Below, piece after piece: positions 1 through 49,750 of a DNA stretch of 49,750 nt; within the stretch, counting starts at the first letter, position 1; every line of letters starts with the position of its first letter. Origin of the DNA: Acidobacteriota bacterium (lineage in GTDB: Bacteria > Acidobacteriota > Vicinamibacteria > Vicinamibacterales > UBA2999); the NCBI GenBank assembly GCA_016213695.1, contig JACQZV010000086.1, forward strand, positions 1 through 49,750, read 5' to 3'. The notes under the pieces are model-generated. The model saw only the letters and a list, made by a program, of their open reading frames with translations. It ran no database searches and was not told the DNA's origin. Both the position numbers and the translations under genes were made by a program.

Positions 1-2
1 CG

Positions 3-926
3 GCGAAGGACTTCCTGTCGATCCTCGATCTCTCGACCGACGGGCTCGCGCGGCTGCTCGATCTCGCCGCGCGGCTGAAGATCGAGCGCGGCCTCGGTGC
101 GGACGCACCCACGGCGGCGACGCTCAAGGGCACGCACGTCGCGCTGCTGTTCGAGAAGCCGTCGTTGCGCACGCGCTCGACGTTCGAGATCGCGGTGCGC
201 GAGCTCGGGGGCGACACGCTGCACCTGCCGCGCGAATTCGCCGACGGCGCGCGGGAGCCGCTCGAGGACATCGCGCGCAATCTCGAACGCTGGGTGAAAG
301 CGCTCGTCATCCGGACCTACGCGCACGACACGGCGCGGACGCTCGCCGCGGCGGGCGCGCGGCTCCACGTCATCAACGCGCTCAGCGACGCCGAGCACCC
401 GTGCCAGGCGCTCGCCGACGTGCTCACGCTGGTCGAGCGCTGGGGCGAGTGCCGCGGCCGCACCCTCGCGTTTGTCGGCGACGGCAACAATGTGGCGACG
501 TCGCTCGTCCATGCCGCGCCGCAGCTCGGTATCTCCGTGCACGTCGCGACGCCCCCGGGCTACGAGCTTCCGCCACAGGTCGTCGAAGCGGGGAGGCGAG
601 CGGCCCGGGGCGGCGCGGGCGTCCAGACGTCCCACGACGCCCGCGCGGCGGTCGCCGGCGCCGACGCGGTGTACACCGACGTCTGGACGTCGATGGGTCA
701 GGAAACCGAGGCGGGCACTCGCCGCCGCGTGTTCGAGCCGTTCCAGGTCAACCGCCGGCTCATGGACGCGGCGGCGCCAGGGGCGCTCTTCATGCACTGC
801 CTCCCGGCGCATCGCGGCGAAGAAGTCACGGCCGAGGTGTTCGAATCGCCGGCCTCGGTCGTCTTCGACCAGGCGGAGAACCGGCTCCACACCCAGAAGG
901 CGCTCCTGCTGATGCTCCTCTCGTAG
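3..926 (+). CDS. argF: Ornithine carbamoyltransferase, 5' end truncated by window edge
   Basis: In-frame from position 3 ([11 protein letters not shown]...[13 protein letters not shown]...[11 protein letters not shown]...[12 protein letters not shown]); classic OTCase motifs. Confidence 0.95.
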
Positions 927-937
927 AATGGCGTCCG

Positions 938-2638
938 GTGAAACCCTGGCTCGCGCACTACGACGCGGACGTGGCTCCGTCGGTCGCGCCCTACCCCGAT
1001 AAGACCCTCCTCGACTACCTCGCGGGGCTGGCACGCGACCACGGCGATTCGCCCGCGCTGTTCTTCAAGGGCTCGACGACAACCTACGGGGCGCTCGAGT
1101 CCCGGAGCACGGCGTTCGCGGCGGCGCTGGCCGCGCTCGGCGTGCAGCCCGGCGACCGGGTGGCCCTGCTGCTCCCCAACTGCCCGCAGTTCCTCATCGC
1201 GGAGTTCGGCATCTGGAAGGCCGGCGCCATCGTCGTCCCGCTGAATCCGACGTACACCGAGCGCGAGATCGAGATGGCGCTCACGGCAACGGGCGCCTCG
1301 CTCGTCGTCGCGCTCACGCCGTTGTACCGGCGGGTCAAGAACGTCCAGCCGCACACCGCGGTGCGGCGCGTCGTGGCGACGTCCATCAAGGAGTACCTGC
1401 CGCCGGTGCTGCGCCTGCTGTTCACCCTCTTCAAGGAGAAGGCGGGCGGCCACCGCGTCACGATCGATGGCGACGATCGCTGGTTGCAGGCGCTGCTCGA
1501 GGAGCACCGCGCCTCACCGCGGCCGGCGATTCTGGTGCGGCCCGACGATCGCGCGGTCATTCTCGCGAGCGGCGGAACGACCGGCACGCCCAAAGGCGTC
1601 GTCGGACTCCACCGGCATTACGTCGCCGCAGGACGCCAGCTGTACGAATGGACCAAGTCGGCGCTCAGGCCGCGCACCGACAACATCATGCTGCCGCTGC
1701 CGCTCTTTCACGTGTACGCCAACGTCGGCGTGCAGCCGCTCGCCTTCCTCGCGCCGGCGCCGCTCTCGCTCGTGCCGAATCCCCGCGATATCGGCGACCT
1801 GTTGAAGACGATTCACCAGGTCAAGCCGGCCTTCTTTAACGGCATCCCGACGCTGTACGCGGCGATTCTCAACCACCCGGCGGTGCGTGCCGGGAAAGTT
1901 GATCTGCGCTCCATCAAGCTGTGCTTCTCGGGCGCCGCGGCGCTCATGGCCGACACCAAGCGCAGCTTCGAAGCCGCCACGGGCGCGCGGATCGTCGAGG
2001 GATACTCGCTGACCGAAGGCATGATGGCCTGCTGCGTGAACCCCGTGAAGGGGACGAACAAGATCGGCTCGATCGGCCTGCCGCTCCCCGACGTCGAGGT
2101 CCGCATTGTCGACGCTGACGACGGCGAGCGCGAGCTGCCGTTCCGGGAGGTCGGCGAGATGATCCTGCGCGCCCCGCAGTACATGGCGGAGTACTGGAAC
2201 GATCCGGACGAGACGACGGCCACGCTTCGCGCGCACGGTCCAGGCGGGCCGTGGGTGCACACCGGCGATCTCGCCTACATGGACGCGGACGGCTACCTCT
2301 TCATCGTCGATCGCAAGAAGGACATGCTGAAGACGAGCGGCTTCCAGGTGTGGCCGCGCGAGATCGAAGAGGTGCTGGCCGGCCATCCCGCGGTCATGGA
2401 GGTCAGCGTCGCGGGTATTCCGGATCCGCTCAAGGGTGAAGTCCCGAAGGCCTGGGTCACCCTCAAGGCCGGCCGGCAGGCCACCGAGGAGGAGCTGCGC
2501 GCCTACTGCCGCGAGCAGCTTGCGCCGTACAAGGTGCCGGCCGCGGTCGAATTCCGGAAGGACCTGCCGAAGACCATGGTCGGGAAGGTGCTGCGCCGGG
2601 TGCTGGTCGAGGAGACAAAGGCGGCACGAGGCGACTGA
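938..2638 (+). CDS. Long-chain acyl-CoA synthetase / AMP-dependent ligase
   Basis: GTG start inside ORF 401..2638; ASGGTTGTPKGVV, GYSLTEG, HTGDLAYMDADGYLFIVDRKKDMLKTSGFQVWPREIE motifs. Confidence 0.92.
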   Translation: MKPWLAHYDADVAPSVAPYPDKTLLDYLAGLARDHGDSPALFFKGSTTTYGALESRSTAFAAALAALGVQPGDRVALLLPNCPQFLIAEFGIWKAGAIVVPLNPTYTEREIEMALTATGASLVVALTPLYRRVKNVQPHTAVRRVVATSIKEYLPPVLRLLFTLFKEKAGGHRVTIDGDDRWLQALLEEHRASPRPAILVRPDDRAVILASGGTTGTPKGVVGLHRHYVAAGRQLYEWTKSALRPRTDNIMLPLPLFHVYANVGVQPLAFLAPAPLSLVPNPRDIGDLLKTIHQVKPAFFNGIPTLYAAILNHPAVRAGKVDLRSIKLCFSGAAALMADTKRSFEAATGARIVEGYSLTEGMMACCVNPVKGTNKIGSIGLPLPDVEVRIVDADDGERELPFREVGEMILRAPQYMAEYWNDPDETTATLRAHGPGGPWVHTGDLAYMDADGYLFIVDRKKDMLKTSGFQVWPREIEEVLAGHPAVMEVSVAGIPDPLKGEVPKAWVTLKAGRQATEEELRAYCREQLAPYKVPAAVEFRKDLPKTMVGKVLRRVLVEETKAARGD

Positions 2639-2646
2639 CGCGGGGC

Positions 2647-3405
2647 TCAGGCGGCGCGCAGCGCCTTGACATCGACGCCCGCCTCGACGAGCGTCGCGCG
2701 GACGCGCCGCGCCAGGTCGGCGGCGCCGGGCGTATCGCCGTGGACGCAGATGGTCTCGATAGCGAGCGTGACGCGGGCGCCGTCGATCGCGCCGACCGTG
2801 TGATCGCGCACCATCGCCACCGCGCGCTGCGCTACGGTCTCCGGGTCGTGAATGACCGCGCCCGCCTCGGATCGCGGCACGAGCGTCCCGTCCCGGCGGT
2901 ACGCGCGATCGGCAAAGCCCTCGCTCGCGGTGCGCAGGCCGGCACGCCAGCCCGCCGCAATCAACTCCGACCCGGGTAACCCGAAGAGAATCAGCGTCCG
3001 GTCGATCACCGCCGCGGCCCGTGCCACGGCGTCGGCCAGCGCGGCGTCTCGAACCGCCATGTTGAACAGCGCGCCATGCGGCTTGACGTGCTGGAGCCGG
3101 ACGCCCTGCGCCGCCGCGATGGCCGCGAGCGCGCCCACCTGGTAGACGACGAAATCCTCGACATCGCGGGGCGTCACGGGCAGCTCGCGCCGGCCGACAC
3201 TTTCGAGATCGGGAAAACCGGGGTGCGCACCCACCGCGACACCGTGCTCGCGCGCCAGTTCGACCGTGGCGCGCATGACCGCCGGCCCTCCCGCGTGGAA
3301 GCCGCACGCGACGTTGGCCGACGTGATGTGCGGCATGAGCGCGGCATCCCGCTCGCCCTCGCCGGCGCGCCCCTCGCCGATGTCAGCGTTGAGATCGATG
3401 CGCAT
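2647..3405 (-). CDS. pxpA: LamB/YcsF family protein, 5-oxoprolinase subunit A
   Basis: MRIDLNADIGEG...ITSANVACGFHAGGPAVM...GVAVGAHPGFPD...KPHGALFN...CVHGDTP. Confidence 0.95.
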   Translation of the reverse strand: MRIDLNADIGEGRAGEGERDAALMPHITSANVACGFHAGGPAVMRATVELAREHGVAVGAHPGFPDLESVGRRELPVTPRDVEDFVVYQVGALAAIAAAQGVRLQHVKPHGALFNMAVRDAALADAVARAAAVIDRTLILFGLPGSELIAAGWRAGLRTASEGFADRAYRRDGTLVPRSEAGAVIHDPETVAQRAVAMVRDHTVGAIDGARVTLAIETICVHGDTPGAADLARRVRATLVEAGVDVKALRAA

Positions 3406-3439
3406 GTCCGCGGGCAGTACACGCTTGTAATGCTTCCAA

Positions 3440-3616
3440 CATAGTTGAAAGCTCAGCGGGATGCCGATCGGCGGTTGTCCTGAGAAATGTCACGGCACGC
3501 CTGTTGCCCTGACGTCAGAGCGCCGGTCTGTGGTGTGCGGCAGACAGCCGTACACCCTGGGGGGAGCCAGGCCGGTGCGACAGGAGGGCACGCGTCTGCG
3601 TCCCTCCTGTTTTTTT
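3440..3616 (+). ncRNA. Candidate structured non-coding RNA ending in the terminator
   Basis: No convincing + strand CDS upstream of the terminator; upstream helices GGTGTGCGGC-AGACA-GCCGTACACC and GCGCCGGTCT/AGGCCGGTGC (with GU wobbles); 5' boundary unknown. Confidence 0.4.
3580..3616 (+). terminator. Rho-independent terminator, + strand
   Basis: ACAGGAGGG(3580-3588) ... CCCTCCTGT(3602-3610) perfect 9-bp stem followed by a T-tract. Confidence 0.85.
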
Positions 3617-3630
3617 GAGTCACACGGCGC

Positions 3631-3667
3631 AAGTCACAAGGCCCAGGCAGGCACTCTGCCTTGTGCC
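3631..3667. repeat. Degenerate heptad array with inverted repeat CACAAGGC...GCCTTGTG
   Basis: aagtcac aaggccc aggcagg; IR 3635-3642 / 3658-3665; abuts DGQHR stop (3669). Confidence 0.6.
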
Positions 3668-3668
3668 T

Positions 3669-4802
3669 CTACACCCCCGCGCCTTCCGGATATTCCAGCG
3701 CCAGCTTGAGTTCACGCGCCAGCGTATCGACGGTCGTGCCGCTGCGCTTCCAGGCGCCTTCGGTCTCGAACCGCTGATCGCCGATGCGGCGCCCCCAGGG
3801 CGCGATGACGCGGCCGATCGCGCGGAAATCGCTCCGTTCGGCGTGGTCCTGATCGAGCCTCCGCACGACGTCTGGAGACACGCGCACGAACGCCCGGAGC
3901 GCCGTGGCCGACTTGATGCTGTACTTCCGGCCGCCCCAGGCCGCGCCAAAGACCACTGCCACCTGCTTGAAATAGTTGACGAAGAACTTCTTTGAATCGT
4001 CGCGGAAATCAGCCGATTTCCGGGGCCCGCCGAACGCGTCGCTCCCAAACAGTTTCTTGAGCTCCTGCGCCAGGGGCGCCTGCGCGACGCGCCCACGCCC
4101 CACGCCGAGCAGCTTGATCTCGCCGCAAAGCGGCGAATCATCGCGGTCGTTGAGCGCGCGCACCACGTCGTGCGCCGCCGCCAGGGACTCGTCGCGGTAC
4201 AGCTGCCGGCCGGACAGGCTGACCAGGTGCGACGAGTTCAGGCGGGTGTGCTTCGCGTTGATCGTGACGAACATCTGCACGATGTGGTCCTCGGGCAGAC
4301 GGTCGAAGATGATGGCCGGCACCGTGAAGTCGTGGCCCTGCATGTTGTCGATGTCCGCGTGCAGCGCCAGCAGCCGGTGCTGCCCGTCGATGGCGCGCAG
4401 GATGCCTTCCCGTTCCGGAACACGCAGCCGCCCGACGACCGCCCCGGCCTCGACCGGCTCGAAGCTCAGCTTCTCGTCGCACGAGATGATGACGGCGCCC
4501 GGAATCGACGGCAGGTCTCGCGCCTGACGGCATTGCTCGTAATACTGCACCAGTTCGTCGATCTTTCGCCTGATGATCTGGCGCTGGTAGGCCCTCTCGC
4601 TCGAGGCGATCCGGCGCTCCAGGAGGTCCCAGTTCACCTTTGAGGGGGCTTTCCGGTTCCCGCCGCGGACGGGCGGCTGCCCGGACTCGCCGTAGCTCAA
4701 CACCTCGAAGCGGACGAGCTTGTCGATGTCCTCCGCAGTCAGGGAGGCTTGATAAAACTGCACACCAAACTGCTGCATTCGGATAGCAGCCACGCTTATC
4801 AT
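3669..4802 (-). CDS. DGQHR domain-containing protein (DndB/DpdB-like fold family)
   Basis: ILRAIDGQHRLLAL motif, VTINAKHTRLNSSHL; start ATG at 4802 (MISVAAIRMQQ). Confidence 0.85.
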   Translation of the reverse strand: MISVAAIRMQQFGVQFYQASLTAEDIDKLVRFEVLSYGESGQPPVRGGNRKAPSKVNWDLLERRIASSERAYQRQIIRRKIDELVQYYEQCRQARDLPSIPGAVIISCDEKLSFEPVEAGAVVGRLRVPEREGILRAIDGQHRLLALHADIDNMQGHDFTVPAIIFDRLPEDHIVQMFVTINAKHTRLNSSHLVSLSGRQLYRDESLAAAHDVVRALNDRDDSPLCGEIKLLGVGRGRVAQAPLAQELKKLFGSDAFGGPRKSADFRDDSKKFFVNYFKQVAVVFGAAWGGRKYSIKSATALRAFVRVSPDVVRRLDQDHAERSDFRAIGRVIAPWGRRIGDQRFETEGAWKRSGTTVDTLARELKLALEYPEGAGV

Positions 4803-4963
4803 GAGTGGTCCTCTCCGGCTCCTGTCGACGGGGCGCAGGGAAGAGGCGAATTGTATCGGCCCGCGGACCCCGTGCTCAACCCGTTTTTTCGGTTTTTGTT
4901 CGGAGTTTGCGTAGGCGCAACGCCGGTGGGCCATTCTATCTGAAGTGGGTACAAGGAGTTAGC

Positions 4964-7237
4964 ATGGTTCGTCGGCACGCCGCACTTTGCGCGGGCGCGC
5001 TCGGTCTGCTCATCGCCCAGGTTGTCGTCCTCCCCCCGCCCGCAGCCGCCCAGGAAGCGCCCGCCAGACCGGGGGGGCGGGTGGCCGCAAGTGCTTCTCC
5101 GACCATCAATTACGACACTGCCAGGCTGGACCGCCGCCTGACGGCGGTCCGCGCGGCCGGCCCGATCGCCCTCAACGGCAGGCTCGACGAGCCGTCGTGG
5201 GCGTCGGCGCCGATGGCGCACAACTTTGTCCAGAACGACCCCCGCGAGGGGGAACCGGCGACCTTCGACACCGAGGTACGGGTCGTCTACGACGACGATG
5301 CGCTCTATTTCGGGGTGTTCGCCAGCGACGACCAGCCGTCGCGCATCATCGTCAACGACATCAAGAAGGACTTCAGTACGGGCAGCAGCGACGGGTTCAC
5401 AATCATCCTCGACACCTTCCACGACGAACGCAATGGCTATCAGTTCGCGACCAACCCTGCCGGTGCGAAGTGGGACGCGCAGACGTCGAACGAAGGCCGG
5501 GAGAACAACGCGAACTGGGACGGCATCTGGGATGTGGCGACCACCATCGGTGAAACGGGGTGGTACGCCGAGATCAGGATTCCGTTCCGGACGCTGAAGT
5601 TCAACCCGGCCGACATCCAGACGTGGGGCGTCAACTTCGAGCGCAAGCTGCGGCGGTTGAACGAAGACAGCTACTGGTCGCCGCTGCCTCGCATCTACAA
5701 CCTCGATCGCGTGTCGCTGGCCGGCACGGTCGAAGGCATGCGCGGCCTGCGGCCGGGCAAGAACCTGCGCGTCAAGCCGTACGCGGCCAGCAGTTCCAGC
5801 ACGCTCGCGGGCCGCACGACCCGGGGCAACGTGGACATCGGGCTCGACGTGAAATATGGCGTGACGACCGGCCTCGTGTGGGACTTCACCGCCAATACCG
5901 ACTTCTCCCAGGTTGAAGCCGATGAACAGCAGATCAACCTGACGCGCTTCAGCCTGTTCTTCCCCGAAAAACGCGACTTCTTCCTGGAGAACTCGGGCAT
6001 CTTTCAATTCGGCACCAATGCCGGCCAGTTCGGCGGCGGCGGGGGCGGCGGCGGCGCACGGGAAATGCGGCTGTTCTTCAGCCGCCAGATCGGCCTGTCC
6101 GACCAGGGAGAGGCGATTCCGATTCTTGGCGGGACCCGCCTGACCGGCCGCCAGGGCGCGTACACCCTGGGCGTGCTTAACATCCAGCAGCGGGAACAGG
6201 GTGCGCAGCCTGGCGCCAACTTCACGGCGTTGCGGCTCCGCCGCGACATCCTCGCGAATTCCGACATCGGCGCGATCCTGCTTGACAAGGAGGAAGCCGG
6301 GCCCCACTCCAACCGTGTGTCCGGGCTCGACGCGAACTTCCGCTTCGGATTTCTGACCGTCAACACCTACGTCGCCAAGTCGTTTTCGCCGTCGTCAACG
6401 GCGCCGGCGCGCGGCAACGCGTACGCGACCCGCGAAGGGTTCAACTACCAGAGCCGCACGTGGCAGGCGCAGGCCGGCCACAGCGGGATTGGCGAGCGCT
6501 TCGACGACGACCTGGGGTACGTGCCGCGTCGCGGCATCCACAATTTCGACGGGCGGTTCGGCCGCTACCTTCGGCCGGCCGCGCTCTCGAAATGGATGCG
6601 GCAGATGCAGCCGCACGTCGAATTCGACGTGTTCAGGCGCCAGACGGGCGGCCTCGACACGTCCTACATGGGCTACCACTGGAACATGAATCTCCAGGAC
6701 GGGTCGAACGCCGAAGTCGGCGTCAACCCGCAGATCGAGGACATCCCGGCTCCCTTCACGATCAACGCGTCCAGCGGCACGCGTGTGAACGCGGGCCGGT
6801 ACGAGTACAAGGAATACTTCGCGTTCTGGCGAACCAACGAGGCGGCGCGCGTCTCGTTCAACACGCGCTACGCGATCGGCACCTTTTACGACGGATACCG
6901 CCGCAACCTCAGCTTCGGGCCGTCTCTCCGGCTGAACGAGAATTTCAACGCGTCGGTCAACCTGCAGCTCAACGACATTGAACTGTCGACCGGTGCGTTT
7001 GTCTCGAAACTGGTGACCACGCGCGTGAACTACAACTTCAACACGAAGATGTTCTTCAACGGGCTGGTGCAGTACAACAACGACAATCACCAGTGGACGT
7101 CGAACCTGCGCTTCAACATCATCCACCGGCCGCTCAGCGACTTCTTCCTCGTCTACAACGAGCGGCGCGACGAGCGGAACGGGCAGATGCTGAACCGCGC
7201 CGTGATTGCCAAACTCACGTACTTAGTGGCGTTCTGA
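4964..7237 (+). CDS. DUF5916 / carbohydrate-binding family 9-like outer membrane protein
   Basis: Signal peptide; LNGRLDEPSWASAP...VVYDDDALYFGVFASDDQP...FFPEKRDFFLENSGIF; C-terminal beta-barrel-like pattern; upstream AAGGAG. Confidence 0.88.
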   Translation: MVRRHAALCAGALGLLIAQVVVLPPPAAAQEAPARPGGRVAASASPTINYDTARLDRRLTAVRAAGPIALNGRLDEPSWASAPMAHNFVQNDPREGEPATFDTEVRVVYDDDALYFGVFASDDQPSRIIVNDIKKDFSTGSSDGFTIILDTFHDERNGYQFATNPAGAKWDAQTSNEGRENNANWDGIWDVATTIGETGWYAEIRIPFRTLKFNPADIQTWGVNFERKLRRLNEDSYWSPLPRIYNLDRVSLAGTVEGMRGLRPGKNLRVKPYAASSSSTLAGRTTRGNVDIGLDVKYGVTTGLVWDFTANTDFSQVEADEQQINLTRFSLFFPEKRDFFLENSGIFQFGTNAGQFGGGGGGGGAREMRLFFSRQIGLSDQGEAIPILGGTRLTGRQGAYTLGVLNIQQREQGAQPGANFTALRLRRDILANSDIGAILLDKEEAGPHSNRVSGLDANFRFGFLTVNTYVAKSFSPSSTAPARGNAYATREGFNYQSRTWQAQAGHSGIGERFDDDLGYVPRRGIHNFDGRFGRYLRPAALSKWMRQMQPHVEFDVFRRQTGGLDTSYMGYHWNMNLQDGSNAEVGVNPQIEDIPAPFTINASSGTRVNAGRYEYKEYFAFWRTNEAARVSFNTRYAIGTFYDGYRRNLSFGPSLRLNENFNASVNLQLNDIELSTGAFVSKLVTTRVNYNFNTKMFFNGLVQYNNDNHQWTSNLRFNIIHRPLSDFFLVYNERRDERNGQMLNRAVIAKLTYLVAF

Positions 7238-8288
7238 CGAGAGTCGGCGCGGGCGAACGATCGTACACGCGCTGCTTCACTTTCACGACGCCGTACAGGA
7301 ACAGGCTGAAGAGCACGAAGGCCAGGTAGGCGGACTCGAGCGGCAGCCGCCTGTGCAGCCCCGTGCTGAGCACCCCGTACACGATCTCCACGTGAATCCA
7401 GTAGACGAAGAGCGACGAGCGGCCGAACTCGCGCATCCGCCGGCCGTCGTCGAGCCGATTCCAGGCGTGGGCCACCGCCACGAGCGCCAGCAGGATGCCC
7501 AGGCGGATGAAGAAGAACGTTGGTGAACTCGTCCAGAAGCTGGTCTGGGCGTACAGCGGCGGCAGGAGCGACGCCGCGTAGCCGCCCGCGATCAGCGCCG
7601 CGCCGGCCCCCGCCAGGACCGTGTGCCCCCGCCGCTCGCGGGCGATCGTCAGGCCGTCGAGCCAGACGCCGACGGCGCAGCCGGCCAGGAGGAACCCCGA
7701 CCAGGGCAACAGCGTGAACGTCGTCGCCGAGCCGGCCGGACGCAGGTACCACTCGATCGGATCCGGCAGCACGCCCACCAGGCCGGAGGCGCGGACGACC
7801 GGCGTCAGCATCGCGACTACGACGGTTGCCGCCGCAAACAGCAGCGCCCGCGACCGGTTTCCGCGACCGGCCCGCCAGAGCAGCGCCGCGACCACCATCG
7901 AGAGTCCCATGACATTGAGAATGTCGACCTTGAGGAGCGCGCGCGGAGGGCCGCCGCTGATTGCCCACGATTGCAGGCGGAAGAGAAACGCGAGACCGAA
8001 GATCTGCCAGCCGCGTGCGAGGGCGCGCGCCGCCGCCGCCGGCTCGCTCAGGCCCCTCCTGATGCGGCTTGACGCGGCGAGCACCAGGGCGACGCCCGCG
8101 AGAAACAGGAAGACCGGCGCGCCGCCGGCGCCGCCCACGAACGTGATCCAGTGATACGCCGCGCCATCGCGATCGGCGGCGCGCGTCCACGAATCGATGA
8201 CGTGCCCCTGAATCATCACGAGCACGCCGACGCCGCGCAGCCAGTCCAGATGGCCCTTCCGTTCGGCCGCCGGCACTGGAGGGATCAC
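7215..8288 (-). CDS. Membrane acyltransferase, heparan-alpha-glucosaminide N-acetyltransferase-like (DUF1624 type)
   Basis: GHLDWLRGVGVLVMIQGHVIDSW, multiple TM segments; GTG start overlapping the OsmC stop. Confidence 0.7.
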   Translation of the reverse strand: MIPPVPAAERKGHLDWLRGVGVLVMIQGHVIDSWTRAADRDGAAYHWITFVGGAGGAPVFLFLAGVALVLAASSRIRRGLSEPAAAARALARGWQIFGLAFLFRLQSWAISGGPPRALLKVDILNVMGLSMVVAALLWRAGRGNRSRALLFAAATVVVAMLTPVVRASGLVGVLPDPIEWYLRPAGSATTFTLLPWSGFLLAGCAVGVWLDGLTIARERRGHTVLAGAGAALIAGGYAASLLPPLYAQTSFWTSSPTFFFIRLGILLALVAVAHAWNRLDDGRRMREFGRSSLFVYWIHVEIVYGVLSTGLHRRLPLESAYLAFVLFSLFLYGVVKVKQRVYDRSPAPTLVRTPLST

Positions 8289-8704
8289 GGGCCTACGTCG
8301 AAAGAGGTGAGGAGTTCGATGTCGGACCGCATCGAATGCCAGACCGAACAGTAGGTCTGACGCGACAGCGCGATCGCCCGGTCAACCGCCTCGGGTGGAA
8401 CGGCGCCGGCGACATGGAAATGCAGGGACATGCGAACGAAGCGCCGCGGTGCGTCGGCGGCGCGCTCCCCGCTCACCGAGACGCGCAGGCCGCTCAGCGG
8501 ATGGCGCCCCTTTTCGAGAATGGCCACGAGGTCGGCTGCCATGCAGCCGGCCAGCGCGAACGCCGCAAGCTGCATGGGCGACGGCCCGGCCTTGCCGTCG
8601 CCATCGACCGCCACCGCTGCGGAGTCACTGGTGGCCCTGAACCGCAGGTGATCCGACCAGACCAGTTCGGCCGTCAGCGGAGGCCGTGGATCGGGCGTGC
8701 CCAA
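8285..8704 (-). CDS. OsmC family protein
   Basis: GKAGPSPMQLAAFALAGCMAADLVAILEKGR...; probable TTG start at 8704. Confidence 0.8.
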   Translation of the reverse strand: MGTPDPRPPLTAELVWSDHLRFRATSDSAAVAVDGDGKAGPSPMQLAAFALAGCMAADLVAILEKGRHPLSGLRVSVSGERAADAPRRFVRMSLHFHVAGAVPPEAVDRAIALSRQTYCSVWHSMRSDIELLTSFDVGP

Positions 8705-8705
8705 G

Positions 8706-9494
8706 TCAGCGCGCTGCGGTTTGCTGGACCTGCGGCGGTATCGTCTTCTTTCCTCCGAAGAGTCCCGCGAACAGGAGCCACCCCATCGGCAGCAGCACCA
8801 GCAGGTACGTGAGCCACTGGCCATAGCGCCCCTCGGGGCCGTACGGCTCGGTCGCCCAGTGCAGCGACTCGCTGTACGGAATGCCGATGTTCGCCTCGGT
8901 CATTTCGTGGAACCCATAGATGAACAGCTGCACGACGAAGACCGAAAGAAACACGGCCGTGACCTGAAAGAACAGGCCAAGGTTCACGCGGTGCCCGTAG
9001 CGCGACCAGAGCCACGCCACGAACGCCGCGCTGATGGTGCCGGCCGCCGCGCCGCTGACGATGTCCATCGCGCGCACCTGGAACAGCAGCGTCCCCATGA
9101 GCATCGCCGTTTCCATCCCCTCGCGGGTGATCATGACCAGCGTGAACAGAAAGACGCCGGCAAACGCCTGAGCCCCAGTCTTGAGCGCCGATTGCTCAAG
9201 GTGCGTCTCGATTTCGCGCTTCATCCGCCTGGCGTGACGCCACATATGGACGATGAGCGTGGCGACGAGCACGGCGGCCACCAGCGCCAGCACGCCCTCC
9301 CACAGCGCCTGGTTGGAGGCCCGCTGAAAGACCATCCCCGCGCCCACGCTCAGCAGCACCGACAGCCCGATGCCCCAGCGCACGGCAGGGATGAGCTGGT
9401 GCCTGCCGCTCTTGCGCAGGTACGCGAGGCTGATGGCAACGATGAGAAAGGCTTCGAGCCCCTCCCGAAGAGTGATCACAAACGCCTGAAGCAT
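8706..9494 (-). CDS. FTR1 family iron permease
   Basis: Two REGxE motifs (REGLEAFLI, REGMETAML), 7-TM pattern; start MLQAFVITLREG at 9494. Confidence 0.9.
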   Translation of the reverse strand: MLQAFVITLREGLEAFLIVAISLAYLRKSGRHQLIPAVRWGIGLSVLLSVGAGMVFQRASNQALWEGVLALVAAVLVATLIVHMWRHARRMKREIETHLEQSALKTGAQAFAGVFLFTLVMITREGMETAMLMGTLLFQVRAMDIVSGAAAGTISAAFVAWLWSRYGHRVNLGLFFQVTAVFLSVFVVQLFIYGFHEMTEANIGIPYSESLHWATEPYGPEGRYGQWLTYLLVLLPMGWLLFAGLFGGKKTIPPQVQQTAAR

Positions 9495-9554
9495 GTTGGA
9501 AACCTCAATACTGAGACCGAGTCGCAATATTAGGCGGCGGGGCGGGGGCGGGTC

Positions 9555-9620
9555 AAGTCACCAGGCTCAAGCTCAAAGCACAAGGAATTACTGATGTAAG
9601 CCTTGTGCCTCGTGCCTTGG
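9555..9620. repeat. Degenerate heptad array with inverted repeat CACAAGG...CCTTGTG
   Basis: aagtcac caggctc aagctca aagcaca agg; IR 9579-9585 / 9601-9607; next to methyltransferase stop (9625). Confidence 0.6.
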
Positions 9621-9624
9621 TTTC

Positions 9625-10170
9625 TTACTTAATCGGAATCGTCCAGAGATAGATGGTCCGGCCGTTCACATTCATCGTCTGCTGCGGCTTGGCGTCGCCC
9701 ATGTCGAAGGCGTGCGACACGATCCGGGTGCCCGGCTTCAGCTCGGCGTTGAGTTTCGGCAGCAGCTTCAGGTTCAGCGACGGCAACAGATAGAGGGTCA
9801 CGACTGTTGCCTCGCTGATGTTGCTGGTGAACAGGTCCTGATTCAGGAACCGGACCTTGTCGCCGACGCCAGCCGTCTTCAGGTTCTCCATCGCCTCCTT
9901 GATGCGCTGCGGGTCGATGTCGATGCCGACGCCCCGCGCACCGTACGTCTTCGCTGCCGTAATCGGAGTGCGCCCATCCCCCGACCCGAGGTCGTAGACG
10001 ATGTCGTTGGCGCCGACCTTGGCGAGCTTGAGCATCGCGTCCACGACTTCCTGCGGCGTCGGCACGAAGATGACGTCGGGCGACCGGAGCGGCGCGGGCG
10101 TCTGGGCCGACGCGGGGACGATCAGCGCGGCCAGCATCGCCAGTGACAGGACACATATACGGAGTTTCAT
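9625..10170 (-). CDS. SAM-dependent class I methyltransferase with N-terminal signal peptide
   Basis: MKLRICVLSLAMLAALIVPASAQ signal; VYDLGSGDGRTPITAAKTYGARGVGIDID motif I/II. Confidence 0.8.
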   Translation of the reverse strand: MKLRICVLSLAMLAALIVPASAQTPAPLRSPDVIFVPTPQEVVDAMLKLAKVGANDIVYDLGSGDGRTPITAAKTYGARGVGIDIDPQRIKEAMENLKTAGVGDKVRFLNQDLFTSNISEATVVTLYLLPSLNLKLLPKLNAELKPGTRIVSHAFDMGDAKPQQTMNVNGRTIYLWTIPIK

Positions 10171-10260
10171 GGGCCTCCCTCGCAGAAAAAGACTCGCGGA
10201 TTATAGCGCGTCGCCGGTCAGGAGCGCGACCGGCCGCGGTCCCGGCGGTATGATCGCGCC

Positions 10261-12072
10261 ATGAATTCCCGAAGGGGGCTTCCCGTCCTGGTTCTCGCCG
10301 TGCTGTCTGCGACGGGCTGCCGCGACACCTTCACGCGGGCGCCGGCGGCCGGCGAGGCGAGCGCCTTCCTGCGCGAGGCGAACGCCACGATGCTGCGTCT
10401 CAGCAACGAGGCAAACGAAGCCGGCTGGGTGCAGAACACCTACATCACACCCGACACCGAAGCGATCGCGGCGCGGGCGAACACCGCCTTCATGACGGCC
10501 GTCACGCGCTTCGCCAAAGAGGCCACACGGTACGACAATGTGGACCTGCCGCCCGGCGAACGCCGGCAGCTGACCCTGCTGAAGAACGCCCTGACGATGG
10601 CCGCGCCCGCCGACGAGAAGGAAGCCGGCGAGCTGGCACAGCTGGTCTCGTCGATGGAAGGGATGTACGGCCGCGGCAAGTACTGCGCGGACGGTGAATC
10701 GGGCGACGCGTGCCTGGACATCGAGGAGATCACCGACATTCTCGCGAAGGACCGAGACCCGTCGCGCCTTCGCGGCGTGTGGGAAGGATGGCACTCGATT
10801 GCGCCACCGATGAGGCAGAGCTACACGCGCTTCGTCGAACTGTCGAACAAAGGCGCGCGCGAGCTTGGATTCGCCGACACCGGCGCCATGTGGCGGTCGA
10901 AATACGACATGCCGCCGGAGGCGTTTTCCCGGGAACTGGATCGTCTCTGGGCACAGCTGCGACCGCTCTACCTGTCGCTCCACGCGTACGTCCGCACCAG
11001 GCTGCGCGACCGGTACGGCGACCAGGTGCCGGCGGGAGGCCCGATTCCCGCGCACCTGCTCGGCAATCTCTGGGCGCAGGACTGGTCCAACCTGTACGAC
11101 ATCGTCGGCCCGGGGCGCGGGACTCCGACGGTCTCGCTGACCGACATCCTGCGCGCGCGCAAGGTCAGTCCGGCCGACATGGCGCGCCACGCGGAGCGCT
11201 TCTTCACCTCCCTCGGATTCGAGCCGCTGCCTCCCACATTCTGGGAGCGATCGCTGTTTTCGAAGCCTCGCGACCGCGAGGTCGTCTGTCATGCAAGCGC
11301 GTGGGACATCAATAACGCAGACGACCTCCGGTTCAAGATGTGCATCGACCAGACGGCCGAGGATTTCTCCGCCATCCACCACGAGCTCGGCCACAACTTC
11401 TACCAGCGCGCGTATGCCGCCCAGCCGCCGATCTTCCGCGACGGCGCCAATGACGGCTTTCATGAAGCGATCGGCGACACGATTGCCTTGTCGGTCACGC
11501 CCGAGTACCTCGTGAACGTGGGATTGCTCGACCGGGCGCCCGACGCGTCGGGCGACATCGCGCTGCTCCTGAGAACGGCGCTCGAGCGGCTCGCATTCCT
11601 GCCGTTCGGACTCGTCGTGGACGCGTGGCGCTGGCAGGTGTTCAGCGGAACGATCACACCGGATCGCTACAATCGCGCGTGGTGGGATCTGCGCGAGCGG
11701 TACCAGGGGGTCAAACCCGTCTCGGTCCGCGGCGAGGAGTTCTTCGATCCCGGCGCGAAGTACCACATTCCGGCGAACACGCCCTACGCGCGCTACTTCC
11801 TCGCCTCGGTACTGCAGTTCCAGTTCCATCGCGCGCTGGCGAAGGCGGCCGGCTGCTCCACGCCGCTCCACCGCTGTTCGATCTACGGAAACCGGGAGGT
11901 CGGGAATCGCCTGAAGGCCACGCTGGAAATGGGCGCGTCGCGGCCCTGGCCCGACGCGCTCGTGGCGCTGACCGGGCAGCGCGAGATGGATGCCACCGCG
12001 ATGGCCGACTATTACGCGCCGCTCAAGACGTGGCTCGACGAGCAGAACAAGGGGCGGCCGATCGGGTGGTGA
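10261..12072 (+). CDS. M2 family metallopeptidase (peptidyl-dipeptidase A / ACE-like), lipoprotein
   Basis: SATGC lipobox-like; [13 protein letters not shown] zinc motif; [10 protein letters not shown]. Confidence 0.93.
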
Positions 12073-12105
12073 GGTGTGGCCCGCCCTCGCCACAGTCGAG
12101 CGCGG

Positions 12106-12672
12106 TTACGGTATGGCTGACGCTCGTCGTGCGGAGACGGTTCGAGAAGCGATTCCTCGATCCCGGCCGGCCCGAATAGACCACAGGGCATCAGCCGCGC
12201 GCAGGATCAGCGTGCGCCACGACGGCACCGTCGCGCGATCCGTGTGCTGCATGCCGCGTCGCCGGTCCACCTCCCGGTGCTCGTCTCGGTAGCCGCAGGG
12301 CAGCGCCACGATCGCCGCCAGTTCCCGCATCGTCTCGCGCGCACGGCGATCGCCGTGCGGAAACAGCCGGCAGAATTCGTCGACGGTGTCGGTCGGATCG
12401 AGCCCGACGACGGTGGCATAGGCGCGGACCCACGCGCGCGCGTACACACCATGCGGCCATCCCGCCAAATCTCCGCGCTCGAGTGCATCGAGGCGACCGG
12501 GGACCACGCGCATCACGCGGGAGACATCGTCGAGGGAGAGCCGCTTGCGTTCGCGGTGCAGACGAAGGCGGAAAGCGAAAATGGACTGCGACGTAGTCGC
12601 CGCTGCTCCGGGTGCGCGTTCAGGGGAACGGCTGGCCTTGGCTGCAGACTCTGCAACCCCTAGATATCGCAC
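12106..12672 (-). CDS. Helix-turn-helix (RodZ-N-terminal-like) protein, paralog 1
   Basis: FRLRLHRERKRLSLDDVSRVMRVVPGRLDALERGDLAGWPHGVYARAWVRAYA... Confidence 0.7.
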   Translation of the reverse strand: MRYLGVAESAAKASRSPERAPGAAATTSQSIFAFRLRLHRERKRLSLDDVSRVMRVVPGRLDALERGDLAGWPHGVYARAWVRAYATVVGLDPTDTVDEFCRLFPHGDRRARETMRELAAIVALPCGYRDEHREVDRRRGMQHTDRATVPSWRTLILRAADALWSIRAGRDRGIASRTVSARRASAIP

Positions 12673-12677
12673 GTAAT

Positions 12678-12683
12678 ATTATA
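12678..12683 (-). promoter_or_regulatory. Candidate -10 element TATAAT for the 12106..12672 gene
   Basis: Exact TATAAT on minus strand in an AT-rich island (12663-12707). Confidence 0.4.
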
Positions 12684-12707
12684 TTCTACGCTATTACTAG
12701 TGTACGC

Positions 12708-13202
12708 TCAAGTACTTGTCCGTGGCGTCCCCTTGAGCCGCTGGCCGTTGCCGCCAGGGCTCAGCGGGACCACCACGCGCCACCACAGGACCTGCGCCCA
12801 TCGACCCACCGCCGTGTACCACGAGGGCTCGGGCAGCACATTGACCCGGGGACTATGGCGCCGTCGATCGCGTGCGCGGTCGCGCTCGTCGCGGTACTCG
12901 GACGGGTGCGCCACAATCGCCGCCATCTCGTGCAGGGTCGCGGCCGCCCGGCGATCGCCGTGCGGGAACAGACGGCAGAACTCATCGACCGTGTCGCTCG
13001 GATCGAGTCCAACGACGCTGGCGTAGGCGCGCACCCACGCGCGCGCATAAATGCCGCGCGGCCACTCCGACAGGTTGGTGGCTTCAAATGCCTCAAGGAG
13101 CTCTCGGTCGATGCACGTCGCCGCGGCGATGTCATCCACCGAGATCCGGTTGCGCTCGCGGTGCCGGCGAAGGCGCGCTACAAAAGCGTCCTGCGGGTTC
13201 AT
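12708..13202 (-). CDS. Helix-turn-helix (RodZ-N-terminal-like) protein, paralog 2
   Basis: MNPQDAFVARLRRHRERNRISVDDIAAAT...WPRGIYARAWVRAYASVVGLDPSDTVDEFCRLFPHGDRRA, strongly similar to the neighbour. Confidence 0.72.
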   Translation of the reverse strand: MNPQDAFVARLRRHRERNRISVDDIAAATCIDRELLEAFEATNLSEWPRGIYARAWVRAYASVVGLDPSDTVDEFCRLFPHGDRRAAATLHEMAAIVAHPSEYRDERDRARDRRRHSPRVNVLPEPSWYTAVGRWAQVLWWRVVVPLSPGGNGQRLKGTPRTST

Positions 13203-13432
13203 GCTGGGTCTCCTGGGGACATGTCTCCCCGTCCACCGCAGCAATTTCCGGGCCTCCGCCCCCGCGGATTCAGAAACGGCGCTTCGCGTTCAGCTGGAGG
13301 AACTTAGGGGTAGGTTACAGAACAGTGATCGCGTACCGATGTCCCAAACCGCGGCGCGCGCACCCTGGCGCCGTTGCGTTTTCGACAACACGGCCTGAGC
13401 CTCTGCCGACAGACTTTGGGCCTCGGCCTGCA

Positions 13433-13467
13433 GGCTTCCGGCTTCGGGCTTCGGGCTTCAGGCTTTG
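13433..13467. repeat. Heptad array ggcttcc/ggcttcg/ggcttcg/ggcttca/ggctttg
   Basis: Five in-register 7-mers; contains the HemQ stop codon (13458-13460). Confidence 0.9.
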
Positions 13468-14273
13468 GGGAGTTCGCCGTTTATGTATGCGGCAAGCTGC
13501 GCAGGCGCGAATTGCAGTCCCGTGAAGAAGGGGCCGAATTCGGCGAACTTCGCGCTCGCCTCGTCAAAGCGCATTTCGTAGATCAGCTTCTTGAACACCA
13601 GTGGATCGTCGGCAAACAGATCGACACCCCATTCCCAGTCGTCGTACCCAATCGAGCCGGAGATGACCTGCGTGACCTTACCCGCATAGTGGCGTCCGAT
13701 CATGCCGTGCTCGCGCATCATGGACGCGCGTCGATCGAAGGCTTCGCTGTACCAGTTCTGCGCCTCGCCGCGGCGCTTGTTCATCGGGTAGAAGCAGACG
13801 TAGCGCGCCTTCGGCATGTCGAGAAACAGCCGGCTCATGACGCGCTGCCGCTGCGTCTCCATTTCGGCGTCGAACGCCTGGTCGAATTCCTCGCTGCCCG
13901 GCTTGAACCTGGCGCCCACCTGCTCGTGGAGCTTCGCCGTCATCTCGTACATACCGAGCTCGACGACCGAGACGTAGGACGAGGTCGGCTCGAGCGCGTC
14001 GTACAGCTCCACCTGCGAGAGCGCCAGCTGCGCATGCGCGAGGCCGTCGAAGCCGCGCCGGAAGCAGACCACCATCAGATCGGCCTTGTGTCCGAGCACC
14101 TGCACGAACGCGGTCGACCCTGCATCGGGCACGGCGAGCGCGCGCACGGCGTCGGCGGCAAGCCGCCCGCGGTCGGCGGGCGTGCGATCCCGCAGCCGCT
14201 CCCAGCGGACACGGTACATCAGGTGCAGAACGCTCCAGCCCTCGAGCGTCTCAGGTACGGACGGGTTGTGCAT
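13458..14273 (-). CDS. hemQ: Chlorite dismutase family, heme-dependent peroxidase / coproheme decarboxylase HemQ
   Basis: YVCFYPMNKRRGEAQNWY, DDWEWGVDLFADDPLVFKKLIYEMRFDEASAKFAEFGPFFTG. Confidence 0.9.
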   Translation of the reverse strand: MHNPSVPETLEGWSVLHLMYRVRWERLRDRTPADRGRLAADAVRALAVPDAGSTAFVQVLGHKADLMVVCFRRGFDGLAHAQLALSQVELYDALEPTSSYVSVVELGMYEMTAKLHEQVGARFKPGSEEFDQAFDAEMETQRQRVMSRLFLDMPKARYVCFYPMNKRRGEAQNWYSEAFDRRASMMREHGMIGRHYAGKVTQVISGSIGYDDWEWGVDLFADDPLVFKKLIYEMRFDEASAKFAEFGPFFTGLQFAPAQLAAYINGELPKA

Positions 14274-14290
14274 GAGGCGATCTTAGATCA

Positions 14291-14332
<42 letters not shown>

Positions 14333-14356
14333 CAGTGAGAGTCGCCCCGCATGCGC

Positions 14357-15112
14357 TCAATCGGCGGGTGGCTGCCGAGCGAGCCGGGACAGGTGCGGCA
14401 GGATGTCTTCCGCGGCGCCGTGAATGGCCACATCCACCGCGTCGGACGCCGGCGTCTCCTCGAGGTTGATCTCCGCGGTGAAGGCGCCGTGCGCGCGCGC
14501 CTCGTGCACGAGGCCGGCGGCCGGATAGACAAGGGCGGACGTGCCGACGGCCAGAAAGACGTCGCACGCGGTGGCCTGCACCGCCCCGCGCAGCTGTGCG
14601 GGGCGCAGCGCCTCCCCGAACCACACCACGGCGGGTCTCGCCACCCCTCCGCAATGCGGGCAGCGCGGCGGCAGATCGGGAAGCGGCACGCGCTCGTCGC
14701 GCCAGGGATCGGACCCGGCCGCACAGCCGTCCCAGCAGGTGAGCTCCCAGATCGATCCGTGCATCCGCACCAGATTCCGCGTGCCGGCGCGCAGGTGAAG
14801 GTCGTCCACGTTCTGCGTCACGACCCGGCATCCGGGTCTCCCGGACCAGGCCGCGATCACCACGTGCGCCGCGTTCGGCGCACACGCGGCGATTGTCTCC
14901 CGCCGCCCCGCGTACCACTCCCACACGAGGCGCGGGTCGCGGCCAAATGCCTCCGGCGTGGCGAGGTCTTCGGGCCGGTACTGGCGCCACAGGCCCGCCG
15001 CGCCGCGGAACGTCGGCACGCCGCTCGCCGCTGACACCCCGGCACCGGTGAGGATGGTCAGGCGCTCCGCGCGTCCGAGGCGCGACGCAAGCGCGGCGAG
15101 GCGAGCGGTCAC
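14357..15112 (-). CDS. Sirtuin NAD-dependent protein deacylase
   Basis: LTILTGAGVSAASGVPTFRG, TQNVDDLHLRAG, LVRMHGSIW, CPHCGG, VVWFGEAL; GTG start overlaps lysC TGA. Confidence 0.92.
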   Translation of the reverse strand: MTARLAALASRLGRAERLTILTGAGVSAASGVPTFRGAAGLWRQYRPEDLATPEAFGRDPRLVWEWYAGRRETIAACAPNAAHVVIAAWSGRPGCRVVTQNVDDLHLRAGTRNLVRMHGSIWELTCWDGCAAGSDPWRDERVPLPDLPPRCPHCGGVARPAVVWFGEALRPAQLRGAVQATACDVFLAVGTSALVYPAAGLVHEARAHGAFTAEINLEETPASDAVDVAIHGAAEDILPHLSRLARQPPAD

Positions 15113-16515
15113 CCCTTGTCCAGTTGAAACGCGCGATGAATGGCGCGAACGGCGCCGGCGGCGTCGCGATCGGTGACGACGAGCGAAATGTTCCGCTCCG
15201 ATGATCCCTGTGAAATCGCGATGACGTTGATCCCGGCCGTCCCGAGCGCCCCGAACACGGTCGCCGCAATCCCCGGCGTGCCCCGCATGCGATCGCCCAC
15301 CGCGGCGACGATCGCCACCTGCTGCTCGGCCGTAATCTCGTCGATGTGTCCCCTCATCAGCTCGAACTCGAGTGCCGACCGCAGTGCCGCAACCACGCGG
15401 GGCGCTTCGGCGGCGCTCAGCACGAAGCAGATGTTGTTCTCCGACGACGCTTGCGAAATCATGAGGACGTTGGCCTGCTGCGCCGCTACGACATCGAACG
15501 TCTTCGCCACGATGCCCGGGATGCCCTGCATGCCGGTCCCGCTGATCGCCACCAGGATGACGCCGCGAATCGAGGTGACGGCTTTGACGCCGCGCGCCGA
15601 GGGATGGCCCTCGACGGTCACGCGCGTGCCCGGATGCGCCGGGTTGAAGCTGTTCAGGATGCGGACCGGAATGCGCTGCCGGAATGCCGGCAGAATCGTC
15701 TTGTAGTGCAGCACTTTCGCGCCGTAGTACGCCAGCTCGGACGCCTCGCTGTAGGAGACGTCCGGGAGCGTCCGCGCCTCGGGCACTTCCGCCGGGTTCG
15801 CGGTCATCACTCCGTCGACATCGGTCCAGATCCACACTTCATCGGCATCGAGCGCCGCGCCCACGATTGACGCCGAATAGTCGGACCCGCCGCGCCCGAG
15901 CGTCGTCATGACGCCGTCCGCCGTGGCGCCGATGAAGCCGGTGACAACCGGGATCTCGCCCCTCGAAACCGCCGGCTGCAGCCGGGCGCGCGTCCTGGCG
16001 CGCGTGTCGTCCATCAGCGGCTCGGCGCCGCCGAACTGGTCGGTCGTCACGATGAGCCCGGTGGCATCGACCGCGGACGATGGCGTGCCGCGCGCGGCAA
16101 TCGCGGCCGCAATAAGCGGCGCCGCCAGCATCTCGCCCGTCCCGGAGATCGCATCGAGGAGCCGCGGCGTCAGCTCGCGCACCATCGACAATCCGAAACA
16201 GAGCTTCTCGAAGCGTTCGAGCCGCTGGCCGAGCGCGTCGACGACCGCCGCGTGCCGGGCGGCGTCGCCCCCGACGAGCGCGTCGGCCACCGCCTTGTGG
16301 CGGTTGAACAGCTCCTCCCGCAGCGTCGGATCCCAGTCGCCGGTCGACGCCTGCCGGGCCGCGGCAATCAGCGCGTCGGTCACCTTGCTCATGGCGGACG
16401 TGACGACGACCACCTGGTGGCCGGCTGCGGCGGTGTCAACGGCGAGCTGGGCCGCCTGGGCGATCCGGTCGGCGGAACCCACGGAGGTCCCCCCGAATTT
16501 CATGACGATTAGCAT
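15109..16515 (-). CDS. lysC: Aspartate kinase with tandem ACT domains
   Basis: MLIVMKFGGTSVGSADRI...TLGRGGSDYSAS...VWIWTDVDGVMTANP... Confidence 0.92.
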   Translation of the reverse strand: MLIVMKFGGTSVGSADRIAQAAQLAVDTAAAGHQVVVVTSAMSKVTDALIAAARQASTGDWDPTLREELFNRHKAVADALVGGDAARHAAVVDALGQRLERFEKLCFGLSMVRELTPRLLDAISGTGEMLAAPLIAAAIAARGTPSSAVDATGLIVTTDQFGGAEPLMDDTRARTRARLQPAVSRGEIPVVTGFIGATADGVMTTLGRGGSDYSASIVGAALDADEVWIWTDVDGVMTANPAEVPEARTLPDVSYSEASELAYYGAKVLHYKTILPAFRQRIPVRILNSFNPAHPGTRVTVEGHPSARGVKAVTSIRGVILVAISGTGMQGIPGIVAKTFDVVAAQQANVLMISQASSENNICFVLSAAEAPRVVAALRSALEFELMRGHIDEITAEQQVAIVAAVGDRMRGTPGIAATVFGALGTAGINVIAISQGSSERNISLVVTDRDAAGAVRAIHRAFQLDKG

Positions 16516-16588
16516 GTACCGCGATTTTACTTTGCAGGCCCCGGCGGACGAGCGTCGTCCGCCACGTCAGCCCGTATGATGGTTCGCG

Positions 16589-17344
16589 ATGCCCCTTACG
16601 ATTGCGACGTGGAACGTCAACGGCATCCGCGCGCGGCAGGCCGACGTCCAGCAGTTCATCGAGCGCGAACGCCCGGACGTGCTCTGCCTCCAGGAGATCA
16701 AGGCCGCACCCGATCAGCTGCCGGTCTGGCTCTGCGAGCTCGACGGCTACTGGTGCTACTGGCACGGCGGCAAGGGCTATTCGGGCGTCGGGCTGCACGT
16801 CCGCACAGCGGCGGCGCCTGATCGGCCCGCGTTCCACCACCCAGCATTCGACTTCGAACATCGCGTCGTCGCCGTGCAGCTGCCGCAGGCGACGATCGCG
16901 TCGATCTACGTCCCGAACGGCGGCAAGGACTTCGCCGCCAAGATGCGCTTCCTCGAGGCGCTCGACGCCTACGCGGCGGAGTTCCAGGCCGCGGGACGGC
17001 CGCTCGTGCTCTGTGGCGACCTCAACGTGGCCCGCACGGAGATGGACGTCCATCCGAAAGAACGGAAGCCGCACGCCATCGGGCAGCTTCCCGAAGAGCG
17101 CGCGCTCGTCGAGCGCATCATCGGGCGCGGGCTGGTCGACGTGCATCGGCAGGTCGAACCGGCCAACGCCGACCTCTTCACGTGGTGGGCGCCGTGGAGG
17201 AACCTGAAGCAGCGGAATATCGGCTGGCGCCTCGATTACGTGCTCGCGTCGGCACCCGTTGCCGCACGCACGATCTCATGCGTCGTCCAGCGTGAGACCG
17301 GCACGAGCGACCACGGACCGGTCGTCGCCGTCTTCGATGTGTGA
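16589..17344 (+). CDS. xthA: Exodeoxyribonuclease III
   Basis: IATWNVNGIRARQ, CLQEIKA, CGDLNVARTEMDVH, WRLDYVLAS, SDHGPVVAVF. Confidence 0.93.
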   Translation: MPLTIATWNVNGIRARQADVQQFIERERPDVLCLQEIKAAPDQLPVWLCELDGYWCYWHGGKGYSGVGLHVRTAAAPDRPAFHHPAFDFEHRVVAVQLPQATIASIYVPNGGKDFAAKMRFLEALDAYAAEFQAAGRPLVLCGDLNVARTEMDVHPKERKPHAIGQLPEERALVERIIGRGLVDVHRQVEPANADLFTWWAPWRNLKQRNIGWRLDYVLASAPVAARTISCVVQRETGTSDHGPVVAVFDV

Positions 17345-18478
17345 GGCGTCCTCGACCGTTGCCCACGAGTCGGCCAGCGCGTCGCCGGCCGCCAGATGGT
17401 TGAGCAGGAAGTCGGCGCTGCGAAACGCCTCGCGCAGCAGAGCCGCGTCGAGCGCGCCTCCGGCGTCGCGGCACTGGCGCGCCGCCTCCACTCTGACGAC
17501 GGCGAGCGCCGCGTCCAGGCCGCGGACGATCGTCTGCACGCCGCGGCCCTGGTAGGCGGTCCACGACGCAAACGCCTTCGCCGCCACGTACCGAGTCAAC
17601 GGCTGGCGCCATCGATCCCATCCCGGCGCCACCCAGCGGAGGTACGCCTCCGGCAGCCGCTCTTCATCCGCGTCCGGCGTCATGTCGTCTGGCACGGCCC
17701 GGACAACCTCGCCGAACAGCTCGAGGCTGGCGCGGAGATCCACCGGCGGAGGCCGCCGAACGAATGCCCGCGGCAGGTCCGAGACCGCCCGGGCAATCGC
17801 CCCGTGCGCCGGGTCGTGGCGGCGCAGCAGGCGGGCGTCCCGGGCGAGCGTGGCGACGACCGACTCAGGGGAGATGTTCGCGGCGGCGCAACGCGCCACC
17901 ATGTGCCGCTCCCATGCCGTGTACCCGTCGAAGTCCATGAGCATGCGCGGGTGCAGGAGCGGCGGCCAGTCGTCTCCAATGATGGCGAGCCCCCCGTAGT
18001 CGCCTGGCGGGAACGCCGGCGGACGCTCCACGATCGCAAGCGGCACGTCATCCCGAAACAGCATCGACGCCGCCGTCGGGCAGTAATGCGTCAGCGTAAT
18101 GAACGTCCCGCGGCCGTCCCGGACGGCCAGGCGCGGAAAGTGGCGGCATGTCGCGGGCAGATGGGCCTCGCCGAGGTCGTGCTGCACCGCGCAGAGCCCC
18201 GACCGGCGCTGATAGAAGACGCAGTCGCCCGACCGCGTCCGCGCCACCATCGCCGCGGCGTCGTCGGGGAGGTCGGGTCCTGCGGCAAACGCACGCGGGT
18301 CGGCCGCGGCGTCGGCCGCCGGCCGCAGGCGGCCCTCCGCCATTGCGTTCTCGAGCGTGCGGTACAGCGGCAGCTCGATCGGCACATCCCAGTCCGACGT
18401 GCAGCAGACGCCGGAGCGATGGCACCGGTAGTCCGCGTGGATACTTAACGCGTACGTATCTCCTTGTTGAATAGGCAT
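17276..18478 (-). CDS. YkgJ/FliB-like cysteine-cluster protein
   Basis: CHRSGVCCTSDWDVPIE, GDCVFYQRRSGLCAVQ, LPATCRHFPR. Confidence 0.75.
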   Translation of the reverse strand: MPIQQGDTYALSIHADYRCHRSGVCCTSDWDVPIELPLYRTLENAMAEGRLRPAADAAADPRAFAAGPDLPDDAAAMVARTRSGDCVFYQRRSGLCAVQHDLGEAHLPATCRHFPRLAVRDGRGTFITLTHYCPTAASMLFRDDVPLAIVERPPAFPPGDYGGLAIIGDDWPPLLHPRMLMDFDGYTAWERHMVARCAAANISPESVVATLARDARLLRRHDPAHGAIARAVSDLPRAFVRRPPPVDLRASLELFGEVVRAVPDDMTPDADEERLPEAYLRWVAPGWDRWRQPLTRYVAAKAFASWTAYQGRGVQTIVRGLDAALAVVRVEAARQCRDAGGALDAALLREAFRSADFLLNHLAAGDALADSWATVEDASHIEDGDDRSVVARAGLTLDDA

Positions 18479-18566
18479 TTAACACCTTACAGAAGTATTA
18501 CAGTCTTCCCCGCCTCAGCCTGCTATCGTTCATCCGCCTTTCCATTCCAAGGAGTTGTCTACACCG

Positions 18567-19430
18567 ATGTCGATGCCGCTATTCGGACGCCGATACCAGC
18601 ACGGAGTCAACTGGGTTACCGCAATTGCGATGACCGGGTTTCACATCGGCGCGGTCGCCGCGCTGTTTTATCTCGACGTCGGAGCGATGCTGGCGGCCCT
18701 CGTACTCTGGGTCGCGGCCGGCATGCTCGGCATCGGCATGGGCTACCACCGCCTGCTGACGCATCGCGGCTACAAGACTCCGCTGTGGGTCGAGTACTTC
18801 CTCACGCTGTGCGGCACGCTCGCGCTCGAGGGGGGCCCCATCTTCTGGGTGGCGACGCATCGGATCCATCACCAGAAATCTGACCACGAAGGCGATCCGC
18901 ACACGCCGCGCGAGGGGACGTACTGGGCGCACATGGGGTGGATTATGACCGGCGACGGCCTCCACCACGACGCCTCGGTCCTGAACCGCTATGTGCCCGA
19001 CCTGTCGCGCGACCCGTTCCACGTGTGGCTCTCGCGCTGGCATTGGCTGTCCAATGTGGTCGTCGGTCTGGCGCTGCTCGCGCTCGGCGGCGTGCCGTAC
19101 GTGCTCTGGGGCATCTTCTTCCGCACGACCTGGGGACTCCATTCGACGTGGCTGGTGAATTCAGCCACTCACCTCTGGGGCTCGCGCCGGTTCACGACGC
19201 GTGACGATTCGACGAACAACTGGTGGGTGGCCCTGCTTACCTTCGGCGAAGGGTGGCACAACAACCATCACGCCCATCCGACCTCCGCGCGCCACGGACT
19301 GGCCTGGTACGAGCTCGACCTGAACTGGATCGGCATCAGCATCCTCAAGGCGCTCGGGCTGGCCTGGGATATCAAGGTGGCGAAGGTGCGATCCGCGCCG
19401 GCCGAAGAAATCGACGAGGCCGTCGCGTAA
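18567..19430 (+). CDS. Acyl-CoA / fatty acid desaturase
   Basis: YHRLLTHRGY, HRIHHQKSDHEGDPH, EGWHNNHHAHPTSARHG histidine boxes; AAGGAG upstream. Confidence 0.95.
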   Translation: MSMPLFGRRYQHGVNWVTAIAMTGFHIGAVAALFYLDVGAMLAALVLWVAAGMLGIGMGYHRLLTHRGYKTPLWVEYFLTLCGTLALEGGPIFWVATHRIHHQKSDHEGDPHTPREGTYWAHMGWIMTGDGLHHDASVLNRYVPDLSRDPFHVWLSRWHWLSNVVVGLALLALGGVPYVLWGIFFRTTWGLHSTWLVNSATHLWGSRRFTTRDDSTNNWWVALLTFGEGWHNNHHAHPTSARHGLAWYELDLNWIGISILKALGLAWDIKVAKVRSAPAEEIDEAVA

Positions 19431-19446
19431 GACCTACAATCGAGGG

Positions 19447-20397
19447 GTGACGCGCCGCCAGAAGGCCATTGCCTTCTTCGTCGCCCTCTGCGTCCTGCTG
19501 GTGGCGGCCGCCGTGTCGCTCAACATCGGCTGGATCTTCATCAACGCCCGCCGCGTTGCGCCCCTCGTCCTCGGTGTCGTCTCGTTTGCGCTCATCATCG
19601 CCGGGCTGATCGTCTACACCGTGTTCCTCGTGCTCGAAATCAAGCGCAACGAGGACCACCAGACGTTCATCAACGCGGTGACGCACGAGCTGAAGACGCC
19701 GATCGCCTCGATGCGGCTCTACTTGCAGACGCTGCAGTCGCGGGACATCGACGAACCGCGGCGGCGCGAGTTTTACGACATCATGCTCGCCGACGCGGAG
19801 CGGCTGCACCACACGGTCGACCAGGTCCTGAAAGCCGGGGTGCTCAGCCAGAAACCGCAGGCACTCGCCCGGGCGCCTGTCGATATTGCGGCGGTGGCGC
19901 GCGAATGCGTCCAGCTGGCGCTCGTCAGGCACCATCTCCCCGCCGATGCGATTGCCGTCGAAGTCCACGACGACGGTCCGTTCGTCGTCAATGGCGACGG
20001 AGACGGCCTGCGGACGGTGCTCGGCAACCTGCTCGACAACGCCGTGAAGTACTCGGGCGGCGGCGTGCGCGTCGAGGTGTCGGTCGCCGCGCCGACGCCA
20101 CGCACGGTGTGGGTGCGGGTGCGGGACCGCGGCGTCGGCATCCCGCGCAAGCAGCTCAAACGGATCTTCAACCGGTTTTACCGTGTCGAGGTGCGCGGCA
20201 TCCGGCAGATCAGCGGCACGGGACTCGGCCTGTACATCGTGAGGACGATCACGAAGGCCCACGGCGGCCGCGTCTTCGCGCAGAGCGAAGGCGAAGGACG
20301 CGGCGCCACGTTCACCGTGGAGCTGCCGAGACTGGCCGCGGCGGCCGACGCGGCCAAGCCCGTGTATCGGCTGCGCTCGAAGCGGATCGTCTCGTGA
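19447..20397 (+). CDS. Sensor histidine kinase
   Basis: Two TM segments; VTHELKTPIASMRLYL; NLLDNAVKYS; GTGLGLYIVRTI. Confidence 0.93.
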   Translation: MTRRQKAIAFFVALCVLLVAAAVSLNIGWIFINARRVAPLVLGVVSFALIIAGLIVYTVFLVLEIKRNEDHQTFINAVTHELKTPIASMRLYLQTLQSRDIDEPRRREFYDIMLADAERLHHTVDQVLKAGVLSQKPQALARAPVDIAAVARECVQLALVRHHLPADAIAVEVHDDGPFVVNGDGDGLRTVLGNLLDNAVKYSGGGVRVEVSVAAPTPRTVWVRVRDRGVGIPRKQLKRIFNRFYRVEVRGIRQISGTGLGLYIVRTITKAHGGRVFAQSEGEGRGATFTVELPRLAAAADAAKPVYRLRSKRIVS

Positions 20398-21122
20398 GCC
20401 GGATCCTGATCGTCGAGGACGAACACCACATCGCCGACGGCCTCCGGTTCAATCTCGAAGCGGAGGGGCACGACGCGACGGTGGCCGCCGACGGCGACCG
20501 GGCGATCGGCCTGCTCCTCCGCGAGCGCCGGCCGTTCGACGCGATCATTCTCGACGTCATGCTTCCCGGCAAGGACGGCTTCACCGTCGCCGCCGAGCTC
20601 CGGGCGGCCGGCCAGTACGTGCCGATTCTGATGCTGACGGCGCGCGGCAGCGCGGCCGACGTGCTCCGCGGCTTCGAGGCGGGAGCCGACGACTATCTTC
20701 CCAAACCGTTCGACCTGCCGATTCTGCTGGCCCGGGTGAACGGGCTTCTGCGGCGCCGCCGCTGGTACGCCCGGGAGCCCCCGTCCGGGGAGGCCCCGCC
20801 GCGGGAGCCGGCACCAGACGTGTACGTGTTTGCCGGACGCACCATCGACTTCAGCGCGATGGAAGTGCGGGTCCGCGAGAAGACCCATCGCCTCACCGTG
20901 ATGGAGTGCGATCTGCTCCGGTACCTCGTCGCCAAGGCCGGCCAGCCGGTATCGCGGCCGGCCATCCTGCAGGACGTCTGGGGGCTGGCGCAGGATGTCG
21001 ACACGCGGGCCATCGACAACTTCGTCGTCCGGCTGCGCCGGTACATCGAAGACCGCCCCGCCGCGCCCACCTTCCTGCAGACCGTCCGCGGCGTCGGCTA
21101 CCGGTTCGTCCCCCAGCCGTAG
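20394..21122 (+). CDS. OmpR/PhoB-family response regulator
   Basis: RILIVEDEHHIADGL, ILDVMLPGKDGF, MLTARG, KPFDLPILLARV; winged helix; GTGA overlap with kinase stop. Confidence 0.93.
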   Translation: MSRILIVEDEHHIADGLRFNLEAEGHDATVAADGDRAIGLLLRERRPFDAIILDVMLPGKDGFTVAAELRAAGQYVPILMLTARGSAADVLRGFEAGADDYLPKPFDLPILLARVNGLLRRRRWYAREPPSGEAPPREPAPDVYVFAGRTIDFSAMEVRVREKTHRLTVMECDLLRYLVAKAGQPVSRPAILQDVWGLAQDVDTRAIDNFVVRLRRYIEDRPAAPTFLQTVRGVGYRFVPQP

Positions 21123-21131
21123 ACCGATAGA

Positions 21132-22358
21132 ATGGCAGCCATGGCTGCCAGCGACACCATCGAGGCCGACGGGCATCTCATCGACTCCGGGCTGCTCTCG
21201 GCGATCTTCGACAAGATCATCGAGTTCAGGGCCTCCTACGAGATCGTCACCTTCGACATCGGCCGCACCAACGACGATGCCTCGCACATCAAGATGCGCA
21301 TCAACGCCGCCGACACGGCGCTGCTCGACGAGCTGCTCCAGCAGCTCACGACCTACGGCTGCCATCCCGTCCGCGAGCGCGACGCCCTGGTCACACCGGC
21401 CGAAAAGGACCGGTGCGTCCCGGACGACTTCTATTCGACGACCAACAACCGCACGAGCGTGCGGGTGGGCGGCCGCTGGGTCGACGTCGAGCTGCAGCGC
21501 ATGGACGCCGTGATCGTGGTGCAGGACGGCCGCGCCGCGTGCCGGAAGCTGCGCGACGTGCGGGCGGGCGAACGGGTCGTGTGCGGGCACGAAGGCATCC
21601 GCGTGACGCCCGCGTTCAAGGAGCGCGACCGCCTCGGCTTCGCCTTCATGAGCAACGACGTCTCATCGGAGCGCCGCGTCGAGGGCGTCGTCTCGCGGAT
21701 CGCCGAGATGATGCGCCAGGTCAAGGCCAGCGGCGGCCGGATTGCCGCCGTCGCCGGACCGGTCGTCGTGCACACGGGCGGCGTCGAGCATTTCGCCGAG
21801 TTGATTCGCCTCGGCTTCGTCGACACGCTGCTCGCGGGCAACGCCCTCGCGGTGCACGACATCGAATACGCCCTGTCCGGCACGTCCCTCGGGATCGACC
21901 TCATCGCCGGCGCCGCCGTCGAGCAGGGCCACCGCAACCACATGGCGGCGATCAACACGGTCAACCGCGCCGGCGGCATCAGGCAGGCGGTCGAATCAGG
22001 CGTGCTGACCAAGGGCGTCATGTACGAGTGCGTGAAGCACGGCGTCGAATACGTGCTCGCCGGCAGCATCCGCGACGACGGGCCGCTGCCCGACACGCTG
22101 ATGGATCTGGTCGAAGCGCAGGATCGCTATTCGGCGGCACTGTCGAAGAACGTGCACCTGGTGCTCATGCTCTCGTCGATGCTGCACAGCATCGGCGTCG
22201 GCAACATGCTGCCGTCGTGGGTGCGCGTCGTCTGTGTGGACATCAACCCCGCCGTGGTCACCAAGCTCTCGGACCGCGGCTCGTCGCAGACGGTGGGCGT
22301 GGTCACCGACGTCGGCCTGTTCCTCCACCGGCTCGCCGAGCGATTGCGCGCAGGCTGA
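21132..22358 (+). CDS. TIGR00300/COG1915 family LOR/SDH-like protein (archaeal-type ornithine cyclodeaminase-like)
   Basis: GHLIDSGLLSAIFDKIIEFRASYEIVTFDIGRTNDDASH; GPVVVHTGG; NAHAVHDIE-like NALAVHDIEYAL. Confidence 0.7.
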   Translation: MAAMAASDTIEADGHLIDSGLLSAIFDKIIEFRASYEIVTFDIGRTNDDASHIKMRINAADTALLDELLQQLTTYGCHPVRERDALVTPAEKDRCVPDDFYSTTNNRTSVRVGGRWVDVELQRMDAVIVVQDGRAACRKLRDVRAGERVVCGHEGIRVTPAFKERDRLGFAFMSNDVSSERRVEGVVSRIAEMMRQVKASGGRIAAVAGPVVVHTGGVEHFAELIRLGFVDTLLAGNALAVHDIEYALSGTSLGIDLIAGAAVEQGHRNHMAAINTVNRAGGIRQAVESGVLTKGVMYECVKHGVEYVLAGSIRDDGPLPDTLMDLVEAQDRYSAALSKNVHLVLMLSSMLHSIGVGNMLPSWVRVVCVDINPAVVTKLSDRGSSQTVGVVTDVGLFLHRLAERLRAG

Positions 22359-22393
22359 CGCCTGCGCAGCGGCCGCGTGATATTCTTCAGGCT

Positions 22394-23278
22394 ATGGGTA
22401 AGCGAATCTTTCTGTTCCTGCTGACCAACATCGCGGTCGTCGTCACGCTGTCGATCATCCTCAGCGTGCTCGGCGTCGGCCGCTATGTCGGCCCCGCGGG
22501 CCTCAACCTTCAGTCGCTGGCCATTTTCTGCTTCGTCTGGGGCATGGGCGGTGCGTTCATCTCGCTGCAGATGTCGCGCTTCATCGCCAGGCAGGCGACC
22601 GGCGCCAGGCTCATTGACGGCCGCACCGGGAACGCCGAGCTCGACTGGCTGCACGCCACGGTGGCGCGGCTCACCCAGCAGGCCAGCCTGCCGATGCCCG
22701 AAGTCGCCGTCTACGACTCGCCCGAGGTCAACGCGTTCGCCACGGGCCCCAGCAGGAGCCGCAGCCTCGTCGCGGTGTCGAGCGGGTTGCTGGGCGCGAT
22801 GCGGCACGAGGAAGTCGAAGGCGTGCTCGGCCACGAGATCGCCCACATCAGCAACGGCGACATGGTGACGATGACGCTGCTGCAGGGGGTGATCAACGCG
22901 TTCGTGATGTTCTTCGCGCGCATCATCGCGTTCGCCCTCGCCTCGCGCGGGTCGCGCGACGACAACCGCGGCGCCTCGTACGGCAGCTGGATGGTGGTGA
23001 TGATGCTCGAGATCGTGCTCGGGATTCTCGGTTCGCTCGTCACGGCCTGGTTCTCGCGGCAGCGCGAATTCCGCGCGGACCGCGGGGGCGCGGCGCTCGC
23101 CGGCCGCGATCGCATGCTGTCCGCGCTCAGACGGCTCGCGGCCAACCGGGAACTGGTCGACACGCAGCACCACGCGCTCGCCACGCTGAAGATCAACGGG
23201 GCGCGCAGCTGGATGGTGTTCTTCGCCACCCATCCGCCGATCGAGGCGCGCATCGCGGCGCTCGAACACTTCGCGTAA
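22394..23278 (+). CDS. htpX: Zinc metalloprotease HtpX
   Basis: MGKRIFLFLLTNIAVVVTLSII, NAFATGPSRSRSLVAVS, VLGHEIAHISNGDMVTMTLLQGV. Confidence 0.96.
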   Translation: MGKRIFLFLLTNIAVVVTLSIILSVLGVGRYVGPAGLNLQSLAIFCFVWGMGGAFISLQMSRFIARQATGARLIDGRTGNAELDWLHATVARLTQQASLPMPEVAVYDSPEVNAFATGPSRSRSLVAVSSGLLGAMRHEEVEGVLGHEIAHISNGDMVTMTLLQGVINAFVMFFARIIAFALASRGSRDDNRGASYGSWMVVMMLEIVLGILGSLVTAWFSRQREFRADRGGAALAGRDRMLSALRRLAANRELVDTQHHALATLKINGARSWMVFFATHPPIEARIAALEHFA

Positions 23279-23285
23279 TCACGGG

Positions 23286-23321
23286 TCGTTCGGATCGTTC
23301 GGGCCGTTCGGACCGTTTGAT
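23286..23321. repeat. Period-9 tandem array tcgttcgga/tcgttcggg/ccgttcgga/ccgtttgat
   Basis: Four 9-mers between the htpX stop and the rhodanese ATG. Confidence 0.75.
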
Positions 23322-24171
23322 GTTTACCACCCTCGTCTCGACGGATCAGCTTGTCGATCATCTCGACGGTTCGTGGGCGATCGTCGACTGCCGGTACGAC
23401 CTGCGCAACGAGTCGTGGGGACGCGAGCAGTACCTCGCCGGACACATTCCCGGCGCCGTGTACGCCAGCCTCTCGCGCGACCTCTCGGCGCCTCCGGCGG
23501 GCGCCAACGGACGCCACCCCCTGCCCTGCCCGGAGGACCTCGAAGCCACCTTCGGGCGCCTCGGCATTTCGACCGGCACGCAGGTGGTCATCTACGACCA
23601 GGATGCCGGCATCTACGCGAGCCGCCTCTGGTGGATGCTGCGCTACATGGGTCATGACGCGGCGGCCGTCCTCGACGGCGGCTGGGCGAAGTGGGTGGCC
23701 CAGGGGCGTCCGGCGCGCAGCGGCGAGGACCACAGGGCGGCGGCGGCGTTCACCGGCCGGCGGCGGAAAGAGCGGCGTCTGATGGTCGACGAGGTCGCCT
23801 CGGCGCTCGGCAGCCCGTCAGTCCTGCTCGTCGATGCCCGCGCGCCCGAGCGGTACGAAGGACGATCGGAGCCGCTCGACCGCGTGCCCGGGCACATCCC
23901 GGGCGCCGTGAATCATTTCTACAAACGCAATGTCACCGAGCAGGGCGTGATGCTGCCCGTGGACCAGTTGCGGCGGCAGTTCGCCGAGACGCTGGGCGAG
24001 CGGCCGCCCGATCAGGTGGTGATGTACTGCGGATCCGGCGTGACGGCCTGCCACAACCTGCTCGCGATGGAGCACGCGGGGCTGCCGGGCGCGAAGCTCT
24101 ACGCCGGCTCGTGGTCGGAGTGGGCCGCCGATCCGAAGCGGCCTATTGAGACGGGGCCAGCGTCACCATGA
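23320..24171 (+). CDS. sseA: Thiosulfate/3-mercaptopyruvate sulfurtransferase (tandem rhodanese)
   Basis: WAIVDCRYDL, GHIPGAVY, VVIYDQDAGIYASRLWWMLRYMGH, VMYCGSGVTACHNLLAM. Confidence 0.93.
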   Translation: MFTTLVSTDQLVDHLDGSWAIVDCRYDLRNESWGREQYLAGHIPGAVYASLSRDLSAPPAGANGRHPLPCPEDLEATFGRLGISTGTQVVIYDQDAGIYASRLWWMLRYMGHDAAAVLDGGWAKWVAQGRPARSGEDHRAAAAFTGRRRKERRLMVDEVASALGSPSVLLVDARAPERYEGRSEPLDRVPGHIPGAVNHFYKRNVTEQGVMLPVDQLRRQFAETLGERPPDQVVMYCGSGVTACHNLLAMEHAGLPGAKLYAGSWSEWAADPKRPIETGPASP

Positions 24172-24571
24172 ACCCTTCCTCGTTCGGCGCCGCGTACTGG
24201 CGATGGTGACGGACGCGCCCGTACGGAATCGTCACGAGCGTGCGCGAGGTGCCTGCGGGGTCGGGCTGCACGCGGACGCTGACCTCGCCCGGCGCTGACG
24301 CGATCCGGCCGGCGGTGTCGGCATCGGCAAAGGCGATGACGAACGTTTCGCCGCCGGCGAGTTTGTGGATCTCGTAGCTGCGGTACCGCCTGCTCGCGAA
24401 CAGCGGCGCGTTCTGCAGCCCCGGAGAATACGTGAACCCGTAGACGCCGCCCGGCAGCGCATTGACCCCGGTGCCTTCCTCCGCTGCAGTGACCAGGCGG
24501 ACCGCGTGCGCCTCGCGCAGCGGTACGTGATCGACGGTATCGGCAACATTGGAATAGACAACCCTGCTCAT
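24143..24571 (-). CDS. Hypothetical protein, 142 aa
   Basis: Uninterrupted ORF with plausible composition, convergent 29-bp overlap with sseA. Confidence 0.6.
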   Translation of the reverse strand: MSRVVYSNVADTVDHVPLREAHAVRLVTAAEEGTGVNALPGGVYGFTYSPGLQNAPLFASRRYRSYEIHKLAGGETFVIAFADADTAGRIASAPGEVSVRVQPDPAGTSRTLVTIPYGRVRHHRQYAAPNEEGFMVTLAPSQ

Positions 24572-24586
24572 CGCGATCGTGTTCTC

Positions 24587-25219
24587 CTACACCCTCAGGC
24601 CAATCGGACAGCTCACACCGGTGCCGCCATGCCCGCAGTACCCGCCCGGGTTCTTCGCCAGATACTGCTGATGATAGTCCTCGGCATAATACAAGGGCGG
24701 CGCGCCGGCAATCTCGGTCGTGATGCGGCCGTGCCCCGCCTCCGTCAGCCGATCCTGGTAGGCGGCGCGTGACGCGTCCGCGGCGCGCCGCTGCTCCGGC
24801 GAATACGTATAGATCGCCGAGCGGTACTGCGTGCCGGCGTCGTTGCCCTGCCGCATGCCCTGCGTCGGATCGTGGTTCTCCCAGAAGATCTTCAACATCT
24901 CATCGTAGGACGTCCCGGCAGGGTCGAACACGACCAGCACGACTTCGGTGTGGCCGGTCATGCCCGAGCAGACTTCCCGGTACGTGGCGTTCGGCGTGTG
25001 GCCGCCCGCGTAGCCGACGGCGGTGGTGTACACGCCACCCGCCTCCCAGAATGTCTTTTCCGCGCCCCAGAAGCACCCCATCCCGAACATCGCCTGCTCC
25101 AGGCCTGCGGGAAACGGCGGCGCCAGCGGGTGCCCGTTCACAAAGTGCGCCCCGGGGACCGGCATCGGCTCCGACCGCCCGGGCAGCGCGTCTTCAGGGC
25201 GTGGGATTCGCAATTTCAT
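24587..25219 (-). CDS. msrA: Peptide-methionine (S)-S-oxide reductase
   Basis: [60 protein letters not shown]. Confidence 0.95.
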
Positions 25220-25250
25220 CGATGTGGTGAAGAGAGCCATACAGTACACG

Positions 25251-25952
25251 ATGCCTGAAAAGGGTCGTCCGGTTCAATCACGCCGCCCGCGGCCCGAACC
25301 TGAACGGATCGACGTCGCCGCCCTGTACGAAGACGAGTGGCTGCTGGCGGTCGACAAGCCGCCCGGCATGGTCGTGCACCCGACGTACCGGAACTGGTCG
25401 GGCACGCTGCTGAACGGGCTGCTCTGGCGGTTCCGCGACCGCCCCGCCATCGAGCCGCGCATCGTCACGCGCCTCGACAAGGACACGTCGGGACTCGTCG
25501 TCGTGGCGCTGAATGCCGATGTTCATGCCCGCATCCAGCAGGACGCGGCGAAGGGACGCATCGTCAAGGAATACCTCGCGGTCGTGCACGGGCGGCCGGA
25601 TCCGCGGCGCGGGGCCATCGCGCTGCCGCTCGCGCGCAGCGCGGCCGACCGCCGGCGCGTGGTCGTCGATCCCTGCGGCCAGGAGAGCGAAACGCGGTAC
25701 GAAGTGCTCTCGGAGGGTCCCGTGTCGGTCGTGCGGTGCGAGCTCATCACCGGTCGCACGCACCAGATTCGCGTGCACCTGGCGGCCCGAGGGTGGCCGA
25801 TTCTCGGCGATCGGGTGTACGGCACGCCGGACGGGACGCTGCCCCGCCAGGCGCTGCACGCGTGGCGGGTCAGCCTGCCGCACCCGGTCTCGCGGGACCC
25901 GGTGGCGCTCGAAGCACCGGTGCCGGACGACCTCCGGCGGTTCTTTCCCTAA
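25251..25952 (+). CDS. RluA-family pseudouridine synthase
   Basis: [44 protein letters not shown]. Confidence 0.93.
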
Positions 25953-26782
25953 GCGACCGCCGGGCGTCGAATCATCTGGCGGGCCACCGCCATCGCCGCC
26001 AGCGCAAGGCCAAACGTGCACACGATGGTCGCGCCGGTCGGCAGATCGAACCGCACCGAGAAGTACATCCCGAGCATCGAGACGACCGTGCCCATCACCC
26101 AGCCGATCGCCAGCCGCGGGCCGATGCGCGCCGCGAAGAGCATCCCCCCCACCGACGGCACAATGAGATAGCAGAAGACCAGCAGCACGCCCGCAATCGC
26201 CACCGAGCGCGTCACGACGAAGCCGAACGACGCATAGAACAGGAAATCCCAGAACCGCACCGATGTGCCGCGGGCAGCCGCCGCGCCCGGGTCGATGGAA
26301 ATATCGAGGAACCGCCTCCTGAACACGTAGTGGAACACCCCGATGACCAGGTAGATCCCGCCGGTCAGCCCCACATCGGGCCACTGCACCGAGAGGATGT
26401 TGCCGACGAGCATGTCGCGGAGGTGCTCGGCTTCGCCCGTGGCCTTGCTGAGCGTGAGAATGACCGCCGCCGAGGCGACGGCGTACGAAATGCCGATGAT
26501 CGCCTCCTGCGGGATACGCGCCGTGTGTCCTTTGACGAATGCGAAGATCACCGCGCCGATGAGCGTGAAGGCAAGGCTCATCCAGTAGATCTGCGGGTCG
26601 TTCGGATCGTAGCCCTGCCAGACGGCAATCGCCGCGCCGAGCGACGCAATCTGGGCGAGCGACAGGTCCACGAAGATGACGCCGCGCTCGACGACGTGCA
26701 GCCCGAGGTAGGCGTGGATGCCCGCGATGATCAGGCTGGCGGCAATCGCGGGGGCCAGAAACTGAAAGATCGTCCAGTCCAT
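25949..26782 (-). CDS. Metal ABC transporter permease (ABC-3/ZnuB-like)
   Basis: Multi-TM; FVDLSLAQIASLGAAIA; GISYAVASAAVIL. Confidence 0.9.
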   Translation of the reverse strand: MDWTIFQFLAPAIAASLIIAGIHAYLGLHVVERGVIFVDLSLAQIASLGAAIAVWQGYDPNDPQIYWMSLAFTLIGAVIFAFVKGHTARIPQEAIIGISYAVASAAVILTLSKATGEAEHLRDMLVGNILSVQWPDVGLTGGIYLVIGVFHYVFRRRFLDISIDPGAAAARGTSVRFWDFLFYASFGFVVTRSVAIAGVLLVFCYLIVPSVGGMLFAARIGPRLAIGWVMGTVVSMLGMYFSVRFDLPTGATIVCTFGLALAAMAVARQMIRRPAVA

Positions 26783-26788
26783 GCCGCC

Positions 26789-27724
26789 CTACTTTCCCGT
26801 GATCTGCTTCAGCGCCCCGGCCAGCAGATTGACGTTGTAGTCGAACAGTTGAATGTAGTCGGTCGCCTCTTTCACGCCGCCCACCGACGGGGCGAGCACG
26901 AGGACCTTTCCGCCGCTGACCTGCCCGGCGATCGACTGAGGCGTCTTCAGGCTGAAGTACGGCTCCACGACGATGATCTTGACGGAGTCTGCCTTCATCG
27001 CGTCGATCAGTTCGAGCGTGTGCGACGGCGACGGCGGAATGCCCGGCTTGGGCTCGACGTATCCGATGACCTCGAGCCCGAACCGCTCCATGAAGTTCGG
27101 CCACGACCTGTGGTAGGTGACGATCTTCGTGCCCTTGTACGGCGCCATCGCCGCGTCCCAGCGCTTCTCGGCCGCCGCGAGGCGCCGGTCGAAGTCGTCA
27201 TAACGCTGCCCAAAGGAGGCCCTGTCGGCCGGCGCGAGCTCGCCCAGTTTGTTGCGGATGGCTTGAGCGATCAGCCGTCCGTTCCCAGGGTCCAGCCAGT
27301 AGTGCGGATTGCCGAGGGGGTGCACGTCGCCCATGGCCCGCGTGATTTGCCCCGTTGGAATCTCGAGAATCCGAACGTTCAGCGAGGCATCGAGGTAGCC
27401 GGGGGCGCCGGGCTGGATCTTCGCGTTGCGGCTGCTGGTCAGGAGCGGGGGCAGCCAGCCAATTTCGAGCTCGCGACCGACTCCGATGTACAGATTCGCC
27501 CGGTTCACCGCCAGAATGAAGCTCGGCTTCGACTCGACGAAGTGCGGATCCTGATAGCCCCTCGCGAGCGCGAGGACGCCCACTTTCTCGCCGCCGACCT
27601 CGCGCGCAATTGACGCAAGATCCTCGGTCGACGTCACGACGTTCAGCTTGCTCTGGGCGTGTGCGGCCGGCGGCGCGAGGAGCGCGACCGCCACCCCCGC
27701 AAGAACCGATATTCTGACATTCAT
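26789..27724 (-). CDS. Metal ABC transporter substrate-binding protein (ZnuA-like)
   Basis: Signal peptide; NVVTSTEDLASIAREVGG; GDVHPLGNPHYWLDPGN; TYHRSWPNFMERFGLEVIG. Confidence 0.92.
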   Translation of the reverse strand: MNVRISVLAGVAVALLAPPAAHAQSKLNVVTSTEDLASIAREVGGEKVGVLALARGYQDPHFVESKPSFILAVNRANLYIGVGRELEIGWLPPLLTSSRNAKIQPGAPGYLDASLNVRILEIPTGQITRAMGDVHPLGNPHYWLDPGNGRLIAQAIRNKLGELAPADRASFGQRYDDFDRRLAAAEKRWDAAMAPYKGTKIVTYHRSWPNFMERFGLEVIGYVEPKPGIPPSPSHTLELIDAMKADSVKIIVVEPYFSLKTPQSIAGQVSGGKVLVLAPSVGGVKEATDYIQLFDYNVNLLAGALKQITGK

Positions 27725-27741
27725 GATGATTCCCTTCGTCA

Positions 27742-29061
27742 CTAGAACGGATGCGCGCCGTGTGCGCCGATTGTGAAGAGCGCCTGCAACAGCAGTTCAT
27801 TGGCGACGCGGCCATCGTCGCCATAGCGTGTCCGGCGGTACTGACTGCGAATCTGGCTGAACTCGCTCGGCCAGAACGTCAAGACGGCGGAGCTTCCCCG
27901 GTCCTGGATGGCGGCGCTCGTGGCCCGCTCGGACCAGTCGTATCGCCCCCCAGCGAACCAGCGGCGCGCAAACTGGTAGTCGAGCGACGCGTACCCGCCG
28001 AACGCTCCCTGAAGCACGCTCGGTTCCTCGCGCCGGCTCCAGAACAGCTCATTCCGCGCGGCCAGTGAGTGGTAGATCGCCCGGCTCAGCGGACGCCAGC
28101 GAAGGGTGACGTCTGTGCTGTACAACTGTGTGACGAAATCACTGCCGAGGTCGTTGTGGCCGCGGGCATACGACCCGCCGATCTCGATGTTCGTCTGGTC
28201 CGTGAGGTCTCGATACGCACGAAGATGGCCGACCGTACTGAAGTCGGATCGCCGGCTGGACTTGAACACCGTCCCGGAATCGCCTCGGAACACCTCGCCG
28301 GTGACCTCCAGGAACAGGTCGCCCGCCGGAATCAGGCGAGCGACCGACACGCCCGCATCCTTGATTCCCGTGTCCGGGTCGAGGGGGCTGCCCCCCAGCA
28401 GGTTGTACATGACGAGCGGCCGGTCGATCCACGGGAGGGTGTGGTTGTGGAACGCGTTCAGCCGCCCGACGTTGGCGCGGAACTTCCCGGCCTTGAGAAG
28501 AAGCCCGCCAGGGAGCGTGGGGAACGTGACGTACCCTTCTTCCACCTCGATGCCTTCCTCTCCAATGGCAAGGAAGAAGTCAGCGCGGGCGTACGGATCG
28601 ACGATCGCCTGGAGACTCACCTCGCTTTCCTGGAGCGTCGCAAACGGAATCGGCGCGATCGACTTGCTTCCGCCACGGCTTTCGCCCGTCGCGTTGATGA
28701 AGTTCCCGATGATGCCGATGTCCGGGTTGAAGATCTTGCTGCCGGCCGCCGCCGCGCCATAGACCGGCAGCGTGCCGACCGGGGGTGTCCCACCTGGCGT
28801 CGGCTGCTCCGGAACGGGGGCCGTGGGAGGCTGCGCCGCCGGCACGCCGGCCGCCTGCGCCGGCTGCGTCGCGCCGAGCCGCGCTTCGAGCGCCGCCAGA
28901 CGGTCGCCGTACTGCCGCTGGATTGCCTCGAACTCCTGCCGGAGCTGCTCGATCTCCTGTCGCACCGCCTGCACGTCGGCCGTCTGAGCCGACGCGGGCC
29001 CCGCAGGTCCAATCATCAGAAGTGTCGCCAGAAATACCCATCGTCTGTACACGGATCGCAT
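27742..29061 (-). CDS. Outer-membrane porin-like protein with N-terminal coiled coil
   Basis: Signal peptide; VRQEIEQLRQEFEAIQRQYGDRLAALEARL coiled coil; beta-barrel-like C-terminal half. Confidence 0.7.
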   Translation of the reverse strand: MRSVYRRWVFLATLLMIGPAGPASAQTADVQAVRQEIEQLRQEFEAIQRQYGDRLAALEARLGATQPAQAAGVPAAQPPTAPVPEQPTPGGTPPVGTLPVYGAAAAGSKIFNPDIGIIGNFINATGESRGGSKSIAPIPFATLQESEVSLQAIVDPYARADFFLAIGEEGIEVEEGYVTFPTLPGGLLLKAGKFRANVGRLNAFHNHTLPWIDRPLVMYNLLGGSPLDPDTGIKDAGVSVARLIPAGDLFLEVTGEVFRGDSGTVFKSSRRSDFSTVGHLRAYRDLTDQTNIEIGGSYARGHNDLGSDFVTQLYSTDVTLRWRPLSRAIYHSLAARNELFWSRREEPSVLQGAFGGYASLDYQFARRWFAGGRYDWSERATSAAIQDRGSSAVLTFWPSEFSQIRSQYRRTRYGDDGRVANELLLQALFTIGAHGAHPF

Positions 29062-29148
29062 AAGTCCTCCACATCTGCATGCGCGGTCGCACGGCGTGAC
29101 ACACGTCGCGGCGACGGTCGCCGAGCGTCAATCGTGGCGAATGGAAGA

Positions 29149-29550
29149 CTAGACGGGCGGCGAGCGGAGGGGAGGCTGCGAAACCTGGGGCCCGGCCGAC
29201 GTGACGAAAAACTGCACCGGAACGGTGAGCCGGGCCGCGGCACTGAGCGTCGAGACGATGCGGGCTTCGGCGCGGGGACGGAACGCCCGCACCCAGTGGC
29301 ACACGAGGCAGTGCAGCGGATGGTCGTCCTGCGCCGGGACGGCGGCACCGATCCGGTGCGCGGAGGCGTCGTGCACGACGGCCACCGACCGGCACGCCGC
29401 ATCATGGCAGTCGTCTTCGTGCGGCACGATCGCCGCGCTGCCGACGGTCGCCATCGCCAGCATGGCGGCGACCGCCGTGCACGAGGCGCGCGCGCGAAAC
29501 CACTGCAGCATCTGACAGTACAGCCTAGTGACCATGCCAGGGGGTGTCAA
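29149..29550 (-). CDS. Small His/Cys-containing exported protein
   Basis: Hydrophobic N-terminal segment; PHEDDCHDAAC...HPLHCLVCHWVRAFRP; upstream in the metal-uptake cluster. Confidence 0.55.
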   Translation of the reverse strand: MTPPGMVTRLYCQMLQWFRARASCTAVAAMLAMATVGSAAIVPHEDDCHDAACRSVAVVHDASAHRIGAAVPAQDDHPLHCLVCHWVRAFRPRAEARIVSTLSAAARLTVPVQFFVTSAGPQVSQPPLRSPPV

Positions 29551-29579
29551 GTCACGCGCACGGTGTACGATCGCTCGTC

Positions 29580-31133
29580 ATGTCCCTGACACGGCGCCGG
29601 TTCATGTGGAGCGCCGCGGCGGCGGCGGCCGCCGGCGCCGCCTCGCGCGAGTGGCTGGCGCACGCGCAGGCGCCCGGCGCCCCGGCGGAGGGCCTCTTCC
29701 GCCACGGCGTGGCAAGCGGCGACCCGCTCGCCGATCGTCTGATCCTCTGGACGCGGGTGACACCGGCGGACCTGCGCGCGCCGGCGGCGATCGATGTCGT
29801 CTGGCGGCTGGCCAGCGACGCGCGGCTCGAGGCCGTCGTGGCGCGCGGCAGCGTCCGCACGAGCGCCGAACGCGATTTCACCGTCAAGGTCGACGTCGGC
29901 GGCCTGGAGCCGGGCCGCACGTACTACTATGCCTTCGACGCCGCGGGCCAGCGGTCGCCTGTCGGCCGCTCGAAAACGCTGCCGGCCGGCGCCGTCGATC
30001 GCGTGCGGATGGCGCTCGTGTGCTGCTCGAACTATCCCTCCGGGTTCTTCAACGTCTATCGCTCGGTGGCCAACCGTGCCGACCTCGACGTCGTCGTCCA
30101 CGTCGGCGACTACATCTACGAGTTCGAGAACGGCCGGTACGGCGACGGCAGCGGATTGCTGCGCATTCCGGAGCCGCGCAAGGAAGCCGTCACGCTCGGC
30201 GATTACCGGATCCGCTACGCGACGTACCGCTCGGACCCCGATCTGCAGGAAGCGCACCGGCAGCACCCGTTCATCGCGGTGTGGGACGATCACGAGCTGG
30301 CCAACGACGCCTGGTCGGGCGGCGCCACCAATCACAATCCGGCGCAGGGCGAAGGCGACTGGGCCGTGCGCCAGGCCGCGGCGTATCGGGCCTACCTCGA
30401 ATGGCTGCCGGTGCGCGAGGCGACCGTCCCGGGCATTCGCCTCTACCGCAGCTTCAGGTTCGGCGGGCTGATGGATCTCGTGATGCTCGACACGCGCGGC
30501 CTCCGCGACAAACAGGTGACGACGCCCGCGGCGCTCGGTGATCCCACGCGCTCGATCCTGGGCGCCGCGCAGGAGGCGTGGCTGTTCGACCAGCTGCGGT
30601 CATCGACTGGTGCGGGAACGGCCTGGCGCGTGCTCGGCCAGCAGGTGCTGTTTTCGCGCATGACGCCGCCGGGCTGGCCGGTGCTGTCGAACGACAGCTG
30701 GGACGGATACCCGTCGGCGCGCGATCGCGTGCTCGACTGCCTGGCCGCCGAGCGCGTGAAGGACGTGGCGATCCTGAGCGGCGATTTCCACAGTTCGTGG
30801 GCGCTCGACGTGCCGCGCGACCCGTGGCGGCAGTATCAGGCGTCCTCCGGCGAAGGGTCGCTGGCCGTGGAACTGCTCGCGCCCGCCATCAGCTCGCCGC
30901 CCCTCTTCAGCACTCCCGACCGGAAGCAGCAGGAGCCGCTCCTGCGCACGTTCCTGCCGCACCTGAAGTTCCTCGAGGGCGACAGCCGCGGCTACGTCCT
31001 TATTGATATTTCGCAGAAGCGAATCCAGGCCGACTGGTACTTCGTCCCGACCGTGCTGGAGCGCACCGCAGCCGAGACGCGCGCCGCCGGATTTGTCTGC
31101 GAGCGCGGGACCTCACACCTCGTGCCCGCCTGA
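29580..31133 (+). CDS. phoD: PhoD-like alkaline phosphatase D
   Basis: Tat motif LTRRRFMW; FRHGVASGDPLADRLILWTRVTP; HVGDYIYE; VWDDHELAND; LSGDFHSSW. Confidence 0.95.
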   Translation: MSLTRRRFMWSAAAAAAAGAASREWLAHAQAPGAPAEGLFRHGVASGDPLADRLILWTRVTPADLRAPAAIDVVWRLASDARLEAVVARGSVRTSAERDFTVKVDVGGLEPGRTYYYAFDAAGQRSPVGRSKTLPAGAVDRVRMALVCCSNYPSGFFNVYRSVANRADLDVVVHVGDYIYEFENGRYGDGSGLLRIPEPRKEAVTLGDYRIRYATYRSDPDLQEAHRQHPFIAVWDDHELANDAWSGGATNHNPAQGEGDWAVRQAAAYRAYLEWLPVREATVPGIRLYRSFRFGGLMDLVMLDTRGLRDKQVTTPAALGDPTRSILGAAQEAWLFDQLRSSTGAGTAWRVLGQQVLFSRMTPPGWPVLSNDSWDGYPSARDRVLDCLAAERVKDVAILSGDFHSSWALDVPRDPWRQYQASSGEGSLAVELLAPAISSPPLFSTPDRKQQEPLLRTFLPHLKFLEGDSRGYVLIDISQKRIQADWYFVPTVLERTAAETRAAGFVCERGTSHLVPA

Positions 31134-31137
31134 AACC

Positions 31138-31206
31138 AAGGCACAAGTCACAAGTCACAAGTCACAAAAAAAGATCCCTGGGCCTTGTGACTTGGGCCTT
31201 GTGACT
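31138..31206. repeat. Inverted heptad arrays (AAGTCAC)n / (CTTGTGA)n between convergent genes
   Basis: aaggcac aagtcac x3; right arm cttgtga cttgggc cttgtga; 11-bp IR CAAGTCACAAG 31144-31154 / 31184-31194. Confidence 0.95.
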
Positions 31207-32424
31207 CTACCTCGGCCACCCCGTCTGCGGCAGGCCCGGCGTCACGCGCAGCGCGTTCTGGTAATACACCTTCCGGAGCACCGCGTCGGGCAGCCCCATG
31301 CCGTACAGATTCCAGAACGCGTGGTAGTCGCGGTAGTAGTCGAAGTACTCGTCGGTCGTCTCGAAAACACGCCAGTAGTACGGGAATTCCGCGGGCGCGT
31401 AGGTGTCTTTCCCGAACAGGACCCGGTCCTGGTACTTCATGAAGAAGTCGTGCGCGCCGCGCGGCTGCCGGCCGAGGTCGTACAGGATGGCGGCCACTTC
31501 GAGCACCACGTTCGGATGCTCGTCGAGCAGCCGGCCCGCCAGGCCCAGGTTGTTCGCATGCCAGCCGAAGTGCGCCGCGATGAACCGCGTCTTGGGATTC
31601 TTCGCGAACAGATCGTTCCGCTCGGCCACGAGCTGCTCGAACGTCACCTTGTTCGGATTCAGGTACTGCCGCCGGTCACCGAACAGCGCCAGTTCGAGCC
31701 ACCGCTCGTTGTGCATGTCGGGCTCGTGGAAGAATTCCTGCGGCTCCCCGGTGTGGATGATCACCGGAATGTTCAGCCGCGCGGCCGTCTCCCAGAGCGG
31801 CGTGAGCTCCGGGTCGTTGATCTTCAGGCGGGTGCCGTCCTTCTTCAACGTATCCATGCCGGTCTGCTTGAAGATCTTGAAGCCGCTCGCGCCGCTCTTC
31901 ACGTCGGCCTCGAGCTGCGCCGCGGCCTTTCGCCCGTAGCCCGGCTCCACATCGCGGAAACCGTCGAGGCCGTTGGCGAACAGCGTGAACCGGTCCGCGT
32001 GCTTCGTCGTCCGGATGTACTCGATCTTCTGCTTCAGCTCCGCGCCGTAGCCGCCGCTCAGGTTGTTGAGGGTCCGGATGTTCAGCGCGTCCATTTCCCC
32101 AATCAACTGGTCGAGCGTCTGCGGCGTCGGTCCCGTGTGGCTGTGGATGTCGATGACCGGGAATTTCGCCTTGGGCACCGCGTGCCCGGCGACGACCAGC
32201 GTCGACGCCGGCCGGTAGTCGACGATGCTGGGCACGGGCCATTCGGGCGCCTGGCAGACGCCGACGCGGACCAGGGTGGTACCAGCCGGGCATTCCTCGC
32301 CCGGTTGAATCTGGACGCCACGACCGCGGCCGCGGCCGCCGCGCCCCGGACCCGCCGGTCCCTGCGCCGCCACGACGCCTGCAATGAGAGTGGCGATTCC
32401 GACCATAACAGCGGCACGTCGCAT
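31207..32424 (-). CDS. Amidohydrolase family (TIM-barrel) exported protein
   Basis: Signal peptide; [42 protein letters not shown]. Confidence 0.85.
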
Positions 32425-32461
32425 CAGCCCCGACCTCCTGCTGCTCCATCATAATCGGAGG

Positions 32462-33625
32462 ATGCGAAAGCTGGCCTTCGTGCTTGCGCTCGTGCTCTCG
32501 GCGGCCCCGGAACGGCCCTCGCCCGCCGCCACGGCGGTCGGGCAGGAGGCCGACCTGCTGACCCGCGCGCGGGCCCTGCACCGGCAGGTGCCGCTCATCG
32601 ACGGGCACAACGACTACCCGTGGGCGCTCCGCCAGCACAGCGCCGAGCGCGACCTGAACGCCCTCGACATCCGCATGAGGCAGCCGCGGCTGCACACCGA
32701 TATCGCCCGGCTGCGGGCCGGCGGCGTCGGCGGGCAGTTCTGGTCCGTGTACATCCCGGCGGACATCCGCGGCGCCGACGCGGTTCGTACCACGCTCGAG
32801 CAGATCGACGTTGTGCACCGCATGGTCCGCAAGTACCCCGACACCTTCGACCTGGCGCTGACGGCGGCCGATGTCGAGCGCATCTTCAAGGCGGGCCGGA
32901 TCGCCTCGCTCATCGGCATGGAAGGCGGTCACTCCATCGACAACTCGCTGGCCGTGCTGCGCATGCTGCACGCCTCCGGCGCGCGCTACATGACGCTCAC
33001 CCACAGCGCGAACGTCGCGTGGGCCGACTCCGGCACCGACATGCCGAAGGCGGGCGGGTTGTCCCGCTTCGGCGAAGAGGTCGTGCGCGAAATGAACCGC
33101 CTCGGCATGCTCGTCGACCTGAGCCACACCTCGCCCGACACCATGCGGGACGCGATACGCGTGAGCGAGGCGCCGATCATCTTTTCGCATTCCGGCGCGC
33201 GGGCCCTCACCGATCACGCGCGCAACGTCCCGGACGACGTGCTGCAGTTGCTGCGCGCCAACGGGGGCCTCGTCATGGTGACGTTCGTGCCGGGGTTCCT
33301 CACGCGCGACGGACACGCGACGCTGGCGGATGTGGCCGATCACATGGATCGCGTGCGCACGGTCGCCGGGGCCGATCACGTCGGGATTGGCAGCGACTTC
33401 GACGGCGTCGAGACGCTGCCGGTCGGACTCGAGAACGTGTCGAAGTACCCCGCCCTCACGGCGGAACTGCTGCGCCGCGGATGGCCGGAGAACGACGTGA
33501 AGAAGGCGCTCGGGCTGAACATCCTCCGCGTGATGCGGGGCGCCGAAGCGGTGGCCGCGCGGCTGCGGAAGCAGCGCGAGCCCTCGACCGCCACCATAGA
33601 AGCATTGGACGGCCCGCCGCGATGA
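32462..33625 (+). CDS. Membrane dipeptidase, M19 family
   Basis: [70 protein letters not shown]. Confidence 0.94.
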
Positions 33626-33627
33626 CA

Positions 33628-33687
33628 CGCGACGGCTGAAGCCGCCGCGCTACAGGCACATGTAGCGCGCACGCTTCAGCGTGCGCG
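33628..33687. repeat. REPIN-like doublet: two inverted REP hairpins each preceded by GTAG
   Basis: REP1(-) CTAC 33650-33653 with stem 33628-33636/33641-33649, loop tgaa; REP2(+) GTAG 33662-33665 with stem 33666-33674/33679-33687, loop ttca. Confidence 0.85.
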
Positions 33688-34764
33688 TGCGCGTGGGTTC
33701 ACGAGCTCCGGGTGCCGTGCCGCGAACCGGCGGAGCGGCTCGACCGGCAGCCGCCCGTACACGTCGGTGCCGCTGAAGCTCCACGGCCATCCGCCCAGAT
33801 AGCCGCCGCTCACCGCGAATTCCAGGTACTCCTCGAGCGACGTGGCGGGAGGCGTGACGCCGCCGGGACGCGCGTCCGGGTTGCCGGGGATCTCACCGAG
33901 AATCACCCGCCGCCGCACATCGAGCGCGGACGCCGGCGTGCCCATGATGTCGTCTTCGCGCCCCGGATGCCGCGCGTCCGGATACGAGTGGACCTGCAAC
34001 ACGTCCAGCCCGAGCGCGTCGTCGTCCCAGGCCCACAGGTTGTGCGCCCGCGCGCAGCCGATCGTCGTCAGCACGCCGGGATGCTCGCGGTGCACCAGGC
34101 CGCTCAGCCGGGCCACGAGGTCGGCGACCAGTTCGAACGGCAGGGGATGCGGCACGTCCGGGCTCAGATCGCGCTCCCATTCCTCGATGATGAAGTCCGG
34201 CTCGTTCATGAACTCGTAGGCGGCGACGGCGGCGCCCAGATCGGCGCGCGCGCCGCCCGGGCCGTAGCGGCCGACCAGCGGCGCGAAGACCGAGTCGAAG
34301 AGGCCCTCGCGTCCCGCCTCGGACAGGAGGACGCGCGCGCGCCCCTCGGGCAGCCGCGCCTCGAAGAGCGCGCCCGTCGCCGGATCCGCGATGGCGTGCC
34401 GGAGCCTCCTGAACATCCAGCGATGATCGAGCAGCACGAGGTCGAGACGAATGCCGGCGCCGCGCGCCATGTCGAGCGCCGCGTCGAGGTCGGAGAAGAC
34501 GTACGGATCGAGACCGGCCGGCACGCCGCGATCGTCGTACACGATGCCGGCGCGCCCGTCGCAGAACACGAACCAGCGGACGACGGTGAAGCCGAGCGCC
34601 GCCATCGCGTCGAAATCACGGGCCACGGCCGGCCGCCGCGTCGAGACGCCGAGATGGGATCCCCAGATGCTGGCGCCGAAATCGAGGCCGTAGTAGATCG
34701 TCGTGCCGTCAGCGGACCACGGGTAGTTGCACCCGTGGAGATACGTCACCAGGTCACAAGGCAC
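33676..34764 (-). CDS. Glycoside hydrolase-like (cellulase/GH5-like TIM barrel) protein
   Basis: GCNYPWSADGTTIYYGLDFG...AAYEFMNEPDFIIEEW...LQVHSYPD...ILGEIPGN; start GTG at 34764 or 34749. Confidence 0.75.
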   Translation of the reverse strand: MPCDLVTYLHGCNYPWSADGTTIYYGLDFGASIWGSHLGVSTRRPAVARDFDAMAALGFTVVRWFVFCDGRAGIVYDDRGVPAGLDPYVFSDLDAALDMARGAGIRLDLVLLDHRWMFRRLRHAIADPATGALFEARLPEGRARVLLSEAGREGLFDSVFAPLVGRYGPGGARADLGAAVAAYEFMNEPDFIIEEWERDLSPDVPHPLPFELVADLVARLSGLVHREHPGVLTTIGCARAHNLWAWDDDALGLDVLQVHSYPDARHPGREDDIMGTPASALDVRRRVILGEIPGNPDARPGGVTPPATSLEEYLEFAVSGGYLGGWPWSFSGTDVYGRLPVEPLRRFAARHPELVNPRARAR

Positions 34765-34806
34765 AAGTCACAAGGCACAAGGCTCAAGTCACAACCATAA
34801 ATCACA
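34751..34806. repeat. Heptad array, left flank of four-helix-bundle gene
   Basis: aggtcac aaggcac aagtcac aaggcac aaggctc aagtcac aaccata aatcaca, in register. Confidence 0.95.
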
Positions 34807-35182
34807 ATCGGCGCCGTGCGTTGTGGACGATCTTGCCTAGAATTCGAACAATTTCGTCCGATTCCTGAATGAGTGGATCGAACCTGTCATCAAGGAGATC
34901 GGACTTGCGGCAGACCTGAAGCCGAAATCTCGTTTCCTTGGCTTCTTTCAGCGCGATACGCGTCTTAGCGATGAAATCGGCAATGCTCGACGCGCCATCG
35001 GACTCCTCGTAGTTTGATCCGACGGATGTGCCAGCGGCAAGGATCTGATACGAAAGTGCACGCGCGATCGGGCCGCGGCGATGCAAAAACTGCACAGCGC
35101 GCACGATGTCACACGCGAACACCCCCAGACGTTCGTGCAAATTGTAAGGTTTTTCGCTCGGGACGGAATTTGGTTGCTTCAT
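34802..35182 (-). CDS. Four-helix bundle protein (23S rRNA intervening-sequence protein / S23-like)
   Basis: NLHERLGVFACDIVRAVQFL...ILAAGTSVGSNYEESDGASSIADFIAKTRIALKEAKETRFRLQV. Confidence 0.9.
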   Translation of the reverse strand: MKQPNSVPSEKPYNLHERLGVFACDIVRAVQFLHRRGPIARALSYQILAAGTSVGSNYEESDGASSIADFIAKTRIALKEAKETRFRLQVCRKSDLLDDRFDPLIQESDEIVRILGKIVHNARRRL

Positions 35183-35212
35183 GTACAAGCAAACCGAACG
35201 CCATCCGCCTTT

Positions 35213-35247
35213 CTTGTGACTTGTGCCTTGTGCCTTGTGCCTTGATC
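35213..35247. repeat. Heptad array, right flank of four-helix-bundle gene, inverted relative to 34751..34806
   Basis: cttgtga cttgtgc cttgtgc cttgtgc cttgatc. Confidence 0.95.
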
Positions 35248-35254
35248 CCCCGCG

Positions 35255-38059
35255 TCACCGCCGCAGGAGTTCGAGGTACTTCGCGAGCAGCGGCTGGTAC
35301 GGTCCGGTGTACGCCTTGACGTAGCGGGCGAGCTTGGACTGGTCGGCCGGCGAGACAGCCAGGCGCTCGCGCGTGGCGACGTGGTAGTGCGCGAACACCG
35401 CGGCAAAGAGCGCCGTCTGATCGCCCGGCTGGAGCGCCAGGTGGCGATCGAGCACCGGCAGCGCCTCTGCGTAGCGTCCGCCCATCAAATAGGCCGACGC
35501 CAGCCGCTGCCCGATGTCGTCGTCTGCGGTGTTCCGCTCGTAGGCGGCCTTGAGCACGTCGATGACCGACTCGGTCTGCCCGTCGCGCAGCCGCGCGTCG
35601 GCGAGCAGGAGGTAGACGATCGGCGCGCGCGGCTCGGTGCCGAGCGCCAGCTGCCACACACCCGCCGCGTCGCGGTCGCGGCCGGCGGCCGCGAACGTCG
35701 CGCCAAGATAGAACGCGGCCGGAAAGAACTCGCGCCGCGGCCCGGCGGCGAGCGCCAGCTGCGTGGCCGCCTCGTTCAGCTGCCCCTTGGCGTACCAGTC
35801 GAGCCCCTTGAAGAACGCCGCCGCCGTCTGCTCGCCGGTCGTCAACGCGTCGAGCGCCGCCGCGCCGTAGCGTCCGGCGCGCGCCTCAGCCACCGGACTC
35901 TTCAACGCCGGCGAGGTCTTCTCCACCGCGTCGAGCATCGCATCGAGCAGGTCGCGCCGCAGTGCGACCTTCGGGTCGAACTTTGCCACGGTGCCGCGCA
36001 GAAACGGCACCGGCATGCCGCCGCCGGCCTGGCCGTCGAGAATGAACGGCCGCACGAGCACGCCCGCCACCGTGCCGCCGCGCAGCACCCGCGCGCGCGC
36101 GAGGTAGCGGCCGGGCGGCAGGAGGGAGGGCGAGAGCAGCCCCTGCGCCACCCGCTGCGTGGGCTGAGACCCGGCGATCATCTGCGCGGGCGCGGACAGC
36201 AGCGCCGGGCGATCCTGGTCGTCCGCGATTTCCAGGGTCACGGTCGTGCTCTCCAGCGTGGCGGGCGTCGTCGCATACATCTCGAGAAACGCGGCGACGT
36301 TCCCTGCGACCCGCGGCTCGACGCCCGGTCTGATGCGGCGGCTGCCGTCGCCGCCATCGCCAATCAGCAGATCGCCGAGCGCGAACTCCTCGCCCCCGAG
36401 CTTCCACGCGTTGACGTCGCGAATGATGCCCCCGCGCCGCCCCGCGGCGTCCACGACGCCGAATCGAAGCGAGTAATTGCCCGGCTCCACCAGAATCTCC
36501 GTCAGGTAGTCCCGCGCCGTGTTCGCCTGCCCGTTCGGCACCGAGAGCACGCGCTTGTCGATCGACCCGGAGACGACCTTCCCTTCGCCGTCGAGCAGCA
36601 CGTAGCCGACGGTGTACTCCTCCGGCTCGCCGCCAGGCTGGCCGATATCGGCCGCGACCATGACGCGCGCCTTGTCGCTGGCCGGATCCTTCTGCGTGAA
36701 GGTAGTCAGCCGTACCGGCACCTCGGCGACGCCGAACGGCGACTTCAGCGCGTCCATCAGCGTCTCTTCGGCCTTCCGCCGGGTGGTGGTGGGCGACGAC
36801 AGGACGAAGGCGCGGCGCGACCGGACCGTCACGCCGCGGCGCCGCACCTCCACGTCGATGCGGTGCTGCTTGCCGTCGCGGTCGCCGCGGGCCTCCTCGA
36901 CGCCGAGCATGTAGTACGCCAGCGTCTCCGCCGCGAGCCGGTCGAAGACGGCCTCGCCGGTGCCCGCGATGTAGTAGATCGACCCGCGCGTCGCCCCCGC
37001 GAGATCGCCGAGCCCCTGCACCTGCATGTCGCGGTCCTCGGTCGGCGTCGGCTGCAGCCGGCTGACGGTAATGTCGTGCCGCGGCACGTCGAGGAGCATC
37101 ACGTTGATGGTGACGTGCGCGTACGCCGCCGCGCGGATGACGCCGTCGAGGTCGCTCGGGCTGTCGAGCACCATCCCTTCCGACAGCAGAATCAGCGTCT
37201 TGGGGCCGTCGATGACCGACAGGCCCGCCAGCAGGTCGTACAGCCCGCGCAGCGAGTCGGTGGTGTCCTGGCGGACGCTGCGCACGAGCGAGCTGGCCTC
37301 GCTCAGAACGTCGCGCTCGCACTGCTCGAGCGCGACGCCGGTGAGGCGCGGGCACTCGCGCAGCGCGACCTGCGCGAAGATGCGGCCGTCACTGCGCTCC
37401 GCGATGGCGATCGCCTCATACACTCCGATGGTGAACCTGCCCGACCCGGCCGAGACCTGTTGCCGCCCGACCACGCGCTGCATGGCCTGCTTGAGGCGCA
37501 GCTTGTCGTCCGTAAAGCCGACCTGGATGCCCGGCTCCGGATACGCGATAAACGCGGTGCGATCGGCCGGGCTGAGCTTGTCGAGAAATTTCGCCGCGGT
37601 GTCGAGCAGCGCCCGCGCCCCGCCGAAACGGATGCCGAGCTGATCGACCGCGATGACGAACATCCGGCCGTTCGGCGGCTTCAGGTTGGTCGTGAACAGC
37701 GTCTCGAACGGATCGGCCGCCTCGCGCTTGGCCGCCTCGAGATCGATGCGCACGTGGTCGGCCGACACGACCCGGCGCGGCTCGCCGTCGATCTTGACGA
37801 CAAAGTCGGGCGCCAGCAGATCCTCGACCGGGCGGCCGTTGCCGTTGACCACGGAAACGTCGACGGCAATCACGTCCACGCCCGTGCGGAAGGTGGGGCC
37901 CTGGACGGGCGCGTCGGTCTGCGCCTGGGCGCCCAGCCGCGCGGCACCGGCAGCCAGGACCACTCCAAGGCACAAGGCGCAAGGCGCAAGGCTCAAGGCA
38001 CGGCGAGATGGACCCCTTGTGACTTGTGACTTGGGCCTTGTGACGTGTGTCTTGTCCAT
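35255..38059 (-). CDS. VWFA-related domain protein with C-terminal TPR-like region
   Basis: FRTGVDVIAVDVSVVNGNGRPVEDLLAPDFVVKIDGEPRRV; ATG at 38059; N-terminus encoded by heptad array. Confidence 0.85.
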   Translation of the reverse strand: MDKTHVTRPKSQVTRGPSRRALSLAPCALCLGVVLAAGAARLGAQAQTDAPVQGPTFRTGVDVIAVDVSVVNGNGRPVEDLLAPDFVVKIDGEPRRVVSADHVRIDLEAAKREAADPFETLFTTNLKPPNGRMFVIAVDQLGIRFGGARALLDTAAKFLDKLSPADRTAFIAYPEPGIQVGFTDDKLRLKQAMQRVVGRQQVSAGSGRFTIGVYEAIAIAERSDGRIFAQVALRECPRLTGVALEQCERDVLSEASSLVRSVRQDTTDSLRGLYDLLAGLSVIDGPKTLILLSEGMVLDSPSDLDGVIRAAAYAHVTINVMLLDVPRHDITVSRLQPTPTEDRDMQVQGLGDLAGATRGSIYYIAGTGEAVFDRLAAETLAYYMLGVEEARGDRDGKQHRIDVEVRRRGVTVRSRRAFVLSSPTTTRRKAEETLMDALKSPFGVAEVPVRLTTFTQKDPASDKARVMVAADIGQPGGEPEEYTVGYVLLDGEGKVVSGSIDKRVLSVPNGQANTARDYLTEILVEPGNYSLRFGVVDAAGRRGGIIRDVNAWKLGGEEFALGDLLIGDGGDGSRRIRPGVEPRVAGNVAAFLEMYATTPATLESTTVTLEIADDQDRPALLSAPAQMIAGSQPTQRVAQGLLSPSLLPPGRYLARARVLRGGTVAGVLVRPFILDGQAGGGMPVPFLRGTVAKFDPKVALRRDLLDAMLDAVEKTSPALKSPVAEARAGRYGAAALDALTTGEQTAAAFFKGLDWYAKGQLNEAATQLALAAGPRREFFPAAFYLGATFAAAGRDRDAAGVWQLALGTEPRAPIVYLLLADARLRDGQTESVIDVLKAAYERNTADDDIGQRLASAYLMGGRYAEALPVLDRHLALQPGDQTALFAAVFAHYHVATRERLAVSPADQSKLARYVKAYTGPYQPLLAKYLELLRR
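37967..38057. repeat. Inverted heptad arrays inside the VWFA CDS
   Basis: aaggcac aaggcgc aaggcgc aaggctc aaggcac (37967-38001) and cttgtga cttgtga cttgggc cttgtga cgtgtgt cttgtcc (38016-38057). Confidence 0.95.
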
Positions 38060-38126
38060 CGTCCACCTCGCGACGGGTCGATCACAGAGCAACGGCCGCA
38101 AAAAGGCAAGCGAAACGATGGCGTCG

Positions 38127-41100
38127 CTACAGGCGCCCGCGCGCCTCGGCCAGCTCCGGCAATCCCGGGTCGGCGCCCTTCCAGAGACTGAGGAATCGCT
38201 GGTACTGCTCGCGCGCCGCCGCCCGGTCGCCGGTACGGTCGAGCAGCCGCGCCATCTCGAGCACGTAGCGCGGCTCGAGCATCGACGTCCACTTCTGGCT
38301 GATGTCGGACGTCAGGAGCTGACGATAGATCTCGATGGCACCACCGACGTCGCCGCGCGCCACCCGGACGCGCGCCAGGCCGTCGCGGCACGGCAGGTGG
38401 TTGATGAACGCGGGCCAGTACGAGTCGGGGCCCGAGAGCGGCGGCTTGAAGGCGGGCTGCGCCGCGGTCCAGGCCGTCTCCGCGGCCGCGACATCCCCGG
38501 CCGCCAGCGCAATTTCACCCTCGAGGCAGCGCTGCAGCCAGACGTGATTCATCCGCCGGGCATCGAACACCGTGCGCTGCTGCTCGAGGCGCGTGCGCGC
38601 CGCCGCCAGGTCGCTGCGGCGAACTTCAATCACACCGCCCAGCAGACGAAGCAGCATCTGGGCGTTCGCTCGAGCGTCCGGGTTCGGTACGCCGGGGCTG
38701 GCCTCTTCGGCCTTCTGCACGTTCTGGAGCGCCCGCGCGTAGTCCCGCCGCTCCATCGCGAAGAGCGCCGCCAAATCGAACGCTCTCCCCCGGTTGCCGG
38801 CATCCTGAAACCGATCCGCCAGCGTCTGCCCGTCGCGCAGCCGCTCCTCGGCCTGCCGGTAGCGGCCCACCCTGGACAGAAAGTACGCGGTGGTGACGAG
38901 CGTATCGGTCGAGGGAAGCCCCCCGCGCTGCTCGATCGCCTGCTCCTGGCTGAGCTCCCCGAGCGCCTCGTCGTAGCGTCCCAGCATCCCGTAGCCCCAG
39001 GCTTTGCCGCGGTGCGAGGCCGCGAACGTCGTGTCAAGGGCCAGCGCCTGCGTGTAGACGTCCAACGCCTTCTGCGGCTGCCCGGCCACCAGATACGCTT
39101 CGCCGAGGCTGTCGCGCGGATTCGCTTCCTTCGGGTTGAGACGCGCGTAGGTGTCGAGCTCCCGGATCGCCTCCGGATAGCGTCCGTTGCTGAGCAAGGC
39201 GTACCCGTACGAATTGTGGAGCGGCCCGTAATCGGGCACGGCCTTCACGCCGCGCTCCATGGTGGCGAGGCCCTTCACGCGATCGCGAGACAGGTAAAAG
39301 CGGGCGAGTTCGTCGTACGCTTCCGCCTCGTCCGGATACCGCGCCAGGAGCGACTCCATCAGCGAAATCGCCTTGTCGAAGTCCCCCGCGCGCCGGGCCG
39401 CGCCGGCTTCGGCCATGAGCCGCTGCCGCCCCGGCAGCCGGTCGAGATTCCCGTCCAGCCGCCGGCGGTACTCCTCGGCCGCCGCGTTGTCGCCTGTCTG
39501 CTCCGCAGCCTTGGAGAGGTTGAACCACGCGACGGCGAAGGAGGGATCGAGCCGGACGGCCTCCTCGAGCAGCCTGCGCGCGTCGGCACGGCGCAGGTTG
39601 AATAAGGCCTCCGTGCCTTCGGTAAACAGGCGATACGCTTCCAGATTGCTCGACGTGACTTCGGCCACGCCGCGCGCCGCACCACGGTCGGCGACATTGA
39701 GGTTGCTGCGAATGCGCCCGGCCAGGTTGTCGACGAGGCCGAATAGATCCGCGCCGGAGACGGACTGCGCCAGCAGGATCCGCCCGGTCGCCACGTCCTG
39801 CACGCGGACGTCGATCAGCGTGCTGCCGCCGGCGCTGAAGATGCTGCCCGCCACGAGCGCCCCGGCGCCCGAGCGGCGTCCCACCTCGAGCGCGCGGCCG
39901 GCGTCGAGCGCGCCGCTCGCGCCCAGCCCCTCCACGATCTCCTGGATCCGTTCGGTTCTCACGACATCGAGACCGGGCGTCTGGGCGAGCCCGGTCACCA
40001 GCATGTTCGGAACGCCCTTGGCCAGCCAGGCGTTCTCGCTCGACGCGCCGGGCGCCTCGAACGCGAGCACGGCGATCGACGGACGGCCCGACGCGCCGAT
40101 CCCTTGCGCCGAGCTGTCCGGACGGGAGAAGAAGAATGCCGCCACGCCGATCGCCACGACCGCCACGGCTGCGCCGGCTGCCGCCAGCGGACGGCGGCGG
40201 ACGGCGGCGCCGACTTTCGCAGCGACCGACGTCCCCGGCGACGCGGCGCGGCGACTCCGGCTGCTGCCCTCACGGGCCGCCCTGGCGCGCGACGGCTTGC
40301 GCTCGGCCGGCGGTGCTCCCGCCGGCGCACTGCGGCGCCTCGGGGACGCCGACCGCGCCCGCGGGCCCGCCTCGCGCGCCGGACCGGCGGGACTCGGTGC
40401 GCTCTGGCTGTCGCGCACCAGCCGCCGCAGATCGCCGCGCAGATCGGCAGCGGTCTGATACCGCACGTCACGGTCCTTCTCGATCGCCTTGGCCACGATC
40501 CGCGCCAGCTCGTCGGGCACGTCGGGATTGACGCGGACGACGTCGGCCGGCGCGCTGCGCAGGATCGCATCGAAGATCACGGCGGTGGTGCGGCCGGTGA
40601 ACGCGGGACGGCCGGTCGCCATCTCGTCGAGCACGAGGCCAAGCGAGAACAGGTCGGTGCGCGCATCCCGGTCCTCACCGCGGGCCTGTTCGGGCGACAT
40701 GTAGGCCACGGTCCCGATGGCGATGCCCGGGCTGGTCAACGCCTCGTCCGGGACGCCGGTGACCGCCAGCGCCGACTCTCCTGGCGCGGCAACCGGCGAG
40801 CCGGTCCCGAGCTTCGCGAGGCCGAAGTCGAGGATCTTGGCGTCGCCGCGCGTGGTGACGAAGACGTTGGCCGGCTTGATGTCGCGATGGACGATCCCCT
40901 TGGCGTGCGCGGCGTCGAGCGCGTCGGCCATCTGCGCCCCGAGCAGGAGGACCTGCGGGACCGGCACCGGACGGTCGGCGATGAGCTGCTTGAGCGTCTG
41001 CCCCTGCAGCAGCTCCATCACCATGAAGTGCCGGCCCTCGTGGGTGCCGATGTCGTAGATGGTGCAGATGTGAGGGTGATTCAGTGCCGAGGCGGCGCGC

Positions 41101-41273
41101 GCCTCGCGCTGGAAACGCTCGATCGCCTGCGGGTCGGCGGAGACATTGTCGGGAAGCACCTTGAGCGCCACGCGGCGCCCGAGGCGCGTGTCCTCCGCCT
41201 CGTAGACGACGCCCATCCCGCCGCCGCCAAGCTGCTCGAGCACGCGGTAATGGGAGACGAGCTGACCGATCAT
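38127..41273 (-). CDS. Serine/threonine protein kinase with TM, TolB-like and TPR regions
   Basis: [55 protein letters not shown] after kinase domain, TPR repeats. Confidence 0.95.
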
Positions 41274-41298
41274 CGTCTTGAAATCCTACTCTCGATCA

Positions 41299-41340
41299 GG
41301 CTTTGGGCTTTGGGCCTGGGGCCTGGGGCCTGGGGCCTTA
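41299..41340. repeat. Heptad array ggctttg x2 / ggcctgg x3 / ggcctta
   Basis: Six in-register 7-mers; last one contains the stop codon of the aconitase-family gene. Confidence 0.95.
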
Positions 41341-43410
41341 GATTCCAAACAGATCCGGATCCCACCGCAGTCCCAGCTCCGACGGCGGCCCCATGTACCC
41401 GAGCAGCGCGGATGCGGCAACCACGGCCGGACTGGCCAGGTAGCCTTCACCGCCGACACCCATCCGGTTCTGCCAGTTGCGATTGAAGGAGGTAATCGCC
41501 CGCTGCCCCGCAGTGAGCGCGTCGGGGCCCTGCCCGAAGCAGGGGCCGCACCACGACTGGCGGATCGCGCCGCCGACCGAACGGAAGACGCCGGCAATCG
41601 AGCTGCCGCCGAGCCGCGCATCCGCGCGCTCAATCTGTGCCGCCACACCCCCCGACCCCGGAAACACGATGAACGGGCGCGCCGTCTTCCGCACGCCGGC
41701 AACTGTCGCGTGGTGGATGACGAGGGCCGCCTGGAGCAGATCGTCGTAGCTGCCGTTGGTGCACGAGCCGATCATCGCCTTGTCGAACGCGATGCGCTCG
41801 CGCGCCACCTCGTCGGCCGGATACGCATTGCCGGGGCTGTACGGCCTGGCAATCATCGGCCGCACGTCGGCAAGCGACAGCTCCTCGTCGATTGCGTACG
41901 TGGCGTCCGCGCCCGGCCCCACGCGTGGGTAGGGAAACGCAGTGATCCCTTTCGCCGCATACCACGCGGAGGTCACCTCGTCGGCGGCGAAGATCCCGTT
42001 CATCGCCTCGGCTTCCGCCATCATGTTCGCGATCGTGTTGCGATACGCCATCGGCAGCTGGCGGCCTGCATCCACGAACTCGACCGACATGCCCTGCGCC
42101 TGCTGCGCGCCCCACCGGCGCAGCAGCTCCAGCACGACGTCCTTGCCGCCGACCCACGGCTGCAGCGCGCCGGTGAACACCACGCGCCGCGCCTGCGGCA
42201 CCGTGAAGTAGACGTAGCCGGTCGCCCAGCCGAAGCCGACCGTCGTGGAGCCGACGCCGATGCCGACGGCGCCGTACGCGCCGTACGCGCGGCTGTGCGA
42301 GTCGGCGCCCGGTATGAACTGGCCGGGCAGCACGAGCCCCTGCTCGGGAAAGTAGAAGTGAAAGATGCCGTCGCCAGGCGTCGCGTAATACGGCGGGCCG
42401 AGCCCGTGCTGGCGCGCGAACGCCCGACCGATCGACGTCTGCCGTTCGTCGTCTTCGCGGCCGGTGAAGACGAAGTGGTCGTTGGCAATCGCCGCCTGGC
42501 GCGGATCGATCGTGTGGCCGCCGGTGATGCCGTTGAACGTATGGATGCAGAAGGGCGCCGTGCCGTCGGAGGCCGGCAGCAGGTCGGCGTACACACGCAG
42601 CGTATCGCCGGGGCGCAGCGCGCGCCGCTCCTTGTCGACGCGATGCGCCCAGATGATCTGCTCGGTCGTGGTCATCGTCCGGGCGAGCACGTCGTCCGGA
42701 CACTCGACGGACGGCGGCCGCCCGACCGATTCGCGGAACTCGCGGCGTCCCACGGCGATGATGCCGCCGCTGCGGCGGATCTCCTCTTCCTTCGGCGTGA
42801 ACGGCAGCGGCTCGTAGCGTGTGTTCCGCGTCAGGTTCTCGAGGCGGCGAGTGACTGGATCGAACAGGAACTGGTCGCCGTCCTGCGCGTCGGCCACCGC
42901 TTCCGGGCTCTGCACCACGTGCAATCCCAGATTGAGCGCGTTGCGGCGGAAGATGTCGCCCATGTTCCGGCCGCAGACGATTACCATCTCGAGGCCGGCT
43001 TCCTCGGCGATCCCCTTGAGTCCGGCCGGGCTCATCTCCCGAGAGGAACCGATAGCGAACCGGTCACCGGCTACCATGAAATTTTCCCCAGCGTGGACGC
43101 GCGTACGAAAGTCCGGCATCAGGTACCGGAACGCGCCGGCCTTCCACCGTTCGTCCAGGCTCTCGAGGCTCTCCGACACGCAGTCGGCCGCAGGGGTGAT
43201 CTGATCGGTATCGATGGCGTCGAGTTTCTTCCCGTATTTTGTCCCGGGCAGCTTCGGGTCCCAGAAAATCAGCGCTTTGCCGCGGATGGGCGACGCGGTG
43301 CGCGCGGCGGCCATCCCGGCAGCCGGCGCCGCAGGGAGGCGCTCGAGTGAGACGCCCGGCTTGAGCGACGCGGGTCGTATCAGGTGCATCCGGGATGCAT
43401 AGTACGGCAT
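41338..43410 (-). CDS. Aconitase/IPM-dehydratase family fusion, swivel domain N-terminal
   Basis: Swivel: DAIDTDQITPAADC, AIGSSREMSPAGLK; catalytic: FNGITGGHTIDPRQAAIAND, PGADSHSRAYGAYGAVGIGVG, IGSCTNGSYDDL, CGPCFGQGPDAL. Confidence 0.88.
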   Translation of the reverse strand: MPYYASRMHLIRPASLKPGVSLERLPAAPAAGMAAARTASPIRGKALIFWDPKLPGTKYGKKLDAIDTDQITPAADCVSESLESLDERWKAGAFRYLMPDFRTRVHAGENFMVAGDRFAIGSSREMSPAGLKGIAEEAGLEMVIVCGRNMGDIFRRNALNLGLHVVQSPEAVADAQDGDQFLFDPVTRRLENLTRNTRYEPLPFTPKEEEIRRSGGIIAVGRREFRESVGRPPSVECPDDVLARTMTTTEQIIWAHRVDKERRALRPGDTLRVYADLLPASDGTAPFCIHTFNGITGGHTIDPRQAAIANDHFVFTGREDDERQTSIGRAFARQHGLGPPYYATPGDGIFHFYFPEQGLVLPGQFIPGADSHSRAYGAYGAVGIGVGSTTVGFGWATGYVYFTVPQARRVVFTGALQPWVGGKDVVLELLRRWGAQQAQGMSVEFVDAGRQLPMAYRNTIANMMAEAEAMNGIFAADEVTSAWYAAKGITAFPYPRVGPGADATYAIDEELSLADVRPMIARPYSPGNAYPADEVARERIAFDKAMIGSCTNGSYDDLLQAALVIHHATVAGVRKTARPFIVFPGSGGVAAQIERADARLGGSSIAGVFRSVGGAIRQSWCGPCFGQGPDALTAGQRAITSFNRNWQNRMGVGGEGYLASPAVVAASALLGYMGPPSELGLRWDPDLFGI

Positions 43411-43521
43411 CAGTCGTGCAACGGTTCGGCCAGACCCGTCATGCCTGCCTACCGGAACGCCGTCGTCGCCGAACGGCGGCCACACGGACCACGGCGAATC
43501 GCTCGACCGTCGGCGCTCCGC

Positions 43522-45606
43522 ATGGTGGCGCCACCGGAGCTCGACCGGGGCGATCTCAAGCATCCCGCGCTGTACATCAATCGCGAGCTGAGCTGGCTCG
43601 AGTTCAACCAGCGCGTGCTCGGCCAGGCGCTCGATGCGTCGCACCCGCTGCTCGAGCGCGTGAAGTTTCTCGCGATCGCCGCGACAAACCTGGACGAGTT
43701 CTACATGATCCGCGTGGCGACCATGCAGAAGCGCCTGCGGCAGGGGCACGAGGACGTCGGGCCCGACGGCCTCAACACGCAGGAGCAGCTGTCGGCGATG
43801 CGGGCGCGGGCGCTGCAGATGCTGCAGGATCTCGACGCCTGCTGGGCGCAGCTGCGCCCGCTGCTGGCCGCCGAGCAGATCGTGCTGCTCGAGCCCGACG
43901 CATGGACGCCGGACGTGCGCGACTATCTGCAGGCGTACTTCTCCCGCGAGATCTGCCCCGTACTGACGCCGCTCGCCTCCGACCCGGGGCACCCGTTTCC
44001 GCTGGTCTCCAATCTGAGCAAGAACTTCGCGGTGGTCGTGCGCCACGGCGGGCGGACCAAGTTCGCGCGCGTCAAGGTGCCCGACGTGCTGCCCCGGTTC
44101 ATCCCGCTTCCCGGGCCGCTGGCGACAGGCCGCACGCTGGCGTTCGCCTGTGTCGAGGACGTGATCCGCGCCAACATCCAGGACCTGTTCCCCGGTACGC
44201 AGGTCAAGGGCGCCCACCTGTTCCGGATCATCCGCGACGCCGACCTCGCGATTCAGCAGGTGGAAGCCGACGATCTGCTCGAGACCGTGGAAACGGGCCT
44301 GCAGCAGCTGCGGCACGGCGCGATTGCGCTGATCGAGGTCGACGCCGGCATGCCCGCGCGCGTGCTGAACATCCTCCTCGAAAACTTCACGATGACCGAC
44401 GACCTCGTGGTACGCACCGGCGGGCGCCTCGGCTTCGGCGACTGGATGGAGCTCAGCCGACTCCACCGGCCCGAACTGAAGGACGCGCCCTTTTCGCCGC
44501 CGACGCACTGGCGGGCGGACGAGGACCCGGAGGTCATCTTCGACGAGCTGCGGTATCAGGACCGGCTCGTCCACCACCCGTACCAGTCGTTTGCGTCTGT
44601 CGAAGCGTTCGTTCGCGCCGCGGTCAGGGACCCGCACGTGGTCGCGATCAAGATGACGCTGTACCGGATCGGGGTCGACTCGCCGCTCGTCGACCTGCTG
44701 ATCGAGGCGGCGGAGGCGGGCAAGCAGGTGGCCGTGCTCGTGGAGCTGAAGGCGCGCTTCGACGAGCGCAACAACATCATCTGGGCGAAGCGGCTGGAGT
44801 CGCACGGTATCCATGTCGTCTACGGGTTTGCCGATATCAAGACGCATGCGAAGCTGTGCCTGGTCGTCAGGCAGGAGCCGGACGGTATTCAGATGTACGT
44901 GCACACCTCGTCCGGGAACTACAACCCGGACACGGCGAAGGTCTATACCGACCTCGGCCTGTTCACGGCGGACCCCGAGGTCGCGACCGATGTGGCGGCG
45001 ATCTTCAACTACCTGACGGGCTACTCGAGCCAGAAAGACTTCCGCAGTCTGCTCGTCGCACCGATCCAGCTGCGCGCGCGGCTCTCGGCGCTCGTCGCGC
45101 GCGAAGCGGAGCATGCGCGCGCCGGCCGCGAGGCGCGCAGCGTCCTGAAAGTGAACGCCGTCACCGCCGACCAGATGATGCGCGTGGTGTACAAGGCCGC
45201 GCAGGCGGGCGTGTCGATCGACCTGCTCGTGCGCGGCATCTGCTCGCTGAGGCCGGGCGTCCCCGGCGTCAGCGACACCATTCGCGTGCGGTCGATCGTC
45301 GGACGCTTCCTCGAGCACTCGCGCATCTTCTGGTTCCGCAACGGGGGCCGCGAAGAGCTGTACATCGGCAGCGCCGATCTGATGGAGCGCAATCTCGACC
45401 GGCGCGTCGAGACGCTGACGCCGGTGCGCGACCCGGACATCCTGGAGCACCTGCGCGACGTGGTGCTGGCGGCCTACCTTCGCGACACCGACCGCGCGAT
45501 GGTGCTCAACGCGGGCGGCCGCTACGCGCGGTCCGAGGCCGCAACGGGGAGTTTCAACGCACAGGACTTCCTGCTGACGCACTACGCGGACGCCGAGAAC
45601 GAGTAG
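43522..45606 (+). CDS. ppk1: Polyphosphate kinase 1 (start could be 43441)
   Basis: YINRELSWLEFNQRVL, LDEFYMIRV, FASVEAFVRAAVRDPHVVAIKMTLYRIG, KTHAKLCLVVRQE. Confidence 0.95.
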   Translation: MVAPPELDRGDLKHPALYINRELSWLEFNQRVLGQALDASHPLLERVKFLAIAATNLDEFYMIRVATMQKRLRQGHEDVGPDGLNTQEQLSAMRARALQMLQDLDACWAQLRPLLAAEQIVLLEPDAWTPDVRDYLQAYFSREICPVLTPLASDPGHPFPLVSNLSKNFAVVVRHGGRTKFARVKVPDVLPRFIPLPGPLATGRTLAFACVEDVIRANIQDLFPGTQVKGAHLFRIIRDADLAIQQVEADDLLETVETGLQQLRHGAIALIEVDAGMPARVLNILLENFTMTDDLVVRTGGRLGFGDWMELSRLHRPELKDAPFSPPTHWRADEDPEVIFDELRYQDRLVHHPYQSFASVEAFVRAAVRDPHVVAIKMTLYRIGVDSPLVDLLIEAAEAGKQVAVLVELKARFDERNNIIWAKRLESHGIHVVYGFADIKTHAKLCLVVRQEPDGIQMYVHTSSGNYNPDTAKVYTDLGLFTADPEVATDVAAIFNYLTGYSSQKDFRSLLVAPIQLRARLSALVAREAEHARAGREARSVLKVNAVTADQMMRVVYKAAQAGVSIDLLVRGICSLRPGVPGVSDTIRVRSIVGRFLEHSRIFWFRNGGREELYIGSADLMERNLDRRVETLTPVRDPDILEHLRDVVLAAYLRDTDRAMVLNAGGRYARSEAATGSFNAQDFLLTHYADAENE

Positions 45607-45658
45607 ATCGCGTCCGGCCGACATTGCCCCCTATAATCACGCCTGCGTCACGAAGACC

Positions 45659-47080
45659 ATGGCCCTCTTCATCGATCGCCGCCACGTGCTCCGCGTGCTG
45701 GCGCGCGGCGGCCTCACGGCCGGCGCCGGCGCGATGGCGAGTCTCTTGCCGGCCATGAAAGCCGTGGAAGCCGCCGCGCAGGCCGGCACGCGCGGCAACC
45801 GCCTGTCGCGTCCGGCGTTCATCCGCGTACCGCTCGCCAACGGCATCATCCCGCACGCCGGCGAAACGTCGATGGAGCTTTATCACAAGCATCCGCACGA
45901 TCCGCGCGAGGAGATCGTGCAGCCCGACGACATCCGGCTGCAGGCGCGGCTGACGCTGCGCAACCACAAGGAGATCCTCGACTGGGTCGGTCTCGACTGG
46001 CGCAACGTGGTCACGCTGACGCGCTACCAGACGCGCATGGACGAGTCGCCGCAGATCGACGAGGTGCTGCGCAGCTACTTCAAGGACTGGTGGCCGCCCC
46101 AGACGATCTACGAAGTGAGCGGCCTGTCGTCGCCCCAGGCGCGGCTCGAAATCGACATATGGGTGGCCCCGGGCGGAACCCGCATCATGGCGGGGTACGT
46201 GCCACAGACGAAACCCGTCGGGGCGAGCCGCGTCCGGGGGATGGACGCGATCTTCCCGCGGCCTGAAGTGACCGAACGGGGCGCGTACGCTCCCGCAATC
46301 CGGATCGGGCCGGAGCTCGATCTCGTGGTGTTCTCGGCCATCACGCCGTATCCGCCGGAGGTGGATCCGTGGCATCCCGGCGCGTTCGCGATGCCGGCGG
46401 ATCCCGCTGAACGGGCCAGGATGGCGACCGAGAATCTGGACCGTCTGCTGACGGCCGGCGGGATGACGTGGGAACACATCGTCTTCAATCGCAACTGGAC
46501 CGCCTCGCCCGGCGGAGCCATTGACTTCGCGGCGCACTGGGGCGACTGGCGGCCGTGCAGCACGACCCTGCGCGTGAACGAGATCGGCATCCCCCGCGCC
46601 AACGTGCTGTACCAGATCACGGCGGCGGCTCCGCACCGCCCGATTACGATGCGCGGCATCGCGCCCGGCATCGAACCGCTCTTGCACCGCCCGGGCGTCA
46701 CGCTGAAGGAACTTCCGGCGGCGCCGGCCATCCGGATCACACGCGACGCCGATCTCGTCTGCTTTCCTGGCGTGACCGCTCATCCGGCGGATGTCGATCC
46801 CTGGAACCCCGGCTCGTACGTGCTGCCCGCCGATCCCGCGACGCAGGAAACGATGATCGCCGAGCGCATCGACCGCATGCTGAAGGCGGCCGGCATCACC
46901 TGGCAGCACATCGTCAGCATGAACTGCGTGGGCGAGATCAACGGCGCAGCGCCATTCCAGGCGCGCCTCGGCGACTGGCGGCCGTGCCGGACGACGCGCG
47001 CGGTGCGCACGGGCATTCCGGGCGCGAAGCTGCTGGTGGAGATCACGGCAGCGGCACCGCGATCGAGGCGGCCGGTCTGA
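45659..47080 (+). CDS. Tat-exported protein with three RidA/YjgF-like domains
   Basis: N-terminal RRHVLRVLARGGLTAGAGAMASLL; domains 2 and 3 are near-repeats (VDPWHPGAFAMPADPAERARM / VDPWNPGSYVLPADPATQETM; WGDWRPCSTTLRVNEIGIP / LGDWRPCRTTRAVRTGIP). Confidence 0.8.
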   Translation: MALFIDRRHVLRVLARGGLTAGAGAMASLLPAMKAVEAAAQAGTRGNRLSRPAFIRVPLANGIIPHAGETSMELYHKHPHDPREEIVQPDDIRLQARLTLRNHKEILDWVGLDWRNVVTLTRYQTRMDESPQIDEVLRSYFKDWWPPQTIYEVSGLSSPQARLEIDIWVAPGGTRIMAGYVPQTKPVGASRVRGMDAIFPRPEVTERGAYAPAIRIGPELDLVVFSAITPYPPEVDPWHPGAFAMPADPAERARMATENLDRLLTAGGMTWEHIVFNRNWTASPGGAIDFAAHWGDWRPCSTTLRVNEIGIPRANVLYQITAAAPHRPITMRGIAPGIEPLLHRPGVTLKELPAAPAIRITRDADLVCFPGVTAHPADVDPWNPGSYVLPADPATQETMIAERIDRMLKAAGITWQHIVSMNCVGEINGAAPFQARLGDWRPCRTTRAVRTGIPGAKLLVEITAAAPRSRRPV

Positions 47081-47115
47081 CGCGGTGCGTATGCTATAGT
47101 CCGCGCCTCTTTCTG

Positions 47116-48006
47116 ATGCACACCCTCCCTCGCCTCGCGCTGCTCGCGGCGGCGGCGGCCGCCCTCGTCGTGCAGCCGGCGCTCGCGCAGACGGATCTCT
47201 CGGGCAACTGGCGGCCGCTGCCGCGCAACCAGGACGGCAGCGGGATGACCGGCGACGCCGCCGGCGTCCCGCTCAGCGCCGAGGGCCGCTGGCGCGCCGA
47301 CAGCTGGTCGCCCGCCGACTTCGACGTGGCCGAGTGGGTCTGCCGTCCCCACGCGTGGGACTACTCGCTCGAAGGACCGCTCTCGCCGATCCGCTTCTGG
47401 CCCGAGGTCGATCCGGCCACGCAGACGATCGTCGCCTACCGCGGCCACATCAACATGGAGGAGCAGGAAACCGCGATCTGGATGGACGGCCGGCCGCACC
47501 CGCCCGCCCACGCGCTCCATACCTGGAGCGGCTTCTCCACCGGTGAGTGGGACGGCGACACGCTCGTCGTCACGACGACGCATCTGAAAGAGGATTACAT
47601 CCGGCGCTCGGGCCTGATGCGCAGCGACCAGACGACGGTGCGCACGCGCTGGAAGCGCCTGGGGAACTACCTGCAGGCAACCGTCATCATGTACGATCCG
47701 GTCTACCTCGCGGCGCCCTACATCCGCACGACGATGATGTGGATCCACGATCCGGCGATGACCATGGCGCCCTACCCCTGCGAGGAAGCTACGGAAACGG
47801 CGGTGCCGCGCGGGACCGTGCCGCACTTCCTGCCTGGGAGAAGTCCGCTGCCCGGACTCGACCCGAACCTGACCGACCGTTTCGGCACGGCGTATCAGCC
47901 GCGGCTCGGCGGTCCCGAGACGATGTACCCCGAGTACGTTGCGAAAATGAAGACGTTCCCGAAGCCGGCGAAGCAGGCAGTGGGAGCGGCGGAGGGGGGA
48001 CCCTGA
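47116..48006 (+). CDS. Secreted protein of unknown function, paralog A
   Basis: Signal peptide then DLSGNWRPLPRNQDGSGM...CRPHAWDYSLEG...MDGRPHPPAHALHTWSGFSTGEWDGDTLVV. Confidence 0.85.
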   Translation: MHTLPRLALLAAAAAALVVQPALAQTDLSGNWRPLPRNQDGSGMTGDAAGVPLSAEGRWRADSWSPADFDVAEWVCRPHAWDYSLEGPLSPIRFWPEVDPATQTIVAYRGHINMEEQETAIWMDGRPHPPAHALHTWSGFSTGEWDGDTLVVTTTHLKEDYIRRSGLMRSDQTTVRTRWKRLGNYLQATVIMYDPVYLAAPYIRTTMMWIHDPAMTMAPYPCEEATETAVPRGTVPHFLPGRSPLPGLDPNLTDRFGTAYQPRLGGPETMYPEYVAKMKTFPKPAKQAVGAAEGGP

Positions 48007-48890
48007 TGCGTTCGAGGATCCTCGCGTGTCTTGTCGTGCTCGCGACGGCGTGGACGGTTCCGACCTTCGCCCAGGTCGATCTGACCGGCCTGTGGCGTCC
48101 GCTCGGGCGCAATGAGGACGGCAGCGGCATGGACGGCGACTACGCCGGCCTCCCGCTGAGCGCCGCCGGCCGCCTTCGTGCGCAGAGCTGGGCCCCCGAA
48201 AACTTCGAGGTGCCCGAATGGGTGTGCCGCCCGCATGCCTGGGACTTCTCGCTCGAGGCGGGCGCCGCGCAGCTCCGCTTCAACGCGAACATCGAGGATG
48301 CCACGCAGCGGCTGATTGGCCTCCACGGCCGGCTCTCGATGCGCGAGCAGGAAGCGGACATCTGGATGGACGGACGGCCGCGGCCGCCCGACTACGCCCG
48401 CCACAGCTGGAGCGGCTTCTCCACCGGCGAATGGGAAGGGCGCACGCTCGTGCAGACCCAGACCCACCTGAAGGAAGCCTACATGCGCCGGTGGGGACCG
48501 ATGAGAAGCGATCAGGCGACGGTGCGCATCCGCTGGAAGCGCATGGGCGAGTACCTGCGCGCGACGGTGATCGTGTACGACCCGGTGTACTTCGACGCTC
48601 CGTACATCCGCACGTCGCTCTTCTGGATAGACGACCCCGATCTGGTGCTGCCGGCGTATCCGTGCGAAGAAGCGACCGAGACGGTGGTTGAGCGCGGCAC
48701 CGTGCCGCATTACCTGCCCGGCCAGAGCCTGCTGCCGGGGCAGAATCCCGATCTGACCGACGCGTTCGGCACCCCCTACGAGCCGCGACTCGGCGGCGTC
48801 GAGACGATGTATCCGGAGTACATCGCGAAGATGAAAGCCTTCCGCCGCCCGCCGAAGGTCGAGGGCGCCTCCGGGGAGCGCGGACAGTGA
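48006..48890 (+). CDS. Secreted protein of unknown function, paralog B
   Basis: Signal peptide then DLTGLWRPLGRNEDGSGM...CRPHAWDFSLEA...MDGRPRPPDYARHSWSGFSTGEWEGRTLV; ATGA overlap with paralog A. Confidence 0.87.
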   Translation: MRSRILACLVVLATAWTVPTFAQVDLTGLWRPLGRNEDGSGMDGDYAGLPLSAAGRLRAQSWAPENFEVPEWVCRPHAWDFSLEAGAAQLRFNANIEDATQRLIGLHGRLSMREQEADIWMDGRPRPPDYARHSWSGFSTGEWEGRTLVQTQTHLKEAYMRRWGPMRSDQATVRIRWKRMGEYLRATVIVYDPVYFDAPYIRTSLFWIDDPDLVLPAYPCEEATETVVERGTVPHYLPGQSLLPGQNPDLTDAFGTPYEPRLGGVETMYPEYIAKMKAFRRPPKVEGASGERGQ

Positions 48891-49750
48891 GCCGGGCCCT
48901 CTGGATCGCGGCCACCGTCTGCGCGGCGCTCGTCGCCGTCGAGCGAGTGGAGACGCAGGACACTCAGGGCGCGGCCCGCCAGAGCGCGTGGGCCTGGAAG
49001 CCGCCGCTCCACTCCGTGCCGGCCGGCGAGGTGGAGGTGCTGCCGGTGCGCGGCAGGGTGTCCATGATCGTCGGCGCCGGCGGCAACATTACCGTGCATG
49101 CGGGAGACGACGCGGTGCTGCTCGTGGACGCGGGCGTGGAGGCCATGAGCGCCAGGGTGCTTGCAGCCGTGCGCCGCATCTCGAACCGGCCCATCCGCTA
49201 CATCGTCAACACCAGCGAGCAGATCGAACACAGCGGCGGCAACGAGCCGCTGGCCGACGCGGGCAGCACGATTCCGTTCAGGATCTCGACCGACCCGCGC
49301 GTGTCGGACGGCCGGCTCGGCAAGGATCGAGCGAACGTCATCTCGTACCTGACCGTGTTTCACCACATGTCGGCGCCCACCGGCCAGCAGGCGTCGCGCC
49401 CGGAAGGCGCCTGGCCCGACAACACGTACTCCACGCCGCAGAAGAAGCTCTATCTCAACGACGAGCCGATCCTGATCATGCACGCGCCGTCGAATACCGA
49501 CGGCAACAGCATCGTGCACTTCCGCACCTCCGACGTGGTGAGCGTCGGCGACCTTGTCGATCTGACCTCGTACCCCCCGATCGACCTGAAGGCCGGCGGC
49601 AGCGTCCAGGCGGTGATCGAGAGCCTGAACCGGCTGATCGACATCACGGTGCCGAACAGCAAGTCGGAGGCCGGCACGCTGGTCATCCCCGGACACGGGT
49701 GGCTGGCCGACCAGCCCGATGTCGTCTACTACCAGCAGATGGTCGTCATC
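48887..49750 (+). CDS. MBL-fold metallo-hydrolase homolog with degenerate metal motif, 3' truncated by window edge
   Basis: GTG start overlapping TGA of paralog B; open to end of window; GNITVHAGDDAVLLVDAGV...YIVNTSEQIEHSGGN...GDLVDLTSYP...VIPGHGWL. Confidence 0.75.
   Translation, partial: MSRALWIAATVCAALVAVERVETQDTQGAARQSAWAWKPPLHSVPAGEVEVLPVRGRVSMIVGAGGNITVHAGDDAVLLVDAGVEAMSARVLAAVRRISNRPIRYIVNTSEQIEHSGGNEPLADAGSTIPFRISTDPRVSDGRLGKDRANVISYLTVFHHMSAPTGQQASRPEGAWPDNTYSTPQKKLYLNDEPILIMHAPSNTDGNSIVHFRTSDVVSVGDLVDLTSYPPIDLKAGGSVQAVIESLNRLIDITVPNSKSEAGTLVIPGHGWLADQPDVVYYQQMVVI

Follow-up and report, generated by a model that had tools for sequence, protein, structure and literature searches.

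The S23 gene of the window and the two inverted arrays of short tandem repeats that flank it are probably parts of one mobile element, a bacterial counterpart in form of foldback elements, as judged from sequence comparisons within and between genomes. The window, the whole 49,750-nucleotide stretch that was analysed, is taken from contig JACQZV010000086.1 of an Acidobacteriota bacterium. The element is composed of the gene, two arms and a putative promoter box:

34802..35182, minus strand: S23 / four-helix-bundle gene (TIGR02436, PF05635), 126 aa, assigned by profile matches, AlphaFold2 and Foldseek
35213..35244, minus strand: 5′ arm, (CAAGGCA)n on the minus strand, about 4.6 units of 7 nt, called by TRF
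34745..34794, minus strand: 3′ arm, an inverted copy of the 5′-arm heptad, called by TRF
35188..35203, minus strand: sigma-54-like −24/−12 box TGGCGTTCGGTTTGCT, 6 nt from the S23 ATG

The open reading frame runs on the minus strand from an ATG at 35182 to a stop codon inside 34802-34804. The 5′ arm stops about 30 nt short of the ATG, and a degenerate copy of the heptad contains the stop codon. TRF reports the arms as (CACAAGG)n at 34745-34794 and (CTTGTGC)n at 35213-35244, and the two are mutually reverse-complementary with a local score of 25. The first-pass annotation had placed an S23-like gene between inverted (AAGKCAC)n arrays, and both its coordinates and its description are confirmed by the TRF calls and the arm score. 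The element is found between protein genes, not inside a 23S rRNA helix, and Rfam gives no match across positions 31000-38200 of the window.

The protein passes the curated cut-offs of both PF05635 (52 bits, cut-off 33.8) and TIGR02436 (73 bits, cut-off 24), which places it in the S23 / TIGR02436 family. Its AlphaFold2 model contains four helices (mean pLDDT 91.7), and Foldseek and the profile match assign it the fold of the solved S23-family structures 2RLD and 2GSC, the latter being XCC0516 of Xanthomonas campestris. Both structures were determined from crystals with five chains each. A more distant likeness (TM about 0.7) is seen to Avd of the diversity-generating retroelements, a similarity that would fit a spread of the element driven by reverse transcriptase. 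However, no RVT_1 match was obtained in the window's genome or in the S23-rich genomes G001, G005, G006, G008 and G019; involvement of a reverse transcriptase was therefore rejected and is regarded as hardly credible. In the profile search PF05635 is the sole domain of the window protein, with no Y1/HUH domain, and no recognised nuclease, transposase or other catalytic domain is present in S23. Nor is a DDE transposase gene located inside the element itself. Lacking any recognised nuclease or transposase domain, S23 probably does not perform the cutting step itself.

The bracketing seen in the window is general. The window's own genome carries four PF05635 genes, and each of them lies between inverted arrays of short tandem repeats, with a different unit each time: GGGCAGT (L001), GGRTCGTTC (L002), GGTTCACG/GGTGCTCG-like (L003) and AAGKCAC in the window. 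A further 80 S23 loci were sampled from 17 genomes of the window's family, and arms were scored by local alignment of the upstream 300 bp with the downstream 300 bp in reverse complement, with a threshold of at least 16. This score is reached at 57/83 S23 loci of the family (69%), leaving about a third below it, as compared with 4/3227 control positions within the same loci (0.12%), 3.6% when the flanks are compared in direct orientation, and 0/391 ordinary ORFs. Outside the family, a scan of named genomes yielded 71 S23 loci, 68 of them usable (L194 duplicates L099), and 43 of the 68 reach the threshold versus 1/915 control positions. Inverted arms are observed in Planctomycetota (13/16), Bacteroidota (5/6) and Chloroflexota (4/5), and bracketed S23 genes are also present in Acidobacteriota, Alphaproteobacteria, Fibrobacterota and Gemmatimonadota. 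Among plasmid S23 genes (cyanobacterial and Gemmatirosa), 7/10 have inverted arms scoring at least 16, including a bracketed gene between nrdB and nrdA in Nostoc edaphicum. In Anabaena 90 and Pseudanabaena (L303, L310), inverted arrays flank an S23 gene that lies between cas6 and cas4. A genome may hold up to 17 S23 copies, and no relatives were found in viral contigs. The enrichment anticipated at first pass is thus borne out, as is the flanking of S23 by inverted arrays; the heptad, to which importance had been attached, is not special, as the unit differs from copy to copy and measures roughly 7 to 18 bases.

Several observations were made alongside these surveys. One named contig, VFYY01000050.1 (L194), is titled Acidimicrobiia and shares its S23 locus with G036, a member of the window's family; the nearest named relative after it, L195, bears the title Acidobacteria, and the title of L194 may be wrong. 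At L040, L084 and other loci the contig ends within about 100 bp of the S23 gene, so short-read assemblies are probably broken by these elements, and counts of them are probably too low. In one S23 subfamily (L056, L060, L061 and L069), the array unit is not a heptad but an 18-mer resembling CGGGAGGGCACTGCTTGT or CGGGGCGGCACTGCTTGA. Around rimM (L132, 18629-19233), two inverted arrays have a polarity opposite to that of S23 elements and were taken as chance.

The arrays have a constant polarity. In the window's family the G-rich strand points to the S23 gene from either side in 58 cases versus 2, and in other genomes in 37 versus 4; the window copy, judged by base count, is an exception. Common periods are 7, 8, 9, 10, 14 and 18. 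The 3′ array often starts no later than the S23 stop codon, and most 5′ arrays of the family end far from the ATG, often 120-150 nt away. At most family loci a sigma-54-type box resembling TGGCAC-N5-TTGCW lies between the 5′ array and the ATG, 13±1 nt from the latter. Such boxes are found at 73/81 S23 genes and 18/20 RAYT genes, whereas random positions have them in 7% of cases and ordinary ORFs in 9%. A weak upstream motif, GCAG-N3-CTGC with at most one mismatch, accompanies 26/81 S23 genes versus 12% and shows no significant enrichment near RAYT genes. The window copy has no space for the upstream motif found in relatives, and use of its box is uncertain because that box is 6 nt from the ATG, not 13±1 nt as in most relatives. 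The common box suggests that, in the window's family, two repeat-associated systems may be under common control; the presence of RpoN does not discriminate, since RpoN is nearly universal.

A shared promoter would also be in keeping with mobilisation of the S23 element in trans by a Y1/RAYT transposase, with S23 as an accessory protein such as a chaperone or repressor. Inverted repeats flank both kinds of gene, and Y1 genes are present in 28/31 S23 genomes versus 4/12 S23-free genomes (p=4e-4). However, genome G018, which is 98% complete, contains five S23 genes and arrays and no Y1 match, the flanks of RAYT genes are REP-like palindromes rather than tandem arrays, and in the named-genome scan a search for the sigma-54-like box near S23 genes of other phyla came up empty in most cases. 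Mobilisation by a RAYT in trans is thus considered unlikely.

Comparison of orthologous sites bears on whether the foldback-like element moves. At the cdd-mtnA site G000, G034, G036 and G026 carry an S23 element; in G019 and G020 it faces the other way. Wherever the arms were read, the element of each genome has its own unit, and that unit is found on both arms. In G035, a congener of G034, the cdd-mtnA gap is 26 bp long and contains neither array nor S23 gene; G001 has a solo array at the site, and G028 and G023 have a short gene-less inverted pair. Both element orientations are also observed at a second site (L041 and L059 versus L095), and the element of L081 has an empty counterpart in L090. 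Taken together, the site comparisons indicate that gene and arrays are gained or lost as one, that the two arms change in concert and that sites are reused. As the relatives compared are different species, deletion is possible in any single empty-site case, and a target-site duplication is not definable, with array ends that vary between copies and a G035 empty site that is too diverged. The search for empty sites in close relatives that the first-pass annotation had proposed has a positive outcome in G035, and its reading of an autonomous element with non-autonomous copies gains support from this congeneric empty site, from the two orientations at one site and from the dispersal of cognate units described below.

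The site comparisons also bear on a role of the arms in RNA. RNA pairing between the arms of the S23 element has a z of -3.75, and fold-back of the arms could explain their homogenisation. Arms that pair in the transcript are likewise expected of an RNA-processing or insulation cassette, in which RNase III would cut the arm stem and free the S23 message or the operon, the spread of arrays being secondary. Precedent is provided by the 23S rRNA intervening sequences, whose gene is S23 and which RNase III excises via a 28-bp terminal stem (PMC4990558), and S23 elements are located inside operons. Such processing leaves unexplained, however, the numerous solo unpaired arrays and the two orientations at one site, and it is judged an improbable account of the element.

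In addition to the arms, gene-less arrays are dispersed through the window and its genome. The window contains four inverted pairs of its own S23 heptad and one solo array with the unit of another S23 element:

31137..31206, no strand: gene-less inverted pair (non-autonomous form) of the window S23 heptad, loop of 11 nt
37966..38054, no strand: gene-less inverted pair of the window S23 heptad with a 13-nt loop
9553..9621, no strand: gene-less inverted pair of the window S23 heptad, degenerate
3617..3668, no strand: gene-less inverted pair of the window S23 heptad, degenerate
14289..14331, plus strand: solo (GGGCAGT)n array, the unit of another S23 element of the same genome, on contig C190 (L001)

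The window heptad has 57 exact 21-mer matches in its own genome versus a total of 5 across 42 related genomes. It had been noted at first pass that the heptad recurs at loci without the gene; this holds, with hairpins at 31137-31206 and at 37966-38054, plus two weaker examples near 3617 and near 9553. Arrays of the own genome, surveyed in a 310 kb sample with genome-wide counts made by pattern, are mostly solo, and gene-less short inverted pairs account for some of them. Elsewhere in the window, at 41299-41338, a GGCTTTG array is followed directly by a GGGCCTG array, two adjacent arrays with different units.

Across genomes, arrays are concentrated where their cognate S23 gene is found. The array 12-mers of 66 elements occur at a mean of 464 per Mb in the own genome versus 36 in other carriers (Wilcoxon p=7e-5), and at 15 per Mb in S23-free genomes. 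Heptad G-run hits per whole genome have a median of 44 in 31 S23-positive genomes versus 0 in 12 S23-negative genomes (p=3e-5). The first-pass annotation had regarded array-rich genomes without S23 as damaging to its reading; these are mostly absent, with two clear exceptions. In G010, arrays accompany an internally deleted copy that has kept its arms, a 39-residue S23 remnant still lying between inverted (GGGGCTG)n arrays, and in G013 arrays are sparse and no S23 was found. G021 and G027 possess S23 and have zero heptad G-run hits, in a count that covered heptads only. The element of L106, used as a query, gives about 135-140 matches in its own genome G040 and the congener G042, a few of them being flank, and no array match in the congeners G038 and G041, both without S23, or in G039; no two-sided empty site was found with this query in the S23-free congeners. 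At one intergenic site of two congeners, an inverted CACGAAG hairpin in one is replaced by an unrelated solo GGTGC array in the other (L106 780-980 / L112 1340-1450).

The array unit also follows the protein. With orthologous-site pairs left out, the more alike two S23 proteins are in identity, the more alike their arrays tend to be in 5-mer content (Mantel r=0.33, 0/2000 permutations as high, p<0.0005); the result is unchanged for between-genome pairs only, and the far-flank control, DNA 900-1200 bp away, gives r=-0.01. As far as sequence can tell, S23 gene and arrays belong together over time; the correlation may reflect joint travel of the two instead of binding. These data weigh on the view that S23 is a passive passenger that merely sits in, or inserts into, heptad arrays generated by slippage for unrelated reasons. 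Slippage-prone heptads are known without a link to any protein (PMC4692102), and the majority of own-genome arrays are solo. A passenger would not account for an array unit that tracks the S23 protein, the fixed polarity, the scarcity of arrays where S23 is missing, the lack of bracketing at the 391 ordinary genes or the array-free empty site of G035, and this view is given little credence.

For the foldback-like element, a plausible route of spread can be outlined. A pentamer of S23 would bind the array of its own element in folded form, either as RNA or as single-stranded DNA. Together with host replication or repair enzymes, it would seed arrays at new intergenic sites, often directly after stop codons. 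Slippage would then alter array length, and fold-back template switching would keep both arms alike as units drift between loci. Gene-less copies would survive as hairpins and solo arrays. The sigma-54-like promoter, common to RAYT genes in the window's family, probably turns S23 on. Since S23 has no recognised catalytic domain, no reverse transcriptase was found in the genomes searched and G018 has S23 and arrays with no Y1 match, S23 is favoured as the array-binding component, and host enzymes would perform the cutting and copying.

Gene and repeats together appear to be a mobile element of a new kind, and the proposal would provide a testable role for S23, a widespread orphan family with two solved but unexplained structures. 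The ends of such a mobile element would have a different sequence in each copy, which would require recognition either to depend on structure or to evolve jointly with the S23 protein. S23 elements may be the source of many bacterial heptanucleotide repeats, the intergenic repeats of cyanobacteria and Xanthomonas being candidates. S23 (23S_rRNA_IVP) genes have been reported in cas loci (PMC3936711), and because the two S23 genes between cas6 and cas4 bear inverted arrays, their presence there may, more simply, represent insertion rather than a CRISPR function. The chances appear evenly balanced for a wider proposal, namely that S23 genes of many phyla form the core of a large, unrecognised class of transposase-free mobile elements with fast-evolving, copy-specific array ends, that S23 pentamers recognise their own array and that the orphan heptads of Xanthomonas, Nostoc and other bacteria are non-autonomous offspring. 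No paper linking S23 to these arrays was found in a literature search whose scope excluded subscription papers and preprints.

Similar to REPIN/RAYT systems, S23 elements comprise a protein gene within repeats, gene-less inverted pairs and singlets dispersed in intergenic DNA, and a repeat type that matches the protein; cognate inverted doublets are present, with solo arrays in the majority. Unlike RAYTs, S23 has no Y1/HUH domain, its repeats consist of units of roughly 7 to 18 nt arrayed in tandem and not of one REP palindrome, and it is multi-copy. The likeness drawn at first pass thus stands for the autonomous and non-autonomous logic, and S23 itself is not a RAYT. The 23S rRNA intervening sequences of Coxiella, Leptospira and others, long suspected to be mobile-element remnants (PMC4990558), also enclose an S23 ORF within terminal inverted repeats that can pair into a long stem. 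They differ in their insertion into a 23S rRNA helix, whereas window-type elements lie between protein genes, have tandem arrays as arms and have dispersed gene-less copies. Avd shares the four-helix-bundle pentamer fold; its retroelements differ in their reverse transcriptase, which the RVT_1 search did not find in the window's genome. The foldback transposons FB, Galileo and Tetris have long terminal inverted repeats made from tandem subrepeats that expand and contract, as well as gene-less derivatives, and terminal inverted repeats built from tandem subrepeats are found in S23 elements too. The S23 element differs from them in being bacterial and about 0.5 kb long, in having no transposase of its own and in having a different subrepeat in each copy. 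Finally, the heptanucleotide repeats of Xanthomonas and Nostoc (PMC4692102) and the cyanobacterial STRRs are likewise dispersed, intergenic and G-rich, with convergent inverted pairs in Xanthomonas. The report on the Xanthomonas and Nostoc repeats proposed no partner gene and did not mention S23 as a link (PMC4692102), whereas in the present analysis S23 is the associated gene.

Follow-up and report, generated by a model that had tools for sequence, protein, structure and literature searches.

We suggest that an inverted pair of heptanucleotide-repeat arrays was captured by the signal peptide of a predicted secreted VWFA-domain protein, and we consider it likely that this is a recurrent type of event and that arrays captured in this way are kept by selection. 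An inverted array of the intergenic type would have been inserted directly after the ATG, or have grown there, within the 5' coding sequence, exchanging about 7 ancestral codons in frame for 31 codons. Its CACAAGG-type arm would then supply the basic n-region and its CCTTGTG-type arm a hydrophobic stretch, the latter running into the retained ancestral part of the h-region and the cleavage site, so that the Sec-type signal peptide would be complete, though long. Recurrence would follow from a heptapeptide that does not depend on the reading frame and from the pairing of a basic with a hydrophobic strand. Selection may retain heptad insertions in signal peptides and purge hydrophobic ones elsewhere, since signal peptides presumably tolerate replacement. 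In general, heptad arrays look like a recurrent, frame-independent source of secretion signals, and we lean, with less assurance, towards the broader view that inverted heptad arrays naturally and repeatedly donate signal peptides across Acidobacteriota, acting as frame-proof palindromic cassettes, one arm basic and the other hydrophobic, that rewrite export signals with lineage-specific units.

The gene lies in a 49,750-nt stretch of DNA (the window, meaning the whole stretch analysed) and is represented by one metagenome-assembled genome (3.75 Mb, 203 contigs). Its product matches NCBIfam TIGR03436 acidobact_VWFA (E=2e-29) and also contains TPR repeats; orthologs belong to the same family at 50-77% identity, and those relatives that carry names are mostly metagenome assemblies labelled Acidobacteria. 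The two arms are inverted relative to each other and lie in frame, directly 3' of the ATG (Table 1). The minus-strand translation given by the sequence-only reading, MDKTHVTRPKSQVTRGPSRRALSLAPCALCLGVVLAAGAARLGAQAQ, is correct. The resulting leader has the layout of a Sec-type signal, with a K/R-rich n-region, an h-region ALSLAPCALCLGVVLAAGAA and an AQA/Q c-region. The same reading had equated the left arm with the hydrophobic core; this applies to ALSLAPCALCL(G), but VVLAAGAA, also part of the core, lies outside the repeat. The lag-7 score of positions 37960-38059 is 21, against a maximum of 9 among 20,000 shuffles, and besides it only lag 14 stands out (score 14), all other lags between 4 and 14 scoring ≤4. 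Taken with the genome-wide dominance of lag 7 described below, the shuffles rule out a chance origin of the 7-nt period. Other readings of the leader were also considered. The arms pair in the predicted mRNA fold, but this fold is only as stable as those of shuffles (z=-0.21) and gives no support to a hairpin as the selected feature; a lipoprotein signal was rejected, the left-arm cysteines having no lipobox match by eye. SRRALSL bears only a partial resemblance to a twin-arginine motif.

Table 1. Predicted features of the VWFA gene, its 5' end and nearby arrays of the same heptad family (window coordinates)
Feature	Position	Strand	Basis
VWFA-domain/TPR secreted protein gene (predicted), 934 aa	35255..38059	-	TIGR03436, orthologs, dN/dS
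Start codon ATG, ancestral	38057..38059	-	TGTGAT-to-ATG leader of 21 nt, length as in L010
Right arm, CACAAGG/CAAGTCA-type heptads, encoding basic n-region KTHVTRPKSQVTR	38016..38055	-	Tandem Repeats Finder, codon display
Inter-arm spacer, 14 nt, ~GPSRR	38002..38015	-	Sequence
Left arm, CCTTGNG heptads, encoding first half of hydrophobic core, ALSLAPCALCL	37966..38001	-	Tandem Repeats Finder, codon display
Remainder of signal peptide, ancestral, VVLAAGAARLGAQA; likely cleavage AQA/Q	37922..37963	-	Ortholog DNA alignment
Ribosome-binding-like GAGG, 6 nt 5' of ATG	38066..38069	-	Sequence; similar GGAG/GAG in orthologs
Promoter-like element CTTGCCTTTT (38101-38110) ... TGTGAT (38081-38086), putative	38081..38110	-	Conserved in L010-L013 and L015-L017
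VWFA-type heptad family, intergenic, just past the VWFA stop	35213..35244	.	
VWFA-type heptad family, overlapping 5' end of gene 33676-34764	34745..34794	.	
VWFA-type heptad family, inverted pair, intergenic	31137..31206	.	

The history of the leader can be followed in an alignment of 12 5' regions, those of the window and of 11 orthologs. The orthologs lack the array and their flanks align around this in-frame palindromic repeat, which indicates that the signal peptide kept its ancestral start and its second half. A promoter-like CTTGCsTTTT followed by TGTGAT or a similar hexamer is kept in most of the aligned regions, and between the window and L010 the spacing from TGTGAT through the 21-nt leader to the ATG is equal, with clear sequence similarity. 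The segment GTGGTCCTGG is identical at the DNA level in L011 and L012, and from there onwards the window realigns with both orthologs in the same frame (VVLAAGAARLGAQAQ). From the ATG to this segment there are 7 codons in L011 and L012 versus 31 in the window, a net gain of 72 nt. According to the alignment, the ATG at 38059, the putative ribosome-binding site, the promoter-like element and the signal peptide from VVLAAG onwards are all ancestral. In a pre-existing signal peptide, the arrays took over the n-region together with the leading part of the h-region, some 7 codons becoming 31. The signal peptides of nearly all VWFA orthologs are ordinary (e.g. MKKLFALVLTLAVGAAAPAAAQ). No target-site duplication was noticed in the 5' alignment of the window and its orthologs. 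The proposal that a non-coding repeat had been captured as a secretion signal thus stands for part of the signal but not for all of it: the second half (VVL..AQA), and only that half, matches the orthologs residue for residue, a match that the sequence-only reading had named as evidence against its proposal, and the alignment rules out that a repeat created the entire signal peptide.

In G015, the VWFA ortholog L019 (oriented ~1408-1555) carries an inverted repeat, ACCACGAAG...CTTCGTGG, which encodes the n-region and the first hydrophobic residues; this second palindrome differs from that of the window but occupies the corresponding site of the gene. The start codons of L017 and L018 lie a few bases past a promoter-like -10 box, which suggests a leaderless mRNA. 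Directly upstream of the VWFA gene the window holds a Ser/Thr kinase-TPR gene (38127-41273), in the place of which an aconitase-like gene adjoins the VWFA gene at several orthologous loci (L010, L018-L020).

Why heptads can encode segments of a signal peptide follows from the genetic code. Since 7 and 3 are coprime, any heptad repeat yields the same heptapeptide, merely rotated, in every frame; three-frame translation of 14 units in both orientations gave a single cyclic peptide for each. Hydropathy is set by the central base of the codon (reviewed in PMC8431130), so that complementary strands are opposite in hydropathy: PCALCLV is the product of CCTTGTG (mean hydropathy +2.4) and HKAQGTR that of CACAAGG (-2.1). 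An inverted pair in which the purine-rich arm comes first would consequently encode a basic and then a hydrophobic segment, arranged as in signal peptides. Not all units are suitable, as CTTGTGA, CCTTGAG and GATCCCT, when perfectly repeated, contain stops in the hydrophobic direction.

The VWFA arrays are typical for their genome. Lag-7 arrays occur at ~92 per Mb (60 arrays in 649 kb sampled), a density that is somewhat high since part of the sample came from contigs with known array matches; lag 14, the harmonic, gave 48 arrays in the same 649 kb, and the remaining lags gave 0-14 arrays. In this sample, where ~80% of the DNA is coding, 38 of 62 elements are intergenic and most others sit at gene ends. 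The main unit families are AAGGCAC/AAGTCAC (the VWFA type), ACTGCCC and AAGCCTG, among others. Within the window, arrays of the CTTCGGG, CAGTGGG and GGGCCTG families were also seen, intergenic or at gene ends, at 13433-13465, 14289-14331 and 41299-41338; the likely GTG starts of gene 33676-34764 lie inside CCTTGTG units, and its start codon may be supplied by the repeat. Among relatives the period of 7 is constant and the units differ: GATCCCT and TTTGGGA in G016, CCTTCTG/CCTTTTG in G024, and TTTGGGA and GGGAGTT in G014. Within the order, 16 of 162 genomes carry CCTTGTG-type arrays, and within the phylum 23 of 396 carry arrays of the TTTGGGA type; backward-read controls were nearly empty in both cases.

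Heptads encode predicted signal peptides of other secreted proteins as well. At L057:6639-7970 of the source genome, GGGCTTC and TTGTGCC heptads make up the signal peptide MNRASGSRLRAS[ LCLLTCALCLVP ]WTVLSAQ. A clear heptad period in signal-peptide DNA is present in 8 of 18 orthologs of this family, L057 included (G000, G026, G011, G016, G002, G014, G007 and G024), from differing units, e.g. TTTGGGA giving ALGFGIWLLGFG in G016, TTTGGGC giving LGFRFWALGFGLWALG in G002 and CCTTTTG giving FALCLLPFAF in G024. As for the rest of the family, G029 is a weaker case, G015 has a period of 8 and the others show no significant repeat; members without heptads have mostly ordinary signal peptides. Two further genes of G024 carry signal peptides made of inverted arrays, those of the TPM-domain protein L225 (QGTRQKAEGK-IV-FLPFALCLLTCA) and of the DUF4159 protein L209 (KTKKEKV-FRFSFF), and the same-genus orthologs of both mostly have ordinary ones. 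The M16 peptidase L235, the VWFA paralogs L216 and L112 and the unnamed protein L198 also have heptad-encoded signal peptides. So does L113, an extracellular solute-binding protein (SBP_bac_5 E=9e-91), which should need export in order to function. Apart from signal peptides, a Pro-Lys-rich linker that follows directly on the signal peptide, APKPQVPSPKPQAPSPKP, is encoded by CCCAAGC-type heptads in L224:13805-14344 and in L027 (the latter judged from its peptide pattern alone).

In a survey of ~2 Mb from five genomes, which used a simple hand-made signal-peptide rule and hand-made gene calls and left out the window and the deliberately chosen L057-family loci, 5 arrays fell in 12,326 signal-peptide codons versus 9 in 448,999 other coding codons, a ~20-fold enrichment (binomial p=2e-5) with small event counts, one doubtful match among the five (L238) and an asymmetric choice of start codons that favours the scoring of signal peptides. 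These figures bear on an alternative that we regard as unlikely but the most serious of those considered, namely that intergenic arrays spill over into start regions, where a longer leader is tolerated and any likeness to a signal is incidental, with no selection involved. Most arrays are indeed intergenic or at gene ends, several adjoin cytosolic or membrane-protein genes that have a start just past the array (L052, L064 and the PlsX-like L238), and the general abundance of arrays near gene starts accounts for part of the enrichment. However, the N-terminal 25 codons of genes without a signal peptide hold only 1 array in 19,600 codons, which differs from the rate in signal codons with p ~0.035 by our own arithmetic. 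Spillover would also leave unexplained that the nine interior arrays give peptides with a mean hydropathy of -0.03 to -2.0, none of them hydrophobic, and that arrays in secreted genes supply a needed n- or h-region, with no complete alternative signal peptide downstream.

Heptameric repeats have been described in Xanthomonas (GGGAATC) and Nostoc (GGGGA[C/T]T), mostly intergenic and some as inverted pairs (PMC4692102). The acidobacterial arrays share with these and with cyanobacterial STRR-type repeats their degenerate 7-nt units, genome-wide occurrence, mostly intergenic positions near gene ends and taxon-specific units; the source genome has both the genome-wide dominance of the exact 7-nt period and the dispersed, mainly intergenic placement, as well as convergent inverted pairs like those of Xanthomonas. 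It differs in that its arrays are mostly not of the GGGNATC/GGGGAYT type with G-quadruplex potential, the main units being AAGGCAC, AAGTCAC and ACTGCCC, with TTTGGGA and GATCCCT in relatives. Xanthomonas and Nostoc also lie outside this phylum, and PMC4692102 is silent on signal peptides, whereas in proteins predicted to be exported the acidobacterial arrays make up n- and h-regions. In-frame palindromic insertions are known from Rickettsia and Wolbachia genes and, according to the summary in PMC2996958, are tolerated in non-structured regions. The Rickettsia palindromic elements are likewise short palindromic repeats placed in frame in an existing gene. Their palindromes are longer and are not known to have a period of 7; unlike them, the acidobacterial repeats are heptad arrays, read the same in all frames and are concentrated in signal peptides. 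In classical invertase experiments random sequences reportedly act as secretion signals, which would mean that signal peptides make low demands on sequence and that a repeat could serve, although those signals came from laboratory selection and not from a natural genomic repeat. We found no report in the open-access literature that joins heptad repeats with Acidobacteria, nor one of heptameric repeats or in-frame palindromes reused as bacterial signal peptides; both kinds of element are known, and their reuse as signal-peptide parts appears to be new.

A 7-nt unit in a 5' coding region is also the classical layout of a phase-variable switch, as in neuO of E. coli K1, where full translation occurs only at repeat numbers that are multiples of three (PMC13001214). 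Slippage in the copy number of the VWFA heptads, shifting the frame and turning the secreted protein on and off, is nevertheless improbable. The VWFA units are degenerate (CAAGGCA, CAAGGCG, CAAGGCG, CAAGGCT, CAAGGCA), which should suppress slippage, sites of this heptad family are mostly intergenic, and Rehm et al. judged the heptameric repeats of Xanthomonas and Nostoc unlikely to be phase-variable (PMC4692102). We give equally little weight to gene decay, in which the array, sitting as it does in a functional element, would have wrecked the signal peptide and ended export. Against this, the arrays contain no stop in the VWFA frame, the net length change is a multiple of 3 and the 934-aa frame is intact; dN/dS relative to four orthologs is ~0.19-0.25, a value averaged over the whole divergence and little informative on the time since insertion. 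Together with the anatomy of the leader, the intact frame and the constraint on the mature protein suggest that the captured array forms part of a chimeric leader that probably directs export. Least probable is translation from a downstream start, a possibility raised by the sequence-only reading, with the array as untranslated leader: in-frame TTG (in the left arm) and GTG (37961-37963) codons do follow the beginning of the array, but the ancestral ATG, the GAGG and the 21-nt leader with unchanged, L010-like spacing to the promoter-like TGTGAT all lie upstream of it, and a start at GTG 37963 would cost the n-region and half of the core.

If the captured-array reading is correct, it provides a concrete route from non-coding repeats to functional parts of proteins, and the route has a simple basis in a period coprime with 3 and in the hydropathic opposition of complementary codons. 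It would also make signal-peptide turnover testable through ortholog comparison, and annotators may note that unusual N-termini, for example repeats of PCALCLV or LGFGIWD, could be genuine signal peptides. Arrays with a period of 8, which is also coprime with 3, occur too: 400 kb of G024 contain 29 lag-8 arrays, and in L147 of G015 a period-8 array encodes the core of a predicted signal peptide.
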